Assembly: GCA_947184155.2 (NCBI GenBank)
Contig: CAMXCT020002018.1
Coordinates: 55,127-119,126 of the forward strand
Source: Cladocopium goreaui
Taxonomy: Eukaryota; Sar; Dinophyceae; Suessiales; Symbiodiniaceae
Reading direction: 5' to 3'
DNA: 64,000 bases
Below the pieces are notes generated by a model that saw only the letters and a program-made list of their open reading frames with translations, was not told where the DNA came from and ran no database searches. Positions 1-64,000 of the stretch are shown here, one piece after another. Made by a program: the position numbers and the translations under genes. Position 1 is the stretch's first letter. Each line of letters opens with the position of its first letter.

Positions 1-214
1 AAGTAGAAAACGACAAGAAAACAACAAAAAAATGACAAGAAAATGACAAAAAATGAAAGAAAACAAAAAATTACTTAATAAATGACCAAAAAATGACAAC
101 AAAATGACCAAAAAAATGACAAAAAATGACACCACAAAACAGGAATGACAAAAAAAATGCAAAAACCAAATGACAAAAAATAAATAACCAACAACCCTCA
201 GAGTTTGCAGGTAA
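1..214. repeat. A-rich low-complexity tract (AATGAC-like)
   Basis: The first 200 bases are an irregular run of A-rich words built on AATGAC and AAAATGAC, with no coding potential. It directly precedes the heptamer satellite and may be another decayed simple repeat. Confidence 0.8.
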
Positions 215-1967
215 GATTGTCATAACTCTACACTTTACACTCTACACTTTACACTTTACACTCCTCACTCCACACTCCACACTCTACACTCCACACTCTA
301 CACTCCACACTCCACACACTACACTTTACACTCCACACTCCACACTCTACACATTACACTCTACACTTTACACTTTACACTCCTCACTCCATACTCTACA
401 CTTTAAACTCCACGCTTTACACTTTACACTTTGCACTTTCCACTCCTCACTCCACACTTTACACTCCACACTCTACACTCCACACTCCACACTTTACACT
501 CCACACTTTACACTGCAGACTCCACACTTTACACTTTACACTCCACACTCCACACTCTACACTTCACACTCTACACTCTACTCTCCACACTTTACACTTT
601 ACGCTCCACACTTTCCACTTTACACTCCTCACTCCACTCTTTACACTCCACACTTTATACTCCACACTCTACACTTTACACTCCACACTCCACACTTTAC
701 CCACTGCACACTCCACACTCCACACTTTACACTCCACACTCCTCACTCCTCACTTCACACTCCACACATTACACTCCACACTTTACACTCCACACTCCAC
801 CACACTCTACACTCTACACTCTACACTCTACACACACCACACTCCTCACTCCACACTCCACACTCCACACATTACACTCCACACTTTACACTCCACACTT
901 TACACTTCACACTCCTTACTTTACACTCCGCACTCCGCACTCCACACTCTACACTCTCCATTTCACACTCCACACTCTACACTTTACACTCCACACTCCA
1001 CACTCTACACTTTACACTCTACACTTTACACTCTACACTCCACACTCCACACTCTACACTTTACACACTCTACGCTCCCAACTCCACACTTTACACTCCA
1101 CACTCCTTACTTTACACTCCACACTCCACACTCTACACTTTCCACTCCACACTTTACACTCCACACTCCACACTTTACATTTTCCACTCCTCACTCCACA
1201 CTTTACATTTCACACTTCTCACTCCACACTTTGCACTCCACACTCCACACTCCACACGCCACACTCGACACTCCACACTCAACACTCTACACTCCACACT
1301 CCACACTTTACACTCCACACTTTACACTGCAGACTCCACACTTTACACTTTACACTCCACACTCCACACTCTACACTTCACACTATACACTCTACACTCT
1401 ACACTCTGCTCTCCACACTTTACACTTTACACTCCACGCTTTCCACTTTACACTCCTCACTCCACTCTTTACACTCCACACTTTATACTCCACACTCTAC
1501 ACTTTACACTCCACACTCCACACTTTACCCACTGCACACTCCACACTCCACACTCCACACTTTACACTCCACACTCCTCACTCCTCACTCCACACTCCAC
1601 ACATTACACTCCACACTTTACACTCCACACTCCACCACACTCTACACTCTACACTCTACACTCTACACTCTACACACACCACACTCCTCACTCCACACTC
1701 CACACTTTACACTCCACACTTTACACTCCACACTCCTTACTTTACACTCCGCACTCCACACTCCACACTCTACACTTTCCATTTCACACTCCACGGTCTA
1801 CACTTTACACTCTACACTCCACACTCCACACTCTACACTTTACACACTCTACGCTCCCCACTCCACACTTTACACTCCACACTCCTTACTTTACACTCCA
1901 CACTCCACACTCTACACTTTCCACTCCACACTCCACACTCTACGCTTTCCACTCCACACTGCAGACT
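215..1967. repeat. Degenerate heptamer satellite (CACTCCA/CACTTTA/CACTCTA)
   Basis: About 1.75 kb made almost entirely of 7-bp words CACTCCA, CACTTTA, CACTCTA and close variants. Because 7 is not a multiple of 3, every frame of the plus strand reads a repeating heptapeptide (T-L-H-S/T-P-H types) and long open frames (about 520 and 260 aa) arise by chance; I do not call them genes. A longer repeat is laid over it: the mark CACTGCAGAC at 511 recurs at 1,325, and CCACTGCACA at 701 recurs at 1,529, so a block of about 0.82 kb was duplicated. The array ends sharply at CTGCAGACTGGCAACCGG near 1,960. Confidence 0.92.
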
Positions 1968-4522
1968 GGCAACCGGGGGAAATATGTACAAGACTGTTCA
2001 AATAAACTATTGAGAAAAGTGTTCTGCGTGACTGCATATCCATGTGTTTCGACATCTGTATCGTTAACATACGTGTGAGCATTCGGGTTCGGGGGCTGCA
2101 TCTTGTTCTGTTTTTGTTCTATGAACTTATCGACGGAGCAGACAAGGCGGCAGAAGTTAAGAAATCATCTGAACATTCGCGAACCCGACTGTCCAGTCGC
2201 TCCGACTTGGGGACACAGGTAAGAATATAAATACATACACGCACATACATTACACTTTACACAAAGTTGCAAATATTTTAAGATTGTGAAGTTTGCATTT
2301 TGCGGGGGGCTCAAGTTCGATAGTTGATTGGACTGCGTCTGTCTCTCTCTCTCTCTCTCACTCTCTGTTGTATCTTCAGCAATCCAGACTCTAGACATGT
2401 CCAGACCCTAACATCCCACAAACCAACCTGTTTCTGGTATCCTGCCACGTCTTAACGATCTCCGAAGCATCGTGTATGCCTCTACGAGCTCTTGAAAATC
2501 CTGGTCGGGTCATCCCCTCCTACACAATGCCAGCCCAGTTCTGTGAAACACATTAATGTTAAATCTTTGAAAATGGGCAGTTCGTAAGACAAAGGAACAC
2601 ACTGTTTTTAACAAAAACTATGTCAGGTTCTGGGGTGGCCTGGGGTAACCGCTAGAAACACCAATCATAGTGCCAGTTGTGACAGCCCTCCACACTGAGA
2701 CCGAGACCCCAAAACGGCAAAGTCTCCTGAGAGCCCTGCCCTAGTTGTCTATATATATATGTATATATCTATATCTGTTTGTGTGCGTGTTTATATACAC
2801 ACACGGTTTTTCGTTTTCGTGGGGGCTCTTTAGCACCATAGACCATAGGCATAGGGTATCATCTTGCCATATATTTTCTTTATAATTAGATGGTTGCAAA
2901 GATTTCCAAAGTCAGTCGTGCCCCTCGTCCAATCCGATCGCCTCTGCATTTCCTCCACTGTCTGGATGCAACTGTCGTGCTTGGCTACGGAACGCCTTCT
3001 GAAGCTCGCGCAATTCCAACAGGTCAGGTTCGCCATCCAGACCCAGGATCTCCAATGCGCCACTCTGCCACGGAGCGAAGATAGGTCAGATGGGTGAACA
3101 TCGGTGGAATGCACAAGTTTTGCACCATGCCAAACATAGCTTTCGTGAGAAAAGAATAACTTCTTGTATCGGTATCAATTCCACGGGACAGTTGTTTCAA
3201 GCACATTGAGCACTTCACTTTACCAGGGGGCCCGGACTACTAGGAGACCATGGCCCACTTTACATACTGATTTCTGATGGTTGAAGTGAGTTGCTATGCT
3301 TCAGAAGTTTATGGACACAATATGTAGCAGCACCTCAGACAAGCTCTGCAGGGGCAGCGATCGCTGAGGGCTCCTGTCATGACACAACGACGGAACAAAT
3401 CCAGATGTCACATAACATAATCCTGGGACAACTGCACAACCACACAAAAAAGAGTCAAGACTGGTTTGCCAAACGTTCTTGGGCAGCTCCTTGAATGCCA
3501 TCCCAATATAAACACGGGGCCAGGAATGACAATGCAGAGCAACCCAAGGGGTAACAGCTTGTTGATCCGGCCGGGCGCCGCCACCGCCATGGCAATTTCG
3601 AGCCCTAGAGGTGCGAAAACAGCGGCACAGCTCATGGCATCTTATGAGGCCTGATGTCCTTGGGCTCATCTGCTTTCAACATAGTTTTCATGGTTGATTC
3701 TGGCTTGGTCGTACCAAGGGACCCCTGAAGTATCTTTCAAGTGCATTTAAGCGCAGCGCACTGATCCGATTGAAACAAAGAAAGAGAGAGAGAGAGAGAA
3801 GTGGCATATCTTTTGCGAGCGGCAGTGTGCAAACGGCTTAGCCAACCCACCACACGCAGAATCTGGGTGTCTTGGGTCTATTGTCTGCTGCCTTGGGCAG
3901 AATCTAAGGCAAATGTTTGATCAATGTTTGATCATGTTGGGAAACATGGTTTCACTCCATCTGTCCGGTGGATTGTCACAACTAGTGACTAGCCACTGGA
4001 AAGGTTGCGTGCATTCTAGGCCAGTTGCCGAGCATCTGCTGACATGCCCGTTCAGATTGCTGGCAGAGTGTGCCTGAAATTGCCTCAATACATCTCAATA
4101 ATTATCTGATTGTCCGCAAGAGCGTTGTCTGCTCAGAAGGGCTGATCCAAACACGCGGCTTGATCTCCAGCTCCACATCCTAAGTCCAGCGAGTCCAGCA
4201 CCCCAAACTAGATCCCACCTGCTGAGCCGTTCGTACCGGCAAGGCTTTCCCACAGCTACATGCCTGGTAATGATACTGGGACAGCAAGCTAGAAAATGGA
4301 ACAAAACAAACAGGAGGCTGTGTGGTTTGCATGTCCGCTTGACTTGATGCAGGGGGCCTCTGGTTTGCATCTTGGGAATATGTGTGCCCAATGTGGCTTT
4401 AATTAGATATATATCTATATATACTGTTCTGCCAGAATAGGGGCTCCAGCAGCAAGAAGCATTTTGTACCTACTAGTCACGGTTGGCAAATGGTGCAGCT
4501 TTGAGACGCTAAATGAATACCT
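1968..4522. other. No gene recognised; microsatellites
   Basis: Contains a CT run at about 2,341-2,375, TA-rich repeats at about 2,750-2,800 and a GA run at 3,783-3,801. Short open frames on both strands show no motif I recognise. If the kinase upstream on the minus strand is a full calcium-dependent type, more of its 3' exons could lie here. Confidence 0.5.
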
Positions 4523-4582
4523 CAAGTACTCCACAAACACTCTCAAATACAGCAAAGACTCGCCAGCGTCATTCACATCAAT
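4523..4582 (-). CDS. Possible EF-hand exon of the kinase gene
   Basis: The minus strand reads DVNDAGE and, in the same frame slightly later, FVEYL. Together these resemble an EF-hand loop (Asp1, Asn3, Gly6) and the residues around its closing glutamate, but the middle of the loop does not fit, as if a short intron or an indel lies inside. It sits 3' of the kinase exons on the same strand, where calcium-dependent protein kinases carry their EF-hands. The call rests on a very short match and could be chance. Confidence 0.3.
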
Positions 4583-5458
4583 AATAAGAGTTGGCAACCA
4601 GCAGTGATGAGTGCGGGATTTGTACAGAATTCTCCTGACGGTGCCGCAGGCAAGGAAAACAGAATCCAGAATCAAAATGAGAACCCAAGTGATAAATCCC
4701 AAACTCTTCGTTTATCGTGGTATGTATTGTGCACATTGTTGTATGATGCAGACTCAAATGTCCGAATTAAACTACTCTGTCAAGAAATCCGCGGCTTTCC
4801 TGCTCACAGGGACTGTTTGGCCGAGGCACGTTCCAACTGCAAAGTTGCTGGGGGGTTGCGCATCTACTGGAAGCAAGTGAACCTCTGCCAAAGAAAACAT
4901 AACAAAACAAAACAAGACTCGTCTTGCCAACATGCATGATACAAAGTGCAACGAAGTGCAACTTTGTACCCTGGAGGTCCGTAAAGTATGTAAAGCGCAG
5001 GCTTGATTGAGATGATAGGTTTCCAGCGCCTCTTCTGTATTGCCCGCAGGTTGGTTACAGCACGAAACCTAAGCACAGGCTCGACAGTATGGAGGGTCCA
5101 CATCAAGGTGAAATAATGAAGTCAGTACCATCAGCAGGGTAGTTAACTCTGGGAAGCTGCTGGGTAGCTGGTCTCAGACCCGTGCCATAAATCCAAGACC
5201 CACTGACCCTAAAGCTTTTTCAAGAAAGCTTGAGGTCGGAGCGGAGTTCTCCTCAAAGTTCCACATTTCCCACTTGTCACTTGCAGCATGAAACGAAAAG
5301 CTATGGAAGCAACGTAGCAGAAAAGGAGGCTCTGTTGCAAGAATAGCTGATTGGAACTTGGTATCCCCGTGTCTGTGTCTGTGTCTCGGTTTTTTCGGTT
5401 GATGGACTTGGCCTTTCTGATGATCGTCCTCGAAAGACTGCACCTGCGTAGCATACAT

Positions 5459-5506
5459 CACTTTCGAGAATTGTCGCAGCCGCGCCAAAGCTGGAGAAAG
5501 GGACAC
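5459..5506 (-). CDS. Kinase gene: exon after the catalytic domain (junction region)
   Basis: Reads VSLSPALARLRQFSKV on the minus strand, entered after an AG and followed by GTGATG as a possible donor. The L-x-x-L-R-Q-F pattern resembles the junction segment that follows the kinase domain in calcium-dependent protein kinases and leads to the EF-hands. Position and strand fit the other exons. Confidence 0.4.
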
Positions 5507-5782
5507 CTTGAATCTACAGCAAGCGCGGCATGTGTGCGTGTGTGTGAAGTCCATCCAACCTTCAGAATGGATTATGCAATTTCAACCAAGAATTCTCTTG
5601 TCGCTTATTTTTCGGTTCAGTGTGGGCCCTTTGTCCCTCTCAAATGATACAAAGGGCGGATGCCAAATTACCAACAGAAACGAACAGAAACATCAAAATC
5701 ATCAAACACAAACATAACCTCCCAGAAATCTATACTATGAGGCTCAATGTATACAGAAATGCAGCAAAGTTGCAGAGCTACC

Positions 5783-5842
5783 TCCTGGGGCCAAAATCCA
5801 AGCATTCTGGCAAGCATCTCTTGCAGAAATTCGTTCGGATGG
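5783..5842 (-). CDS. Kinase gene: exon with subdomain XI (arginine helix)
   Basis: Reads PSERISARDACQNAWI followed by LAPG. The pattern R-I-S-A-x-x-A-x-x-x-x-W-I is the end of a CAMK/CDPK kinase domain. It is entered after GCAG and leaves at GGAG|GTAGCT, so both splice sites look acceptable. Confidence 0.75.
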
Positions 5843-6057
5843 CTGCCTCACATCAGACTTCCAGCGATATTGTACACAGATCTCACTCTCAAACTGAAAC
5901 GCAAACCCTCTTATAGTCATAGTGTTGCTTGTCACCTTTTCCCGCTCCACTATGTTCAACTGCAAGGCTGTAGCCTTTGCAAGTTGTCGTATTATATAAA
6001 ACGTCTGTCCCAACATCTATTAAGCCTGAAAAGCAAGATCCAAAGGCTGTCAAGCAG

Positions 6058-6115
6058 CATTCTGAGAAGCTCTCGGATAAGTGTCTTTGCACCATCAGAG
6101 ATCATATCCCAGTCC
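6058..6115 (-). CDS. Kinase gene: exon with subdomain X
   Basis: Reads WDMISDGAKTLIRELLRM on the minus strand, matching the helix before subdomain XI (W-x-x-I-S-x-x-A-K-x-L-I-x-x-L-L). It joins naturally to the next exon (PSERISA...). The donor is unclear; a GC donor just after the methionine codon would keep the frame. Confidence 0.75.
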
Positions 6116-6191
6116 TGTCGTTAGCAATGCGATGCAGAAAGCCCCAAACCGCAAGGCCCAAAGCATGTCAAACACCAGCAAATGCCAGAAC

Positions 6192-6284
6192 CTGCTGAGG
6201 GAATGCAAAGTTTCCACGACGGATCATCATCTCCGTTTTCTTATCGTCAAACTCAAACCAGAATGGAGGATAGCCACAGAGCCT
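6192..6284 (-). CDS. Kinase gene: exon with CGYPPF
   Basis: Reads LCGYPPFWFEFDDKK and then MMIRRGNFAFPQQ. CGYPPF followed by an acidic stretch and an R/K-x-G-x-F-x-F motif is diagnostic of CAMK/CDPK catalytic domains after subdomain IX. Both flanks carry plausible splice sites (AG before, CAG|GTTCTG-like after). Confidence 0.85.
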
Positions 6285-6688
6285 CAGATGAAGATAATCA
6301 TTCATGTTGAAACGAGAGGGACAAACAAGACGTATCGAAACAGACTCGGTGAAATAATGTTCAAGACTATCAACCACCCGAAACAGTTGCATTTTTTATT
6401 GTTCCCAGAAAATATGTAATTATGCTATTTCACGGTTGCGGCAAGCATCCCAAAATGCAAAATAAAGTGGATTACTCAAATAGCACGAGCAAACCCATAC
6501 TGTGTCAAAAGCGAGACAGGCATGGTGCTGTTGCGCGTGTCAACTTGCAAATTTCTTTTCTAGGAAAAGAACAACAAAAACAAAAGGGTAGAATCGGTGA
6601 GAGATTTTTGTCCAAAAAAACGATCGTTCGGAAGGCCCATGTTTCTCATACTGTCCTTCCGTCACTTCTGCAGGTGCTGCTGAAAGGC

Positions 6689-6753
6689 AAAAGATACATC
6701 AGAACACCACAGCTCCACATATCTACCGCCAAGTCGTAGCGACCCGCAAACAC
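6689..6753 (-). CDS. Kinase gene: exon with subdomain IX (VDMWSCGV)
   Basis: Reads VFAGRYDLAVDMWSCGVLMY on the minus strand, the invariant-Asp region of subdomain IX. It starts directly after an AG and ends at CTTTT|GCCTTT, a GC donor of the sort common in dinoflagellates. The frame continues into the CGYPPF exon. Confidence 0.85.
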
Positions 6754-7155
6754 CTGTGTAGTCAAAACCATGGAAGTCCAAATCTGGCATACTGCTGCCA
6801 CTTTAGCCCTTGGATCCCTTGGACAGCCCTAGATGCATGGTTGTAAAACCTGAAAGTCACGAATTTGCCGCATCGCGTTGCAGCTGGCTGTAGAGCTGTG
6901 CTTATCCAGGAACTTCATGATTCATCGCGACGCAGCAGAATATTCAATTTGGAGCTTAGCAAACTCAACAAGAAATGGAGAAAAATTGCTGACTACTGTG
7001 CTGCCGCACCTGTGGCGCCATATAGGGCAATGTACCCACCTGTGGTTTGCCGCTCGTTAGTGCACCATAATGAACCCAACAAAGTTCCACAGCCACACAC
7101 ACACGAGCACGCCACATTGTTGAGCTGACATTCTGACGAACACCAAGGACCCTGA

Positions 7156-7215
7156 GGTTCCAACAACACCCTGGAGGTCTGTCTTACACTCGGCTGCCAA
7201 GCCAAAGTCTGCGAC
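7156..7215 (-). CDS. Kinase gene: exon with DFG and activation loop
   Basis: Reads VADFGLAAECKTDLQGVVGT: the DFG metal-binding motif and the start of the activation loop. It begins exactly after GGTCAG. The previous exon ends ...ENVLK, so the joined product reads ENVLK-VADFGLA, the normal spacing from HRDLKPEN to DFG. The exact 3' end of this exon is not fixed. Confidence 0.85.
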
Positions 7216-7322
7216 CTGACCAAAGAAGAACTTGGAAGCAGAAATCAACTGATCTCCCCTGGGACGCGTAAATCCAGTCCTTGCACATCCTTGCACAACT
7301 TGATCCCAGGAGGGAAGGTCGG

Positions 7323-7425
7323 CAGTAAAGCGTGGGCACGGCCGTTTTGACGCTTGAGCCATGCAAGTATGAGTCTTGCATTTGTGAAAATGATATGTGA
7401 GGCATCTTACCCCAAAGCATTTCAA
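7323..7425. repeat. About 100-bp direct repeat, copy 1
   Basis: Starts CAGTAAAGCGTGGGCACGG and continues through CGCTTGAGCCATGCAAG and TTGCATTTGT to about 7,425. The same sequence, at roughly 85 per cent identity, is at 13,669-13,771. The two copies bracket the LINE and copia insertions inside the kinase intron. Confidence 0.85.
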
Positions 7426-7677
7426 ACCCCTGCCCCGGACAGTTCGGCCTTACATTCCTACGCCCAAAGCGCAGGTCCGATCAACCACGCAAGGAATGGA
7501 ACCTCCCCGGTCAGGGTTCCGCTCCGTGTTTGCGACGTGCAAGCATCAAGCCAAGCCGTTCGGGCAGGAAATGCCGGTTACTGCATTGATGCAGTAGTAG
7601 TAGTACTTTAGGGCGATGTGGCAGAGCCAAGGGGATGCGCTGCACATCGAGGTCGGCGCCGTAGCGCCATCGCAAAC

Positions 7678-8590
7678 CTAAACAAAGGAGAAATCCTTAG
7701 TCAGAACCCTTAGAAAGTCCAAAGACACATTACCAACACCCTTAGGATATCTGGTTTCCCAAATTCTAGAAACCACTTTAGAAAGCCAGTCGGCACATTC
7801 CATGGTATCCCCAACTTTCCACCATCCAAAACGGCGAGACATATGATCACAACAAGTAAGCGAGGACGGTCGATAAGGACAAGTCCAAGCATTGGTGATC
7901 CCAGTGACCGAGTTCATCACAACCATCCCTAATACATGTAGTATCAAAATTCGCATGAGAATGAAAACAGGCAGGGGAGCGCGCAGCACCCAAGAGGAGG
8001 GTACGGTACGCGGGGCCAACTTGGAGTTGGTTTCTCATGCCATCAAAATCCCAAGTAAGGAAATCCTCAACAGAACCATTGAGCTCATGATTATCATGAC
8101 GTTCCTGGTTAAGGAAAAGGCCATAATTGAACCATCGCCAACCCATGCGAAGTTGGTGTTGCAAATGTGACACATAATCGTTACCTGGACGCCCAAGGTC
8201 AAGACGAAAAAACGAATTTTGAACAGCCCAAACCCACGGTTGGACAATAGCCCAGCCTTTGTCCTTAAGCCACTGTTTCAGCACAGCTAACGGGCTTCCT
8301 CTCCCCGCTTGCCAATTAATTTGGGACCCATGTTTCATAAAATGGACAATACGGATAAGGTTGACCGCAGCGATACAGTCTAAATGCGAGAGACCACCAG
8401 TGAGAACACAACGAAGATACGGGCTAGCGGCCTTCAACGTTTCCTAACCCAGCCTTAATTCCGCCCAAAGTTTCTTACAAACTGCCTGAGTAGGGAGTCT
8501 ACTGATCCAACCATAGGCACACCGGCATTGATGCAGTTTCGCAGTCTGTCTGTAATTGTCTGTACAAAATGGTAAATCTTCAACGGCAAG
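7678..8590 (-). mobile_element. 5'-truncated non-LTR retrotransposon (LINE) 3' end
   Basis: On the minus strand, frames from about 8,590 to the stop at 7,678 read as the C-terminal end of a LINE ORF2-like protein, downstream of the reverse transcriptase. Landmarks are CRCAYGWISRLPT, then LRCVLTGGLSHLDCIAAVN, LGRPGNDYVSHLQHQLRMGW and a Cys/His cluster CIRDGCDELGHWDHQC of the zinc-knuckle sort, then FGWWKVGDT near the end. Frames shift twice, so it is decayed. No RT domain is present, which fits a 5'-truncated insertion. The family is assigned from general layout and my memory of similar dinoflagellate proteins, not from a search. Confidence 0.6.
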
Positions 8591-8848
8591 GTGTTGGATA
8601 TCCAAGACCCGTAGGGTACTTAGATCCGCGGACGTGACCCGTAGGGTACACGCAGGCATCTTGCTAGGTAAACACCTAAATTGGGATTCTTTCGAAAACT
8701 GCAATGAAAACAGATCATCATTACTGCACAAAGTCCTCACTCTACGCTACTCCTAGCCTCAGTTCCCTCATCACCAACTGCTTCGGTATTGGCGCTCTGA
8801 TGGACACTTACTACACCTCAGCGTTAACTTTCGCCTCAGCATGCAGTA

Positions 8849-9364
8849 CTAACATCGGCGCAAAGGCAAAGATGCACGCATCACCACTCCGCCAGACGAA
8901 TAGCGTAGATCAAGGTTCCATAAAGCTTCCATAAACTTGATCCTTGGTAACACCTTAGTGAACAGGTCGGCAAACTGATCCGTGCTCTCAGTGTACCTTA
9001 GATCTAGCCCCAAAGTTTGGACTGATTCATGGATGGCAGCAATGGGAATTTTATGGGCCCTATTCATCAATTTCAATTTTGCATTGCGCCCACTCCGAAG
9101 AATGTGAACGCAGGCTTGGTTATCTTCATGCAGAACCAAAGGGATTGACCGACCCAAAATCATCTCTAAAACCGTTTGAATTCGTAAAGCATCCCCATAC
9201 GATCCGTCATTGAGGGCAACAAGTTCTGACTCGGTAGTGTATGGGCATTGAATGCAAAGGAAAATTCCTGAATGCGACTTCATGGTGCAAACGTTTCCAC
9301 CAAAGTCAGCGCCAGTATTCAACCGTTTCAGACGAAACTCTGACAGAACACCCAGCACCAACAT
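8849..9364 (-). pseudogene. Copia RNase H domain fragment
   Basis: Open for 171 codons. TESELVALNDGSYGDALRIQ matches the 'T.AEA/SE' start of the copia RNase H fold, then LVLHEDNQACVHI supplies the D-N-x-A/S motif. NRAHKIPIAAIHESV and TESTDQFADLFTKVLP match the KHI-x-I/R-x-HFIR region and the A-D-x-x-T-K end. A typical copia RNase H motif set is therefore visible, though the first motif is degenerate. Confidence 0.8.
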
Positions 9365-9376
9365 CTACCGTGGAGC

Positions 9377-10237
9377 TCATGTAACCACCAAAATGGATGC
9401 AGACCTTTCCCCAAGATTACCAGTTATTTCCCAATCACTAGCGATCAATTCTGAGTCAAGGTAAGCAGCTGCAACCTTCTTCAAAGGCTTATCACCGACA
9501 ATATGCAAATACATGTCGACAGCCGATGGACAATATTCACGCATCGACAAGAACAAATCCTTACCAGCCTTGACAGAGGAAATAAGATGGTCACGGCCTA
9601 AATACCTCCCAGGGATACTCACACCATCAACTTTCCAAAATTCATCTACTTCATGTTGGGGTCCTGCGACAATGATATCATCAACATAAGCGGCAACAAG
9701 AACACGTATTGTTTCATTCCACCAAGGTGAAGGAAAACATTCAACAGGTTTAAACCCCATTTTGGCAGTGAGGATCTCTGATAAGTGTCGAAACCCGTCG
9801 TCGCCTGCTTGCTTCAGGATGTCCATATAATGGAGGACCGCTGGTCGGCGGCATTCGGTCCCCATCCCGGACGCCAACAAAAATATGGTAAGATGACCCA
9901 AGTTGGGGATTGCTGTTCGCAACAAAGCTTGCAAATATGCTTCCTTCGCATCAGCTATAAGAACCGCCAACTGTGTGTAGCAAACCCTAAAACAGAAACA
10001 AAGAGACAGTTTGAATACCAACTCCCGAAACTTCGCTGGCAACCCGTCCTGGTCCTTAGTGGCATCCCCACGGAACACCAGCCTTCCCTTGTGTTGGGAA
10101 AGCGATGGTCCCAACTCGTCAAGCTTGATGGATCCTATTTCCATCACCTCTGCAATGTGGATCTTCTCGCCTGCAGCCGTAGCCTTTTGGCGTAAATCGT
10201 CCACCTCGCAAACAGGGCTTTCATCCCACACATTCAT
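9377..10237 (-). pseudogene. Copia reverse transcriptase fragment
   Basis: Open for 286 codons. Visible are HKGRLVFRGDATKDQDG (fingers, the K-x-R-x-V-x-x-G-D/N region), VLIADAKEAYLQALL (first catalytic Asp), HYMDILKQ region, and VAAYVDDIIVAGP with the YVDD box. Order and spacing fit Ty1/copia RT. The palm between motif A and YVDD is shortened, so the fragment is unlikely to be functional even though it is open. Confidence 0.8.
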
Positions 10238-10262
10238 CTGCCTAACTTCCTGTGCTTCTTTC

Positions 10263-10790
10263 CTAATTGCTCCTCCTGCTTTCGGATCTTCTTTTATTCT
10301 TTCCTAGAAAGCACTCTGTGCACAAGAGCCTGCGCATGTTGGAGGTGTTCAGCTGATCTGCAAGTCTTTCCCATTTCCTTGGGGTACATTCTTCGGAACT
10401 GTCAACCACAGTTGGCATTCTGCGCACCCCTTCAAGGAACTTTTCGGGAAACACTGAACACAAGATTGAAGTAGCCATAGCCCTATTGTAAAACCCACTA
10501 AGGTACGCCAACTTCCCCCCGTCCAAGTGGTCATGACGAAACTCTTTAGGATGACGGCATCTTTTGTCATTCATTTCAACCGCAACCCTGTCATTGGTGG
10601 TCACAATACGCCATGGTTTCAGGGGCTTCAATCCCTTGATAATCAAACCAAACGCGCACCTGCAAGGATACACAGAGTACCTGTCATGTTCGGCAAGCAT
10701 GTCAGCCAACTCTTTAACTTTCTCCCACCCTGAACACCAGCGAGGCCATTCGAAGCTACTTGAACCCTGCGATTCCAGAGCAAGCAGCAA
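10263..10790 (-). pseudogene. Copia-internal domain with FEWP motif
   Basis: Open for 175 codons between the integrase and RT parts. It reads SSFEWPRWCSGWEKV, a Cys-rich CRCAFGL, LKPWRIVTTNDRV and an RCRHPKEFRHDHLDGG stretch. I recall this FEWP...C.FGL...KPWR..T...C.H...H..G layout as recurrent in dinoflagellate element polyproteins, but I do not know its function; the shape of the motifs would suit a nucleotide- or SAM-binding fold. That is a memory-based inference. Confidence 0.45.
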
Positions 10791-11641
10791 CCTCAGTCAA
10801 GGAAGAAAAATTGGTGACCAAAACCCTTGATTCATTTTGCCTAGCCTCCAAGTTTTCTTGGAAATCCTCATTCAAACAATGCTTGTTGAGGTGTTGCCAT
10901 GGACACCAAAGTGTGCATGGAAGCGATCCCCAAAGAAGAGTTTTACTCCCCCAAAGCCCTTCTCTCATTTGCCCACATCAGACTTGGTGCATGCGGTGCG
11001 TGTTGGTGAGATCATAGACCTCCTTAGAAAGACCAGCGTAAGGAATCCCCAGTTCCGCGGCTAGCTGGCTAGCTTTCTGACCTCGCTGTGCTTTGCGCAC
11101 AACAAAACTCAACAAACCATGAGGTGTTGCCATTCCCCTTCGATTTCCTAACCTTTGGTTTGGGAAGGGTGGCCATGGCTTTTGCCAAGCGAGCTGAAAG
11201 TGAAGTCTCTCCTGCGCCTCCATGTTCAGTGGCATCGAAGAAAACAGAAGCAATTGCAGCATGACCACTTTCACACTTTTCGACAAGGTCAGATTTTTTT
11301 CCCAGAGGCTATCAATACTCTAGCGCTGTCAAGCTTGGAATTGTAACCCGGATCATCAAAAATGTCAAGCTCAGGGAGTTCCAAGTTCCAACACTTTGGG
11401 TTCCCTACTGAAGAAGGTAATGTTCTTCAGCTCCGTCTTCCCTTTCTGCGCTTTGCGCGGGTGGCAGTTCCCACGAAACTCCCATTCCCCCGGCCTTAGG
11501 CGCCTCTCCTGCAGAAAGGATTCTTTTGCCCCCGGAAAGCGGCTCAGCATTGTCCAACAAAGCGTTGTAGGACCTTAAATCTTGATCCTCATCGGTCTGA
11601 TGGACCTTCTCCTTTCCCTTGGGGTTGAAACATCCTCGCCT

Positions 11642-11974
11642 TTAGTGGGTACTCCTTCCCCACGCCCCAAGCAAATCATTCCCATCATCCCCATCACCCC
11701 CTTCTTCCCTCATGGTTTTCAGTTCTGGCGGAGGCGCGAAATCATCAAGTTGGACCTGTCCTTCGGATGATCCTGTTGCCTTGAGAAGGAATTGCCATTT
11801 TCCATTTGGAAAAGCCAATGTGCGAACCACACGAACCCTCAAAGACCCTTTCAAAAGGTGATCAAGCGGCAACACTTTGTGATTTCCTTTGTACAGCTCC
11901 AAGGTACACGGCTGGAACCCCTTTTGGTTCAAAAGTCCTACCACCTGATTCCTTGAACCATACCAACGCTCCAA
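11642..11974 (-). pseudogene. Copia post-integrase region fragment
   Basis: Open for 110 codons between the integrase core and the FEWP domain. KGSLRVRVVRTLAFPNGKW and KATGSSEGQVQLDDFAPPPE are plausible coding sequence of the integrase C-terminal or spacer region. No catalytic motif is expected here and none is seen. Confidence 0.4.
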
Positions 11975-12070
11975 AGGGAATCATGCAACCTTCTTAGGGA
12001 TATCCATGGGCAGCCTCAAAACATGTCAGTGGAGGATCCAGCATGACCCTAGACATGGTATTGTCAATGG

Positions 12071-12154
12071 ATTGGTTTAGGGGAAAATGTACAGGAAACC
12101 ATAGAATTTCCCTTTAAGTCTGGGGCTTTGTTGTAAATTTTCCCTTAAACCAAT
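12071..12154. repeat. Inverted repeat (23-bp arms) inside the copia element
   Basis: ATTGGTTTAGGGGAAAATGT at 12,071 is answered by the near-exact reverse complement ending CTTAAACCAAT at 12,154; arms of about 23 bp differ at two places and are 38 bp apart. A smaller GGAAA/TTTCC stem lies in the spacer. It interrupts the sequence just 3' of the integrase core, so it may be a small foldback insertion. Confidence 0.7.
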
Positions 12155-12580
12155 ACATTGATATTGATGCTGTAACTGAATTCAAAATATTTTGCAGCAA
12201 ACGGCCACATGTCAAAGTCCATCCCAGCATGCTGTACCAAAACGGAAACTGACTCTTTAATCTTTAATTGCTCCAATAGCGGCGAGTTCTTGGCCTTCAT
12301 GTTGGGCGCAGCGGCGTCAGAAACAAATCCTAGCTGCTTTACTGCCTTCAAGATTCCCAATTCACGGTCTGAAAAAACCTCAACAATGCCAGGGGCCACA
12401 GTTCCACAAAAGTGCCTGAGTGCCAGTTCGGCTTCTTCTGCACTACGCTCCTCACATTGATGAACACCGAATAATCCAGAAAACCTGTTAACTATGACCA
12501 GTGCATGCTTGTCACCCGTCTGACCGACAAGATCGGACGCGATAAAATCAACACCTATCCTTACAAGGTGTTGTTCTGGA
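12145..12580 (-). pseudogene. Copia integrase core fragment
   Basis: On the minus strand a frame reads GVDFIASDLVGQTGDKHAL (first Asp region), VNRFSGLFGVHQC, then VEVFSDRELGILKAVKQLG (second Asp of DDE), and NSPLLEQLKIKESVSVLVQH (the region of the catalytic Glu), ending at AAKYFEF. This is the usual retroviral-type integrase core order. The distance and motifs are recognisable but weakly conserved, and the frame is not continuous with the neighbouring domains. Confidence 0.65.
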
Positions 12581-13071
12581 TCTTCCTTGTCCCTAGCTTC
12601 CCTAAGGGCTTCCCTTTGGTTTTCTGGCCGCCTACGGCCTATATATGAGGAGATTCATACAATTTCGCTTGCAAACGCGCATCGCAAGAGCGACTAGTCA
12701 TGAGGTGACCTGCAGGCAAATTATCGACCCAAGTCTCATCAGCTGGGCTATCCTGAGAACCCTCCTCAGCATTGACGGCCCGTGGGGCACGACAGGCCGC
12801 AGCTTCCTCAGCACTGGCACAATGATGAACCTCACTGCTCTCAGGAGATGCCTCCGCACTTTCCGTCCGTGGGACGCGATTAGCTTCGGCTTCTCCAACT
12901 TCCGCCCCCCTCCCAAGTCCTGAAGGAGCTTGTTGAAATTCTGCATTCTCAGCTTGAACGTGAATCTCTGGATTCCCCCCCGCCAAGGAAAGTAAAATAA
13001 GACCATGTTGGAGCTCACACTGGAAACGGAAAACCGGAACATTGTTATCAACATGGTGCGCTTGGACACAT

Positions 13072-13278
13072 TCACCTTTGTAACCATGGGGGCCGAGAAG
13101 GTTTCCAATGAAAAGAAAGTCCTGACTTGTTGACACGTTGACCGATGGAAAGCACACGTGGACAGTCTTCCAACATGTATAGGTTACCCATCTGCTGCAT
13201 TTCATAAGAACAAATGCCTAGAGTTGAACTAGCAGGTTTTGTTGCTCCACCGGGGTCCGGACTCTGAATTCCAAGCAT
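13072..13278 (-). pseudogene. Copia protease-like region fragment
   Basis: Reads NLYMLEDCPRVLSIGQRVNK and GLSFHWKPSRPPW. The 'L-x-D-x-P-x-V-L-S-I/V-G' segment and 'G-x-S-F-x-W' follow the protease active site in dinoflagellate copia-like polyproteins as I remember them. The D-S/T-G active site itself was not located. Position 5' of the integrase fits. Confidence 0.45.
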
Positions 13279-13668
13279 CCTGTGTCTTCAAGTGCATGCC
13301 CTCCCTCAGCTCAGCCATCATTTCCCTCCAGGAGGGCCCCCTGTGAGATGCCGTGCGCGGGACGGGCGCCTCCCTGGCTTTCTCAGGCAGCCTATCTTTC
13401 TTCACCCTATCTTTTCGGTGGGCCTCAGAGGAAGGTGAACTTCTACTTAAGGAAGTACCCTGACTAGCAAAAGCAGGTACACCGTCAACAGATCATTGTA
13501 AATTCCGGACTTGACGACGACGTTCAACCAAACTGACTAAAACCCACGACCTTTCAGATCAAGCTGCGAAGTTTTGCCCAGAATCAGCGCAGTTGGTGCT
13601 TGTCGATGTCACTCGATGCAGTTGGCGAGTTCAGCAAAGGATTGCCAATGGCTGCAAGGCTCTTAACC

Positions 13669-13771
13669 AGTAAAGCGCGGGCACGGCCGTTTTGACGCTT
13701 GAGCCATGCAAGTATGAATCTTGCATTTGTCAGGATGTTATTTGAGGCTATACCCCAGAGCATTTCAATTG
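13669..13771. repeat. About 100-bp direct repeat, copy 2
   Basis: Second copy of the repeat at 7,323-7,425. In this copy the minus strand is open through the repeat and reads EMLWGIASNNILTNARFIL and then AWLKRQNGRARALL, ending at 13,584. In the other copy the frame is disrupted. The repeat could be a duplicated gene fragment of unknown identity. Confidence 0.8.
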
Positions 13772-14525
13772 TACGAAAGCTAGGTGGCTGGGAGCCCGGA
13801 AATTGCCAGCATCGAGCGTCCTGTGGGAGAAAGGTGCAGCATATCTCTGGATGGAAAAGAAATAGTTGAGGAGAGACAAGTACATGGGTAGGAAAACACC
13901 CCCCAAAACACACGCTGAAGAGCAATGCTCCTTTTCGGTTCGATGCATAGACAGAGTGGATATGCGCGAGGAAAGAGATAGAAAGAAAGAGAGAGAGAGA
14001 GAGAGACTTGGAAAACAGGATATGACATGAGAATTCTCAAAGAAGCACACAAAGAATCAAAGGAGGCAACACAAATAAGCTATACAAAGGGATGCGATAT
14101 GGTGACAATGATGATCATGATACCTCAACAAACATCACGCCAGCTCAGGGGGGAACGAGGAGGGGACCAGGCGTGGGACGGGGGGGATTGAGTTTCTGCT
14201 CATCCACTTCCAAGACGAGCGAACCCAGGGGTTGGTTTCGGAAAGAAACTTTCGAGGGATTGAACCTCCTAGCCTCTCCCTGTTCCTGGCTAAAGCAAGA
14301 GTGACTTCAGCTAGCACATGCTAGCTTTCGTGATTACATGCACAGCACCGTGCTATCGGCATCTGCAACGACATCCTGTGTTATACCTGTTGGTGAATAT
14401 GTTCAAGCCCCTTGACCTTTCCACATTTCCCTTTTTTAACAGCCCTGGAGGCCCCAAACACACCAAGCACGGCATGGCACAAAGCTGATGTAAAGACACA
14501 CACAGCTTCTTGACATAGTGAAGGC

Positions 14526-14637
14526 CTTTAGCACGTTCTCTTTGATAGGGTTGCGATTCAACAACAGGAGATTCTCTGGCTTGAGATCCCGATGGCAAAC
14601 GCTGCAACTGTGCAGGAAGTTCACCGCATTCAAGACC
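14526..14637 (-). CDS. Kinase gene: exon with HRDLKPEN
   Basis: Reads [20 protein letters not shown] and then [25 protein letters not shown] is the catalytic loop; LLLLN...PIK is typical of CDPK-like kinases of alveolates. It starts after TTGCAG and ends AAG|GCCTTC, a GC donor. The downstream intron is the one carrying the transposons. Confidence 0.9.
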
Positions 14638-14814
14638 TGCAAGAGCAACGTCCCAAAATTGACTGCAATCTAAACAAACTGAAAGAACTTCTCCTTCACA
14701 TTCACCTCATCAGCAATGATGGCATATGTCGGCACTAGGCTCGCAAAGTTCTACCATCGAACTTAAGTTTTTCAGGACACTGGATCGTTCTCTTCGCTCT
14801 CTCAAACAGCTCAC

Positions 14815-14871
14815 CTGGCGCATGATCAGTGCAACCTGGGATTCAGTGTGGTTTCCTTGCTCCAGGATGAA
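14815..14871 (-). CDS. Kinase gene: exon with helix E region
   Basis: Reads FILEQGNHTESQVALIMRQ, the F/H-x-T-E-x-x-A-x-x-I-M-R-Q helix seen before the catalytic loop in CDPK-like kinases. It ends CGCCAG|GTGAGC, a textbook GT donor. Confidence 0.8.
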
Positions 14872-15311
14872 GGCAGCCTCAAATCGCCCGCACATCGAAA
14901 GCATGACTCTCCCGGTATCTCCGAGTGCTGTCTTCCAGGTTTCGAAGCATTGCCGCTTTAACTGCCAATCGGGTTAGAGTCATGGCGCCTTGCCGCTCCC
15001 TGAAATCTCTATCCAACATGATCCTTTCTCAAGTTTGAATCCCTTCCCCCATGGACAAACACATCCTCTCTTGGAGTTTGGAACTGTACAATCAGGTAAA
15101 GCGGGGTCAGTTTAGAGAGACCTATCAGCGGTATCAATCCCCCCCAGACGTGCGACGTGTTCTCGCATACCTGACAAGTGCTATTGCTGCATTGGCCCCA
15201 TGTTTGCGCATTTCATATTTCCGAGATATCTTATTTATGCAAACCAAGTCAAAGATGTCAAACTTACTCTTTTCCACCGCATGATTCCCTACTGTTTGTG
15301 GCCAAAGGGGC

Positions 15312-15389
15312 CAACTCTCCGCCTTGGCAAAGCTCCATCACCATATACACAAAGTTCTCATCCTCGAAGGTCTCACGCAAATTCACTAC
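15312..15389 (-). CDS. Kinase gene: exon with hinge and GGEL
   Basis: Reads VVNLRETFEDENFVYMVMEL followed by CQGGEL: strands beta-4 and beta-5, the gatekeeper (M) and the hinge, ending in the G-G-E-L motif of CAMK-group kinases. It begins after CCAAG. Confidence 0.88.
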
Positions 15390-15957
15390 CTTGGAACTTT
15401 CTCGGTTGAAGTTGAGGAGGTTCTTGCCATTATGAATGTGCAATGCGTGAGAACAGATGAAACTCCAAAATGTTAAAGTCGTCGATTTATTTTTGCAAAC
15501 CTCCTCATGAGCTGTTGCTCTCCCACTGCGTCGGGACACGTGCTGTTCGTGCTGAACACGTTGCATCACAGCTACCTGCTCATCAGGAGAACAGGAACAG
15601 TGGGTCGCGTTCGGCTCTCAGTCGGTCAGTTTGGGAATTCGGATACCGATCACGGCCAATCACGTGGTCAAATTTCCTCCAGCCATTTCTTTGGCATTTG
15701 CCTTTTTGGACATATTTACAAATGTTGGCTTTCTTTATCCAAACTTTATCCTCTAGCTCCAGCCACTCAGGTGGGCAAAGCTTGACTCAACCTTCAACTG
15801 CTCAGAGCCTGAATGCACAAGCATGAGCAAGCAGTTGAACTTTTGACAGGGTCTGTCGTCTGTCAGAAGAAGTCTGTTTTCTTTTGTTCTACTCTGGGGT
15901 CCCAACCATCATTAGAATGCCTACAGTACAGTTATGTTCTTAAAGTGTTTGCATATT

Positions 15958-16000
15958 TTGAATCTTTTAAGATCTTTTAAGATCTTTTAAGATCTTTTAA
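15958..16000. repeat. 10-bp tandem repeat (TTTTAAGATC)
   Basis: Four exact copies of TTTTAAGATC in a row, no coding role. Confidence 0.9.
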
Positions 16001-16404
16001 GTATTCCAGTATATTCCAGTGCCCTCTTCTCGGTTCTCTGGTGATCCGCCTCCTGCTTCAATCGCTGGGCATTGCGGCGCCGCTTGGACTTCGTGTTGTC
16101 AGGCAGCTTTGGCACTGACTGGACACGGCACACGCAGCAACGGCACAGGCCACAATGAAATGGAACAGGATGGCACAGGCCATAATGATTGAACATGATT
16201 GAACTGTTGAATTCAACCAATTCAACCAATTCAACCTTTCTTCGCATTCTTATCATAGTACAAAACAAGCGGCCAGCTGAGACCAAAATGTACACACATT
16301 ATATAGATCTTGATTTTTATTGAAGAACACTCAAGCACAAGATGTTTTTGCTCACAAGATTTCACAACCAAAGGGTTGTAGAAAATGAACGCATTTGCTC
16401 TGCA

Positions 16405-16477
16405 GCAACATGTGCAACATATGTGCAACATATGTGCAACATATGTGCAACATATGTGCAACATATGTGCAACATGG
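16405..16477. repeat. 11-bp tandem repeat (GTGCAACATAT)
   Basis: About six to seven near-exact copies of GTGCAACATAT. A period of 11 gives open frames with Cys/His-rich peptides on the minus strand; these are not genes. Confidence 0.9.
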
Positions 16478-16635
16478 GCGGTCATGAAAATATGAATGGA
16501 ACATCGTGTGGGATATATGGAAAATGACAAATGATGTGAGACATGCGATATGCGATACTTCCAATGTGTGTCTTATGTGATGCGTGATATGTCGTATATG
16601 GCATGTGATGTGATATGGTATGACGTGATATGCAT

Positions 16636-16735
16636 ATGCATATTATATCTATATCTATCTATCTATCTATCTAGCTAGCTAGCTATCTATCTATCTATCT
16701 ATCTATGTATATATTATATTATATTTAAAAAATGT
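16636..16735. repeat. ATCT/AGCT tetranucleotide microsatellite
   Basis: ATCT repeats with a short AGCT block in the middle, followed by TA-rich DNA. Confidence 0.9.
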
Positions 16736-16791
16736 AAGTGGCTACAATGATAGGACTTTCCTGGACAAAGGCGGCAAAGGAGCCCAGTTGA

Positions 16792-16863
16792 CGCCTTCAC
16801 AGCAACTGGAGTGCCATCCTTCGCAGTTGCTTTTGTCACGAAGCCGAAACCGCCAGCACCTCG
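16792..16863 (-). CDS. Kinase gene: exon with glycine-rich loop and VAVK
   Basis: Reads GAGGFGFVTKATAKDGTPVA followed by VKA. The G-x-G-x-F-G-x-V loop and the V-A-V-K lysine are the ATP-binding start of a protein kinase domain. An acceptor (CCGAG) lies just before the loop. The exon encoding the alpha-C glutamate should lie between here and 15.39 kb and was not found. Confidence 0.85.
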
Positions 16864-18298
16864 GCAACAAATTACGGAGAAACAGCACGTGTGTGACAGC
16901 TTGCGGCTTGCGGCTTGCCTTTGCAAGTCGATTTATGCTGCAGGATGCTGCCGGAATTTCAAAGGTCCACCTTCTTGGTGCAAACCGAGTAGCTAACTTT
17001 GATGCCCTGTCGTGTGTAGACATCCCAAACACATCCTTTAGATTGTCCCGAAGACCATCGGAGAGCGGCCATTGCTTGAAAGTCTTGCCCCGTTCCCGGA
17101 AACGAGGATCTCAACGCATGGACAAAAAGCACAGGATATCTCACGACTCATGCAGAATTGTTCAGACGCGTCGATGCTTAAAACAAATACAACAAGGTCA
17201 GATAGATTATGTAAGCAAATGTATTAATATAGTGTGCACATAGATTGCACGCAGACCTGGGCAATTAAAGCCAGAATGACGCGATTCAGTGAATTCGATC
17301 ATCTGGACCAAATCAATATACAATCCATCCCAATGAAGGGAATTGCATACGTGCAACTTGCATTCATGAAGTGACTTGTGCAGTCATATCAAATGCCACG
17401 TCATGTCGCATCTACGCATCTACCCACCAAGTGGATCAAGGTTGTTTTCTGCCTGCTTCTTGTTGATTGGGTTGATCATACTTGACAGAAGTGCAGCCCT
17501 TTCGTCAGTCAGGCGAGGGAGCGCATGGTCAGTGTGCTATGTCAGCTTGCTCTGTGAAGAAAGATTTGTTGAATTCATGGATGGAGGTCTCAGAATCAAT
17601 ACAGTAGGTACTCAGTAGGTCTACGTAGGTCTCAAGAATTTGACCAGCGCTGCACTGGGCAGGACTGACGTTCGGCTTCAGTCTGCCACAAAGTACCCGC
17701 AGAAAAGGCGCTGGGCCTTGCCACCTGGAAGAACAATGACAGCCATGCAAAGCCGTGCCATGATCTAAGCAGAATCTAACCTCAGTCCACATGCGACAAG
17801 TGTTGTAGTGCTGGAGGTTGGCAGGGACATGCGCGAGCTACTTGCCTGCTTCGCAGGCGGGTGAAACATCCTGAATCAAGCCCTGTCCTGACCAAACCAA
17901 AATAGATTAAATAACAAGTTTCGGAATACGCGACATTGAAAATCATAGGTCACGTACCTGCAGCTTATTATCTAGAAGCATACTCTATCTCACTATGTAA
18001 CATACTGTAATACCACCAGCACTATACAACTGCAGGTGTTTTCTCATTCTTCTTGCTTGGATTCCAGGATACAAAAAAAAGAAGCATTCACATCATGCAT
18101 GCAGCCTGGCTCCTGTCCAAACCAGCTGTATTTGACTGCACGTTGTGAACATTGCCAAATTTCAGTGAGACTGGACTGACGCCATGGGTGGGCTCACTTG
18201 ACGTACGGCACTTCCCCCTTGGCAGGATTAGATCTCTCTGCTGAGTCTGCTGCTTGTGTTGGGCACCCTCTTGTCTCCCAAAAACTTTGACCACAGGC

Positions 18299-18398
18299 AT
18301 GTGAATGATTGTGAATGACTGTGAATGATGGTGAATGATTGTGAATGATTGTGAATGATTGTGAATGATTGTGAATGATTGTGAATGATTGTGAATGC
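18299..18398. repeat. 10-bp tandem repeat (GAATGATTGT)
   Basis: Ten copies of GTGAATGATT with a few substitutions. On the minus strand it gives a repeating N-H-S-Q-S-F-T-I-I-H peptide in all three frames, an artefact of the 10-bp period. Confidence 0.92.
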
Positions 18399-19805
18399 GT
18401 GTACTTGGAGGGGTCGTCTGCCAAGGAGACAAGCAATCAAGGATTAGACAACATAGAGATACATAGAGAACAATAAAGAATAAAGAATATAAAGAGAATT
18501 AATAAAGAACATGATCCATGTTGATCCGTTGATCCTATGGCTTGGCCTGAGCTCAACACCCCTTGCAATTTTCCACCGAAGTAGGCAGAAAAGGGAGCTA
18601 GCACTAACGACAGTGTTGCCGACCTCAAGACAAAAATGTTCCTCACTCGAAACTCCATTGGAGTTCTAGTTGCTGTAATTACTAAGACAACGACACAACC
18701 TGCACGATGGCATAGGAAATAAAGAGGCCACCCGCCTTGCATCTCAAAGATTTTCCACGACTTGTTGCCGGCAAACAAACATGCAAATCACTCAAGTGGC
18801 AATAATATGAGTCCAACACGTCCGCCACTAGCTGCATGCCCACGCTGTTGAAACATCTGCCCTGTCGCAGAGATGCAAGCCCTTTGTCTTGGCATGCCCA
18901 GAACAGATGCAGCTGTCAAACTTGCTGCATTCCAAATGAGTATAAACGATCATGTGTCTGAGCTCATGCGGTTCCAGCCGCATGATGGTGTCTAAGCATG
19001 TATCAGCTATCTGAGTGGGTAGAGGTTGCCGTTCGGTGTGCCTGCTCGAGCTCTGACATGAAGCCCTGAGTACCAGCTCCAACCTCAAAATTTCCCGGCA
19101 AGTGATTTACATTGATTTACAAGAGTTTCACCCGTTGATCACAAAACTGGGACTTCTGATTCGCTCTCGAGGCAATGTCAATTGGTCCAAGGCTAACACC
19201 ACGAGGCCGAAAGCCAGCCACTTCACTAGGCTCGAGAACACGTTGGTTCCGGCTTTGAAAACAACTGCGTCTGGCCTTTGCTCTTGGTATGAAGCAACGT
19301 CTGGAAGCTTCCAAAATGGCTAGCAATGACTCAGTAACTGACCTGCAATCTCGTATCTTTCCAGCCATGACTGTAAGCTGCCGGCAGAGTAAAGATAGTG
19401 ATGATGTCTACAAGGTCCAAGAATATCCCAATGGCCGCCTCAATTGGTTGAGCCTTTTCAGTTGTAATTACCTTGCACCGTGTCGATCTTATTCAAAAAC
19501 AGATTTGGAAAACAAGCCACGCACCAACAATCGGCCGAGGACAGCGCTAGAATGTATGACCAGGCTGTGACTCGGGTCACCATCTGATTGGTTTTGCAGA
19601 CCTTGCTGCAACAAAACATGAAGCTGCAGAGTGCCTTCATTGGTATAACTATTGGATACTAATGGTGACTGATGGCCAAGTCATTGCCTGGGTGCCCCAC
19701 GGGCGTGGAGCAAGTTCGGGATATATCAGCAAAATCACGGCACCAATTGAATTCACCGCCTGAATTCGGGAGCAAATACAAGCAAAACTTAGAACTTATT
19801 GAAAG

Positions 19806-20010
19806 ATATGTATATATATGTGTGTGTGTGTGTTTATTTATTTATTTATATATTTATTTAGGGTTAGTTAGTTAGTTAATTAGTTAGTTAGTTAGTTATT
19901 TAGAAATGATATATGCAACATATGTATGTATGTGTATATGTGTGTAAACATATATATCATATATATATTATATATATATATATACACTCGTATACCGTAT
20001 ACCGTATACA
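19806..20010. repeat. TA, TTTA, GTTA and TATG simple repeats
   Basis: A mosaic of TG, TTTA, GTTA and TA microsatellites with a TATACCG duplication near 19,990. The TTTAGGG-like word occurs only once here, so it is not a telomere array. Confidence 0.85.
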
Positions 20011-23000
20011 TGACATGCATAAAATAAAGTCAGCGTTGCAAAAAAAGTGAGCTACAGCTACTGAGCTACTTCTAAAATGAAAAATATCTGTTGGCCTGTT
20101 GGCCTTCGGTTGATCCGTGCTGGTGGGAACTGAGCTTCCAGCATGTTGTCAAACCATCTTGGCAATACAGCCCTACAATTGGATTGCGCGAGCCTTGAGG
20201 TGCATCCAAGTTCTTGGGCTTCTCTGTCAAATTGGCTGTGCTTCCACGTGGCTGCAACATGTTTGCCACTTGAGGTTCGAACAGAAGTATCCCGGAGGAC
20301 AGCAGGAGTCCCAACCTGGGCGGGTTTGGCAAAGCAGTGTTTTTTCCCATTGCCAGCGCCGGCAAGACAGGATCTTGGGTGAGCAGGCATCTGTCTTCCC
20401 TCGCGTTGTCGCAGTCATCTAGGGTACTTCCTTGAGAAGGGTGTCATGTAGCAAGCGGCAAAGACAACAACAGTAAGAAAGCATCACAGGCAAATGGCAG
20501 CAAGACAATGGAGGCCACCAGCTCTGACTTTTCTGCAAGAACGTCATTGCATTCTGTTCTGATCAGCTCTCAGCTTTCCATCACTAAAGACTCTTTCCTC
20601 AATTTTTTCCTGCTGCAGCTGAGGCACTGAGACAGGGAAGGTTCTCCGAGCGCAATTCGCCCCGATAATTTTCCGTCCTCTCACTCTTGTCTTGCCAAAA
20701 GATACCACCCAAAAACTCAATGTCCACCCAGCTTCCCAAAGACAACTGGAAGTGAGTCTCTGAGCTCCCGACAATTGATCCATGAACTGTTCAAACACAA
20801 ACGCAAACGTAAAGGATGTAATTGCCGTTGCCAAACACATACCTGGCTTTGGAACAGCACGGGACAGGCACGGAAATTCCACGAACAAGTGCCACACAAA
20901 GTATCGTCCGCAGTCCGCAGCGTGTCAACATTGAAGCGTCTGTCAGTATGTTCCACATGCATGAATAAACATAGAATGTCATGTTACAGGTGACTTGATG
21001 TAGTGTGGTGTGTGTGTGTGTGGTCAGGTTGGCGAGACTACGTCTCAAATCAGCAGCTGGAACTGAGCAAATGGGTCTGCTACTCAATGTCGCTACGATC
21101 TATTCCTGTTTTAGGAAACATTCGGTGTACTGACTGCGCTGTTTGTTTGTCTGATGCTTAGCCATTCCAACCCAGGCACCAGTAAGGAAGATCTGAATTA
21201 CTGCTCGTGTGCTGCATCGCTTCGCCATGATGAACACCTGCACAAACAAAGCGCATCATGTTAAGAACCCCATGTGGACATGACACATCAGAGCACCGTG
21301 CAAACAATATCGAACAATTTGCAGTGATAAATAAATCTCCCCGAGAGTGTGATGGTGAGAGACTCTGAGCCGCATAGCATATTAGAGCGCGAGTCGATCT
21401 GTCAATGTTTGCCTGTGGTGCCCACGCGCTCACAGAAAGGAGCTGCAAAGGCTTCCCACCACCAAGCTTGGAAGCCAAAAATTCCGATTCCCAAGGCAAA
21501 ATATTCAAAACATATCCATGCCATTCCGTGCCCTCTGCCAAAAGAAAATGTAAAAAAATGCAACCATGTGCAACGTCTGTAACAATGCACTGACAGAACT
21601 GGCACGAATCCCGTTGCTTGTTTTGCCCGGCTTTTGGTCTTTCAGAGCCTGGCACCCACGACGCAGCATCTGTACTGAGTGCTGTTTGGTGCTTCAGGTA
21701 CTGCCTTTGGCAAAGGCTCTTTTGAATTATGTATATAAATGTTTGCCCGAAAAAAAAATTGCCTGATTTCTCGGACATTCACGAAAGTTGTCATAGGTCA
21801 GCCAACCGCAGGCGAAGAGACTGGAAACATGCAGAATCTCGAAAGGCTGCCTGGATGTTTACTTTGAAAAACCGTCGCTTCCTACCAAGCCCACGGTTGG
21901 AGAGAGTAGCCGGAGATGTCTTCCAATGCGGGACATGAAAAAAGCAACGCAAAATGTGGCCACCTCGGGATTCGTACATCGGTTCAACTTGAATGTTATG
22001 AATCCTGAAACTCATTTCTTTCAACCTGGGGATGGCCACAAGCAGCGGAACCCTAAAAGCTTTGGCTCTGGCAGGCTGTTGCCTGAGCGAAAATCGCAGT
22101 GCACTGTTCCAAGCATCGCTGGGGCCGGGCACAGGCACCCAGCGACTCTTCGCGCCTCACCGCGAGCCGCTGTGGCTTGTGCTCAGACAGTTGGCGGTAG
22201 CCCAGCAACAGACACCAAGTTGATGCAGTAGCGGTTTCCTTTGGCGTCCTTGCTAGCAACAGGATACCGGCATGGGGTAATTTAAAAAAAACCTACGTGC
22301 AAACACATCACAAACGCAAAAAGTCGCAAAGAGATTTGAAAATAAAATTTAATAATCAAAGGAATCAAATGCATGAACTTCATAGGCAGAACAACTCCGA
22401 GGCCCTAGGCAACTCTTCAAGATTTTCACACTGAGCAGCTGGGATGTTGTGACCAAGATGTGTGCCGTCTACTGAAACGCATTCACCACTAGGCAAACAA
22501 CGAACGTTCTCCCAATTCACTTCCTCGCATTGAACATGCTGCCGAAACTTGGTGAACAAGTTCGTGAAGCCGGTCAGCCAACGATAACGATGATTGTGGA
22601 GATTTGGTGTCATGATTGTGGGTGCATTGCGTCTGTGTCATTGCATATGCTGCATAACCTATTTGCATGACCTATTTGCTCCTCGTCCCTGAAAGATGGC
22701 CAGCCATGAGTAAATGACTCCTGCGGGTGAACCGTCTCCAAGCCAAACGGTTGCACCCGTTGCAGTGTCTTGACGAATTTTTTCGTAGTTCACACTGTTT
22801 CACACCCGTCGGCCTTCTCAAAGTCCTTCCAGCTCCTCCCCGTTGGTGCTACAAACAATGGTTTTCCAGACACCGAGTCATAGAAGGTCTCGCCCTGCCG
22901 AAACCATTGGGAAAAGAACATGCAAAAAGAAACAGCAAGAAGAACTACCACCCTTACGCAGCCATTGCAACCCTGATTTCCCTCTGCAGGTTGATCAATC

Positions 23001-24039
23001 TCTTACCCACCACAATAGGAAACATGTGAGCAGCTGGCCTCACGGCTAGCCTCTTTCAGGAAATTAGTGGAACTCCAATACCCTGCGTATTCTGCGAAGT
23101 GACGGTTGTAGGAACAGATCCTACACATCGGGAATGATGCAGGATATTTTCGGATTTTCTTCCTCTTTCAAATTCCAAGCTAAAATTCCAGAATCACAGC
23201 CAGCAGCGCTCCGATCATAGTTTGAAAACGGAACCCACCGATTTTACAATATATATATATATAAATAAAAACATTTCACTATCCGATAACGGCCGTTACT
23301 ATACAAGAACAACAGGTGGTGTTCGTTCGTGTCCTGTCTGCGGTTGCCCGGTCAACCTTCCATCGCAGAACCTCCTGACATGATCAACGGGGCAAACATC
23401 CTACATCCAACCTACAAAAATAAAGCTGGAACTGGCACAAAAATCAAATATTAAAGAACTGTCCGCTGATGGAACAATAGCGCAATTGATTTGTTGTTGA
23501 ATTTGGTTTCGTTCCCTCAGCACGAGACCTGTCTTGTACGGGAAATTCAGTGGATCCGTGCGCTTTGGGTTTCATGATGTCCTCGTTTCCTGAATCGGGG
23601 AATCTGTTGCGTTGTCGCTTGTTTCAGAATCATCACGTGGCCACCTTGCCCACACCTTGTACAGGAAAGCTGGCCGCCTCACGGCAACATGCTATACCAT
23701 TCAGAAAAAAACATCAAATATTACCTGGGGTTGGAAACGCTCCAAAAATGATATTGAATTTGGCCTGTTGCCGGCACTTGCCGTGCACCTGATGCATGTC
23801 GAGTTCAAAAAAATTGCCGCCTTGGCTGGTTGATTGCGGAGCCCCAGAGCTGCCAACGCTGCAGCTACCAAACCCAAGCCCCAACGGCGCAAAGAATGCA
23901 CCTGGCACAACGATGCAGTCATTCCAAACGTTGTGTAAATTAAAGGACCGGATAACCGTACAAGTCAACTACTTCCAATAAGCACAAAACAACTGTGCAC
24001 ATGGGATGGTAAAGGCTGGAAAAGGAAAGGAGATCGGAG

Positions 24040-24300
24040 ATTGTGGAAAACGGATGGTGTGAAAGAGTTGTGCGTGTGTGTGTGTGAGAAATGTGTGAGT
24101 GTGTGAAAGTTTGTGCGCGTTAAAAATTTTGTGCGTGAAAGAGTTGTATGTGACAAAGTTGTGCATGACACAGTTGTGTGTAAAAGAGCTGCGCGCGTGT
24201 ATGACAATGTTGTGCGTGAAAATGTTCTGTGTAAGAATTGTGTGTGGAAGAGTTGTGCGCGAAGGAGTTGTCAAAGGAAGTTTGAAATTCTAACTTCCGT
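24040..24300. repeat. GTGTGAAA-type degenerate repeat
   Basis: Words such as GTGTGTGAAAG, GTGCGTGAAA and GAGTTGTG alternate for about 260 bp, leading into the next array. Open frames on both strands reflect the repeat. Confidence 0.75.
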
Positions 24301-24324
24301 GCGACGGATTTTGAAAATACCAAT

Positions 24325-24575
24325 CACCACTATCACGATCACCACTATCACCACTATCACCACTATCACCACCGACGCAATATCACCACTATCACAATCA
24401 CCACTATCACAACATCACCACTATCACAATATCACCACTATCACAATATCACCACTATCACAATATCATATCACCACTACCACAATATCACCATTATCAC
24501 AATTCCACCACTATCACAATCACCATTATCACAATCATCACTATCACTATCACCACTATCGCAACCACCACAACA
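24325..24575. repeat. CACTATCAC-type satellite
   Basis: CACCACTATCACAATAT variants repeated for about 250 bp. Encodes T-I-T-T-I or similar chance peptides. Confidence 0.9.
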
Positions 24576-24599
24576 GAAGAGATTTCACAGCAAAGAGAT

Positions 24600-25965
24600 C
24601 TCACAGCGCAGAAAAAGAAAGTCTCGCACGAAAGCTTTGTTTTCACATCTTCCACTTTCACTTTTTGAAGGACGTCTCGCAGGAAAGCTTCGGTGTCACA
24701 TTTTCCATTGTCACTTTTGCAGGGATGTCTCGCACGAAAGCTTCGTTTTCACATCTTCCACTTTCAGATTTTGAGGGAAGTCTCGCAGGAAAGCTTCGGT
24801 TTCACATCTTCCATTTTCACTTTTGGAGGGACGTCTCGCACGAAAGTGTCGGTTTCACATCTTCCACTTTCAGACTTTGAGGGATTTCTCACACGGAAGC
24901 TGCGTTTTCATATCTTGAAGTCTCGCGCGAGAGGCATTTTTGAAATTTCGCGGATGCTGTGTTTTGCAGGACAAAACGTGCCTCGGAAAATGGATGGGGA
25001 AGCTTCCCCGGCGGGCGGTTGCGGAACACGCTCGTTTGAACCGGGATCATGGTCGGATCAGCCGTGCAGTGGAACTGCTAGTTCAGGCTTCATCTTCACA
25101 ACTTGAACTTTCAAAATTTGAAAGGTGTCTCACACGAAAGCTTCGTTTTCACATCTTCGTCTCGCAGGAAAGCTTCGGTTTCACATCTTCCATTTTCACG
25201 TTTGGAAGGACGTCTCGCACGAAAGCTTCGGTTTCACATCTTCCACTTTCAGATTTTGAGGGATTTCTCGCAGGAAAGCTTCGGTTCCACATCTTCCATT
25301 TTCACTTTTGGAGGGACGTCTCGCACGAAAGTGTCGGTTCCACAGCTTCCACTTTCAGATTTTGAGGGATTTCTCACACGGAAGCTGCGTTTTCATATCT
25401 TGAAGTCTCGCACGAAATGTTTTTTTTTTGCAAGACAAAACGTGCCTGGGAAGATGGATGGGGAAACTTCTCCGGCGGGCGGTTGCCGAACACGCTCGTT
25501 TGAACCGGGATCATGGTCGGATGCGCCGCACAGTGGAACTGCTAGTTCAGGCTTCTTTCTCACAACTTGAACTTTCAAAATTTGAAAGATGTCTCGCACG
25601 AAAGCTTCGTTTTCACATCTTCCACTTTGAGATTTTGAGGGAAGTCTCGCAGGAAAGCTTCGGCTTCACATCTTTTGGAGGGACGTCTCGCACGAAAGCT
25701 TCGGTTTCACATCTTCCACTTTCAGATTTGAGGGAGGTCTCGCTCGAAAGCGTCGTGTGAGCAACTTCAACTTTCACTTTTTGAGGAAGGTCTCGCACGA
25801 GAGGCGATTTTTGAAAGTTAGCCGATGCACGAAAAGCATTTTTTTGCAGAACAAAACGTGCTTTGGAAGATGGATGAGGAAGCTTCTCCGGCGGGCGGTT
25901 GCGGCACACGCTCGCTTAAACCGGGATCATGGTCGGATTGGCCGCGCAATGGAACTGACAGTTCA
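24600..25965. repeat. Composite satellite: about 60-bp unit in about 460-bp higher-order blocks
   Basis: A unit of about 57-63 bp (GTCTCGCACGAAAGCTTCGG, then TTTCACATCTTCCACTTTCA, then a TTTTGAGGGA-type end) is repeated many times. Three longer blocks each begin with AAAACGTGC and contain CGGCGGGCGGTTGC and CCGGGATCATGGTCGGAT: at about 24,973, 25,437 and 25,852. This gives a higher-order period of about 464 and 415 bp. Long frames (up to 255 codons) on the plus strand read the repeat with phrases such as RKASVSHLPLSD; start, frame changes and lack of any known motif argue that they are repeat artefacts, though a repeat protein cannot be excluded. Confidence 0.9.
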
Positions 25966-26515
25966 GGCGTTGTTTTGCCGACATTCTTGCGCGTAGTTCT
26001 ATTGTCTTTTGCAACTCAGTCTTTGCAGATCGCATTGTACTGGCTGCGTCAAGGTTGCTTGGTGCCGCGGCTGCGTGCGTAATACTCTTGTCTTTTGCAG
26101 CTGGAAATCGGAAATCGTATTGGAGTGGCTGCAATCAGGTTGCGATAGTGATTCGTCAACAAATTTTCTGAACTACATTGTCTTTTGCAGCTGGGCATCG
26201 TAAGTATTGGAGTGGCTGCATCAAGATTGCGTTAGTGATAGTGATTTGTCAGCAAATTTTCTCAATTTTGGCGCTGGTGATTTCCTTTTAAAATCATTTT
26301 AAAGCGCTTCAATCGCATTTTTTAAATTTTGGCGTTGAGATCTGGTTTTGGAGCTGCAATTTCTGACCCCGTTGGGCGTAGTTCTATTGTTTTTTGCAAC
26401 TCAGCTGCGATGTGAAACTCTTGCGCGTAGTGTCATTGCGTTTTGCACCGCCGTCTCTGCAGATCGCATTAAGGTTGCGATAGTGATTCGTCAGCAAATT
26501 TCCTCAGTTTAAAAA
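25966..26515. repeat. Irregular repeats around CTTTTGCAACTCAG
   Basis: Phrases such as GCGTAGTTCTATTGTCTTTT, GATAGTGATTCGTCA and CAGCAAATTTTCT recur two to four times at irregular spacing. No coding signal. Confidence 0.7.
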
Positions 26516-27200
26516 CTTGCTGTGTGTAAATTTTTTTTTTGTGTAAAAGTTTCTTTGTGCAAAAGTTTTCTGACTGTAAAAGTTTTGCTGTGTAAAAGTT
26601 TCTCTGTGTAAAAGCTTGCTGTATGTAAAAGTTTCTGTGTGTAAAGGCTTTTGTGTGTAAAGGCTTCTGTGTGTAAACGCTTCTCTCTGTAGATTCTTCT
26701 CTGTGTGTAAAGGCTTCTCTGTGTGAAAGCTTGCTGTGTGTAAAAACCTCTGTGTGCAAAGGTTTTTCTGTGTAAAAGTTTCTGTGTGCAAACGTTTGCT
26801 ATGTGCAAAAGTTTCTGTGTAAAAGTTTCTCTGTGTTAAGGGTTTCTCTGTGTAAAAGTTTCTGTCTGTCTGTCTGTAAAGTTTCTCCGTGTCAGGGTTT
26901 CTCTGTGTGAAAGATTGCTGTGTATAAAAGTTTCTGTGTGCCAGCGCTTTTCTGTGTAAAAGTTCGCTGTGTGTAAAAACATTCTCTGTGTAAAAGTTTT
27001 TCTGTGTGAAGGCTTGCTTTGTGTGAAAGCTGTGTAAAGGTTTGCTGTGTGTAGAATCTGTGTCAAGGTTTCTCTGTGTAAAAGTTTTTTTGTGTAAAAG
27101 TGTTCTGTCTGTAAAAGTTTCTCTGTGTACATTTTTCTGTGTAGGGGTTTCTTTGTGTGAAAGCTTGCTGTGTGTAAAAGTTTCTCTGTGTCAGATCTCC
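26516..27200. repeat. TCTGTGTGTAAAAG satellite
   Basis: A degenerate unit of 14-22 bp (TCTGTGTGTAAAAGTT and forms with CTTGCTGTG) fills nearly 700 bp. The minus strand stays open in all frames and reads H-T-E-x-F-T-like peptides (95-130 codons); these are chance products of the repeat. Confidence 0.9.
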
Positions 27201-27284
27201 TTGACTGTTTCAACAAGCACCGCGCCACAGCAAGAGCGATTCGACATGCACAAAATGCCAGAAGGGTTCCCCAGAAAATCTAAA

Positions 27285-27400
27285 AATGAGCACACCCACA
27301 ACGAGAGCGACCTGACACGCCCAAAGAATGAGAGCGTTGCGCGAACGATTTCAAAAATTCATAATGAGCAACAACGAGAATGATCTGACACGCACAAAAC
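27285..27400. repeat. Two-copy repeat (AATGAGCA...CGACCTGACACGC)
   Basis: AATGAGCACACCCACAACGAG and AATGAGCAACAACGAGAATG start two copies of about 70 bp, both containing TGACACGC. Confidence 0.6.
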
Positions 27401-30400
27401 GACGAAAAAAATTGCGCAAAAAGTCTCCAAACCGCCGTTTCGTGCGAGACCGGTTTCGAAAACGGAAAGGAAAAAAGGTTTGTGCTGTGCGCTGTAAGGA
27501 TCGCAGAATGTGCTGGACAGGGATGTGAAACCAAACCCTTTCCCTGTACCATACGACCCTTTAATCTTGCCACACCACTTCAGGAGGAAGGAAAAAATAA
27601 ACAGAAACAGACTGAAAGAGAAAGAATAGATACTCAAAATATTCAATATGTTCCGGAGGGAACAAATAATATTCCTTCGGTGGAACAGTTGCCCGCCTCA
27701 GACGGCGCAGTCTCACTTGGCGCACCTGCATGCCCGGAATGGGATTGCAAAGGTATGAGTTGTCATGGTGACAGCCAGGCGCAACAATGCCTGCTTCATG
27801 GTGAGAACTTCGTAAATATGTTTCTCTCCTTCCAGCTGAGGCTGCTCCGCTTGCCAGAGGCCTGCCACACGCACATCAATGGTTCAAGATCGGCTTTCCC
27901 AAAACATTTGCTCTCAAAATTAAAGCCCAAGAATTGTTGGTTCAAAATCAACCAATCACCTCAATAAACGTCATCACATTATAGGTTTATTTTGTAATTG
28001 CATGTGTTTCTCGTAATACAAATGCTTGGTGACAATAACGGTTGGACGGACACAACATCCATAAAATTATGGCCACTACCAAACATGAAACGCGCAGCCA
28101 TTCAGGTTGGAAATGCCAAGGGGAACTCGTCTCTGCGTTTATACCTCCCTCCGGCGGTCGTTGATTTTTTGGCCGCCGAAATAGGTTTGTTTCATCAGCC
28201 CAAACACCTTTTACAAACATTTTCCCACAAGGAAACTTGTTCCAAGCCTATATTCAGCCTAACGCGGAACATTCGGGGTTTACGGCGAGGTTTGGCAAGG
28301 GTCTGTGGTAGGTTTGTTGGAATGGGCTGGCCTGCGGTCGTGCGAGCAAAAAAAAATAGTTACGTTTCCTTGTTATTTTATCGCCAATACGCGCGGTTAC
28401 AGGCTATAGCATCAAGATATGGTTCTGCCCTGCCATATCCACAAGGCATACCGTTCAACCTACATAATGTTGTTCACTAGACGGCCCTTTTTGGCGACTT
28501 TGGATCATACACTCGGCTGTTTCATTTCGAGATTTTTTGCAACCTCCATGTTGCTATCGTATTCAATTCCCTTTTCAAGGCTGTATGGGAGAACCTTCCC
28601 CATTTCTTTCCGCATGTCAATCCCTGTCTGCGCTGGGCCCAAGACAAACTTAACCATTTCTGAGTGGGGCGCATTGACGCTCGCTTTCTGGTTCCCATAG
28701 TATTCCGCGTGCAATTCAAGCACATCATTATCTACTTTTTTCCCGTTCGTTTTGGGCACGCACGTGTTTTTCAAAATGTCCATGTTTGATTCTATATTTA
28801 AAGTTCAATTCAGATTACGAAGCGCTCTTCCACATCAACTCGTACCGTTCATCACCCCCCCGTCCTGTAATGTACGCCCCTCCTTATTCTGTATTGCCAG
28901 CGCTGTAGCATTTTCTTTTTACAGCAGCTTCTAACGTAAGTGTTTTCGTTTGCAAAGCAATTATGTAAAAAGCACTGTAGTTGGACCATGGGTCCTTTTT
29001 TGGTTCTCACTTCCATCTGGTGCGTCAAGGCTAAGACATGTTCCAAGCACATCAAATGTTTTTTTGCAGCTAAAGCTCGCAGGTGCCGCCAAGGGCGCGC
29101 CGGAGACTACAGTCTCTCTTTCGCTTTTACTCCACTTTTTTGATGCCAATTGCTTACCAAAACCACGGGCAAGTGATCACGAACCCTGCTGTGCGTCACG
29201 GGGTTACCCCTTTCATGGATCGTATCGCTCTGTTGTATCGGTGGTGTTGAGGTTCACCAACTTAAAACCATCGGGTCCCATGTTACAGTTTTGTTCCATT
29301 CACTTTCTTTGCTGCCCTCGTATCAGCTAGGGTGATCCGCTAACCAAATTTGTTCATAACATTTTCATAAAGAACCTTGGCTGGACGCAGTGGAGCACCC
29401 GCTCGGTCACTCCAATTTCTGGGTTCCCTGTGGCTCAAAAAGGCGCAAAATTACAGTGAAATTTGGCTGGTTGACAATTTCCTGCAGGTTTTTGTGGGCT
29501 GAGTGCGACGTTGGCCTACGATTATTTAGGTTTGGTCTTGGGTTTGACTACCGTTTCTTTGGATTCCATTTCGGGTTACTATTACCACCTGTTAAAGATT
29601 CAGTATGTTTCAGTGTTTACGGATGAATTACAATCAATTTGACTTGGTCCCAGGGTTTATTTTCACGTTTGGTTTTGCGAACTATTTAGGGATAGTTTGC
29701 GAACGATATACAGTTTGTTCACCCTCGATTTTGTTTGCCCTAATTTTCTTTTATTGAAGAACCAATTTACGGTTTGCTTAAAAATTGGTTCCAAATTTGG
29801 ACAAAGTTCGTTGAACATGTTTTGCGCGCCCGCTGGATTTTTTAAGTTGTGGTATCGAATCAAAAGTAGAAAATGCAGGAGAAAAAAGTAGGAGGTAAAC
29901 AGGGAAAAACAGGGCAGCGAAGCAAAGCAACAGAAAAGTGGTGACGCAAAGCATTGCGGAAACAATACGAAAACTAAAAAATTTGGAAATGGAACCCCAA
30001 AATTGAGAAAAAAAACACTTTAAAAATGAAACATGTTAAAAAATGTAACTAATAATCAAACCCCATTTGACATTGGCGTTTCAATTCCGGGAAAAGTCAT
30101 CCCTCCCGGCAAAAGTCGCCACATTTTATTCAAAAACATCATCATGGGCGCAGTTTTTAATCACAGGGCTGGCATGTGAACGAGACCCTGCACTCAGCGC
30201 CGCTTCGTTACACCAGATCCTTTTTGAAAAAAATAAAATGGATCAGGAGGCTTTCGTGCGAAATTTTTTGGCGTTCGGTCCGAAAATGCCATGTTTTTTA
30301 ATTTTGAAATCTATAGATGCGTTTCCTTTGCAGGGTCCCAGCCCATGTGACGACTTTCCACGAGACGCGACGACCGCTGAGCCAGACTGCTCCTAAAAAA

Positions 30401-31438
30401 TAAATTTGAACAGTGTATGTTTCCACGACCTTCGAGCCCAAGCAAGTTGAGCCACTGGCATGGCCAACCTGACAACACATGTGTGACAGCTTTGGTCTGG
30501 GACATGATGTCCCAACCCACGTTTTCTGAGGATCAAAGAGTATCAGATGAAAACAAACGCACCGTCTCCAAAACTTAGACCATCATCAACCAAGTGTAAT
30601 TGCCGCGATTTTTTTTACCGAATTGTCACTGTTACTTTTTGACTGCACTTATTGAGCCGCCTGTTTTTTTTCCATGAAATGATGCGCAAGATAGGCTGGC
30701 GGCTGGAGATGTCAACGAATGTGGCCACAAAAGCACAACGACCGTCGCACTTTCATCATTTTTTCAAACAAATTCGCGGGCCCATCATGGCCCATCCAAT
30801 CGAACACGGGCAATCGGAAGAAACACATGCCTCTTACGAACATTGCCCTCTCAATCATGACGTTTCGCCGCAACCACTATCAAACCGATGAAAAATATAT
30901 TGTTTTTGTCTGGTCTTGTCGTCGTGGAAAATGTCAAAGAACAAACGTTTGATAGTCGACAAGTGCATGCGCTGGTGACAAATGTTTAGCAACGGGCATA
31001 AATTGGCAGCAACAAGTTCGGTTTCATCAGCTGAGGCATTGTCGTCGGCAGCCCGCCCAGTTTTCATAAAACCGTTGGGTTACAAGACAATTTCTTTGTT
31101 TCCAACAATTTTGGCTAAGAGGCTAGGATTGTTATTTTTTCATGCGTCTCTCGGTGCAGCCATCTGTTTGCTAGGGATTTGAGGTGGACACCCAAACCCT
31201 GGGCAGAAATAGAATCCAAAAAAAAATCAAATGGTTGACACATGCGGTTTGGGTGGTTGCTGGTTTGAAGATGTTTGAAGGTGTCAAACCATGGTTTCGC
31301 TGAGGGCCGCGGCCATGCAGATTGTCAATTTGCAGCGCCATGAACGACTTTACACAACTTTCGTTTTTTTGCCGCATGTGCGCCACGACCTGGATATTCA
31401 CATCATGATTTTGAATCAATTTCATTTTTTGATGTTTT
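27401..31438. other. AT-richer region, no recognised gene
   Basis: The base composition becomes richer in A and T than the flanks and runs of T and A are common. A 161-codon plus-strand frame at 27,482-27,967 and a 92-codon minus-strand frame at 28,505-28,783 are open but unrecognised; the second (EYYGNQKASVNAPHSEMVKF, then VLGPAQTGIDM) looks like real protein sequence by composition. Nothing else can be supported. Confidence 0.4.
28505..28783 (-). CDS. Unrecognised open fragment
   Basis: Reads KVDNDVLELHAEYYGNQKAS, then PHSEMVKFVLGPAQTG and YSLEKGIEYDSNMEVAKNLE. The peptide has a balanced, hydrophilic composition and no repeat. I do not recognise a family. It could be one exon of a larger gene, or chance. 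No splice sites were fixed. Confidence 0.25.
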   Translation of the reverse strand: MDILKNTCVPKTNGKKVDNDVLELHAEYYGNQKASVNAPHSEMVKFVLGPAQTGIDMRKEMGKVLPYSLEKGIEYDSNMEVAKNLEMKQPSV

Positions 31439-31439
31439 G

Positions 31440-31797
31440 GAAAATTTGCACCAACGTGTGGTAGAATTTATCACGCTGGTCGTCAAGTCATCAGTGGGGA
31501 CGACGTCAATGTACAAGTTGATGCGGGACGTGTGTACTTCCAACACCACAAACAACTGGAGGAGGTTGCGGCGAATGCTTTCCTAGATGTGGAACTGCCG
31601 TTTGATTTGAAAACAAGAACTACCACTGATTTGGTCACATCATACTCAAATGGCCAAGAAGAAAGGTGGCGAACATTGGTTTGTGGTTCGACTCCATCCC
31701 AAAATTGGACGAACAATTTTGTTCCTACGCCTCGCGGGCACCAAAGTCGTCCCAGCAATAAAACAAGATCATCAATTGAAGGTTTTTGCATGTAAAA
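31440..31797 (+). CDS. Unrecognised open exon-like segment
   Basis: On the plus strand a frame reads GDDVNVQVDAGRVYFQHHKQ, then LEEVAANAFLDVELPFDLKT and VTSYSNGQEERW, ending at a TAA near 31,795. Composition is protein-like, but no family is recognised and no upstream exons could be linked. Confidence 0.3.
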
Positions 31798-33304
31798 TAC
31801 TGCATGCAAAGTAGTTTTTCATTCACCGTAGTTTTTGGCAGCACAAAAATTGCAGCAATAATAATATCTGTCGCATTATTTTTTTGGTTGGAGGACGGCC
31901 TTCATGTCCTTTTTTGTTTTCCCATGCCTCTCGCAGACTGGAGCCAGGACCGCAGCCCTAGGCCCCAATACGACAACGTTGTTCGATTTGAAAATCCGGC
32001 GATAGATTCATGTTAGATGTATTCGGTTTTGCTCCAAACAATTGAAGTCAAACATGTGGAAACAAGAACGCTTTGAGTGGTCCTACATTTGGATCACCAC
32101 GGATGCATTCGTTCTGGCATTCTCCGGTGTCAGTCGGCTGATTGTGAAACCCACACACACCCTCTTCGATTATGGAATATGGGTGGGATGTCAATGCAAA
32201 TTCAGCTAAAAACCGTGGCCACGGATAGTTGGGATGCATATTTTCCACCTGGAGTGGCTGTACCGGGTACGATCTGGAAATTATATTTTTGTTTTCAAGC
32301 TGCTTTGCGTCCACTTGTTTTCCACAACATGGTTGTATTAGTTGTTTTGGGAAAAAAAAAAACGTCAGTTTCATTGAGGGACGTTTTTGGTTTAGACAAT
32401 AATATCAATAATCACAGCTATATATCGCAAAGTTTATGGGACTGTTCTGCGTTGATTTGACGTTGCAATTCCGAACCTGCTCAGGAAACTGGTTGGCCCT
32501 CCTGCTGGAATTAACTGGAGCAACCCCATGGCACGGACCCCTCCACGCCTGGAATACTCGAGTCGACAGCATGATGCAATATTGAAACCGAAATTGTTGT
32601 TCTCCAAATGTCAATGGTTCAAAATTGAGAACTTAATCCTACACTGGCTGTTAGATCGCTATTACCACGGACCGCCCCACAGCAATTGCCCCGAATTCCC
32701 ATTTTGATTTGTTTGAAGACTATTCCGGCGACTGGTAGAGCAGGGAGCATTGGGTTGTGGAGATGCAATCAGTGCAGGTGGCGGTGGCAGTGATGAAATT
32801 GTCTTCAGAAATTGGTTTGGAACCTGGTTTGTGGATACGTGACAGTTGGCAAAATTTGCAGACCCACTTCCAGAAACACAAAATGAACGTAGTGCGAGTT
32901 TTTGCTCCGTTTTCGCAACAATCATCCCTGCCCAATTTCTGAGCACTTTCGACCCATTGCATGTGCTCTGTTTTTTGGGTCACAAAAGCATTGTGATGGT
33001 GAGATCTTGAAATTTGTTGCGGTCAAAAATGTTGAAATTCAAAACATGGACAGTTTGGTGCACACAGCAACTATTTTGCGGCTCTGTTTTCATACCACAA
33101 TCACACCCTTTCAGGAACCATCGCCTTGAAATCCGTTGGTCATTTGAAATCAACCCAACATCGGTGTCGCGAATTGTTGAAATCTGGGTTGGATTTGACG
33201 TTGTTGTTAATCACATTTGAAAATTGCCATTTCAATTAATCATTTTGTTTCCGAACACTAGAAAAATCACGAAACCTGACATACGTGGTGTTGTGGGATG
33301 TTAT
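31798..33304. other. No recognised gene
   Basis: Only short mixed-strand frames, none with recognisable motifs. Confidence 0.4.
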
Positions 33305-33748
33305 TTATATCCCACCAAACCTTTGTCCCAACAAATTTGCAAACACCAAACATGACAAATAAGTGAGTGCCTGCGTCACACTGCACGGACGTACACCCTT
33401 TGAAATCACTGGCGCATTCACAATCACGCAGAAGAACTCAAATGCATTCAGGACAGTGAACAAAATCATGGACATTGAGAACATCCAATCAAAATTGTTC
33501 ATTGGAATTTGAAAGAGCGAAAACAAAGACATGACTGTAGTTCCTATTACAACCGAAAATTCATGTACACTTTGGTGCAACCAGGTTCCAAGCCTGAGAA
33601 ACGCCATTTGGGAGAAACCCGCGCACATCAACATTGCGAGAAACAACCGCATTTTGTTCCAGCACTCTGACTCTAATCGGCCGGTCACGTCAAACCGCAG
33701 TTTCCGATCCCCTACTGATCTAACACAGCTTCGGCTGGCATGAAACAA
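33305..33748 (-). CDS. Unrecognised multi-pass membrane protein fragment
   Basis: A 147-codon minus-strand frame with four hydrophobic stretches: around MRLFLAMLMCAGFSQMAFL, VVIGTTVMSLFSLFQI, FSMSMILFTVLNAFEFFCVI and ALTYLSCLVFANLLG. It ends with a stop at 33,305. This looks like the C-terminal end of a polytopic membrane protein, but no signature of a transporter or channel family is visible. Upstream exons were not found. Confidence 0.35.
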   Translation of the reverse strand: MFHASRSCVRSVGDRKLRFDVTGRLESECWNKMRLFLAMLMCAGFSQMAFLRLGTWLHQSVHEFSVVIGTTVMSLFSLFQIPMNNFDWMFSMSMILFTVLNAFEFFCVIVNAPVISKGVRPCSVTQALTYLSCLVFANLLGQRFGGI

Positions 33749-36700
33749 GAATTGTTCTGTGTTTTATTGTGCTGTAAAATTGCAAAACAGTTTTTGTGAT
33801 GCGCTCTACAATTTTTCGTCACACAAACAAACCACAAAATATATATATATATTTCTAAATCTATATTGTTTTTATTCTTCCCACGTTGAATTTCAGGATC
33901 AAACTTGATCATTCGATTGCGGTCAATCCTGAAATGCCATGAATAAATGAATTTGGGTAGACTTGGTGATCAAACCTTCGCAAATTTGTTGTTGTCAAAG
34001 CTGCAAATATGCAAAATCAATAAGACAAACACTGAAAAAATAGGCCGTACATATCCGTGAAACAATTTGCATTCACAATTGCGGTTTTCAGTTTGCCTAT
34101 TGGGGGGATCTGTGCCATCACAATTGCATATTGCGGTTGTTGTTTGCAAATTGCAAAATAGCAAGATGCATATATACCTGATGGTTCAAGTTGGACATTC
34201 ATTACATCTAAAGTTATATATCACATACAGGTTCAGTTCCCTGTCCCCCTTGGTTTCACTCGGACTTATTTAATACGTCCTTTTTTCCATTGCTGGATTA
34301 TTGATTCGATCAAGCAGATGTTTTGCTTTCATACTTGATGCCATGCATTGTCAATGGAAGCTGATACCCCCATATCTTGGATATGGGAGGTGTTACGAAT
34401 TCGTTGAATTCAGAGTGACGGTCACATGAGGAAAAGGCCCAAGCCATATTGGGATATTGAATCCCTGCCAGAGGTAAACAGGAGAAATTTGCCTGAGTAT
34501 TGACGTGTGAATTGAAAGTTCAACTGTCCAGATTCGCCCAACTACAGAATGGCGAAACTCAAAGCCGAAGTGGTACCAATGACAAAGAGCTGCTTGTCAT
34601 CGGGTTATACCTTCAGAAGTGCACAGGCCAGAAACTGTCCAGTCGGGAAATGACTGGCGAATATAAACTAAGCTACCCATTTATCATACAACATGCGCTA
34701 CTGTGAAGGGTGTGGTGGGGGGAAAAATTAAAACAACGCCAACAATTGGATTCAATGAATGTCACCTTGAGCCAAAGTTCAAGGTGAACATTCATTACAT
34801 CATCTAAAGCTATATCATATATACAGGTTGATATAACAAACGCAAACGCACTATCAAACTATAACCAAAATTATTGACCGGACGTCTGCACCTGCAATCG
34901 CCCCCTTTCCAACTCGTGCATCGTCCTTTTTGGAAGACAACATGACCACATCCCATGCGACAGAGTCTTGGTCGCACGAGCCAGTCGTTTTGCCTTCATG
35001 CTTGACGGCGTGCCACTGGAAATCAGGCCTCAGTCCGACGGAGATGATGAAAGGACACTCTTTCTCCGGCGGTTTTTTGCACAGCATCTTTCTTGGTTTC
35101 GAAAGCTTGACAATGTTTTCAATTTTCTTCTCACATTTGTAATTCACAGCGTGCTGAATGCAAGAGTTGGCCACCATTTGGTTGATGGAAGGCTCGAGTA
35201 ATCAGTCTGCAGTTGTTTCGTTTGTTGTTTAGATTTTTGGCCTAATTTTGTCTGAACTTCATCAATCCCACTGGAGAGGACCACTTCTTGGAGTCCAAAC
35301 AGCCATGTTCTTCTTCTGCATTTGTCTTGGCGGTGGATCGTTTTGTCACGATTAGGCGTCGTACTGCTTGGTTTTATTTTCTCTTGATGTTTTCTTTGTT
35401 TTTAGGCTTCTCTCTCGCCCCTCTAAACTCATAACAGCAACTTTGCGGGTCAGATTGCGCATATCGCCCGAGTTCAGTGTCATCCAGTTGAAGAATAATT
35501 GCCTATAGAACTGGGGGAAGAGTTTCGATTTCGTGGCTCCAGCAGATTCCGTAAGAAGACTGGAGATGCAAGATTTCGATACACCTGCAGAAACCTCATT
35601 TACGATGGGGAAAGAGTTGAAAGAGTTCCAGCTTGGTGACTCCAGACGACGCAGCAAGATACGCAAGATGATGTCATTGAATTGTTCGATGTTGGATGTC
35701 CATTTTTGGGGATGGAAAGGCGTATAGAATTTGGTTTCATAAAGGCGGTCCTCCCCAGTTGAGCGTATGGATGTTTGTCATCCTTCTGCCCTTTGTGGTT
35801 TCATTGTTTCTGGTGAACTTTTGAAGCAGCTGGGGGCGTTCCGAGCTTCATGTCGCAACCCCAAAAGCAGGGTGCCAACGCTCCAACGTGTGGATTTGGC
35901 GCGCCCGTTTTGGTCTCGCTTGCTATTTAAAAATAGACATTGAAAACAGCCTTGGAATGGCCCTGTCCAAAGCGAAAAGCGGTAGTGCGTGGCAATCCCA
36001 TTTTTGGCAGTGTCAGCCCCATTCACGAAGCGCTTCGAATGACGCAAGTGGATCAAAGTTGGATTTTGTTTGGGCAGCAAGCTTTCAACGCAACTGTGCG
36101 TCAAGTGACCGTTTTGAAATGTCGATTGTCGAGTGACACCACCGTCTGATCATTCCTTAACTTTCCAAGTTTTGGCACTTTGGTTAAAATCTCAGCCAAG
36201 TTAGAGTCGACAAGCTTACCATTTGGCCCATTTAGATAACACAGTTTTCTGTTGTTAGGCCAAGTGACACATGGGGAGGACTGCTTTTGAACTCGGTATT
36301 CATACTCAAGTCTCCTCTCTGGATTGCTGGTATTCTAGGACAAGTGACCATTGTTCTACCATGCCCTAAGTTGATAACGTCTGATGGCTGGAGTTGGTGT
36401 GGGTTCGAATCAGCCCAGGACGGTCGTTGCAGTGAGACGACCAGCAACTGTCTTTGGGGCAGTTGAAAGTCTGACGCTCAGGGTAGCCGAGTGACCGACT
36501 GATCGGACAGTGCATGCCGTCTGTGTCGAGTGACACACATCGCTGAGTCCCCTATTTTTTAGGTTCGAACACGCAGGCAGCACGGTGAACCCCGACATCA
36601 ATGTGAGAAACATGTGCACTTTCTTGAGGTGAATGCTGAAATCAGTGAACGTCACCACATGAATTCGTTTGTAGGTGTGTTCAGACTTGTCAAGTCTCAC

Positions 36701-36814
36701 TTTCTTGGCATCATCACCGACCAGGTTGAAACGAGCGCGGCGGAATCATGTGGAAAGAGCGATCAGACGCCAGTGAGGGTTCGCTGAACTTGGAAACTGT
36801 ACAGTTGCCTCTCC
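33749..36814. other. No recognised gene; competing frames on both strands
   Basis: At 34,854-35,201 and 35,352-35,727 both strands have protein-like open frames that cannot be told apart by eye. A short sequence (ACATTCATTACATCTAAAG...) at about 34,190 recurs at about 34,783. The word AAGTGAC/GAGTGAC recurs about six times between 36,105 and 36,535. Confidence 0.4.
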
Positions 36815-37318
36815 CGGACGGAAGATGGGCCAAATACAAGACGGGCAGCTGTCCGCGCATGTAAGTACCTAAGAGCCATGGTTAACCCATATGGGTCCAT
36901 CATACACGAAGTGCATAAGGCGGCCCGCATCCACACACAAATGAGCAAAGGAACAGCAGGGTCAACCGCAGATTATCGCCCACAAGGAGGAGAGCTCCCA
37001 GTAATATCTCCAGAACTGACTTCCGAGTTACTACATTGCCTATCCACGCTACCTGACCCATGGCCCCTGGCTAAGATCACGATAGATATGGAGAAACCAA
37101 GCCAGTGGGTTTCCAAATTGTGCCGACTCTACTTTGCTGATGAATATGCCAGACGAACAGTAGGGGCACCCTCGGCGTCACAGGCCCCAGACATCGAGGC
37201 AGCACTCCAGGCGATCCAGAAAATCCTCCCAAAGCTTGAGGTAAGGATGATCGAATTCTTAGCGGAATGGCTACTCACCTTCCTGATACCAGCAACGCTA
37301 TTGGAAGTGAGGGCACCT

Positions 37319-37405
37319 CATATTTCCTTTATGTTCCTCATTTTTTTCTGTCCAACGCCGTATGGCTTCCGCCAGGTCGTTCAATATTTCCTTTATGTTC
37401 CTCAA
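37319..37405 (-). mobile_element. Short SINE-like 3'-end insertion with target-site duplication
   Basis: ATATTTCCTTTATGTTCCTC occurs on both sides (37,320 and 37,386) of about 45 bp reading TTTTTTTCTGTCCAACGCCG and GCTTCCGCCAGGTCGTT. The intact parent gene has this 20-bp sequence only once. On the minus strand the insert ends in a run of A, so it looks like a 5'-truncated SINE tail copied in by a LINE-type mechanism. Confidence 0.85.
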
Positions 37406-37710
37406 GGAATCTGGTTTAGAGAACTGTACCTCGGCTTAAAAGTCACGGCATCTTTTGACCGATCTGAATCGTACACGCGAGTCATAGATGGCCAAGTTAG
37501 ATGCATCACCCCAGAAATTAAGCCACAGAACCTGTACATCTGGAACATTCAGTTTATCAGTGTTTTTGTGCCCGCATGGATGATCCCTCCTGTCTACCAC
37601 AGCCTGCGCAGGGAAAGCATCAAGAACGCGAGTTCCGCCAGTATACGTGTCCAGTCTGTCCGCCCCACCTGGTTCGAAGACCTCGTGGTGCCCAAAGGAC
37701 CTACTCTGCA

Positions 37711-37867
37711 ATTTTTTTCCGTCCGACGCCTTCGTGGCTTCCGCCAGGTCGTTCAACATGTTCAAGAGCTTGTTGCAATTGGGATTAATTGATTAATTAA
37801 GTCACACAAAGGCCGTTGCTGTAGTGGCCGGAAAAGTAAACTGGTGGAGGACCGATACATAGTCCTA
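37711..37867 (-). mobile_element. SINE-like element (about 155 bp) with target-site duplication
   Basis: The flanks AAAGGACCTACTCTGCA and AAAGGAGCTACTCTGCA are near-identical 17-bp direct repeats, while the parent gene has the site once. On the minus strand the insert starts GGACTATGTATCGGTCC (a hairpin), contains GGCCACTACAGCAACGGCC and an AATTAATCAATTAAT stretch, then AACGACCTGGCGGAAGCC, and ends GGACGGAAAAAAA. No clear tRNA A and B boxes are seen. It matches my memory of abundant Symbiodinium short repeats, but the family name is not established here. Confidence 0.8.
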
Positions 37868-38938
37868 AAGGAGCTACTCTGCAAACGGACCAAGGGCAGC
37901 CCCAACCGCTGCATGGCCTTAAACTGGTTATTAAAGAAGAGGTGCTACCGATGAAAGAACAACCAGAATTCCCAGCACTAGCATTACTGGCTTCACGTGG
38001 CTTCCTTGCACCGGATACATGGAAATGCAAACGAGCGCAGGTTAGCCTCAAGGCAACAATTGACGTCCCAATGCTAGGCACGATCATCGAACAAAATGGC
38101 GATAGGCTTTTAGAGGATTCCCACATGCCAGTGGGATGGGCCGCTACACATCGATGGTGCCGTCCAGCAATGTTGTAATCGATCTGCAACCCTTCAAGAG
38201 CTCGACGATATGTTAAGCGAATACGATATGAAAAGAGACTCAGTAGAAATAAATCACAGAGCACCCCAGTGGTCTCACAACGCAGTGTGGAACCGAAAAT
38301 ACATGGAACCGAAGACAGGATACACACTGCGGCAACTGTGGCTGACTCCGAGCCGGCCATTGGGCGCAAATCATCTCCGTCTTCTGATGTGAAAGATGTG
38401 ACATTCGCCGTGCAGTAGCCGCTATCGCAGACCTGCCGTCCTCCACGCTGCCTGACAGTCCCTTCATTCTCGCGTTGGGACGCCAGCAGCCCAAAGTGCC
38501 ACCACAAACTGGCACCTTGGCACAAAGAGCCCTGGAGGAATGGAAACGCACCCTATGCGAAAACAAGGCAGTTGCGATCCTTGAACAGATGCAAGCCGGC
38601 CGACCGGCCCTCATCCGAAAAGATGGCGGCGAAATGCTTATTGCCATTGTCCTTGACAGGCCACTCGCGGACGCCAAGGTATCAGAACGACCCCAGTAAT
38701 CGCAAACGGTTGACGCAAACGGTTGACGTGGAGACCATCCACGGTTGCCACACACGACGCGTGACCACTGTGCAACACAGCTGGTGTCACCATGGGGTCC
38801 CCATGGTTGACTAGTGCTTAGGACACCCCCTTTACCTGGACAACTGACTTTGTAGTAAGCTTGCCTGAGTAATTAGGGGAGGGAGGAAGGGGGAGGGGGC
38901 AATAGTAACAATCTAATGGAGTCACTAATTTTGCCTAG

Positions 38939-39460
38939 TAACTGGTAGCGTAGGACGATGTCAAAGTACATCAAGCCATGGCGCCCGTTGCTGTTTTGCT
39001 CAGCTCAATCCACTGCTTTCACTGCTGGAATGCCGTCTGACCACATGGATACCACCGAGCGAACTGGCATGCCTCAAGAGTCACAATGAGGCACAAGATC
39101 TCCTCCTCTTACAAGACTATGTTTGCAAACTGTTGCATACGCAACGGACGCTGGAAGACACTTTGCCTTATTGCAGCAAACAGAATTTCTTGTAGGCGTA
39201 ATTAATGAGCAGGATTGCAGAGCCATACGCACGGCTGTTGCCTAAAGAGTCTGCGCATCCGTATAGAAGCCCGTGCCAATGTAACAGAACGTGCAGATAT
39301 GCCGACAGCTACAGCAAGCGAGTGTTCAATCCCACCATACAGAGGACCTTGACACAGCTGACACAAGTTGCCCGTCCAGAACTTCTGCTGAACATTTCGC
39401 TGATCAAACTGGTCCCTGTCCAAGGAATTGAACGCTACAGAAGATCTTTGCACTGCTGAC
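38939..39460 (+). pseudogene. Decayed copy of the small coiled-coil ORF
   Basis: Plus-strand sequence matches the minus-strand ORF at 41,816-42,271: CAAGCCATGGCGCCCGTTGC upstream, then the peptide NEAQDLLLLQDYV and RTLEDT, after which frameshifts and stops break it. It follows the helicase pseudogene at the same relative position as the intact pair, completing the left arm of the inverted duplication. Confidence 0.85.
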
Positions 39461-39529
39461 ACAAACTGCCTTTCTGAACTTCTGCTGAGCATTTATTTAA
39501 GCTGACAACTCTTAGGTGAAGGATGGTTT

Positions 39530-39820
39530 TTCCTGTTGTTGATTTGTTTTTTGGGCCTGCAAATATGACACATAAGTTGTCATCTGCATGCGCCGAGACT
39601 GAGCTATCACCTCTGCCTCAACAGATCTTTTCACCCATAACTGGAACCTGTCACGTCACTGCTCTTTGTGGTTGTGTGGTTGTTTGTTTTTTGTGTGGTT
39701 TGTTTTTGTTTGTGTTTGTTTTTGGTGTTGTTTTTGCTTTTGGTTCTTTGTGTTTCGGTTCTTGTTCGCTGGTAACGTGACAAGGGAATAGGACTATGTA
39801 TCGGTCCTCTACCAGTTTAC
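39530..39820. repeat. Left arm of a 280-bp palindrome
   Basis: Runs GGGCCTGC...ACATAAGTTGTCAT through a G/T-rich stretch to AGGACTATGTATCGGTCCTC at 39,792-39,820. Its reverse complement is at 39,889-40,170, with about 85 per cent identity and a perfect 29-bp inner end. The 68-bp spacer and the inner end are SINE-like sequence. Confidence 0.9.
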
Positions 39821-39888
39821 TTTTGCGGCCACTACAGCTTCGGCCCCTGCGTGAATTAATTAATTAGTCTCAAATGCAACATGCTTGG
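39792..39888 (+). mobile_element. Partial SINE-like element at palindrome centre
   Basis: Starts AGGACTATGTATCGGTCC, then TTTTGCGGCCACTACAGC and GAATTAATTAATTAG, as in the 37,711 element, but lacks the AACGACCTGGCG end and A tail. It forms the centre of the inverted repeat. Confidence 0.75.
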
Positions 39889-40170
39889 AAACTGGTAGAG
39901 GACCGATACATAGTCCTATTCTGTCACGTTCATCAGAAAACGCGAAACAAAGCACAAAGAAACAAAAGCGACAACAACGCCAAACACAAAAACAAAAAAA
40001 CAACACACCCAAAAAGCAAACAACCACACAACCACAAAAAAGTGACGTGACAGTTACCAGTTTATGGGTGAAAAAGATCTATTGAGGCAAGAGGTGATAA
40101 CTTAGTATCATCTCGGCGCATGCAAATGACAACTTATGTGCCATGTTGACGCAGGCCCATAAATCCAAAC
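39889..40170. repeat. Right arm of a 280-bp palindrome
   Basis: Reverse complement of 39,530-39,820, ending near AGGCCCATAAATCCAAAC. Arms this long so close together would form a stable cruciform. Confidence 0.9.
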
Positions 40171-40490
40171 AACAATCGGACCAACCACAAAATCACAATG
40201 GGCCACTTCAGAGGGTGCAGGAAGCAACAAAGCTCAATGCGGAAACCAGGGATCCCCCCAGCCAGGATCCCCGAGATCACAGAGAGCAGCCTTCAGCATA
40301 ACATAACACCCTGACACTTTGAAGCAAACACCGACAAAGCCGGGTCGCAACGAAAGTGGTGAGAAAGACTACCGCAGTGAAACAGGAAGGTGAAACATGG
40401 TCTAAGGTGAGAATGACAGGAAGGCTACGGCACTCAGGGCACACTCAGAGTCCGCTCAGTAGTGCTTTTCCAATCATCATACTCGCAAGG
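40110..40490. repeat. Direct repeat, copy 1 (offset about 1,064 bp)
   Basis: Contains CGCATGCAAATGACAACTT, AATGCGGAAACCAGGGATCC, and CAGAGTCCGCTCAGTAGTGC, all repeated in the same order at 41,175-41,550. Confidence 0.85.
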
Positions 40491-40848
40491 GTTATCCATG
40501 TGCATTCCACGAGTGCGGAAAGGTCTAGAGCTCAGTTGTCTTTTTTCCCACATCAGCATCAGAATTGCGGTTGCGGTGAGCACCACAGTGCTAGTGCTCT
40601 TGCAAGTAGTCTTCATGGGATGGGAGATTGTGCTCATCATCAGCGCGTGGTGATATCTGCGCATTGAGTTCTTCCGATGATGTGCTGGCTCCTCTGGCTG
40701 TGTGATGAAGCTGCAGTATGGCTTTCTGCGCTTGGGTTACTTCGTAACTGGCAGATATTGTGCAACTATCCAATATACAGCCAATCTGGCGGAGCTGGCG
40801 TATGGACGCTTCAAGGTCAGTGACTCTCTGGGATGGGATGTTTTGTAT

Positions 40849-40977
40849 TTTTTTTTCCGTCCAACGCCTCCGAGGCTTTCGCCAGGTCGTTACACAAGCT
40901 TTAACTTGCCGGAAATTGAATTGATATGCATGAAAAGCCACAAAAGAGAGCTGGTGTGGACCTTTACATAGTCCATA
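40849..40977 (-). mobile_element. Diverged SINE-like element
   Basis: On the minus strand it starts GGACTATGTAAAGGTCC and ends AACGACCTGGCGAAAGCCTC, then GGCGTTGGACGGAAAAAAAA. It is the same family as the 37,711 insertion with an altered middle. No target-site duplication was recognised. Confidence 0.7.
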
Positions 40978-41174
40978 AAGCAATCCAATTGCCGAGGGCG
41001 AGCACAAACCAACAAGAAAGCAAACAAAACAAAAACCACAAAAAGCAAAACACACAAAAAACAACAAAACAAACAAAACAGCACAAAAAAACAGGGCAAA
41101 TGGACAGCAATGTGCTCTTGAGATGAATTCCGATAGCAGCTTGTGTGCCATCCTTCGCGCAGGCCATCATACAT

Positions 41175-41550
41175 CTCGACGCATGCAAATGACAACTTCT
41201 GTGCCATGTCAACGCAGGCCCTTAAACAAGAAAACAACCAAAACAACCAACCACAAACTCACTCAGGGCCACATCACAGGGTGCTGAAGCAACACAGCTC
41301 AATGCGGAAACCAGGGATCCCCCCAGCCAGGATCCCCGAGATCTCAAAGAGCAGCCATCATGGCATAATATAGCACCCAAACACTTTGAAGCAAACACCG
41401 TCAACGCCGGGTCACTACAAAGTGGTGAGAAGCTACCGCAGTGAAACAGGAAAGTGAAACGTGATCTAAGGTGAAAAAGACGGCGCGGTAACAGCACTCA
41501 GGTACCCTCAGAGTCCGCTCAGTACTGCTTTTCCAATCATCATATTGCAC
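41175..41550. repeat. Direct repeat, copy 2 (offset about 1,064 bp)
   Basis: Second copy of 40,110-40,490. Minus-strand frames in each copy carry related short peptides (CKSTS..., then YDDWKSS/TTERTL), so the duplicated segment may once have been coding. Confidence 0.85.
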
Positions 41551-41781
41551 CGAAATTGTTAGTGGCACTACCATGCTAGTGCTCTTGCATTGCATCTTCG
41601 TGATATGGGAGAAAGTACCCATATATGGGAGTTGCAGTGCACTCTGGCGGTGTATACCACTTTCAAAACTGAATCCAATGCGATCGAGTTCGCGAAGGGC
41701 GAGCTCGACCGCATGGATGCAGGCTTGCAAGCGTTGCGCAGCTCGAGCGGTCAACTTGGCAGGTGTTGAAATCAACTGCAT
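41401..41781 (-). CDS. Unrecognised open fragment downstream of the coiled-coil ORF
   Basis: A 126-codon frame reading LTARAAQRLQACIHAVELAL and RELDRIGFSFESG, which looks helical, then a less protein-like tail. A related end (EYDDWKSTTERTL) occurs on the same strand in the other repeat copy at about 40.44-40.48 kb. It may be a further exon or a decayed 3' part of the element. Confidence 0.25.
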   Translation of the reverse strand: MQLISTPAKLTARAAQRLQACIHAVELALRELDRIGFSFESGIHRQSALQLPYMGTFSHITKMQCKSTSMVVPLTISVQYDDWKSSTERTLRVPECCYRAVFFTLDHVSLSCFTAVASHHFVVTRR

Positions 41782-41815
41782 TAGATGCGGTCAATGATCA
41801 TGGTAGCTGGCTCAG

Positions 41816-42271
41816 TTACATTGGTGTAGGAATACGAGCGTTTTTCTCTGCCCAGGGACCAGGTCTATCCTCAAAGTGCTCAAAAGAGGTTCTGGACAGG
41901 CAACTTGTGTCAGCTGTGTTAAGGTCCTCAGTCCGGTACTGTTGTACGCTCGCATGCATGAGCTGTAGCTGTCGACTAATCACTTCTCGTTCTGTAACGT
42001 TGGCACGGGCTTCTACTCGAATGCGCAGACTTCTTATGCAACAGCAGGCTGTGCGAATGTCTCTGCAGTCTTGCTCGTTGATAACACCTGCAAGGAGTTC
42101 CGTTTGCTGCAATACGGCGTGGGTGTCTTCCAAAGTTCTGAGAGTGTTCGTCAGTCTGTGCACATAGTCCTGCAGTAAGAGGAGATCCTGTGCCTCATTG
42201 TGAATCTGGGGTTCCTGAGGCAGGCATACTACTTCGTTTGATTGCACGGAGCTCATATGGTCGGGTGACAT
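41816..42271 (-). CDS. Small coiled-coil protein (151 aa), downstream of the helicase ORF
   Basis: ATG-initiated, 151 codons, stop at 41,816. Predicted largely helical: NEAQDLLLLQDYVHRLTNTL, RTLEDTHAVLQQTELL, then EQDCRDIRTACCCIRSLRIR and VTEREVISRQLQLMHASV. Leucine and isoleucine spacing suggests coiled coil; the CCC cluster is unusual. No family recognised. It lies about 440 bp after the end of the helicase ORF on the same strand, and a decayed copy keeps the same order in the inverted arm, so the two ORFs travel together. Confidence 0.5.
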   Translation of the reverse strand: MSPDHMSSVQSNEVVCLPQEPQIHNEAQDLLLLQDYVHRLTNTLRTLEDTHAVLQQTELLAGVINEQDCRDIRTACCCIRSLRIRVEARANVTEREVISRQLQLMHASVQQYRTEDLNTADTSCLSRTSFEHFEDRPGPWAEKNARIPTPM

Positions 42272-42469
42272 TCAAGCAATGCAGGTACTGGATTGCCTGA
42301 GCAAGACAGCAACGGGCGCCATGGCTTGATGTGCTTTGACATCTCACTACACTACCATGCAACGTTTAAGGACACAAAATAACAAACAACCCATAACAGG
42401 ATAATTAGTATAAACGCCCCCCCCGCCTCCCGTCCCATGCTCGATTCTGCATGCTGAGAACATGGTAGC

Positions 42470-42650
42470 CGCAGCGGGCAGTAATCAACCATGAGTACCC
42501 CATGGTGACAACGCCGCTCAACTTTACTGTCACCAAGATATCTTGTGCTGGCAATCCTATGCTGGCTCCAGCATGTTGACTGGAAAAGGGATAGTAGCAG
42601 GCAGTTATCAACCATGGGTACCCCATGGTGACAACGCCGTTCAAGTTAGT
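42470..42650. repeat. Two-copy repeat after the helicase stop codon
   Basis: ATCAACCATGAGTACCCCAT at about 42,486 and ATCAACCATGGGTACCCCAT at about 42,608 each begin ATGGTGACAACGCCG...; offset about 122 bp. A related CACCATGGGGTCCCCATGG is found near 38,790 in the inverted arm. Confidence 0.8.
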
Positions 42651-42710
42651 TGAAGTTGGATGCTGATTGCTCTTCGTGGAACTTGGGTACTTTGTGTCAT
42701 TTGGTGCGTT

Positions 42711-45700
42711 TTATTGGAACTGTTCGTGTGGTGTAGTGCGAAGGTCTCGACTGCTACTGGCACCACTCGCGCTCGCAGTGGCAGAGGGTGGCTCACTGCT
42801 CTCCGCAGGTTTCATCATTTGGGCTATGAGCGGGTGAGTATGCTTATCGCGCAGGATGCGTGTCATTTCGCGGGTAAATGCCGCAGGGTCATCAACTAAT
42901 TTCTTTGCTTCCTCCAGTGGCTTGTCCAGAACAATGGCAATAAGCATTTCCCCGCCATCTTTGTGGATGATGGTCGGTCGTCCAGCTTGTATCTCGGCAA
43001 GGATTGCTACTGCCTTGTTTTCGCACAGAGTACGCTCCCATTCTTCCAGTGCCCTTTGCGCTAGGGTATCAGTCTGTGGTGGGGCTTTCAGGGCAGCTGG
43101 TGTTCCTAACGCTTGTATGAAGGGGCTGTCCGGAGGAATGGGGGGCGGAAAATGCCGAATGGCCGATACGGCACGCTGAAGGTCATCTGCCTGTACTTCA
43201 TAGGAAGTGGTCGTTTTTTTATTTACTGCAGGTTCGGAGTCAGCCCATAGCTGTTCCAGCGTATATCCAGGTCTTGGTTCCATATACTTGCGGTTCCACA
43301 CTGCATGATGGGACCATTGAGGCGCGTCATGGTTGATTTCAACAGAATCTCGTTTCATGTCGTATTCCTTGAGCATATCGTCTAATTCTTGCAAACTAGC
43401 AGTTCTGTGAATGCAACATTGTCTGACAGCGCCATCGATGTGGAGTGGCCATCCTACTGGCATGTGGGAGTCTTCCAGGAGCCCATCGCCATTTTGCTCT
43501 ATGATTGTACCCAACATGGGGACATCAATAGTTGCTTTCAGGCTGACTTGTGCACGTTTGCACTTCCATGTATCAGGTGCCAACAGGCCCCTGCTAGCCA
43601 ACAGCTCAAGCGACTGGAATTGCGGTTGGTCAGTCGCTGGTAACACTTCTTCTTTGATGACTAACTTAAGACCATGAAGTGGCTGGGCTTGCTCCTTGTG
43701 AGGGTCTTGAGATTGCTGAGAGGTAGGGTCCTTAGGTGTTGTGTCCTCAAACCAAGTAGGGCGGACTGACTGGACTCCTATGGGGCTGCCAGAACTCACA
43801 GTTTTGATGCTTTCTCTGCGTAGGCTATGATAGACAGGCGGGATCATCCATGCTGGCACAAAGACTGTGATGAACTGCACATTCCAAATGACCTGCAAAT
43901 TCTGCGGCTTCACTTCAGGCGTGATGCATCTTACCTGGCCATCGATCACTCTGGTATATGACTCAGAGCGGTCAAAGGACGCTGTGACTTTCAGGCCTAA
44001 GTAAAGTTCCCTGAACCAGTATTCCTTGAGCATCATGAAGGAAAGATGAGGTGCCCTCACTTCCATTACGTGCCTGGCTGGCATTAACAGAGTTACCATC
44101 CATTCAGCTAAGAATTCAATCATCTTGACTTCAAGTTTGGGGAGGATGGCTTGAACTGCTCGGAGGGCGCCTGCAATGTCCGGAACATGTTTACGTGAGG
44201 GAAGTCCTACTGTGCGCTTGGCGTACTCGTCCGCAAAATAAAGTCTGCACAATTTTGAGACCCATTGGCTCGGTTTCTCCATATCGATGGTAATTTTGGC
44301 TAAGGGCCATGGGTCTGGGAGCGTGGATAGGCAATGCAATAACTCAGAGGTGAGGTCTGCTGATATTACTGGGAGGGCTTCTCCTTGTGGGCGATAATCA
44401 ACAGGAGGTCCAACCATGCCTTTACTTCTTTGCGTGTGGGTGCGGGCGGCACTATGCACAGCTTGGATGGTGGTTTCGTATTGGTTGACCATGGCTCTCA
44501 GGTATTTACATGCGCGGACAGCTGCTTTTCTTGTGCTCGGGCCATCCTCTGGCTGGTTCTTGGCGGCTACTGCAAGAATGTCCCTCGCTTCTTCTTCTGG
44601 CGACCGTTTGGGTTCCGCATCAGGTGTAGGTGCATCAGGAGCGGTACCTTGAACTGGTGCCTCTGCTGCGCGTGGCAGGTGGTCTGGGATTGGCAAGTTT
44701 GGGTGTAATCGCCATCCATCAAAGAAATATATGCCAGGCAGGGACAGGATCTCCTGGTCTGGGCCTGTCTGCGCTACTACATTCCCGGTGCGTGCTTTAT
44801 ACAGTCCTGAAGGTAGGCACACGTATGTGGGAAAGGGTGTGCGATCAGCAGCATAGGCATATAGGACGACTTCGGAGAAAGGGAGATGTTGCTTGGGGAG
44901 CCACTTGTGTTGGGTTCGCAAGCCTGCTTGAATTTCTTGGAAGCGCGCTCTGTCCAACCATCGAAGGTCTGACCCTCGGACCAATATCAAACGGTACCTT
45001 GCTCGCTTTACCTCATCAGCATGCTGATCGTAGTATTGGTTGGCGATAGCGAGGGGCGGGTATTCCCAGTTTGGTGGTGAATTCAGTGACCAACGGCTTA
45101 ATTGCGCAAGATTCTCTTGTACTGGGTCAGGGTCAAATTCTGGCCACTTCCATGTCGTTTCTCCCCTCCGTAGGCCCCCGATGCCGTAGGCGATGGTGGC
45201 AATCACCTGTGCCATGCCCATGAGCCCCATCATGTCCAGAGGTGAGACTAGCAAGGTTAATGATTTGGACCGGGTGAGTCCTACAGTGATTCTGCCCAGG
45301 CAATCTTCTGTATCTTCTGTAGGAGAGCCATTGGAGTAATATTTAGTGTTGAGAAAACCAATGCTGGGCTGAGCCACGATTGATACCTGTGCTGTTCCTC
45401 CGGCTGAATTGGCGATTGTCTCGACACGCAAGGTACGAACATAGTCTCTTTTGAGCACGGAGCGATTCAAGTTGTTCTTGTGATCAGTTGCTGTGGTCAT
45501 TGTAAAGAGTCCATCCGCAAATCCAGCATTACAAGGGAAGGAGGTGAGGACCTCTGACACAAGAGTCTCTAGGTCAGTCGCTACCAAACCGTTAATCCTA
45601 GCATTGGTATCCCAAAGCACTAGCTGAAACCCTGGTGGTTTGTCTGGTAGTCCTCCCGAGGCAAAACTGCCTAGTTCCCATAGGCCATTTACCTGTCTGC

Positions 45701-48700
45701 AGAGAGCGGGGTATCTTACTGCAACCACTGCATGGTATGTCACAGGACTAACTCTGGAACTGGAGGGAAGCATTAACCCCCAAGCATGGATGTCACTCAC
45801 ACCAGCGGTTTGGGAGTTTAAGGTTGCTTGTATGTCCCCAGCCATGGGCAGGAGGGTAGCGGCATGTTGCAAGATCCAGGCAAGGCGCACAAGAGACCGT
45901 GGAAGATTGAGAACAGCACCCTCCAGCAGTTCCGGTTCTACGAAACGGGAGTGTCGCCGCATAGTGGGCTGCGTTGCTTTAAATACGGCTTGGAGGCCTG
46001 GAAGAACAGCGCTGGCTACTTTGAGATCTTCCTCATCCTGTGGCGATAGCTGACTTGTCCATAGCCGGCCTAAAGTGGACTGCCCTCGTTTGAGAATTTG
46101 ACTAAGAGTCGTCAGACCTTCATTGGCCGAACCATCTAGCAGTCGAGTCATAGCATCGGCAAGGGTGGCTGGCGTGTAATAATTGCGGTTGCTTCGCAGG
46201 CCATGCTTTTTGGCGAGCAGTAGTTGTCGGGAGCGCTTTGCGTTGCGAGCTGCCCGATCAATGCCGCCGGGTGTCTGCTCTGAGTCTCCTGTCCACAATA
46301 CCAGAGGTTGCTGCCTCAGCAGGCTGATAACTGCAATTTCTCGGTCAGTGCCATACTGCTGGCCTTCATCAATAACAAGGAGGGAGAGCTCTTGCATAAA
46401 ACCACCCATTGTGGACCATTGCATGGTAAGATCCTGGGCTACCGTTCCCCCGGTGGCTAAGATTAGCTGACACTTGTGCAACATTTGCCTTCTTTCTTTG
46501 GGGTGGATATCAAATTTTGTGTGGGAGTAACTGCTTTTGTTGCGCTCTTGGTCTCCCACCAGCCTACCTATGCGCCCAAACACCCCCGACGGGGGGTCGA
46601 GCCATAGGAGGAGGTCAGCAAAAGATCTAGTACCGGAGTTCTCTTTACAAATGAACAATATCTTAAGGCTGTCGGTGGTATCGATCTCAATCAGAGCCAG
46701 GATAAGGATTGCCATCGATTTCGACTTGCCTGCTCCGAAGAGCCCTTGGATGCACAGATCGAGCCGGTTGGTGAGCAAAGCCATTGTCACTGCACAGAGT
46801 GTGCCTAAAACATGTCCGTCAATTTCAGCAGCAAAAGATAGCGCTGTGGAGCGGGTCCAGGGGTGATGCTCGCCTTCAACGTGACATGGAGTTAGCACTA
46901 GGTGCAGCAACTGACCGCACAAATGCAAGAAATGTGATCTTTTGTTGCCCTCCATTCCCTCCACTGCTGTTTGGACATTATAGATGCCTAGTCCCAGGTG
47001 ATACCTGCACGGGGAGGTTTGCGCGACAGCTGTAAGCTCGCGGGTGGGCTTGGTACATCCAAACATCCACATTGTGTGGAGAAAAAAGACCTTTGGAACC
47101 GGACTGTTTTGCCCCTGGACAGTTGCATCAATAGGGTCCAGGCATTGGCCAGAATCAGTGTACAAGTCTTGGAGGGTTTCAAGCTGTTCCTTTGCAAAGA
47201 ACTTAATGGCTGGTACGGTAAGGAAGGCGACCTCAATGAATTTAGGGTTACATTGTCTGTATATACGTGAGGCTGCCAGCTCATCCTTCTTTTTGGCTGC
47301 ACGCGGTGTGATGGCGAGGACCAAACCAAATAGGACTTGGAGGTCATCTCCGTCATCAGCTGGTGCTTCTGCTGTGCCAACCATGGCGATGAGCCTACCC
47401 GTGCCAATGGGGCTGACTTTGTGATGGTGCGCATCGCTGGCAAGTAGGCTAAACACATCAGTTTTACCAAGGCTTGGATGTCGGAACGCGAATGCATCCT
47501 GTCCGCCTTTGACTCTCCAGTGGCCAAACTCGCTGCCTTTGAAGAGGAACTCCAGGGCAATGGGTTGTGATGGCTGTCGAACCGGTCCTGCACTTTGCAT
47601 TGTTAATCCTGTTTCATTATAGCCTTCATTAGGACTGAGCATGGGCAGGTAGTAGTCTAACATGTAGACAGCCATGGGCAGGGGTAGGGTACCAAGGAAC
47701 TGTTGGACCATGGTGGTATAATTATGCAAATTGGCCCTTGAGGAGATGGTAACCGTTGCCAACCCGGCTAGGTATTGGGTAGCTTCTTGCTCAGTTTTGA
47801 TCTCTGCGTTATGGACAGCAATTTGAGCAACCAGTGCCTGTGTTGTGGTTTCAGGTAGCTCGCACATTTCCGCTAGCTCACGCAGGAGTTTTCTGGCAGT
47901 TCTTGGGAGCTCAAAACTACACCATGAGATCAGGCGAAGAGGAGCTTGTGAGTACACTTCGAAGGGGAGTACCCCTGGGATGCCTTCCAGCTGTTCCATA
48001 TCCGGTCGTCCTTCTGGGAGGGCAACCCTAGTCCAATGCGAGTAGTTATGCTGTGCAGTGCCAAGGTACGCTCTCCATCCTGTGACATGCGTGATTTTAA
48101 AGCCTCGTTGCTTAAGCAATTTGATGTCATGGTTTGACGGGTTCCAGACACACAGCTTGTCATCCGCATGGTGGATGAGATGAATCTCTCTCAGCTGTGA
48201 TGGGTTGTATGTTGTTAGCAACGATGGTGGCAGCGCAATGGCTGCTAGCACTGTTGTACCATCAACATCTGGGAACTCTGAGAGGATTGTTTCCCATACC
48301 ATTCCTGCATACGAGCCAGCGCTGTGCCCTCGGATGTTGAAAGAGCCTATCATATATCCTGTCAATCTGAGGTAGTCCGCTGGACGGATTTCAGGGGGCA
48401 GGCAGACTCCGACCAGAGGATGTGCTACCAGTAGCTTGGTAAAAAGTCTCAGACCATGTGTGTACCCCGGCCATGGTGGTTTCCTATGCGCTGGAATGAT
48501 AGGGCAGAAGCGCAACAGTTTCATGGCTCGACTGATGATCTGTGCTTGTAATTGGTTCGCTCTGGGCATTCCTAAAACACGGCACCAGAAGTGTGCTCCG
48601 ATGGGAAACATGGCGATGTGCAGTAGCAAATATTCTTGCGTGTGGGCAGTGCCTGCTACTGTGCCAACTCTTGCATTCCAATCGTCCTGTTTGCTCAGGG

Positions 48701-49577
48701 ATGGCCCATAAACATGTGCTTCCTTTCTACAAGCCATTAACACATCCCAGTCTTCATCAAGCTCTCCTCCACCCAACCCAGTGCACTGAACTTCCAGGGA
48801 CCCTGGGTCAGCGTCATTGAGTTGCCAGGAGGTGTTATCCATGACTGTGATTTTCCAGTCTGTGTATTTGGGGTCATTATGGCTGGCAAGCACCTCATTG
48901 ATGGCAAGCTCTGCGTTGTTAGAGTCAACGTTCAGTCGTCGCTGTAGCGCTTCGAGCAGGGGGAGGATGGGGGCGGTGGGAAGCTTAAGGCTCGCATGCT
49001 GACCACAGAAAACAACGGCAGGCTCGCAATCTTTGGGCCAGGGTGTATGGCCATTACTGCTGTTGGGGGCTTCGACTGGCGTCCAGAGGCTCTGGAGTAG
49101 CAGCACCTGTGTCGGGGTAAGGCTTCTGTTTTGTGGAACGTGCGGCTTGACGACTAGCTTACCCCCTCTAATAAAGTCGCAACCTGTGGGGTGTGTCCAT
49201 AAAGGGGGTGCATCTTCAACTCCTATGAGCGACACAGCTAGCGGTTGCAGACCTTTGCTTAGCCACTGTTGGAGTTGGTGCCCTAGGCCTACTTTACTCC
49301 CATGGAAGGCGTGTAGAATTGGTGGCAGGCTATACCCTATAGTCAACTCCTTACTTTGGAACAATTTGTCTCCTGGAAGGCAGAGGATAGGGAAGTCGGC
49401 TGGGAAGACTGACATAGGGGAGAGTGCACCTTGCTCGAAGATGGGGCGTGCCCAGGTAAGGAATGGCGGTGTCCGCTCGACAAAGTCCGGTCTAAGATAT
49501 CGTCCATCACCATGGCGAGGCCATTCTCCTTGCTCCGGTATGGGGAAGGCAATGGCTCCAGCCCATTCACCTAGCAT
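42711..49577 (-). CDS. Giant protein (2,288 aa): hydrolase-like elbow plus SF1 helicase
   Basis: One intronless frame with an ATG at 49,577. Residues about 405-475 hold RGHSAGSYAGM, a G-x-S-x-G nucleophile elbow preceded by a hydrophobic strand, and IHLIHHADDKLCVW, which could supply the acid of an alpha/beta-hydrolase. Residues about 925-1450 form an SF1 helicase core of UPF1/DNA2 type: Walker A GLFGAGKS (945), Walker B LLVIDEGQQ (1066), motif III LWTGDSEQTPGG (1094), a motif V-like stretch near 1385 and motif VI GRITVGLTRSKSL (1428). The C-terminal third has a Pro/Glu-rich linker and a conserved region of unknown fold (DLTSELLHCLSTLPD, FDRSESYTRVIDGQVRC). An ATP-driven RNA or DNA translocase is likely; the hydrolase role is inference. 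The frame is probably continuous with the ORF upstream. Its large intronless form and duplicated copy suggest a mobile or retrocopied locus. Confidence 0.8.
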   Translation of the reverse strand: MLGEWAGAIAFPIPEQGEWPRHGDGRYLRPDFVERTPPFLTWARPIFEQGALSPMSVFPADFPILCLPGDKLFQSKELTIGYSLPPILHAFHGSKVGLGHQLQQWLSKGLQPLAVSLIGVEDAPPLWTHPTGCDFIRGGKLVVKPHVPQNRSLTPTQVLLLQSLWTPVEAPNSSNGHTPWPKDCEPAVVFCGQHASLKLPTAPILPLLEALQRRLNVDSNNAELAINEVLASHNDPKYTDWKITVMDNTSWQLNDADPGSLEVQCTGLGGGELDEDWDVLMACRKEAHVYGPSLSKQDDWNARVGTVAGTAHTQEYLLLHIAMFPIGAHFWCRVLGMPRANQLQAQIISRAMKLLRFCPIIPAHRKPPWPGYTHGLRLFTKLLVAHPLVGVCLPPEIRPADYLRLTGYMIGSFNIRGHSAGSYAGMVWETILSEFPDVDGTTVLAAIALPPSLLTTYNPSQLREIHLIHHADDKLCVWNPSNHDIKLLKQRGFKITHVTGWRAYLGTAQHNYSHWTRVALPEGRPDMEQLEGIPGVLPFEVYSQAPLRLISWCSFELPRTARKLLRELAEMCELPETTTQALVAQIAVHNAEIKTEQEATQYLAGLATVTISSRANLHNYTTMVQQFLGTLPLPMAVYMLDYYLPMLSPNEGYNETGLTMQSAGPVRQPSQPIALEFLFKGSEFGHWRVKGGQDAFAFRHPSLGKTDVFSLLASDAHHHKVSPIGTGRLIAMVGTAEAPADDGDDLQVLFGLVLAITPRAAKKKDELAASRIYRQCNPKFIEVAFLTVPAIKFFAKEQLETLQDLYTDSGQCLDPIDATVQGQNSPVPKVFFLHTMWMFGCTKPTRELTAVAQTSPCRYHLGLGIYNVQTAVEGMEGNKRSHFLHLCGQLLHLVLTPCHVEGEHHPWTRSTALSFAAEIDGHVLGTLCAVTMALLTNRLDLCIQGLFGAGKSKSMAILILALIEIDTTDSLKILFICKENSGTRSFADLLLWLDPPSGVFGRIGRLVGDQERNKSSYSHTKFDIHPKERRQMLHKCQLILATGGTVAQDLTMQWSTMGGFMQELSLLVIDEGQQYGTDREIAVISLLRQQPLVLWTGDSEQTPGGIDRAARNAKRSRQLLLAKKHGLRSNRNYYTPATLADAMTRLLDGSANEGLTTLSQILKRGQSTLGRLWTSQLSPQDEEDLKVASAVLPGLQAVFKATQPTMRRHSRFVEPELLEGAVLNLPRSLVRLAWILQHAATLLPMAGDIQATLNSQTAGVSDIHAWGLMLPSSSRVSPVTYHAVVAVRYPALCRQVNGLWELGSFASGGLPDKPPGFQLVLWDTNARINGLVATDLETLVSEVLTSFPCNAGFADGLFTMTTATDHKNNLNRSVLKRDYVRTLRVETIANSAGGTAQVSIVAQPSIGFLNTKYYSNGSPTEDTEDCLGRITVGLTRSKSLTLLVSPLDMMGLMGMAQVIATIAYGIGGLRRGETTWKWPEFDPDPVQENLAQLSRWSLNSPPNWEYPPLAIANQYYDQHADEVKRARYRLILVRGSDLRWLDRARFQEIQAGLRTQHKWLPKQHLPFSEVVLYAYAADRTPFPTYVCLPSGLYKARTGNVVAQTGPDQEILSLPGIYFFDGWRLHPNLPIPDHLPRAAEAPVQGTAPDAPTPDAEPKRSPEEEARDILAVAAKNQPEDGPSTRKAAVRACKYLRAMVNQYETTIQAVHSAARTHTQRSKGMVGPPVDYRPQGEALPVISADLTSELLHCLSTLPDPWPLAKITIDMEKPSQWVSKLCRLYFADEYAKRTVGLPSRKHVPDIAGALRAVQAILPKLEVKMIEFLAEWMVTLLMPARHVMEVRAPHLSFMMLKEYWFRELYLGLKVTASFDRSESYTRVIDGQVRCITPEVKPQNLQVIWNVQFITVFVPAWMIPPVYHSLRRESIKTVSSGSPIGVQSVRPTWFEDTTPKDPTSQQSQDPHKEQAQPLHGLKLVIKEEVLPATDQPQFQSLELLASRGLLAPDTWKCKRAQVSLKATIDVPMLGTIIEQNGDGLLEDSHMPVGWPLHIDGAVRQCCIHRTASLQELDDMLKEYDMKRDSVEINHDAPQWSHHAVWNRKYMEPRPGYTLEQLWADSEPAVNKKTTTSYEVQADDLQRAVSAIRHFPPPIPPDSPFIQALGTPAALKAPPQTDTLAQRALEEWERTLCENKAVAILAEIQAGRPTIIHKDGGEMLIAIVLDKPLEEAKKLVDDPAAFTREMTRILRDKHTHPLIAQMMKPAESSEPPSATASASGASSSRDLRTTPHEQFQ

Positions 49578-49621
49578 TGCCCATGCATGTGTCCAGTCAA
49601 GCGGAGTTCTAGCCTTACAGC

Positions 49622-50857
49622 CTAGTAGGGGGTGAGCAGTAGCCCACCTCTCATCGCTTCTACAGGGTCTTCAGGCACGGCTGTTGTCGCTAGGAAGCTG
49701 GCTCGGCTTTCTCGAAGTGCGGTGACCCAATCCTCCGCTGTTCGGCGGTTGGCAGGGTGGGCTATTCGTCGCGCCTTGGGGGCAGGTGCATTACTCGGCG
49801 AGGAGCTTGGTGCAGTGACGGATGGCATGCCTGCTTCAGGGGTTGCCTGGTCCATGTCCACATCAGCTGCCTCAATGGGGATATGTCCTGTCACAATGAT
49901 CAGGCCGGCATTGAGTTCTGCCTTGGCCTCCGTGGCGAGGAGTACTGCTGGGGGGCACTGGTTAGAACTGGCCATTATGTTGTGTTGCATTGCTGCGGCT
50001 CTACTTGTCTTATCCGTCATAAGATTAACTAGTTCAGCTATCTCAAACAACGAGGTCGGCACGCAGTCAGAGTCAATGAGGGCAAAGTTTACTGTGGGAA
50101 ACATTAGGCACAGCGCCTCCAAAGCTGCGGCACCAGCCCAGGTATAATGGACCTGGTGTAAACCTGTATCAGCATGAATGGGAAGATGAATAGCAGTCGT
50201 TTTCTCACAGTAGGGGCCAGTTACTGTACATCGGCCTTTGATCCAGGGTGCAAAAAGTGGCCAATAGGCTGGAGGATCAGTGCCTGGCAGCTTGCGATTG
50301 TCCACATACACATAGACAGTGGCATACTCTGGTAACCATGAGAGATTGTCTATGATCCACTGGAAGAGCGTTTTGTGATGTACCTGGCTGGCTGCTGGAC
50401 GTTGGATGCCATTCCCTTCATCTATCATGAGTGCAGGGTATGTCGTGGGTGCCCTGGGCATGCGACAAGAGCCAACATCATCCCATTTCCACCATTGTTT
50501 GAGGTCGTCCATGCCGAGGGGAGTCTCAATCTCTTTCTGAGAGAGGAAGAGTTGGTCAAGCTGATGGCTTAATTGTGTGACTGCCTGTACATCGAGGAAA
50601 TCGATAGGTTCAGCAATTTCCCACTGTTCCCTTGGAGGAGGTTCGGCCCCCTGCTGAAAATACGGAACGTCATCATCTGTATCGACGTCAACTGTTTCGA
50701 TAGCGTCAAAGTATTCTGTGTCGCTGTCCATGGACACATCCTCAACTGCGTTATCCGAAACGATTGGCTCTGTTGGTTCGATCTCTGTATCTGAATCATC
50801 AGGGTCAGGCGACGTCAACGAAATGAATCTATTTGATGTCATAAGCTGTTGCATCAT
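49622..50857 (-). CDS. Unrecognised 412 aa protein with DSD motif, upstream of the helicase ORF
   Basis: I take the ATG at 50,857; the frame stays open a further 23 codons upstream. The N-terminal part is acidic (DPDDSDTEIEPTEP and similar). The middle reads HHKTLFQWIIDNLSWLPEYA, VYVYVDNRKLPG, then LEALCLMFPTVNFALIDSDC and VPTSLFEIAELVNL. A strand followed by DSD and then a helix resembles the D-x-D site of nucleotide-sugar transferases, but the rest does not let me name a family. The C-terminal end is Ala/Pro/Ser-rich. Beyond the stop, the next frame reads AHPLLGCKARTPLDWTHAWA into the helicase ORF start, so the two are probably one protein split by a -1 frame change. Confidence 0.6.
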   Translation of the reverse strand: MMQQLMTSNRFISLTSPDPDDSDTEIEPTEPIVSDNAVEDVSMDSDTEYFDAIETVDVDTDDDVPYFQQGAEPPPREQWEIAEPIDFLDVQAVTQLSHQLDQLFLSQKEIETPLGMDDLKQWWKWDDVGSCRMPRAPTTYPALMIDEGNGIQRPAASQVHHKTLFQWIIDNLSWLPEYATVYVYVDNRKLPGTDPPAYWPLFAPWIKGRCTVTGPYCEKTTAIHLPIHADTGLHQVHYTWAGAAALEALCLMFPTVNFALIDSDCVPTSLFEIAELVNLMTDKTSRAAAMQHNIMASSNQCPPAVLLATEAKAELNAGLIIVTGHIPIEAADVDMDQATPEAGMPSVTAPSSSPSNAPAPKARRIAHPANRRTAEDWVTALRESRASFLATTAVPEDPVEAMRGGLLLTPY

Positions 50858-51526
50858 GCTGACGCCGGGTTGACCCTGAACAGCCGGTACCCGGATGTCA
50901 GGTGCCAAGCGACCGGCCGAAGGCAATGAGTACTATGCTGGTAGGGAGTGCAAAACGTGTGAACGGGATTGCCAGGGAGAACCCCGAACACCCGGCACCC
51001 GGGGTCAGGGTTCCCCTGGCGGGGCCGTGCGTTGGAAACAAAAGTGGTAAGAAGCAAAACAATCAGGATTGGGTTACACCTAGGTGTACGAATTGGTGTC
51101 GGATGGCTGACCTAGCGATGAAAACTGGTGGAGCCACAAAAGCTGCAGTGCGAACAGTTGAGCCTCTGACAGATTATACAACCCACAATCGGAAAACAAG
51201 CACTTGGTTCACAGGACATGTTGATTCGACAGATAACTAGATGACTAGCGGTGACAGGACCTAAGACACTCATCTAACCAAACGGCTTCACAGACAGATT
51301 AAAGCAATCCACTCACACAAAACAAACACCCCGTAAATCCCCTTGCTGCAGCTTATGGGGGTACCTTGAGCGGGTGTTATCCCGAACGGTAGGTTGGGGG
51401 GTATTAGCCCGGCACGCGGCTGCTTTTCCTTTGGCGCCTCTGTGAAGTAAGCAGCATTAAATTAAATCAGCACTGGTCGAATGGTTGCGGACAGTCAGAA
51501 GCACACAGCGCTAGCTGTCTGCCTGG
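50858..51526. other. Spacer with no recognised gene
   Basis: A direct repeat of about 30 bp is present (GAACAGCCGGTACCCGGATG at about 50,878 and GAACACCCGGCACCCGGGGT at about 50,986). It could be an intron or promoter region between the acidic coiled-coil ORF and the DSD-motif ORF. No other structure seen. Confidence 0.4.
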
Positions 51527-51901
51527 TCAATCAATGATTTCCATTTCCATGTCTGTACCAGGAGAGGGTTGTAGAGTGTCTGATGATCGGTCATCGCTCA
51601 TTCGTTTAAGGCGCTTTCTGATGCGAGATAGTTGCTCGCGGGCATTGGAGAGCCTTGTCTTATAGGATGCCACTTTCTCACATGCTCTTTTCTCCATTTT
51701 CTGCAGCGTCGAAATGTCAGCGTTGTCAAGGTCATCGTCCTGTTTGGATTCGCTGACTGGTTCAGGGCTGCTAGCACCAGCAGCGTCCGTTGTCTGAGTC
51801 TCTGGCGATTCTTTGGGTGAATTTGCAGGCGACGATTCCTCTGTTGAAGTGTCGTCCTGGGCATCCTGTTGTTCCGAAGGTTGTTGTTGCTCATCATCCT
51901 T
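51527..51901 (-). CDS. Acidic/coiled-coil C-terminal fragment, cut at the tandem-unit boundary
   Basis: About 124 codons ending at a stop at 51,527. It starts with an acidic Q/S/P-rich segment (KDDEQQQPSEQQDAQDD), then SKQDDDLDNADISTLQKMEK and a basic helix KVASYKTRLSNAREQLSRIR. The frame continues upstream into antisense of the tandem unit, but that part (beyond 51,904) is unit sequence and not expected to belong. Hence the gene looks truncated at the join. Same strand as the DSD and helicase ORFs, so it may be the first part of that locus. Confidence 0.5.
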   Translation of the reverse strand, partial: KDDEQQQPSEQQDAQDDTSTEESSPANSPKESPETQTTDAAGASSPEPVSESKQDDDLDNADISTLQKMEKRACEKVASYKTRLSNAREQLSRIRKRLKRMSDDRSSDTLQPSPGTDMEMEIID

Positions 51902-51980
51902 ACTGGGGGGGCTGTGTCCAGGGGCTTCAAAATTGAAGTGCAAAAGCGGCGCCAGTTTTGGGGTCCACCTTGTCGGCCAG

Positions 51981-52205
51981 GAAATTACAAAAGACGAGTT
52001 GGCAAGGCTCAAGGGCCAGCGCTCCGACTTGCGCAAAGCAATGCGAGAGAATCGCAAGGCAGCTAAGAATGCAGCAAAGCGGAAGAAGCGACTTGTCAAG
52101 GCGCTGTCCATGCAGATTTACGCAGTGCAAAGAAATCTTGGTGGAAGTCGTTTATACTGTCTGCTTGCTAAAATGGTTTATGGTCCTTGCGGACAGCGAA
52201 TGTAA
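51981..52205 (+). CDS. Lys/Arg-rich coiled-coil fragment, unit 1
   Basis: After a possible acceptor (GGCCAG) the frame reads EITKDELARLKGQRSDLRKA, then MRENRKAAKNAAKRKKRLVK and ALSMQIYAVQRNLGG, ending at 52,205. It is a very basic helix of the DNA-binding or coiled-coil type. The unit 2 copy differs by one base in AAAAGACGAG, which shifts its upstream frame, but the basic part is the same. Family unknown. It may be an exon of a larger gene of the unit. Confidence 0.45.
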   Translation, partial: EITKDELARLKGQRSDLRKAMRENRKAAKNAAKRKKRLVKALSMQIYAVQRNLGGSRLYCLLAKMVYGPCGQRM

Positions 52206-52354
52206 GCAGCGTTTCTAAAAGACAAAGTGCTAGGTTAAAAGATACAGAGAACAAATGTGAGCTCGATGTTTTCAAGCAGTTTGGAACAAAGTAAGAGGTC
52301 AAAAAGAACCCCGAACTGGCGAATGTGCAAAGGTAAAACGGATTTGAGTTTGTC

Positions 52355-52435
52355 GCTTGGAGACACCCCTGTCAGTCCACGTGCATTTGAGTTTGTCGCT
52401 TGGAGACACCCCTGTCAGTCCACTCCCTGTACAAG
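52355..52435. repeat. Two-copy 43-bp repeat
   Basis: TTTGAGTTTGTCGCTTGGAG followed by ACACCCCTGTCAGTCCAC occurs twice in a row. Confidence 0.9.
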
Positions 52436-52519
52436 GAGATTGCAGGTCGCAGGTGTGACCTGGAAGGGTCGTAGGTGGAGGTTTGAGGGTCGTAGGCGGG
52501 CTTGCAGGGTTGCAGGTAG

Positions 52520-53010
52520 GGTGTACCTTACACACCGTGGTGGTGGTACACCTTAAACACTGGTGTGGTTCACCTTAAACACCGGAGGTGTGGTACACCT
52601 TAAACACCGGTGTGGTTCACCTTAAACACCAGGGTGTGGTACACCTTAAACACCGGTGTGGTTCACCTTAAACACCAGGGGTGTGGGACACCTTAAACAC
52701 CGGTGTGGTTCACCTTAAACACCAGGGTGTGGTACACCTTAAACACCGGTGTGGTTCACCTTAAACACCAGGGGTGTGGTACACCTTAAACACCGGTGTG
52801 GTTCACCTCAAACACCAGGGTGTGGTACACCTTAAACACCGGTGTGGTTCACCTTAAACACCAGGGGTGTGGTACACCTTAAACACCGGTGTGGTTCACC
52901 TTAAACACCAGGGTGTGGTTCACCTTAAACACCAGGGGTGTGGTACACCTTAAACACCGGTGTGGTTCACCTTAAACACCAGGGGTGTGGTACACCTTAA
53001 ACACCGGGAT
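52520..53010. repeat. Minisatellite (GGTGTGGTTCACCTTAAACACC)
   Basis: About 22 copies of a 22-24-bp unit in two alternating forms, GGTGTGGTTCACCTTAAACA and AGGG(G)TGTGGTACACCTTA, so the true period is about 45-46 bp. Each unit begins GGTGT and ends ACACC, giving it internal dyad symmetry. It is flanked on both sides by GTAGGTG/GGGCGGTAGG-type short repeats. The whole block is missing from unit 2. Confidence 0.95.
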
Positions 53011-53460
53011 TTGAGGCCGTAGGTTTGACCTGGACGGGCGGTAGGTAGACCCGTGAGGGCGGTAGGCGGTAGGTTGTGTTTAGACACAGGGCTTTGTTTG
53101 GGGCCTTGCTGCTTGTGGGCTGGTTAGTCTACACCGCGCGGTTGCCACAGTGCGCTTGTTTGGGGTCGCAGGCTTGGCCTTGAAGGGTTGTAGGTGCAGC
53201 GGTGCGGGATGTTGGTGTGCTGATTGTGGTTTGAAGGGGGCCAGATATAGGTTCTTAATTTGGGAGCTTGAAACGCGTAGTTCTCCAAGACCACATGGGC
53301 AGCATTCCCCCATAGTATTGCCACCGATGTTTGGGTGGCAAGCAGATGTTTCTCTTAACCTTCGGTGGAATCGCTTGGATCTTTCTTGTAGGGGTCTAGT
53401 TGACCATAAAGCGTTTGAATGTTAGTGGCGAATCTGTGCACCAGTCTGTTGTTCCTGCAG

Positions 53461-53640
53461 GCGGCCAAAATGTTGTCCACCGCAGATTTGAAGCTCCTGG
53501 TCGAAGCCAAGGAGGCAGGGAGCATGTTTCAAAGGTTTTTCATACCGGGCCAGAGCAATGCTGTCCTGAGGCGGAGGCTGCAGAGTTGGCGAGAGCCCCC
53601 AACTAGGCGTGGTAGAGTTAGAGAGCCTGGTTGGTTTTGA
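53461..53640 (+). CDS. Possible exon, unit 1 only
   Basis: After a good acceptor (TTCCTGCAG) the frame reads MLSTADLKLLVEAKEAGSMF and QRFFIPGQSNAVLRRRLQSW, ending at a TGA at 53,640. The peptide is helical and protein-like. It lies in the block that unit 2 lacks. No family recognised; it could equally be chance. Confidence 0.3.
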   Translation, partial: AAKMLSTADLKLLVEAKEAGSMFQRFFIPGQSNAVLRRRLQSWREPPTRRGRVREPGWF

Positions 53641-55080
53641 CTGCTGAACCAGTCATTCCAAGCTATGCAGCGTCCATTCTGTCAATGCCGTACCGAACCT
53701 GCGGCAGTTTCGTTTTTGATCATGTCCGTGTCACATTTGACTGAAAGAGAGAGAGCCTGCATTTGAAACACAGTAATAAAAGTGTTCTGTCTCAGAATGG
53801 ACAGCGCCCATGCTATCAATGCCGCTCCGAGCCAACCTCATTGTTGTCGTTGTTTTGATTGTGACATGTGCTTGCAGGGAGATCGGGCAGAATGAGAGGT
53901 GCGTGAGGCTCGCAGGAGCCTTTGCCTCGCAGAGCATGGGAAACTACAGTTGCAGTGGTGCAGACCACAGGCCCCAAGGTACAGTTGGAGTGGCATAGAT
54001 CACTCACTTGAGTGGCCTTCGGTTGTGTAGCTGCTTTTCACTCTGCCCGGCTCGTGACACAGACGACCAAAGTGCGACAGCAAATGGGAAACTCGTCGCA
54101 ACAGCCAGTTTGCTTGTAATTTGCCGCACAGTGCTGGCCGATGATTGCGTATAACATGATCTGTCAAGCAAGGGATGAATATGGAATCGGGGCTTGCGAA
54201 ACAAGATTTAGGAAACCCATTTTGTCAGCTAAACATCTTGTTTTGCCAGTTGTTGTCACAAAGGGTTTTTGGACCACATTGAACATTGAACAAGACTTAT
54301 GAGACCTCTTCCCCATGCGCGCCTTTGGTTTTGGCAATCCTCGTCGGTAGAGTTAACTGGACAACCGTCTTTCTATGGGAAGAGATGTGAGCTTGAATTG
54401 CCTGAGGTTATAGATCCCGGGTAAGACTTCTGGACTTTATTATTTGTAGCCGTGACGAGGCCTGCAGTCTTGTAGTTGCAGCTTCGAGCACAGCCATTTC
54501 CTGTCCACCTGCAGCATGTTTGTATGTTTCCTAGTTGTTCCTAGTTTGGTTAACATGTTTGCCGTGTCTTGTAGCAGTGCTGGGTTCCCAAGTCTGAAGT
54601 GTCAGAGTGGTAGGTCCTTGCATGATGTACGGGAATGCATGTGGTGCTCGCGATTTTCTCTGTGTAGCTGATCAGCCGCTTCTGCCTCAGAAACTTTGAC
54701 CTCAGGAGTCGGCAGTCATCTGTCAGCTTAGTGCAACACATGACGCGCATTTGCTTTTGACCATGGCAGCTCCTGGTTTTCTACAAACCGCATTTATAGC
54801 ACGGCCATGTGATTAGCTTGGTTGCTTTGACAGCATTATGTCAGAGTCAGTCGTGACACTTCGAAGGTGTTGTAGTCGTAGTTGCGTGTCATCCTATAGT
54901 CACTTGCTTCCAGGTACACACGCGCCGACCCAATGCATCTCCAAGACGGTGCAGGCGGGGTGATGAAGTGTACGGGTGTCGACATGGACATGTACCGGTC
55001 GCGACTCCGTAGTGTCAGGACCTGCCCCTTCACCCCCGTAGACTCTTAGCGCCTTACTTCCCAATTCATTCTTAGTAGCT

Positions 55081-55149
55081 TGCGGAGGAGGTTCTTTCCC
55101 GACAGAAATAACATTGTATTTTTAGTTCGGGCGAAACCTCCTCCGCGTA
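55081..55149 (+). promoter_or_regulatory. Long hairpin with GGAGGAGG arms: candidate Rep origin, unit 1
   Basis: GCGGAGGAGGTTCTTTCCCGA is answered by TCGGGCGAAACCTCCTCCGC, an imperfect stem of about 20 bp with a 24-nt AT-rich loop. It lies about 160-225 bp before the Rep start. The loop reads, on the minus strand, TAAAAATAC, which shares six of nine positions with the TAATATTAC-type nonanucleotide of CRESS-DNA origins. Further CTCCTCCGC-like words follow at 55,185, 55,212 and 55,263, like iterons. Nicking there is inference. Confidence 0.5.
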
Positions 55150-55305
55150 TTTTCCATTGCAAATGCCACCTGATTTGGCTATTACTCCTCCGCAAGGGTT
55201 TACTCCAAACCTACTCCGCACATTGTTTCCAATCAGAACTAACGCGTTGCTTTGCAGTAAAACTTCCTCCGCTGATGTCCTGTGAGGCAGTGGTTTTGGT
55301 TCAAG

Positions 55306-56700
55306 ATGGTAGCTTCCGCTGTGCAGGTGGCGAAACGCGCCTTAGTTTCCTTGTTGTTGGCGTTGGCCCACCAATATGGAGTCTGCGTGAAGGTCACGCG
55401 GGAGAGCCCTGATCCTTTGGTGGAGAAAGCTTTCCGGTGCATCATCAAGAAGGTGCACCCTGACAAAGGAGGCTGTGTGGAACACGCTCAGCAGTTGCAA
55501 CGAGCGCGGGAGGAATGGCAAACGGTGAAAGGGAGGAAGGACCCTGGTGGCCGACCAGCCCAAGCTTCCGCTATGTCTTTGGTAGGCAAGAAGGAGACAG
55601 GCCGCCAAGGGTATCGGATTCGTTCCGTTGCAGTGCTGTTGACGTACCATGGCGTGCAGCAGGATCAATGGCCAGCTTTCTTGACTTTTGTTCGTGATCA
55701 TGTTGCTCATTGGGGAGTAGAGAAGTGGTGTGCTTCCATGGAGACATGTTCATCAGGCAAGCCACACGTCCACCTCATGGTGCAATTCCACAAAGCCTTA
55801 GACAGCCGTGTGGTTGATGTGTTTTCCTTTGCTGCTGCCAGACCAAATGCGAGCTCCACAGATCTCTGTGGTGAAGGGCTGTCTGGGCGACAGTTGCAAC
55901 GGTCCATTGACCGGGGGATGTTTTACGTCTTCGCAGACAAAATCGGCACACTCTTTGGCAAGGATGGGTTGCCGTTCACAGAGGGCAATTATTTGCCATG
56001 CTGGGTTCGGTGTGAGAAGACCTACCAAGTCCTGGGCAAGTGGCCGGAGACGTTGTGGAAGCAACGTAAAATCAGCTCAGCCACTTATGAGAAATTGCTT
56101 TATTTGACAAGAGATGGTGTGCTCTCACGCAAACGAAATTTAGATGCTTGCAAGGACCATGAGGATAGTGCAGCTTTGACTTTGGCCATGGCAGAGCGAG
56201 TTCAAAGGATTCGGTCCAACCCCAGCCTCTTCCGGCCGTTTCCGAAAGTGCCAGATGCTGAGGCTTGGCTCAAGCTTTTTCAAGCTGATGCCTTGCGCTA
56301 CCCTATCTTGGTTGTGCTCGGGCCTTCCCGAGCAGGGAAAACTGAATGGACCAAGAGCCTGTTCAAGCGACCTTTGGAACTGAAGATAGGAACTTTGGAG
56401 TTTTTCCCAGAGACCATGAGGCACTTTCAGCGGGCCGTACATGATGGATTGGTCCTTGATGATGTGAGAGATTTGAATTTCCTTGTCAGCCACCAGGAAA
56501 AGCTTCAGGGCAAGTATGATGCCTTAGTTGAATTCGGTTCAACTGCAGGTGGCACATGCGCATACCATCGCGATTTGTTTGGCGTGCCAGTGGTTGCAAC
56601 AGTCAATTATTCAACGAAGAATTTAGATTATTTGGAGAATCACGATTGGCTTGCCAACCCTGGAAACAGGGTGGTGGTAGTGCTAAGCGGTTCCAATTGA
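55306..56700 (+). CDS. Rep-like protein: J domain + HUH nuclease + SF3 helicase (464 aa)
   Basis: I take the ATG at 55,306; the open frame begins slightly earlier at 55,282 but without an ATG. Numbering from 55,282: a J domain at about 30-80 with HPDKGG (59-64); a CRESS/geminivirus-like Rep nuclease with motif I VLLTYHG (118-124) and motif II HVHLMVQF (162-169, two His of the HUH); an expected motif III Tyr near FYVFADK (215), though the usual Y-x-x-K spacing is absent; and an SF3 helicase with Walker A GPSRAGKT (347), Walker B LVLDD (390) and motif C VVATVN (437-442). Known Rep proteins nick a hairpin origin and unwind DNA during rolling-circle replication; J domains recruit Hsp70. The gene is intronless and complete. 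A hairpin and iteron-like repeats lie upstream. An integrated ssDNA-virus gene or a Rep transposon are both possible. Confidence 0.9.
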   Translation: MVASAVQVAKRALVSLLLALAHQYGVCVKVTRESPDPLVEKAFRCIIKKVHPDKGGCVEHAQQLQRAREEWQTVKGRKDPGGRPAQASAMSLVGKKETGRQGYRIRSVAVLLTYHGVQQDQWPAFLTFVRDHVAHWGVEKWCASMETCSSGKPHVHLMVQFHKALDSRVVDVFSFAAARPNASSTDLCGEGLSGRQLQRSIDRGMFYVFADKIGTLFGKDGLPFTEGNYLPCWVRCEKTYQVLGKWPETLWKQRKISSATYEKLLYLTRDGVLSRKRNLDACKDHEDSAALTLAMAERVQRIRSNPSLFRPFPKVPDAEAWLKLFQADALRYPILVVLGPSRAGKTEWTKSLFKRPLELKIGTLEFFPETMRHFQRAVHDGLVLDDVRDLNFLVSHQEKLQGKYDALVEFGSTAGGTCAYHRDLFGVPVVATVNYSTKNLDYLENHDWLANPGNRVVVVLSGSN

Positions 56701-56880
56701 TTCTTAATTTGTTTTGCATAGGCTGACGCCCGACCTTCTTGCTAATGTGTTGAAAAAGGTGACATTTCATGTTTTGTCGCAGGTGGTCAAAACACATGTC
56801 CTGTTGTCTGCCTTTTCCCTGATGTTTGTTTCGTGATTTGTTGCAAGTTCACCAGTTTGCTGCTGATGGTTCGACAGGTC

Positions 56881-57210
56881 ATTTCAAACAGTTTCGAATC
56901 CAGTCAATGCAGCTTCTGATTTTGCCAACGTGTCAGCTGGTTTGATGTTTTCCTTTGGCATTTCTTTCTGTATTGACCATGTTGTGGCTGACTGTGGTTT
57001 CATTTGATCGACCTGGCAGGCTGAGACTTTGCGATTCAGCTGTGAGCTTCGACATTGCCTGGAGGTGCGCTTCCAAGGGCTATTTTGGGCAAGATCCGCA
57101 CAGTTTTGAGTCCAGTCTTTGCTCCATGTGTCAGCAAGGTTTCGGCAGGTCCCTTCAAACAGTTTTGACTCCAGTCAATGCAGCTTCTGATTTTGCTAAA
57201 GTGTCAGCTG
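56881..57210 (+). repeat. Two-copy 60-bp repeat, offset 270 bp
   Basis: CAGTCAATGCAGCTTCTGAT, with TTTCAAACAGTTT before it and GTGTCAGCTGG after it, occurs at 56,881 and 57,151. Both copies are also present in unit 2. Confidence 0.85.
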
Positions 57211-57940
57211 GTGCTTTTGCCCTTTGATGTTGTCCTTCTGCATTGGGTTTTGTGTTGACTGATACTTCTCCGAAATATCCGATACGTCAGCCAGCGTACC
57301 TATACTTTTGCAGTTTTTATGCGCCCGTTTTTCTGTGTGGAACATGGCTGTTACCATGGAAGGTGCTGCTATTTGATCCCTTTAGAGTGTGAGTGCTGAC
57401 GAGAGATCTTTGCCACTTGATTTTTTAGAGGCGATGTTCTGCCAGAGAACGTGAGAAAGGTCAGGCTACCTGATTTTTAAATACTTACAAGCTTCTGTTT
57501 CTTGGCAATTTCCTAGAACTGCCGCTTCTGGATTTGAGCATGGCCCGGCCTTGGTGAAGCGTAGGCTTCTAAGCAAACACGAAACAATCAGAAGATCTTC
57601 AATGCTTAAGGTATGATGCAGGGATGATGGAACCATGTTGGAATGGAGCGCTGAGTCTTGAGTTTCAATGGCTGACATTATGACATCAAGAGAGTTTATT
57701 GACGCTTTGACTTTGTTTCACATTGTAGGTCGTACTGGAGCATGGGTGCCTGGAGAAGCCAGCAGCTGAGAAATGCCACAGCAGCAGACCGCCTGTGCGC
57801 ATTTTGTTGTTGGTGTTGAGGGGTTCAATGACTGCTGCCGTTTGTTGTTGTGTCATACCTAGCGGCAACTTGTGTTCAAGCCTTAGACCTTAGAGTTTGC
57901 TACTGCCTGCGCAAGTTTTGTCTTGTGGAAGTGGTCGCCC

Positions 57941-58138
57941 ATGCCGCCCAAAGCAGCTGCGAAAGCGAAGTCGAAGGCTGAGGACTTGGGATTGGGGGTT
58001 CCGTTGTGCATTGGACATGTATTTTCAGTCAAGGTTTGGAACCCCAAAACGGGGTCCAGAAAGAGGCTTGAATTCCAGGGCCTCACTGAAAGACCTCCAT
58101 TGTGCAGCTTCTGCAGCAAAGCCGAAAGCCAAATCTGA
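57941..58138 (+). CDS. Small basic ORF before the transposase
   Basis: ATG at 57,941 starts MPPKAAAKAKSKAEDLGLGV and continues VFSVKVWNPKTGSRKR to a stop at 58,138. The Lys/Ala-rich start is reminiscent of a DNA-binding or nuclear-localising N-terminus. It could be a first exon of the transposase gene. No family recognised. It contains the ACCCCAAAACGGGGT palindrome that recurs in the transposase intron. Confidence 0.35.
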   Translation: MPPKAAAKAKSKAEDLGLGVPLCIGHVFSVKVWNPKTGSRKRLEFQGLTERPPLCSFCSKAESQI

Positions 58139-58222
58139 ATTGTTGACGATTTTTTGGCTCAAACATTTGCTGCTCGGATAGGTGCACTGCTATTCTTGAT
58201 TGCGCGCGCACGCTTGTTAGCC

Positions 58223-58831
58223 ATGTGTGACCAACTAGCGGAGGTGCAAAAGAAGATTGCTAACTTGCAACGGCATATCAGAAGAGCCAAGTAGAGAGAA
58301 ACAGCTCGGGAAGAAATTGTTGACCAACAAGCTCTGGTTGTCTTTATTTTTTCAGGCTATCGTGCCGATGTCGCTGGTCACTTCCACCTTTCCAGATCCA
58401 AACGTTGCATGTCGCTGGACAGTGCAGTGGCTCACGTTGAGTGGGAGTACATCAGAGCTCCTTTGGAAGACAAGGTCATGCTCATGTTGGACCCTTACCG
58501 ACACTATCCGATACATCGGCTACTGGCAGCCTTTCGCTACCTAGTGCTGTTCCAACTGCGTGAGTGGGTTCAGAAAATGAATTATGAATTTGGAGTGGCC
58601 CCATCGCGGCGCATGATGGTCGACCGCGTCCAGCATTTGCTGCCCGACAGTTGGCCTGTTGACTTGCAGGCGCGGCTACTTCGCCCATTAGCAACTGCAC
58701 GCGGCCAGCGCAGGTACCTTGCGGCCTTCAGGAATCGCTTTGGGTGCAAACTTGGCAAGCTACGGACGAGTCCCCCAATGTCGTTGCAGGAGAAGCAGTC
58801 CAAGGCACGGGTGGTTGATTGGCTGGGTTAG
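58223..58831 (+). CDS. Probable N-terminal part of the DDE transposase (one in-frame stop)
   Basis: An ATG at 58,223 opens a frame reading MCDQLAEVQKKIANLQRHIR, meets a TAG at 58,292 and continues in the same frame, RETAREEIVDQQALVVF, then MSLDSAVAHVEWEYIRAPLE and VAPSRRMMVDRVQHLLPDSW to 58,831. The start is a basic coiled coil; the rest is helical, as in DNA-binding N-terminal regions. It leads into a presumed intron before the catalytic part. The assignment rests on position and strand; I see no clear HTH signature. The TAG could be real damage, an intron or a sequence error. Confidence 0.45.
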
Positions 58832-59188
58832 TGTTGTGCAAGCAGATTTGTAAAGGTTTCTTTGAGATGCAGTGTTGACATTCGGTAAATATTTGGGTAT
58901 TCCGGTAAAATGCTGATTTGCTGTTTGTAGGACCATGACAAATCACAACCTCCGGTTCTTGCAGTTTTGAAGCATACAGTGCAAGTTTCGGATCTCATTT
59001 GTACGCATTTTTGATTCCAAATGCGGACCCCGTTTTGGGGTCCAAAAAGCGGACCCCAAAGTGCAGATGACCAAGGTTTCTCACTTCCTAGCCAAATTGC
59101 TTGTCATTTTTGGGTCTGGAAAATAGACCCCAAAATGGGGTCCGCTTTTTGGACTGAAAATGATCATTGTCAAGCGGCCTTTGGCAGG
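58832..59188 (+). other. Presumed intron with ACCCCAAAA/TTTTGGGGT hairpins
   Basis: GCGGACCCCGTTTTGGGGTCC at 59,022 and GGGTCCAAAAAGCGGACCCC at 59,037 have inverted partners in ACCCCAAAATGGGGTCCGC at 59,127. GGGGTCCGCTTTTTGGAC at 59,138 is the reverse complement of GTCCAAAAAGCGGACCCC. Splice sites were not fixed; GGCAG before 59,189 is a plausible acceptor. Confidence 0.55.
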
Positions 59189-60072
59189 CGATGGCCTTTT
59201 GGCAATGGTGCAATTATGCATTGAAGGATGCTGGTGACGAGCCTTTAGTTATCAACATGGATGAGTCCAGCATTGGGTTTCACTGGGGCGCGTTGTCTGG
59301 GACAGTTGTTCGACAAGGGGCCCCGATGGATAAAGTTAAATCGCAGGCTCTCAAAGCCAGGGCCACATACATTTGCGCTGTCACCCATGATCCTGAAGTC
59401 CAGCAGCTTCTGCCCCAGGTGTTGCTGGGCAACAAGCGTCTTTTCCCAGCTGCGTTTGCCCGGCATGCTGCGGAGCTGTGTCCGCGGGTGGTGGTTTGGA
59501 GAGAGAACTCCGCATGGAATACGCACCGGTTGATGGCCAGATACTTGCGACTCCTCTGTGACAGATTGGGGGCTATTTTGGAATCCCGCCAGGTGTTGTT
59601 GTTGCTAGACTTGGCCCCGTGCCACCTGCATGATTCTTTGTTTGATTTGGCTTATTCCCTGGGATTGCGTCTCCTATTTGTGCCTCCTGGCATGACGTCC
59701 TTACTTCAGCCATGCGACCCTCACATCTTTGCTGCTTTCAAGCATAATGTGCAAGAGTCATGGAGACGAAGAAGGGCTGCAGCTCCAGATGGACAGGTGA
59801 GCTTGGAACTGTGGTTGGAAATTGTCGCAAATGCCACCAAAAAGCTGTCGTCGAAGCCATGGAAGCATGCGTTTGAAAGTGATGGTATTCTTGGATATCA
59901 GCATCGTATTTCTTCTCCCTTGCTCAGCAAGCTCGGATGGGTGGATGCGCCGCCCGTTCCCTCAACAATGCCTTCTGGTGGTTTGCCTGACTGCCTGTTC
60001 CCTTTGAAGTGGCAAGGAAATGTGGCAAAATACATCCAATGGAACCCTCATGCGGTCCGCACCCTAGACTGA
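59189..60072 (+). CDS. DDE transposase, pogo/Tigger-like catalytic domain
   Basis: Frame open from about 59,167 without an ATG; after a GGCAG acceptor it reads AMAFWQWCNYALKDAGDEPL. Catalytic triad (numbered from 59,167): D32 in INMDESSIG, D148 in LLLLDLAPCH and D184 in TSLLQPCDPHIFAAFK, i.e. DD35D. 'P-P-G-M-T-S-L-L-Q-P-C-D' is the signature of the DDE_1 (pogo, Tigger, Jerky) domain. It would cut and join DNA at element ends. The frame ends at 60,072, 40 bp before the start of unit 2. It is carried in the same unit as the Rep gene; whether the two proteins act together is unknown. Confidence 0.85.
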
Positions 60073-60186
60073 GGGTACAACTTGTGGGAAAATAGTTTGT
60101 GCGCTGCACTGGGGGGGCTGTGTCCAGGGGCTTCAAAATTGAAGTGCAAAAGCGGCGCCAGTTTTGGGGTCCACCTTGTCGGCCAG

Positions 60187-60371
60187 GAAATTACAAAGAC
60201 GAGTTGGCAAGGCTCAAGGGCCAGCGCTCCGACTTGCGCAAAGCAATGCGAGAGAATCGCAAGGCAGCTAAGAATGCAGCAAAGCGGAAGAAGCGACTTG
60301 TCAAGGCGCTGTCCATGCAGATTTACGCAGTGCAAAGACATCTTGGTGGATCATGTCCGTGTCACATTTGA
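60187..60371 (+). CDS. Lys/Arg-rich coiled-coil fragment, unit 2
   Basis: Same basic helix as at 51,981-52,205 (DELARLKGQRSDLRKAMREN, then RKAAKNAAKRKKRLVKALS) but it runs into different sequence after the deletion join and stops at 60,371. One A fewer in the AAAGACGAG stretch changes the upstream frame. Confidence 0.4.
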
Positions 60372-61712
60372 CTGAAAGAGAGAGAGCCTGCATTTGAAAC
60401 ACAGTAATAAAAGTGTTCTGTCTCAGAATGGACAGCGCCCATGCTGTCAATGCCGCTCCGAGCCAACCTCATTGTTGTCGTTGTTTTGATTGTGACATGT
60501 GCTTGCAGGGAGATCGGGCAGAATGAGAGGTGCGTGAGGCCCGCAGGAGCCTTTGCCTCGCAGAGCATGGGAAACTACAGTTGCAGTGGTGCAGACCACA
60601 GGCCCCAAGGTACAGCTGGAGTGGCATAGATCACTCACTTGAGTGGCCTTCGGTTGTGTAGCTGCTTTTCACTCTGCCCGGCTCGTGACACAGACGACCA
60701 AAGTGCGACAGCAAATGAGAAACTCGTCGCAACAGCCAGTTTGCTTGTAATTTGCCGCACAGTGCTGGCCGATGATTGCGTATAACATAATCTGATCTGT
60801 CAAGCAAGGGATGAATATGGAATCGGGGCTTGCGAAACAAGATTTAGGAAACCCATTTTGTCAGCTAAACATCTTGTTTTGCCAGTTGTTGTCACAAAGG
60901 GTTTTTGGACCACATTGAACATTGAACAAGACTTATGAGACCTCTTCCCCATGCGCGCCTTTGGTTTTGGCAATCCTCGTCGGTAGAGTTAAGGACAACC
61001 GTCTTTCTATGGGAAGAGATGTGAGCTTGAATTGCCTGAGGTTATAGATCCCGGGTAAGACTTCTGGACTTTATTATTTGTAGCCGTGACGAGGCCTGCA
61101 GTCTTGTAGTTGCAGCTTCGAGCACAGCCATTTCCTGTCCTGCAGCATGTTTGTATGTTTCCTAGTTGTTCCTAGTTTGGTTAACATGTTTGCCGTGTCT
61201 TGTAGCAGTGCTGGGTTCCCAAGTCTGAAGTGTCAGAGTGGTAGGTCCTTGCATGATGTACGGGAATGCATGTGGTGCTTGCGATTTTCTCTGTGTAGCT
61301 GATCAGCCGCTTCTGTCTCAGAAACTTTGACCTCAGGAGTCGGCAGTCATCTGTCAGCTTAGTGCAACACATGACGCGCATTTGCTTTTGACCATGGCAG
61401 CTCCTGGTTTTCTACAAACCGCATTTATAGCACGGCCATGTGATTAGCTTGGTTGCTTTGACAGCATTATGTCAGAGTCAGTCGTGACACTTCGAAGGTG
61501 TTGTAGTCGTAGTTGCGTGTCATCCTATAGTCACTTGCTTCCAGGTACACACGCGCCGACCCAATGCATCTCCAAGACGGTGCAGGCGGGGTGATGAAGT
61601 GTACGGGTGTCGACATGGACATGTACCGGTTCGCGACTCCGTAGTGTCAGGACCTGCCCCTTCACCCCCGTAGACTCTTAGCGCCTTACTTCCCAATTCA
61701 TTCTTAGTAGCT

Positions 61713-61782
61713 TGCGGAGGAGGGTCTTTCCCGACAGAAATAACATTGTATTTTTAGTTCGGGCGAAACCTCCTCCGCGTAT
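61713..61782 (+). promoter_or_regulatory. Long hairpin: candidate Rep origin, unit 2
   Basis: Same stem-loop as at 55,081-55,149, with one change in the left arm (GGAGGAGGG for GGAGGAGGT). The CTCCTCCGC-like words downstream are retained. Confidence 0.45.
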
Positions 61783-61937
61783 TTTCCATTGCAAATGCCA
61801 CCTGATTTGGCTATTACTCCTCCGCAAGGGTTTACTCCAAACCTACTCCGCACATTGTTTCCAATCAGAACTAACGCGTTGCTTTGCAGTAAAACTTCCT
61901 CCGCTGATGTCCTGTGAGGCGGTGGTTTTGGTTCAAG

Positions 61938-63340
61938 ATGGTAGCTTCCGCTGTGCAGGTGGCGAAACGCGCCTTAGTTTCCTTGTTGTTGGCGTTGGCC
62001 CACCAATATGGAGTCTGCGTGAAGGTCACGCGGGAGAGCCCTGATCCTTTGGTGGAGAAAGCTTTCCGGTGCATCATCAAGAAGGTGCACCCTGACAAAG
62101 GAGGCTGTGTGGAACACGCTCAGCAGTTGCAACGAGCGCGGGAGGAATGGCAAACGGTGAAAGGGAGGAAGGACCCTGGTGGCCGACCAGCCCAAGCTTC
62201 CGCTATGTCTTTGGTAGGCAAGAAGGAGACAGGCCGCCAAGGGTATCGGATTCGTTTCGTTGCAGTGCTGTTGACGTACCATGGCGTGCAGCAGGATCAA
62301 TGGCCAGCTTTCTTGACTTTTGTTCGTGATCATGTTGCTCATTGGGGAGTAGAGAAGTGGTGTGCTTCCATGGAGACATGTTCATCAGGCAAGCCACACG
62401 TCCGCCTCATGGTGCAATTCCACAAAGCCTTAGACAGCCGTGTGGTTGATGTGTTTTCCTTTGCTGCTGCCAGACCAAATGCGAGCTCCACAGATCTCTG
62501 TGGTGAAGGGCTGTCTGGGCGACAGTTGCAACGGTCCATTGCCGGTGGGATGTTTTAACGTCTTCGCAGACGTGTGAATTCGTGGCACACCTTTGGCAAG
62601 ATGGGTTGCCGTTCAAGAGGGCAATTCTTTGCTCATGCTGGTTCCGGTGTGAAAGACCTTACCAAAGTCTGGGCAATGTCCTAGACCTTGTGGAAGCAAC
62701 GTAAATCAGCTAGCCACTTATGAGAAATTGCTTTTATTTGAACAAGAGGATGGTGTGCTCTCACGCAAACGAAAATTTAGATCGTGCAAGGACCATTAGG
62801 ATAGTGTCCGCTTTGACTTTGGCCATGGCAGAGCGAGTTCAAAGGATTCGGTCCAACCCCAGCCTCTTCCGGCCGTTTCCGAAAGTGCCAGATGCTGAGG
62901 CTTGGCTCAAGCTTTTTCAAGCTGATGCCTTGTGCTACCCTATCTTGGTTGTGCTCGGGCCTTCCCGAGCAGGGAAAACTGAATGGGCCAAGAGCCTGTT
63001 CAAGCGACCTTTGGAACTGAAGATAGGAACTTTGGAGTTTTTCCCAGAGACCATGAGGCACTTTCAGCGGGCCGTACATGATGGATTGGTCCTTGGTGAT
63101 GTGAGAGATTTGAATTTCCTTGTCAGCCACCAGGAAAAGCTTCAGGGCAAGTATGAATTGCTTAGTTAATTTCCGGATTCAACTGCAGGTGGCACATGCG
63201 CATACCATCGCGATTTGTTTGGCGTGCCAGTGGTTGCAACAGTCAATTATTCAACGAAGAATTTAGATTATTTGGAGAATCACGATTGGCTTGCCAACCC
63301 TGGAAACAGGGGGGTGGTAGTGCTAAGCGGTTCCAATTGA
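61938..63340 (+). pseudogene. Damaged second copy of the J-HUH-SF3 Rep gene
   Basis: Colinear with the intact gene in unit 1. The J domain and motif I are intact, but motif II reads HVRLMVQF: the second His of the HUH is Arg. Walker B reads LVLGD: the first Asp is Gly. A premature stop follows SIAGGMF at 62,556, and from about 62,540 to 62,810 there are many one-base insertions and deletions; another small group lies near 63,155-63,175. Walker A and motif C are intact. Both catalytic changes are A-to-G transitions. The product, if made, would be a truncated J-plus-partial-nuclease protein. Confidence 0.85.
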
Positions 63341-64000
63341 TTCTTAATTTGTTTTGCATAGGCTGACGCCCGACCTTCTTGCTAATGTGTTGAAAAAGGT
63401 GACATTTCATGTTTTTGTCGCAGGTGGTCAAAACACATTTCCTGTTGTCTGCCTTTTCCCTGATGTTTGTTTCGTGATTTGTTGCAAGTTCACCAGTTTG
63501 CTGCTGATGGTTCGACAGGTCATTTCAAACAGTTTCGAATCCAGTCAATGCAGCTTCTGATTTTGCCAACGTGTCAGCTGGTTTGATGTTTTCCTTTGGC
63601 ATTTCTTTCTGTATTGACCATGTTGTGGCTGACTGTGGTTTCATTTGATCGACCTGGCAGGCTGAGACTTTGCGATTCAGCTGTGAGCTTCGGCATTGCC
63701 TGGAGGTGCGCTTCCAAGGGCTATTTTGGGCAAGATCCGCACAGTTTTGAGTCCAGTCTTTGCTCCATGTGTCAGCAAGGTTTCGGCAGGTCCCTTCAAA
63801 CAGTTTTGACTCCAGTCAATGCAGCTTCTGATTTTGCTAAAGTGTCAGCTGGTGCTTTTGCCCTTTGATGTTGTCCTTTTGCATTGGGTTTTGTGTTGAC
63901 TGATACTTCTCCGAAATATCCGATACGTCAGCCAGCGTACCTATACTTTTGCAGTTTTTATGCGCCCGTTTTTCTGTGTGGAACATGGCTGTTACCATGG

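Follow-up and report, generated by a model that had tools for sequence, protein, structure and literature searches.

The window, a 64,000-nucleotide stretch of the Cladocopium goreaui genome, contains an uninterrupted gene whose predicted product is a Rep-like protein of 464 residues (Rep). This gene lies in a segment, termed X, that is followed by a second segment, termed Y, and then by another copy of X (Table 1). Translation of the sequence confirmed the intact 464-codon reading frame given in the preliminary description, and the six motif strings listed there (HPDKGG, VLLTYHG, HVHLMVQF, GPSRAGKT, LVLDD and VVATVN) were all found in the protein. The proposed domain order, a J domain followed by HUH nuclease motifs and SF3-like motifs, is likewise borne out in the window protein and in its homologues. 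At least 500 homologues are present among public proteins at E ≤ 1e-3, and 75 of the 120 listed were aligned (alignment A1). Residues H51, P52, D53, E146, H156, Y207, K212, K345, T346, D386, T432 and N434 are identical in all 75 sequences, and H154 is retained in 74. An organism is named for seven of the 120 homologues listed; in agreement with the earlier placement of the gene in an algal genome, all seven sequences come from dinoflagellate species: Durusdinium trenchii (2), Polarella glacialis, Symbiodinium natans, Symbiodinium CCMP2592, S. necroappetens and Karenia brevis. In a comparison by the NG86 method of the window-family Rep with a 73%-identical gene on contig C4227, a dN of 0.19 was obtained against a dS of 2.5, a value near saturation. 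This low dN relative to dS indicates that Rep is under selection at the protein level. In the comparison of the window family (fam1) with a second subfamily (fam2), dS was saturated.

Table 1 Features of the Rep locus in window coordinates.
Feature	Position	Strand	Remarks
Segment X (mobile unit with Rep)	51902..58103	+	Host T, then ACTGGGGGGGCTG at left; CCTCCATTGT at right; from comparison with other copies
X left end, ACTGGGGGGGCTG	51902..51914	+	Preceded by host T; from comparison of copies
47-bp tandem repeats	52525..53005	+	About ten; palindromic ACACCGGTGT cores
J-HUH-SF3-like Rep gene	55306..56700	+	464 codons; ATG at 55306, stop ends at 56700
J domain	55333..55530	+	About residues 10-75; HPD at 55456-55464; Pfam and PDB profile matches
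HUH nuclease region	55615..56001	+	Residues 104-232; HVH at 55765-55773, Y207 at 55924-55926; weak profile matches
SF3-like ATPase region	56239..56697	+	Residues 312-464; labelled from motifs
X right end, CTCCATTGT	58095..58103	+	Next base is host A where an array ends; Y follows within arrays
Segment Y	58104..60107	+	Between X copies; Y-Y tandems elsewhere
First Y ORF (140 aa)	58409..58831	+	Homologous to N-terminal ORF of fam2 Y2
DDE_1 (pogo/Tc5-like) transposase ORF (301 aa)	59167..60072	+	PF03184, E 1.3e-12; start codon uncertain
Second X copy	60108..64000	+	Without the equivalent of 52146-53717; reaches contig end
Second Rep copy	61938..63340	+	96% identical; broken, ORFs 61914-62558 and 62720-63169

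Profile comparisons support the assignment of the N-terminal part of Rep as a J domain. Taken alone, the window protein matches the Pfam family PF00226 with an E value of 0.024 and 15.2 bits, which is under the Pfam cut-off of 27.8; the same family is matched at E ≤ 0.01 by 65 of the 75 A1 homologues, with a best value of 6.8e-10. The best PDB matches of the A1 profile are DnaJ domains (6.1e-6), and large T chains also appear among them with E values of 0.017–0.26. The HPD tripeptide is invariant in the aligned homologues (75/75), which answers the concern, raised with the original proposal, that this N-terminal part might never be joined to the Rep. If large T is taken as a guide, the probable role of the J domain is to bring in Hsp70, which would assemble or recycle the Rep–DNA complex.

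The HUH nuclease region is supported by its motifs together with weak profile matches. At E ≤ 0.01, Gemini_AL1 is matched by 8 of the 75 whole A1 proteins and REP_ORF2-G2P by 4, all weakly. With the nuclease domain cut out and a looser limit of E ≤ 0.5, the matches, again weak, number 6 of 12 (best 0.014) and 7 of 12 (best 0.00095), respectively, and in a comparison of the nuclease profile with the PDB, caspase-3 (0.14) is level with Rep structures (0.15 and 0.38). The usual motif III of CRESS Reps is YxxK, the Tyr of which would fall at position 209, a residue that is Tyr in just 6 of the 75 homologues. The equivalent in Rep is Y207-x4-K212, a Tyr–Lys pair that is invariant in A1 (75/75), and catalysis with this unusual YxxxxK spacing is plausible. 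In the ATPase region, the letters of the two Walker motifs (A and B) and of motif C are invariant in A1. No SF3 family profile or SF3 structure matched this region, generic P-loop models being found instead; a profile-based proof of SF3 was therefore dropped, and the label is applied here on the basis of the motifs and their order.

Judged from the comparison of copies, the window Rep belongs to a multicopy mobile element. In the loci compared, X (6.2 kb) and Y (2.0 kb) are arranged head to tail as host-X(YX)n-host; X is also present as solitary copies. Arrays that begin with Y, as well as Y-Y junctions, start with ACTGT; a host T precedes both Y-first cases that were read (L026 and L099), and at the left end these arrays have just ACTG in common with X. 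One Y-Y array (L096) ends in ...ATAGT followed by a host A. A deletion of X that runs from ACT(G) to (T)GT would leave this ACTGT at the start of Y, as would a three-base excision footprint of X. Motifs of the type CCAAAAC-GGGGTCC / TTTTGGGGTCC, which we take to be, perhaps, introner-like inverted repeats, lie near both X ends (window 51948–51966 and 58039–58057) and around the interval that separates the two Y ORFs (59025–59061 and 59125–59152), and their counts in the window are above chance (11 versus 3.6 and 9 versus 2.0 expected). Elsewhere in the window, a satellite with a 7-bp unit in about 245 copies occupies positions 225–1960, and a tandem array of 53-bp repeats occupies positions 24621–25800.

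The C. goreaui genome (1.17 Gb, 6,202 contigs) was searched with a 72-residue Rep probe, and 150 of the 215 candidate matches were scored. Among these are at least 76 copies of at least 99% identity, distributed over 52 contigs, the rest being one match at 86%, one partial match at 83% and 72 matches at 56–58%. When the whole protein was used, 91 of 749 candidates were scored; at least 48 of them span residues 1–464 at 99% identity or more, and 47 of these 48 are free of inner stops. Over 1,392 nt, nine of the 15 Rep loci compared differ by no more than a single base, the exact start string used to locate the gene being absent from the other six. From the near-identity of these copies, it appears that amplification is recent or that the copies have been homogenised. 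Two or more Reps are carried by at least 20 of the 52 fam1 contigs among the probe matches listed, and on C5328 the two Reps lie on opposite strands. Further J-Rep subfamilies, 56–58% identical to the probe, are found on C1204, C1410, C3223, C4, C3580 and C2234; some are in tandem, and the copies on C1204 are 8.1 kb apart.

The Rep of fam2 is 51% identical to that of fam1, and the element follows the same plan with an X2 of 4.9 kb and a Y2 of 2.2 kb, Y2-Y2 tandems being present as adjacent matches. Its left end is ACTAGGGAGGCCC and its right end is GGGCCTCCCCTGT, with a host A next in all eight right ends fetched. The fam2 ends hold a short inverted repeat (GGGAGGCCC/GGGCCTCCC), whereas the inverted repeat of fam1 is poor. 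The 47-bp repeats of the two subfamilies are about 95% identical (window 52525–53005; L034 1523–2042), compared with 51% for the Reps. Genome-wide, one 22-base core of the 47-bp repeat has 1,695 occurrences, compared with 0 for the reversed control. A reading of these repeats as element-specific iterons is weakened by the presence of the motif on contigs such as C3, C161 and C188, for which no Rep is among the matches listed.

Across many different flanks, the ends of the element are exact: a host T is followed by ACT...GT and then by a host A. To characterize the target, flanks of fam1 and fam2 were pooled from the window and from stretches of other loci. Six left and seven right stretches that represent internal X-Y junctions were left out, as were L087, L091, L093 and L094, which are without a readable host end, and a shared-flank pair on each side was collapsed. 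The distinct left flanks end in T in 25 of 26 cases (the exception, L038, has C), and all 27 right flanks start with A. At position +2 of the right flanks, G or C is found in 26 of 27 (L029 has T), whereas the mirror position of the left flanks has G or C in 11 of 26 (Fisher p = 1.5e-5); relative to a 47% G/C background at the base after TA, taken from the part of the window to the left of the array, the bias has a p value of 4.5e-8. Because the preference is seen at +2 and not at the mirror position, the target appears to be polar, T^A(G/C), a pattern that a strand-specific nuclease would be expected to produce. This rule is also obeyed by the left end of the element itself, T^AC. An unoccupied relative of the C1501 site, located in a flank of C4680, has the same base as the joined C1501 flanks at 73 of 75 positions, and no base is inserted or deleted.

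Junctions between X copies were sought in the genome with up to one mismatch, and none was found, the sole place returned being an unrelated palindrome; simple X circles are thus not supported. The joined fam1 ends give no hairpin signal (z = +1.05, with 182 of 200 shuffles folding as well), and the joined fam2 ends fold as a hairpin of 10 bp whose loop contains T^AC (z = −3.84, with 0 of 200 shuffles as good). X circles with an origin hairpin at the X-X junction were rejected as a model, given that fam1 has no such signal and the junction itself was not found at this stringency. Several loci have mixed flanks: C3946 (L016, L017) and C6015 (L020, L021) have a common left flank and differ on the right, and C6015 and C214 (L058, L078) have a common right flank and differ on the left. 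Their arrangement reads as recombination between arrays or assembly chimerism. In addition, the fam1 array on C3946 and the fam2 array on C194 are apparently separated by 8 bases in relatives of a single host sequence (AGCCTAGT^ACGATG; right flank of L016 and left flank of L034), both at T^A sites.

The transposase ORF of Y is homologous to its counterpart in Y2 (E 1e-57), and the N-terminal ORF of Y2 has a weak, sub-threshold match to a Tc5 HTH. Among the matches listed, 39 of the 42 contigs with fam1 Y also contain a fam1 Rep (those without are C284, C4471 and C6073), and 13 of the 52 contigs with a fam1 Rep are without Y. For fam2, the matches listed include 34 DDE contigs and 39 Rep contigs, 17 of which are common to both. 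The two genes are also paired on C4227, where the Rep is 73% and the DDE 37% identical to those of fam1, and in L102, where Rep matches as two overlapping pieces. L102 is a contig of 7,582 bases, the ends of which overlap by exactly 141 bases to give a 7,441-base cycle in the assembly; it is filed in a Cohaesibacter genome bin, where it is probably misbinned, and a search of the prokaryotic collection gave no other relative. A third DDE family (fam3), about 72% identical to that of fam1, was found on at least 11 contigs among the matches listed, and each of the 11 also holds an exon-like stretch that encodes part of a divergent protein. This piece, which we read as Rep-like, was not matched by the J-Rep profile. 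In L101, it is followed, in the same frame after a stop, by a P-loop piece with the sequence GGTRLGKS. The fam3 units of L101 (C6064:7000-7800) seem to place a strongly diverged and perhaps intron-containing Rep-like gene beside the DDE gene.

In five lineages, then, a DDE gene adjoins a gene for a Rep or a Rep-like protein, and the view of Y as a chance flank was rejected, since homologous DDE genes adjoin Reps in several of them. The two modules differ in kinship: the Reps of fam1 and C4227 are 73% identical while their DDEs are 37% identical, and the similar DDEs of fam1 and fam3 accompany a Rep and a piece unmatched by the Rep profile. These differences suggest a repeated partnership of two transposition systems. 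Other partners of J-Rep are hinted at by a gene model from S. necroappetens (P0041), in which J-Rep continues into the HTH of a Tc3-type transposase (PF01498).

Three origins had been offered for the gene at the outset. A Rep-driven transposon is the one now favoured, and an integrated virus gene is not, given the exact, repeated insertion and the lack of a viral relative or capsid match in the searches described below. We consider it somewhat probable that the element is a one-ended, rolling-circle-like mobile element of dinoflagellates in which Rep is the cutter. In the scheme that we infer, from the chemistry and the identity of the cutting protein to the XY circles and the role of Hsp70, Rep would nick at the left end (^ACT), its ATPase would unwind the DNA, and Rep would cut the displaced strand at GT^, the right end, and join it to a host T^A(G/C) site. 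On an XY template that is circular or in tandem, passage beyond the stop would insert X(YX)n arrays, and a template of this kind, with its start at ^ACT and its stop at GT^, would yield arrays without X-X junctions. The DDE_1 transposase would be a recurrent, exchangeable partner that may serve in excision, circle formation or alternative integration. Arrays and solitary X copies are both accounted for, because one-ended transposition with stop bypass predicts both, and polar cutting together with the T^AC left end fits a single-strand HUH nuclease.

Confidence in Rep as the cutter is tempered by the presence of the DDE gene and by the fact that a TA duplication would leave the same letters, the ends reading equally as TA/CT...TG/TA. 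It is lowered further by the absence of a hairpin signal in fam1, the failure to find X-X junctions at up to one mismatch, the lack of an SF3 profile match, the YxxxxK spacing, the short ACTG match of Y-first arrays to X and the two deviating flanks (L038 and L029), and XY circles were not seen in this genome. In a pogo/Tc5-like transposon with TA duplication, the DDE_1 transposase would move X or XY, and J-Rep would amplify excised circles or be cargo. This explanation is rather unlikely but deserves weight: the PF03184 match in Y, the inverted repeat in the fam2 ends, the recurrent Rep–DDE pairing and the ACTGT at the start of Y units, readable as a three-base footprint between two TA, are all consistent with it. 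It is less easily reconciled with a target bias that is polar rather than mirror-symmetric, with the poor inverted repeat of fam1, and with a DDE gene that lies outside the ends of X, a segment that moves without Y in the 13 of 52 listed contigs noted above.

Repeated endogenisation in tandem of CRESS-like DNA virus genomes would account for the HUH and SF3-like motif order, the weak Gemini_AL1 and REP_ORF2-G2P matches, the head-to-tail copies and the closure of the public relative L102 into a cycle. Such an origin is improbable, because dozens of insertions obey one exact end and target rule and the partner is a DDE transposase. Moreover, none of 56 pattern matches in viral_contigs, a collection from which records near the window's genome may be absent, was confirmed as a relative, and Pfam searches with 12 further, short X/Y ORFs (besides Rep and DDE) gave nothing above the cut-off and no capsid type. 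Tandem gene arrays are common in dinoflagellates, and the arrays and the signs of protein-level selection could also be expected of a domesticated host gene in ordinary arrays of this type; the identical ends in many unrelated flanks and the existence of an empty site, the C1501 relative, make this origin very improbable.

Like the Reps of Cressdnaviricota, the protein has HUH motifs followed by SF3-like motifs, and the T^AC letters at the cut are also those of the CRESS virus nick site. It differs from them in the added J domain, the YxxxxK spacing, the weak profile similarity and the chromosomal arrays; a capsid gene and viral relatives, which would define a virus of this group, were not found in the searches above. 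The order of polyomavirus large T is J, origin-binding/HUH-like and SF3, its middle domain being without nuclease motifs. Rep resembles large T in this order and in the J similarity described above, and nothing shows common descent of the two whole proteins. With pogo/Tc5 DDE_1 transposons, the element shares a DDE_1 gene, here in Y and not in X, and TA letters at both ends; it is distinguished by the position of that gene outside the X ends, a polar target, the presence of a Rep gene and an inverted repeat that is clear in fam2 and not in fam1. To our knowledge, the known eukaryotic HUH transposons are Helitrons and Replitrons. Helitrons insert at A^T, have TC...CTRR ends and use a different helicase. 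Neither this target nor these ends are seen here, where a T^A target and ACT...GT ends are combined with SF3-like motifs and a J domain. The resemblance to Helitrons and IS91 lies in an HUH protein, distinct start and stop ends, tandem copies and, on the T^A reading, no target duplication; stop bypass giving tandem copies has been described for IS91 and proposed for Helitrons (PMC10701932).

Replitrons are likewise eukaryotic HUH-encoding transposons known from algae, and they are described as having lengths of 0.9–4 kb, direct terminal repeats of 5–11 bp and target duplications of 2–8 bp (PMC10741241). By comparison, the X units are 5–6 kb and have other ends, ACTGGGGGG and CTCCATTGT, with no common direct repeat; read in the alternative way, the ends would allow a TA target duplication of 2 bp. 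The nearest precedent found is a geminivirus-like transposon of the fungus Tuber melanosporum (Liu et al. 2011, PMC3198968), a repeated chromosomal element in which, as in the present one, a Rep-like gene lies beside transposase ORFs, two in that case. In the searched text of that report, which does not mention a J domain, the Tuber element is described as having no obvious target duplication, 37-bp terminal inverted repeats and interrupted ORFs, in contrast to the intact J-Rep, short ends, tandem arrays and T^A(G/C) target found here. A literature search, for which subscription papers and preprints were mostly out of reach, returned no paper describing such an element.

Tentatively, and as a possibility that we rate below the Rep-driven mechanism itself, these elements may constitute a new class of eukaryotic rolling-circle transposon, with a J-HUH-SF3-like Rep as the transposase, polar T^A(G/C) targets, separate start and stop ends, a recurrent and exchangeable DDE_1 partnership, and the domain order of large T reached independently with a live nuclease. 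The recent, near-identical copies and their exact ends make Rep-mediated integration into eukaryotic chromosomes directly testable, and the order of J domain, nuclease and ATPase offers an independent case in which to ask what a J domain does for polyomaviruses. Finally, these results suggest that Rep–DDE elements are one source of the repeated DNA in dinoflagellate genomes.
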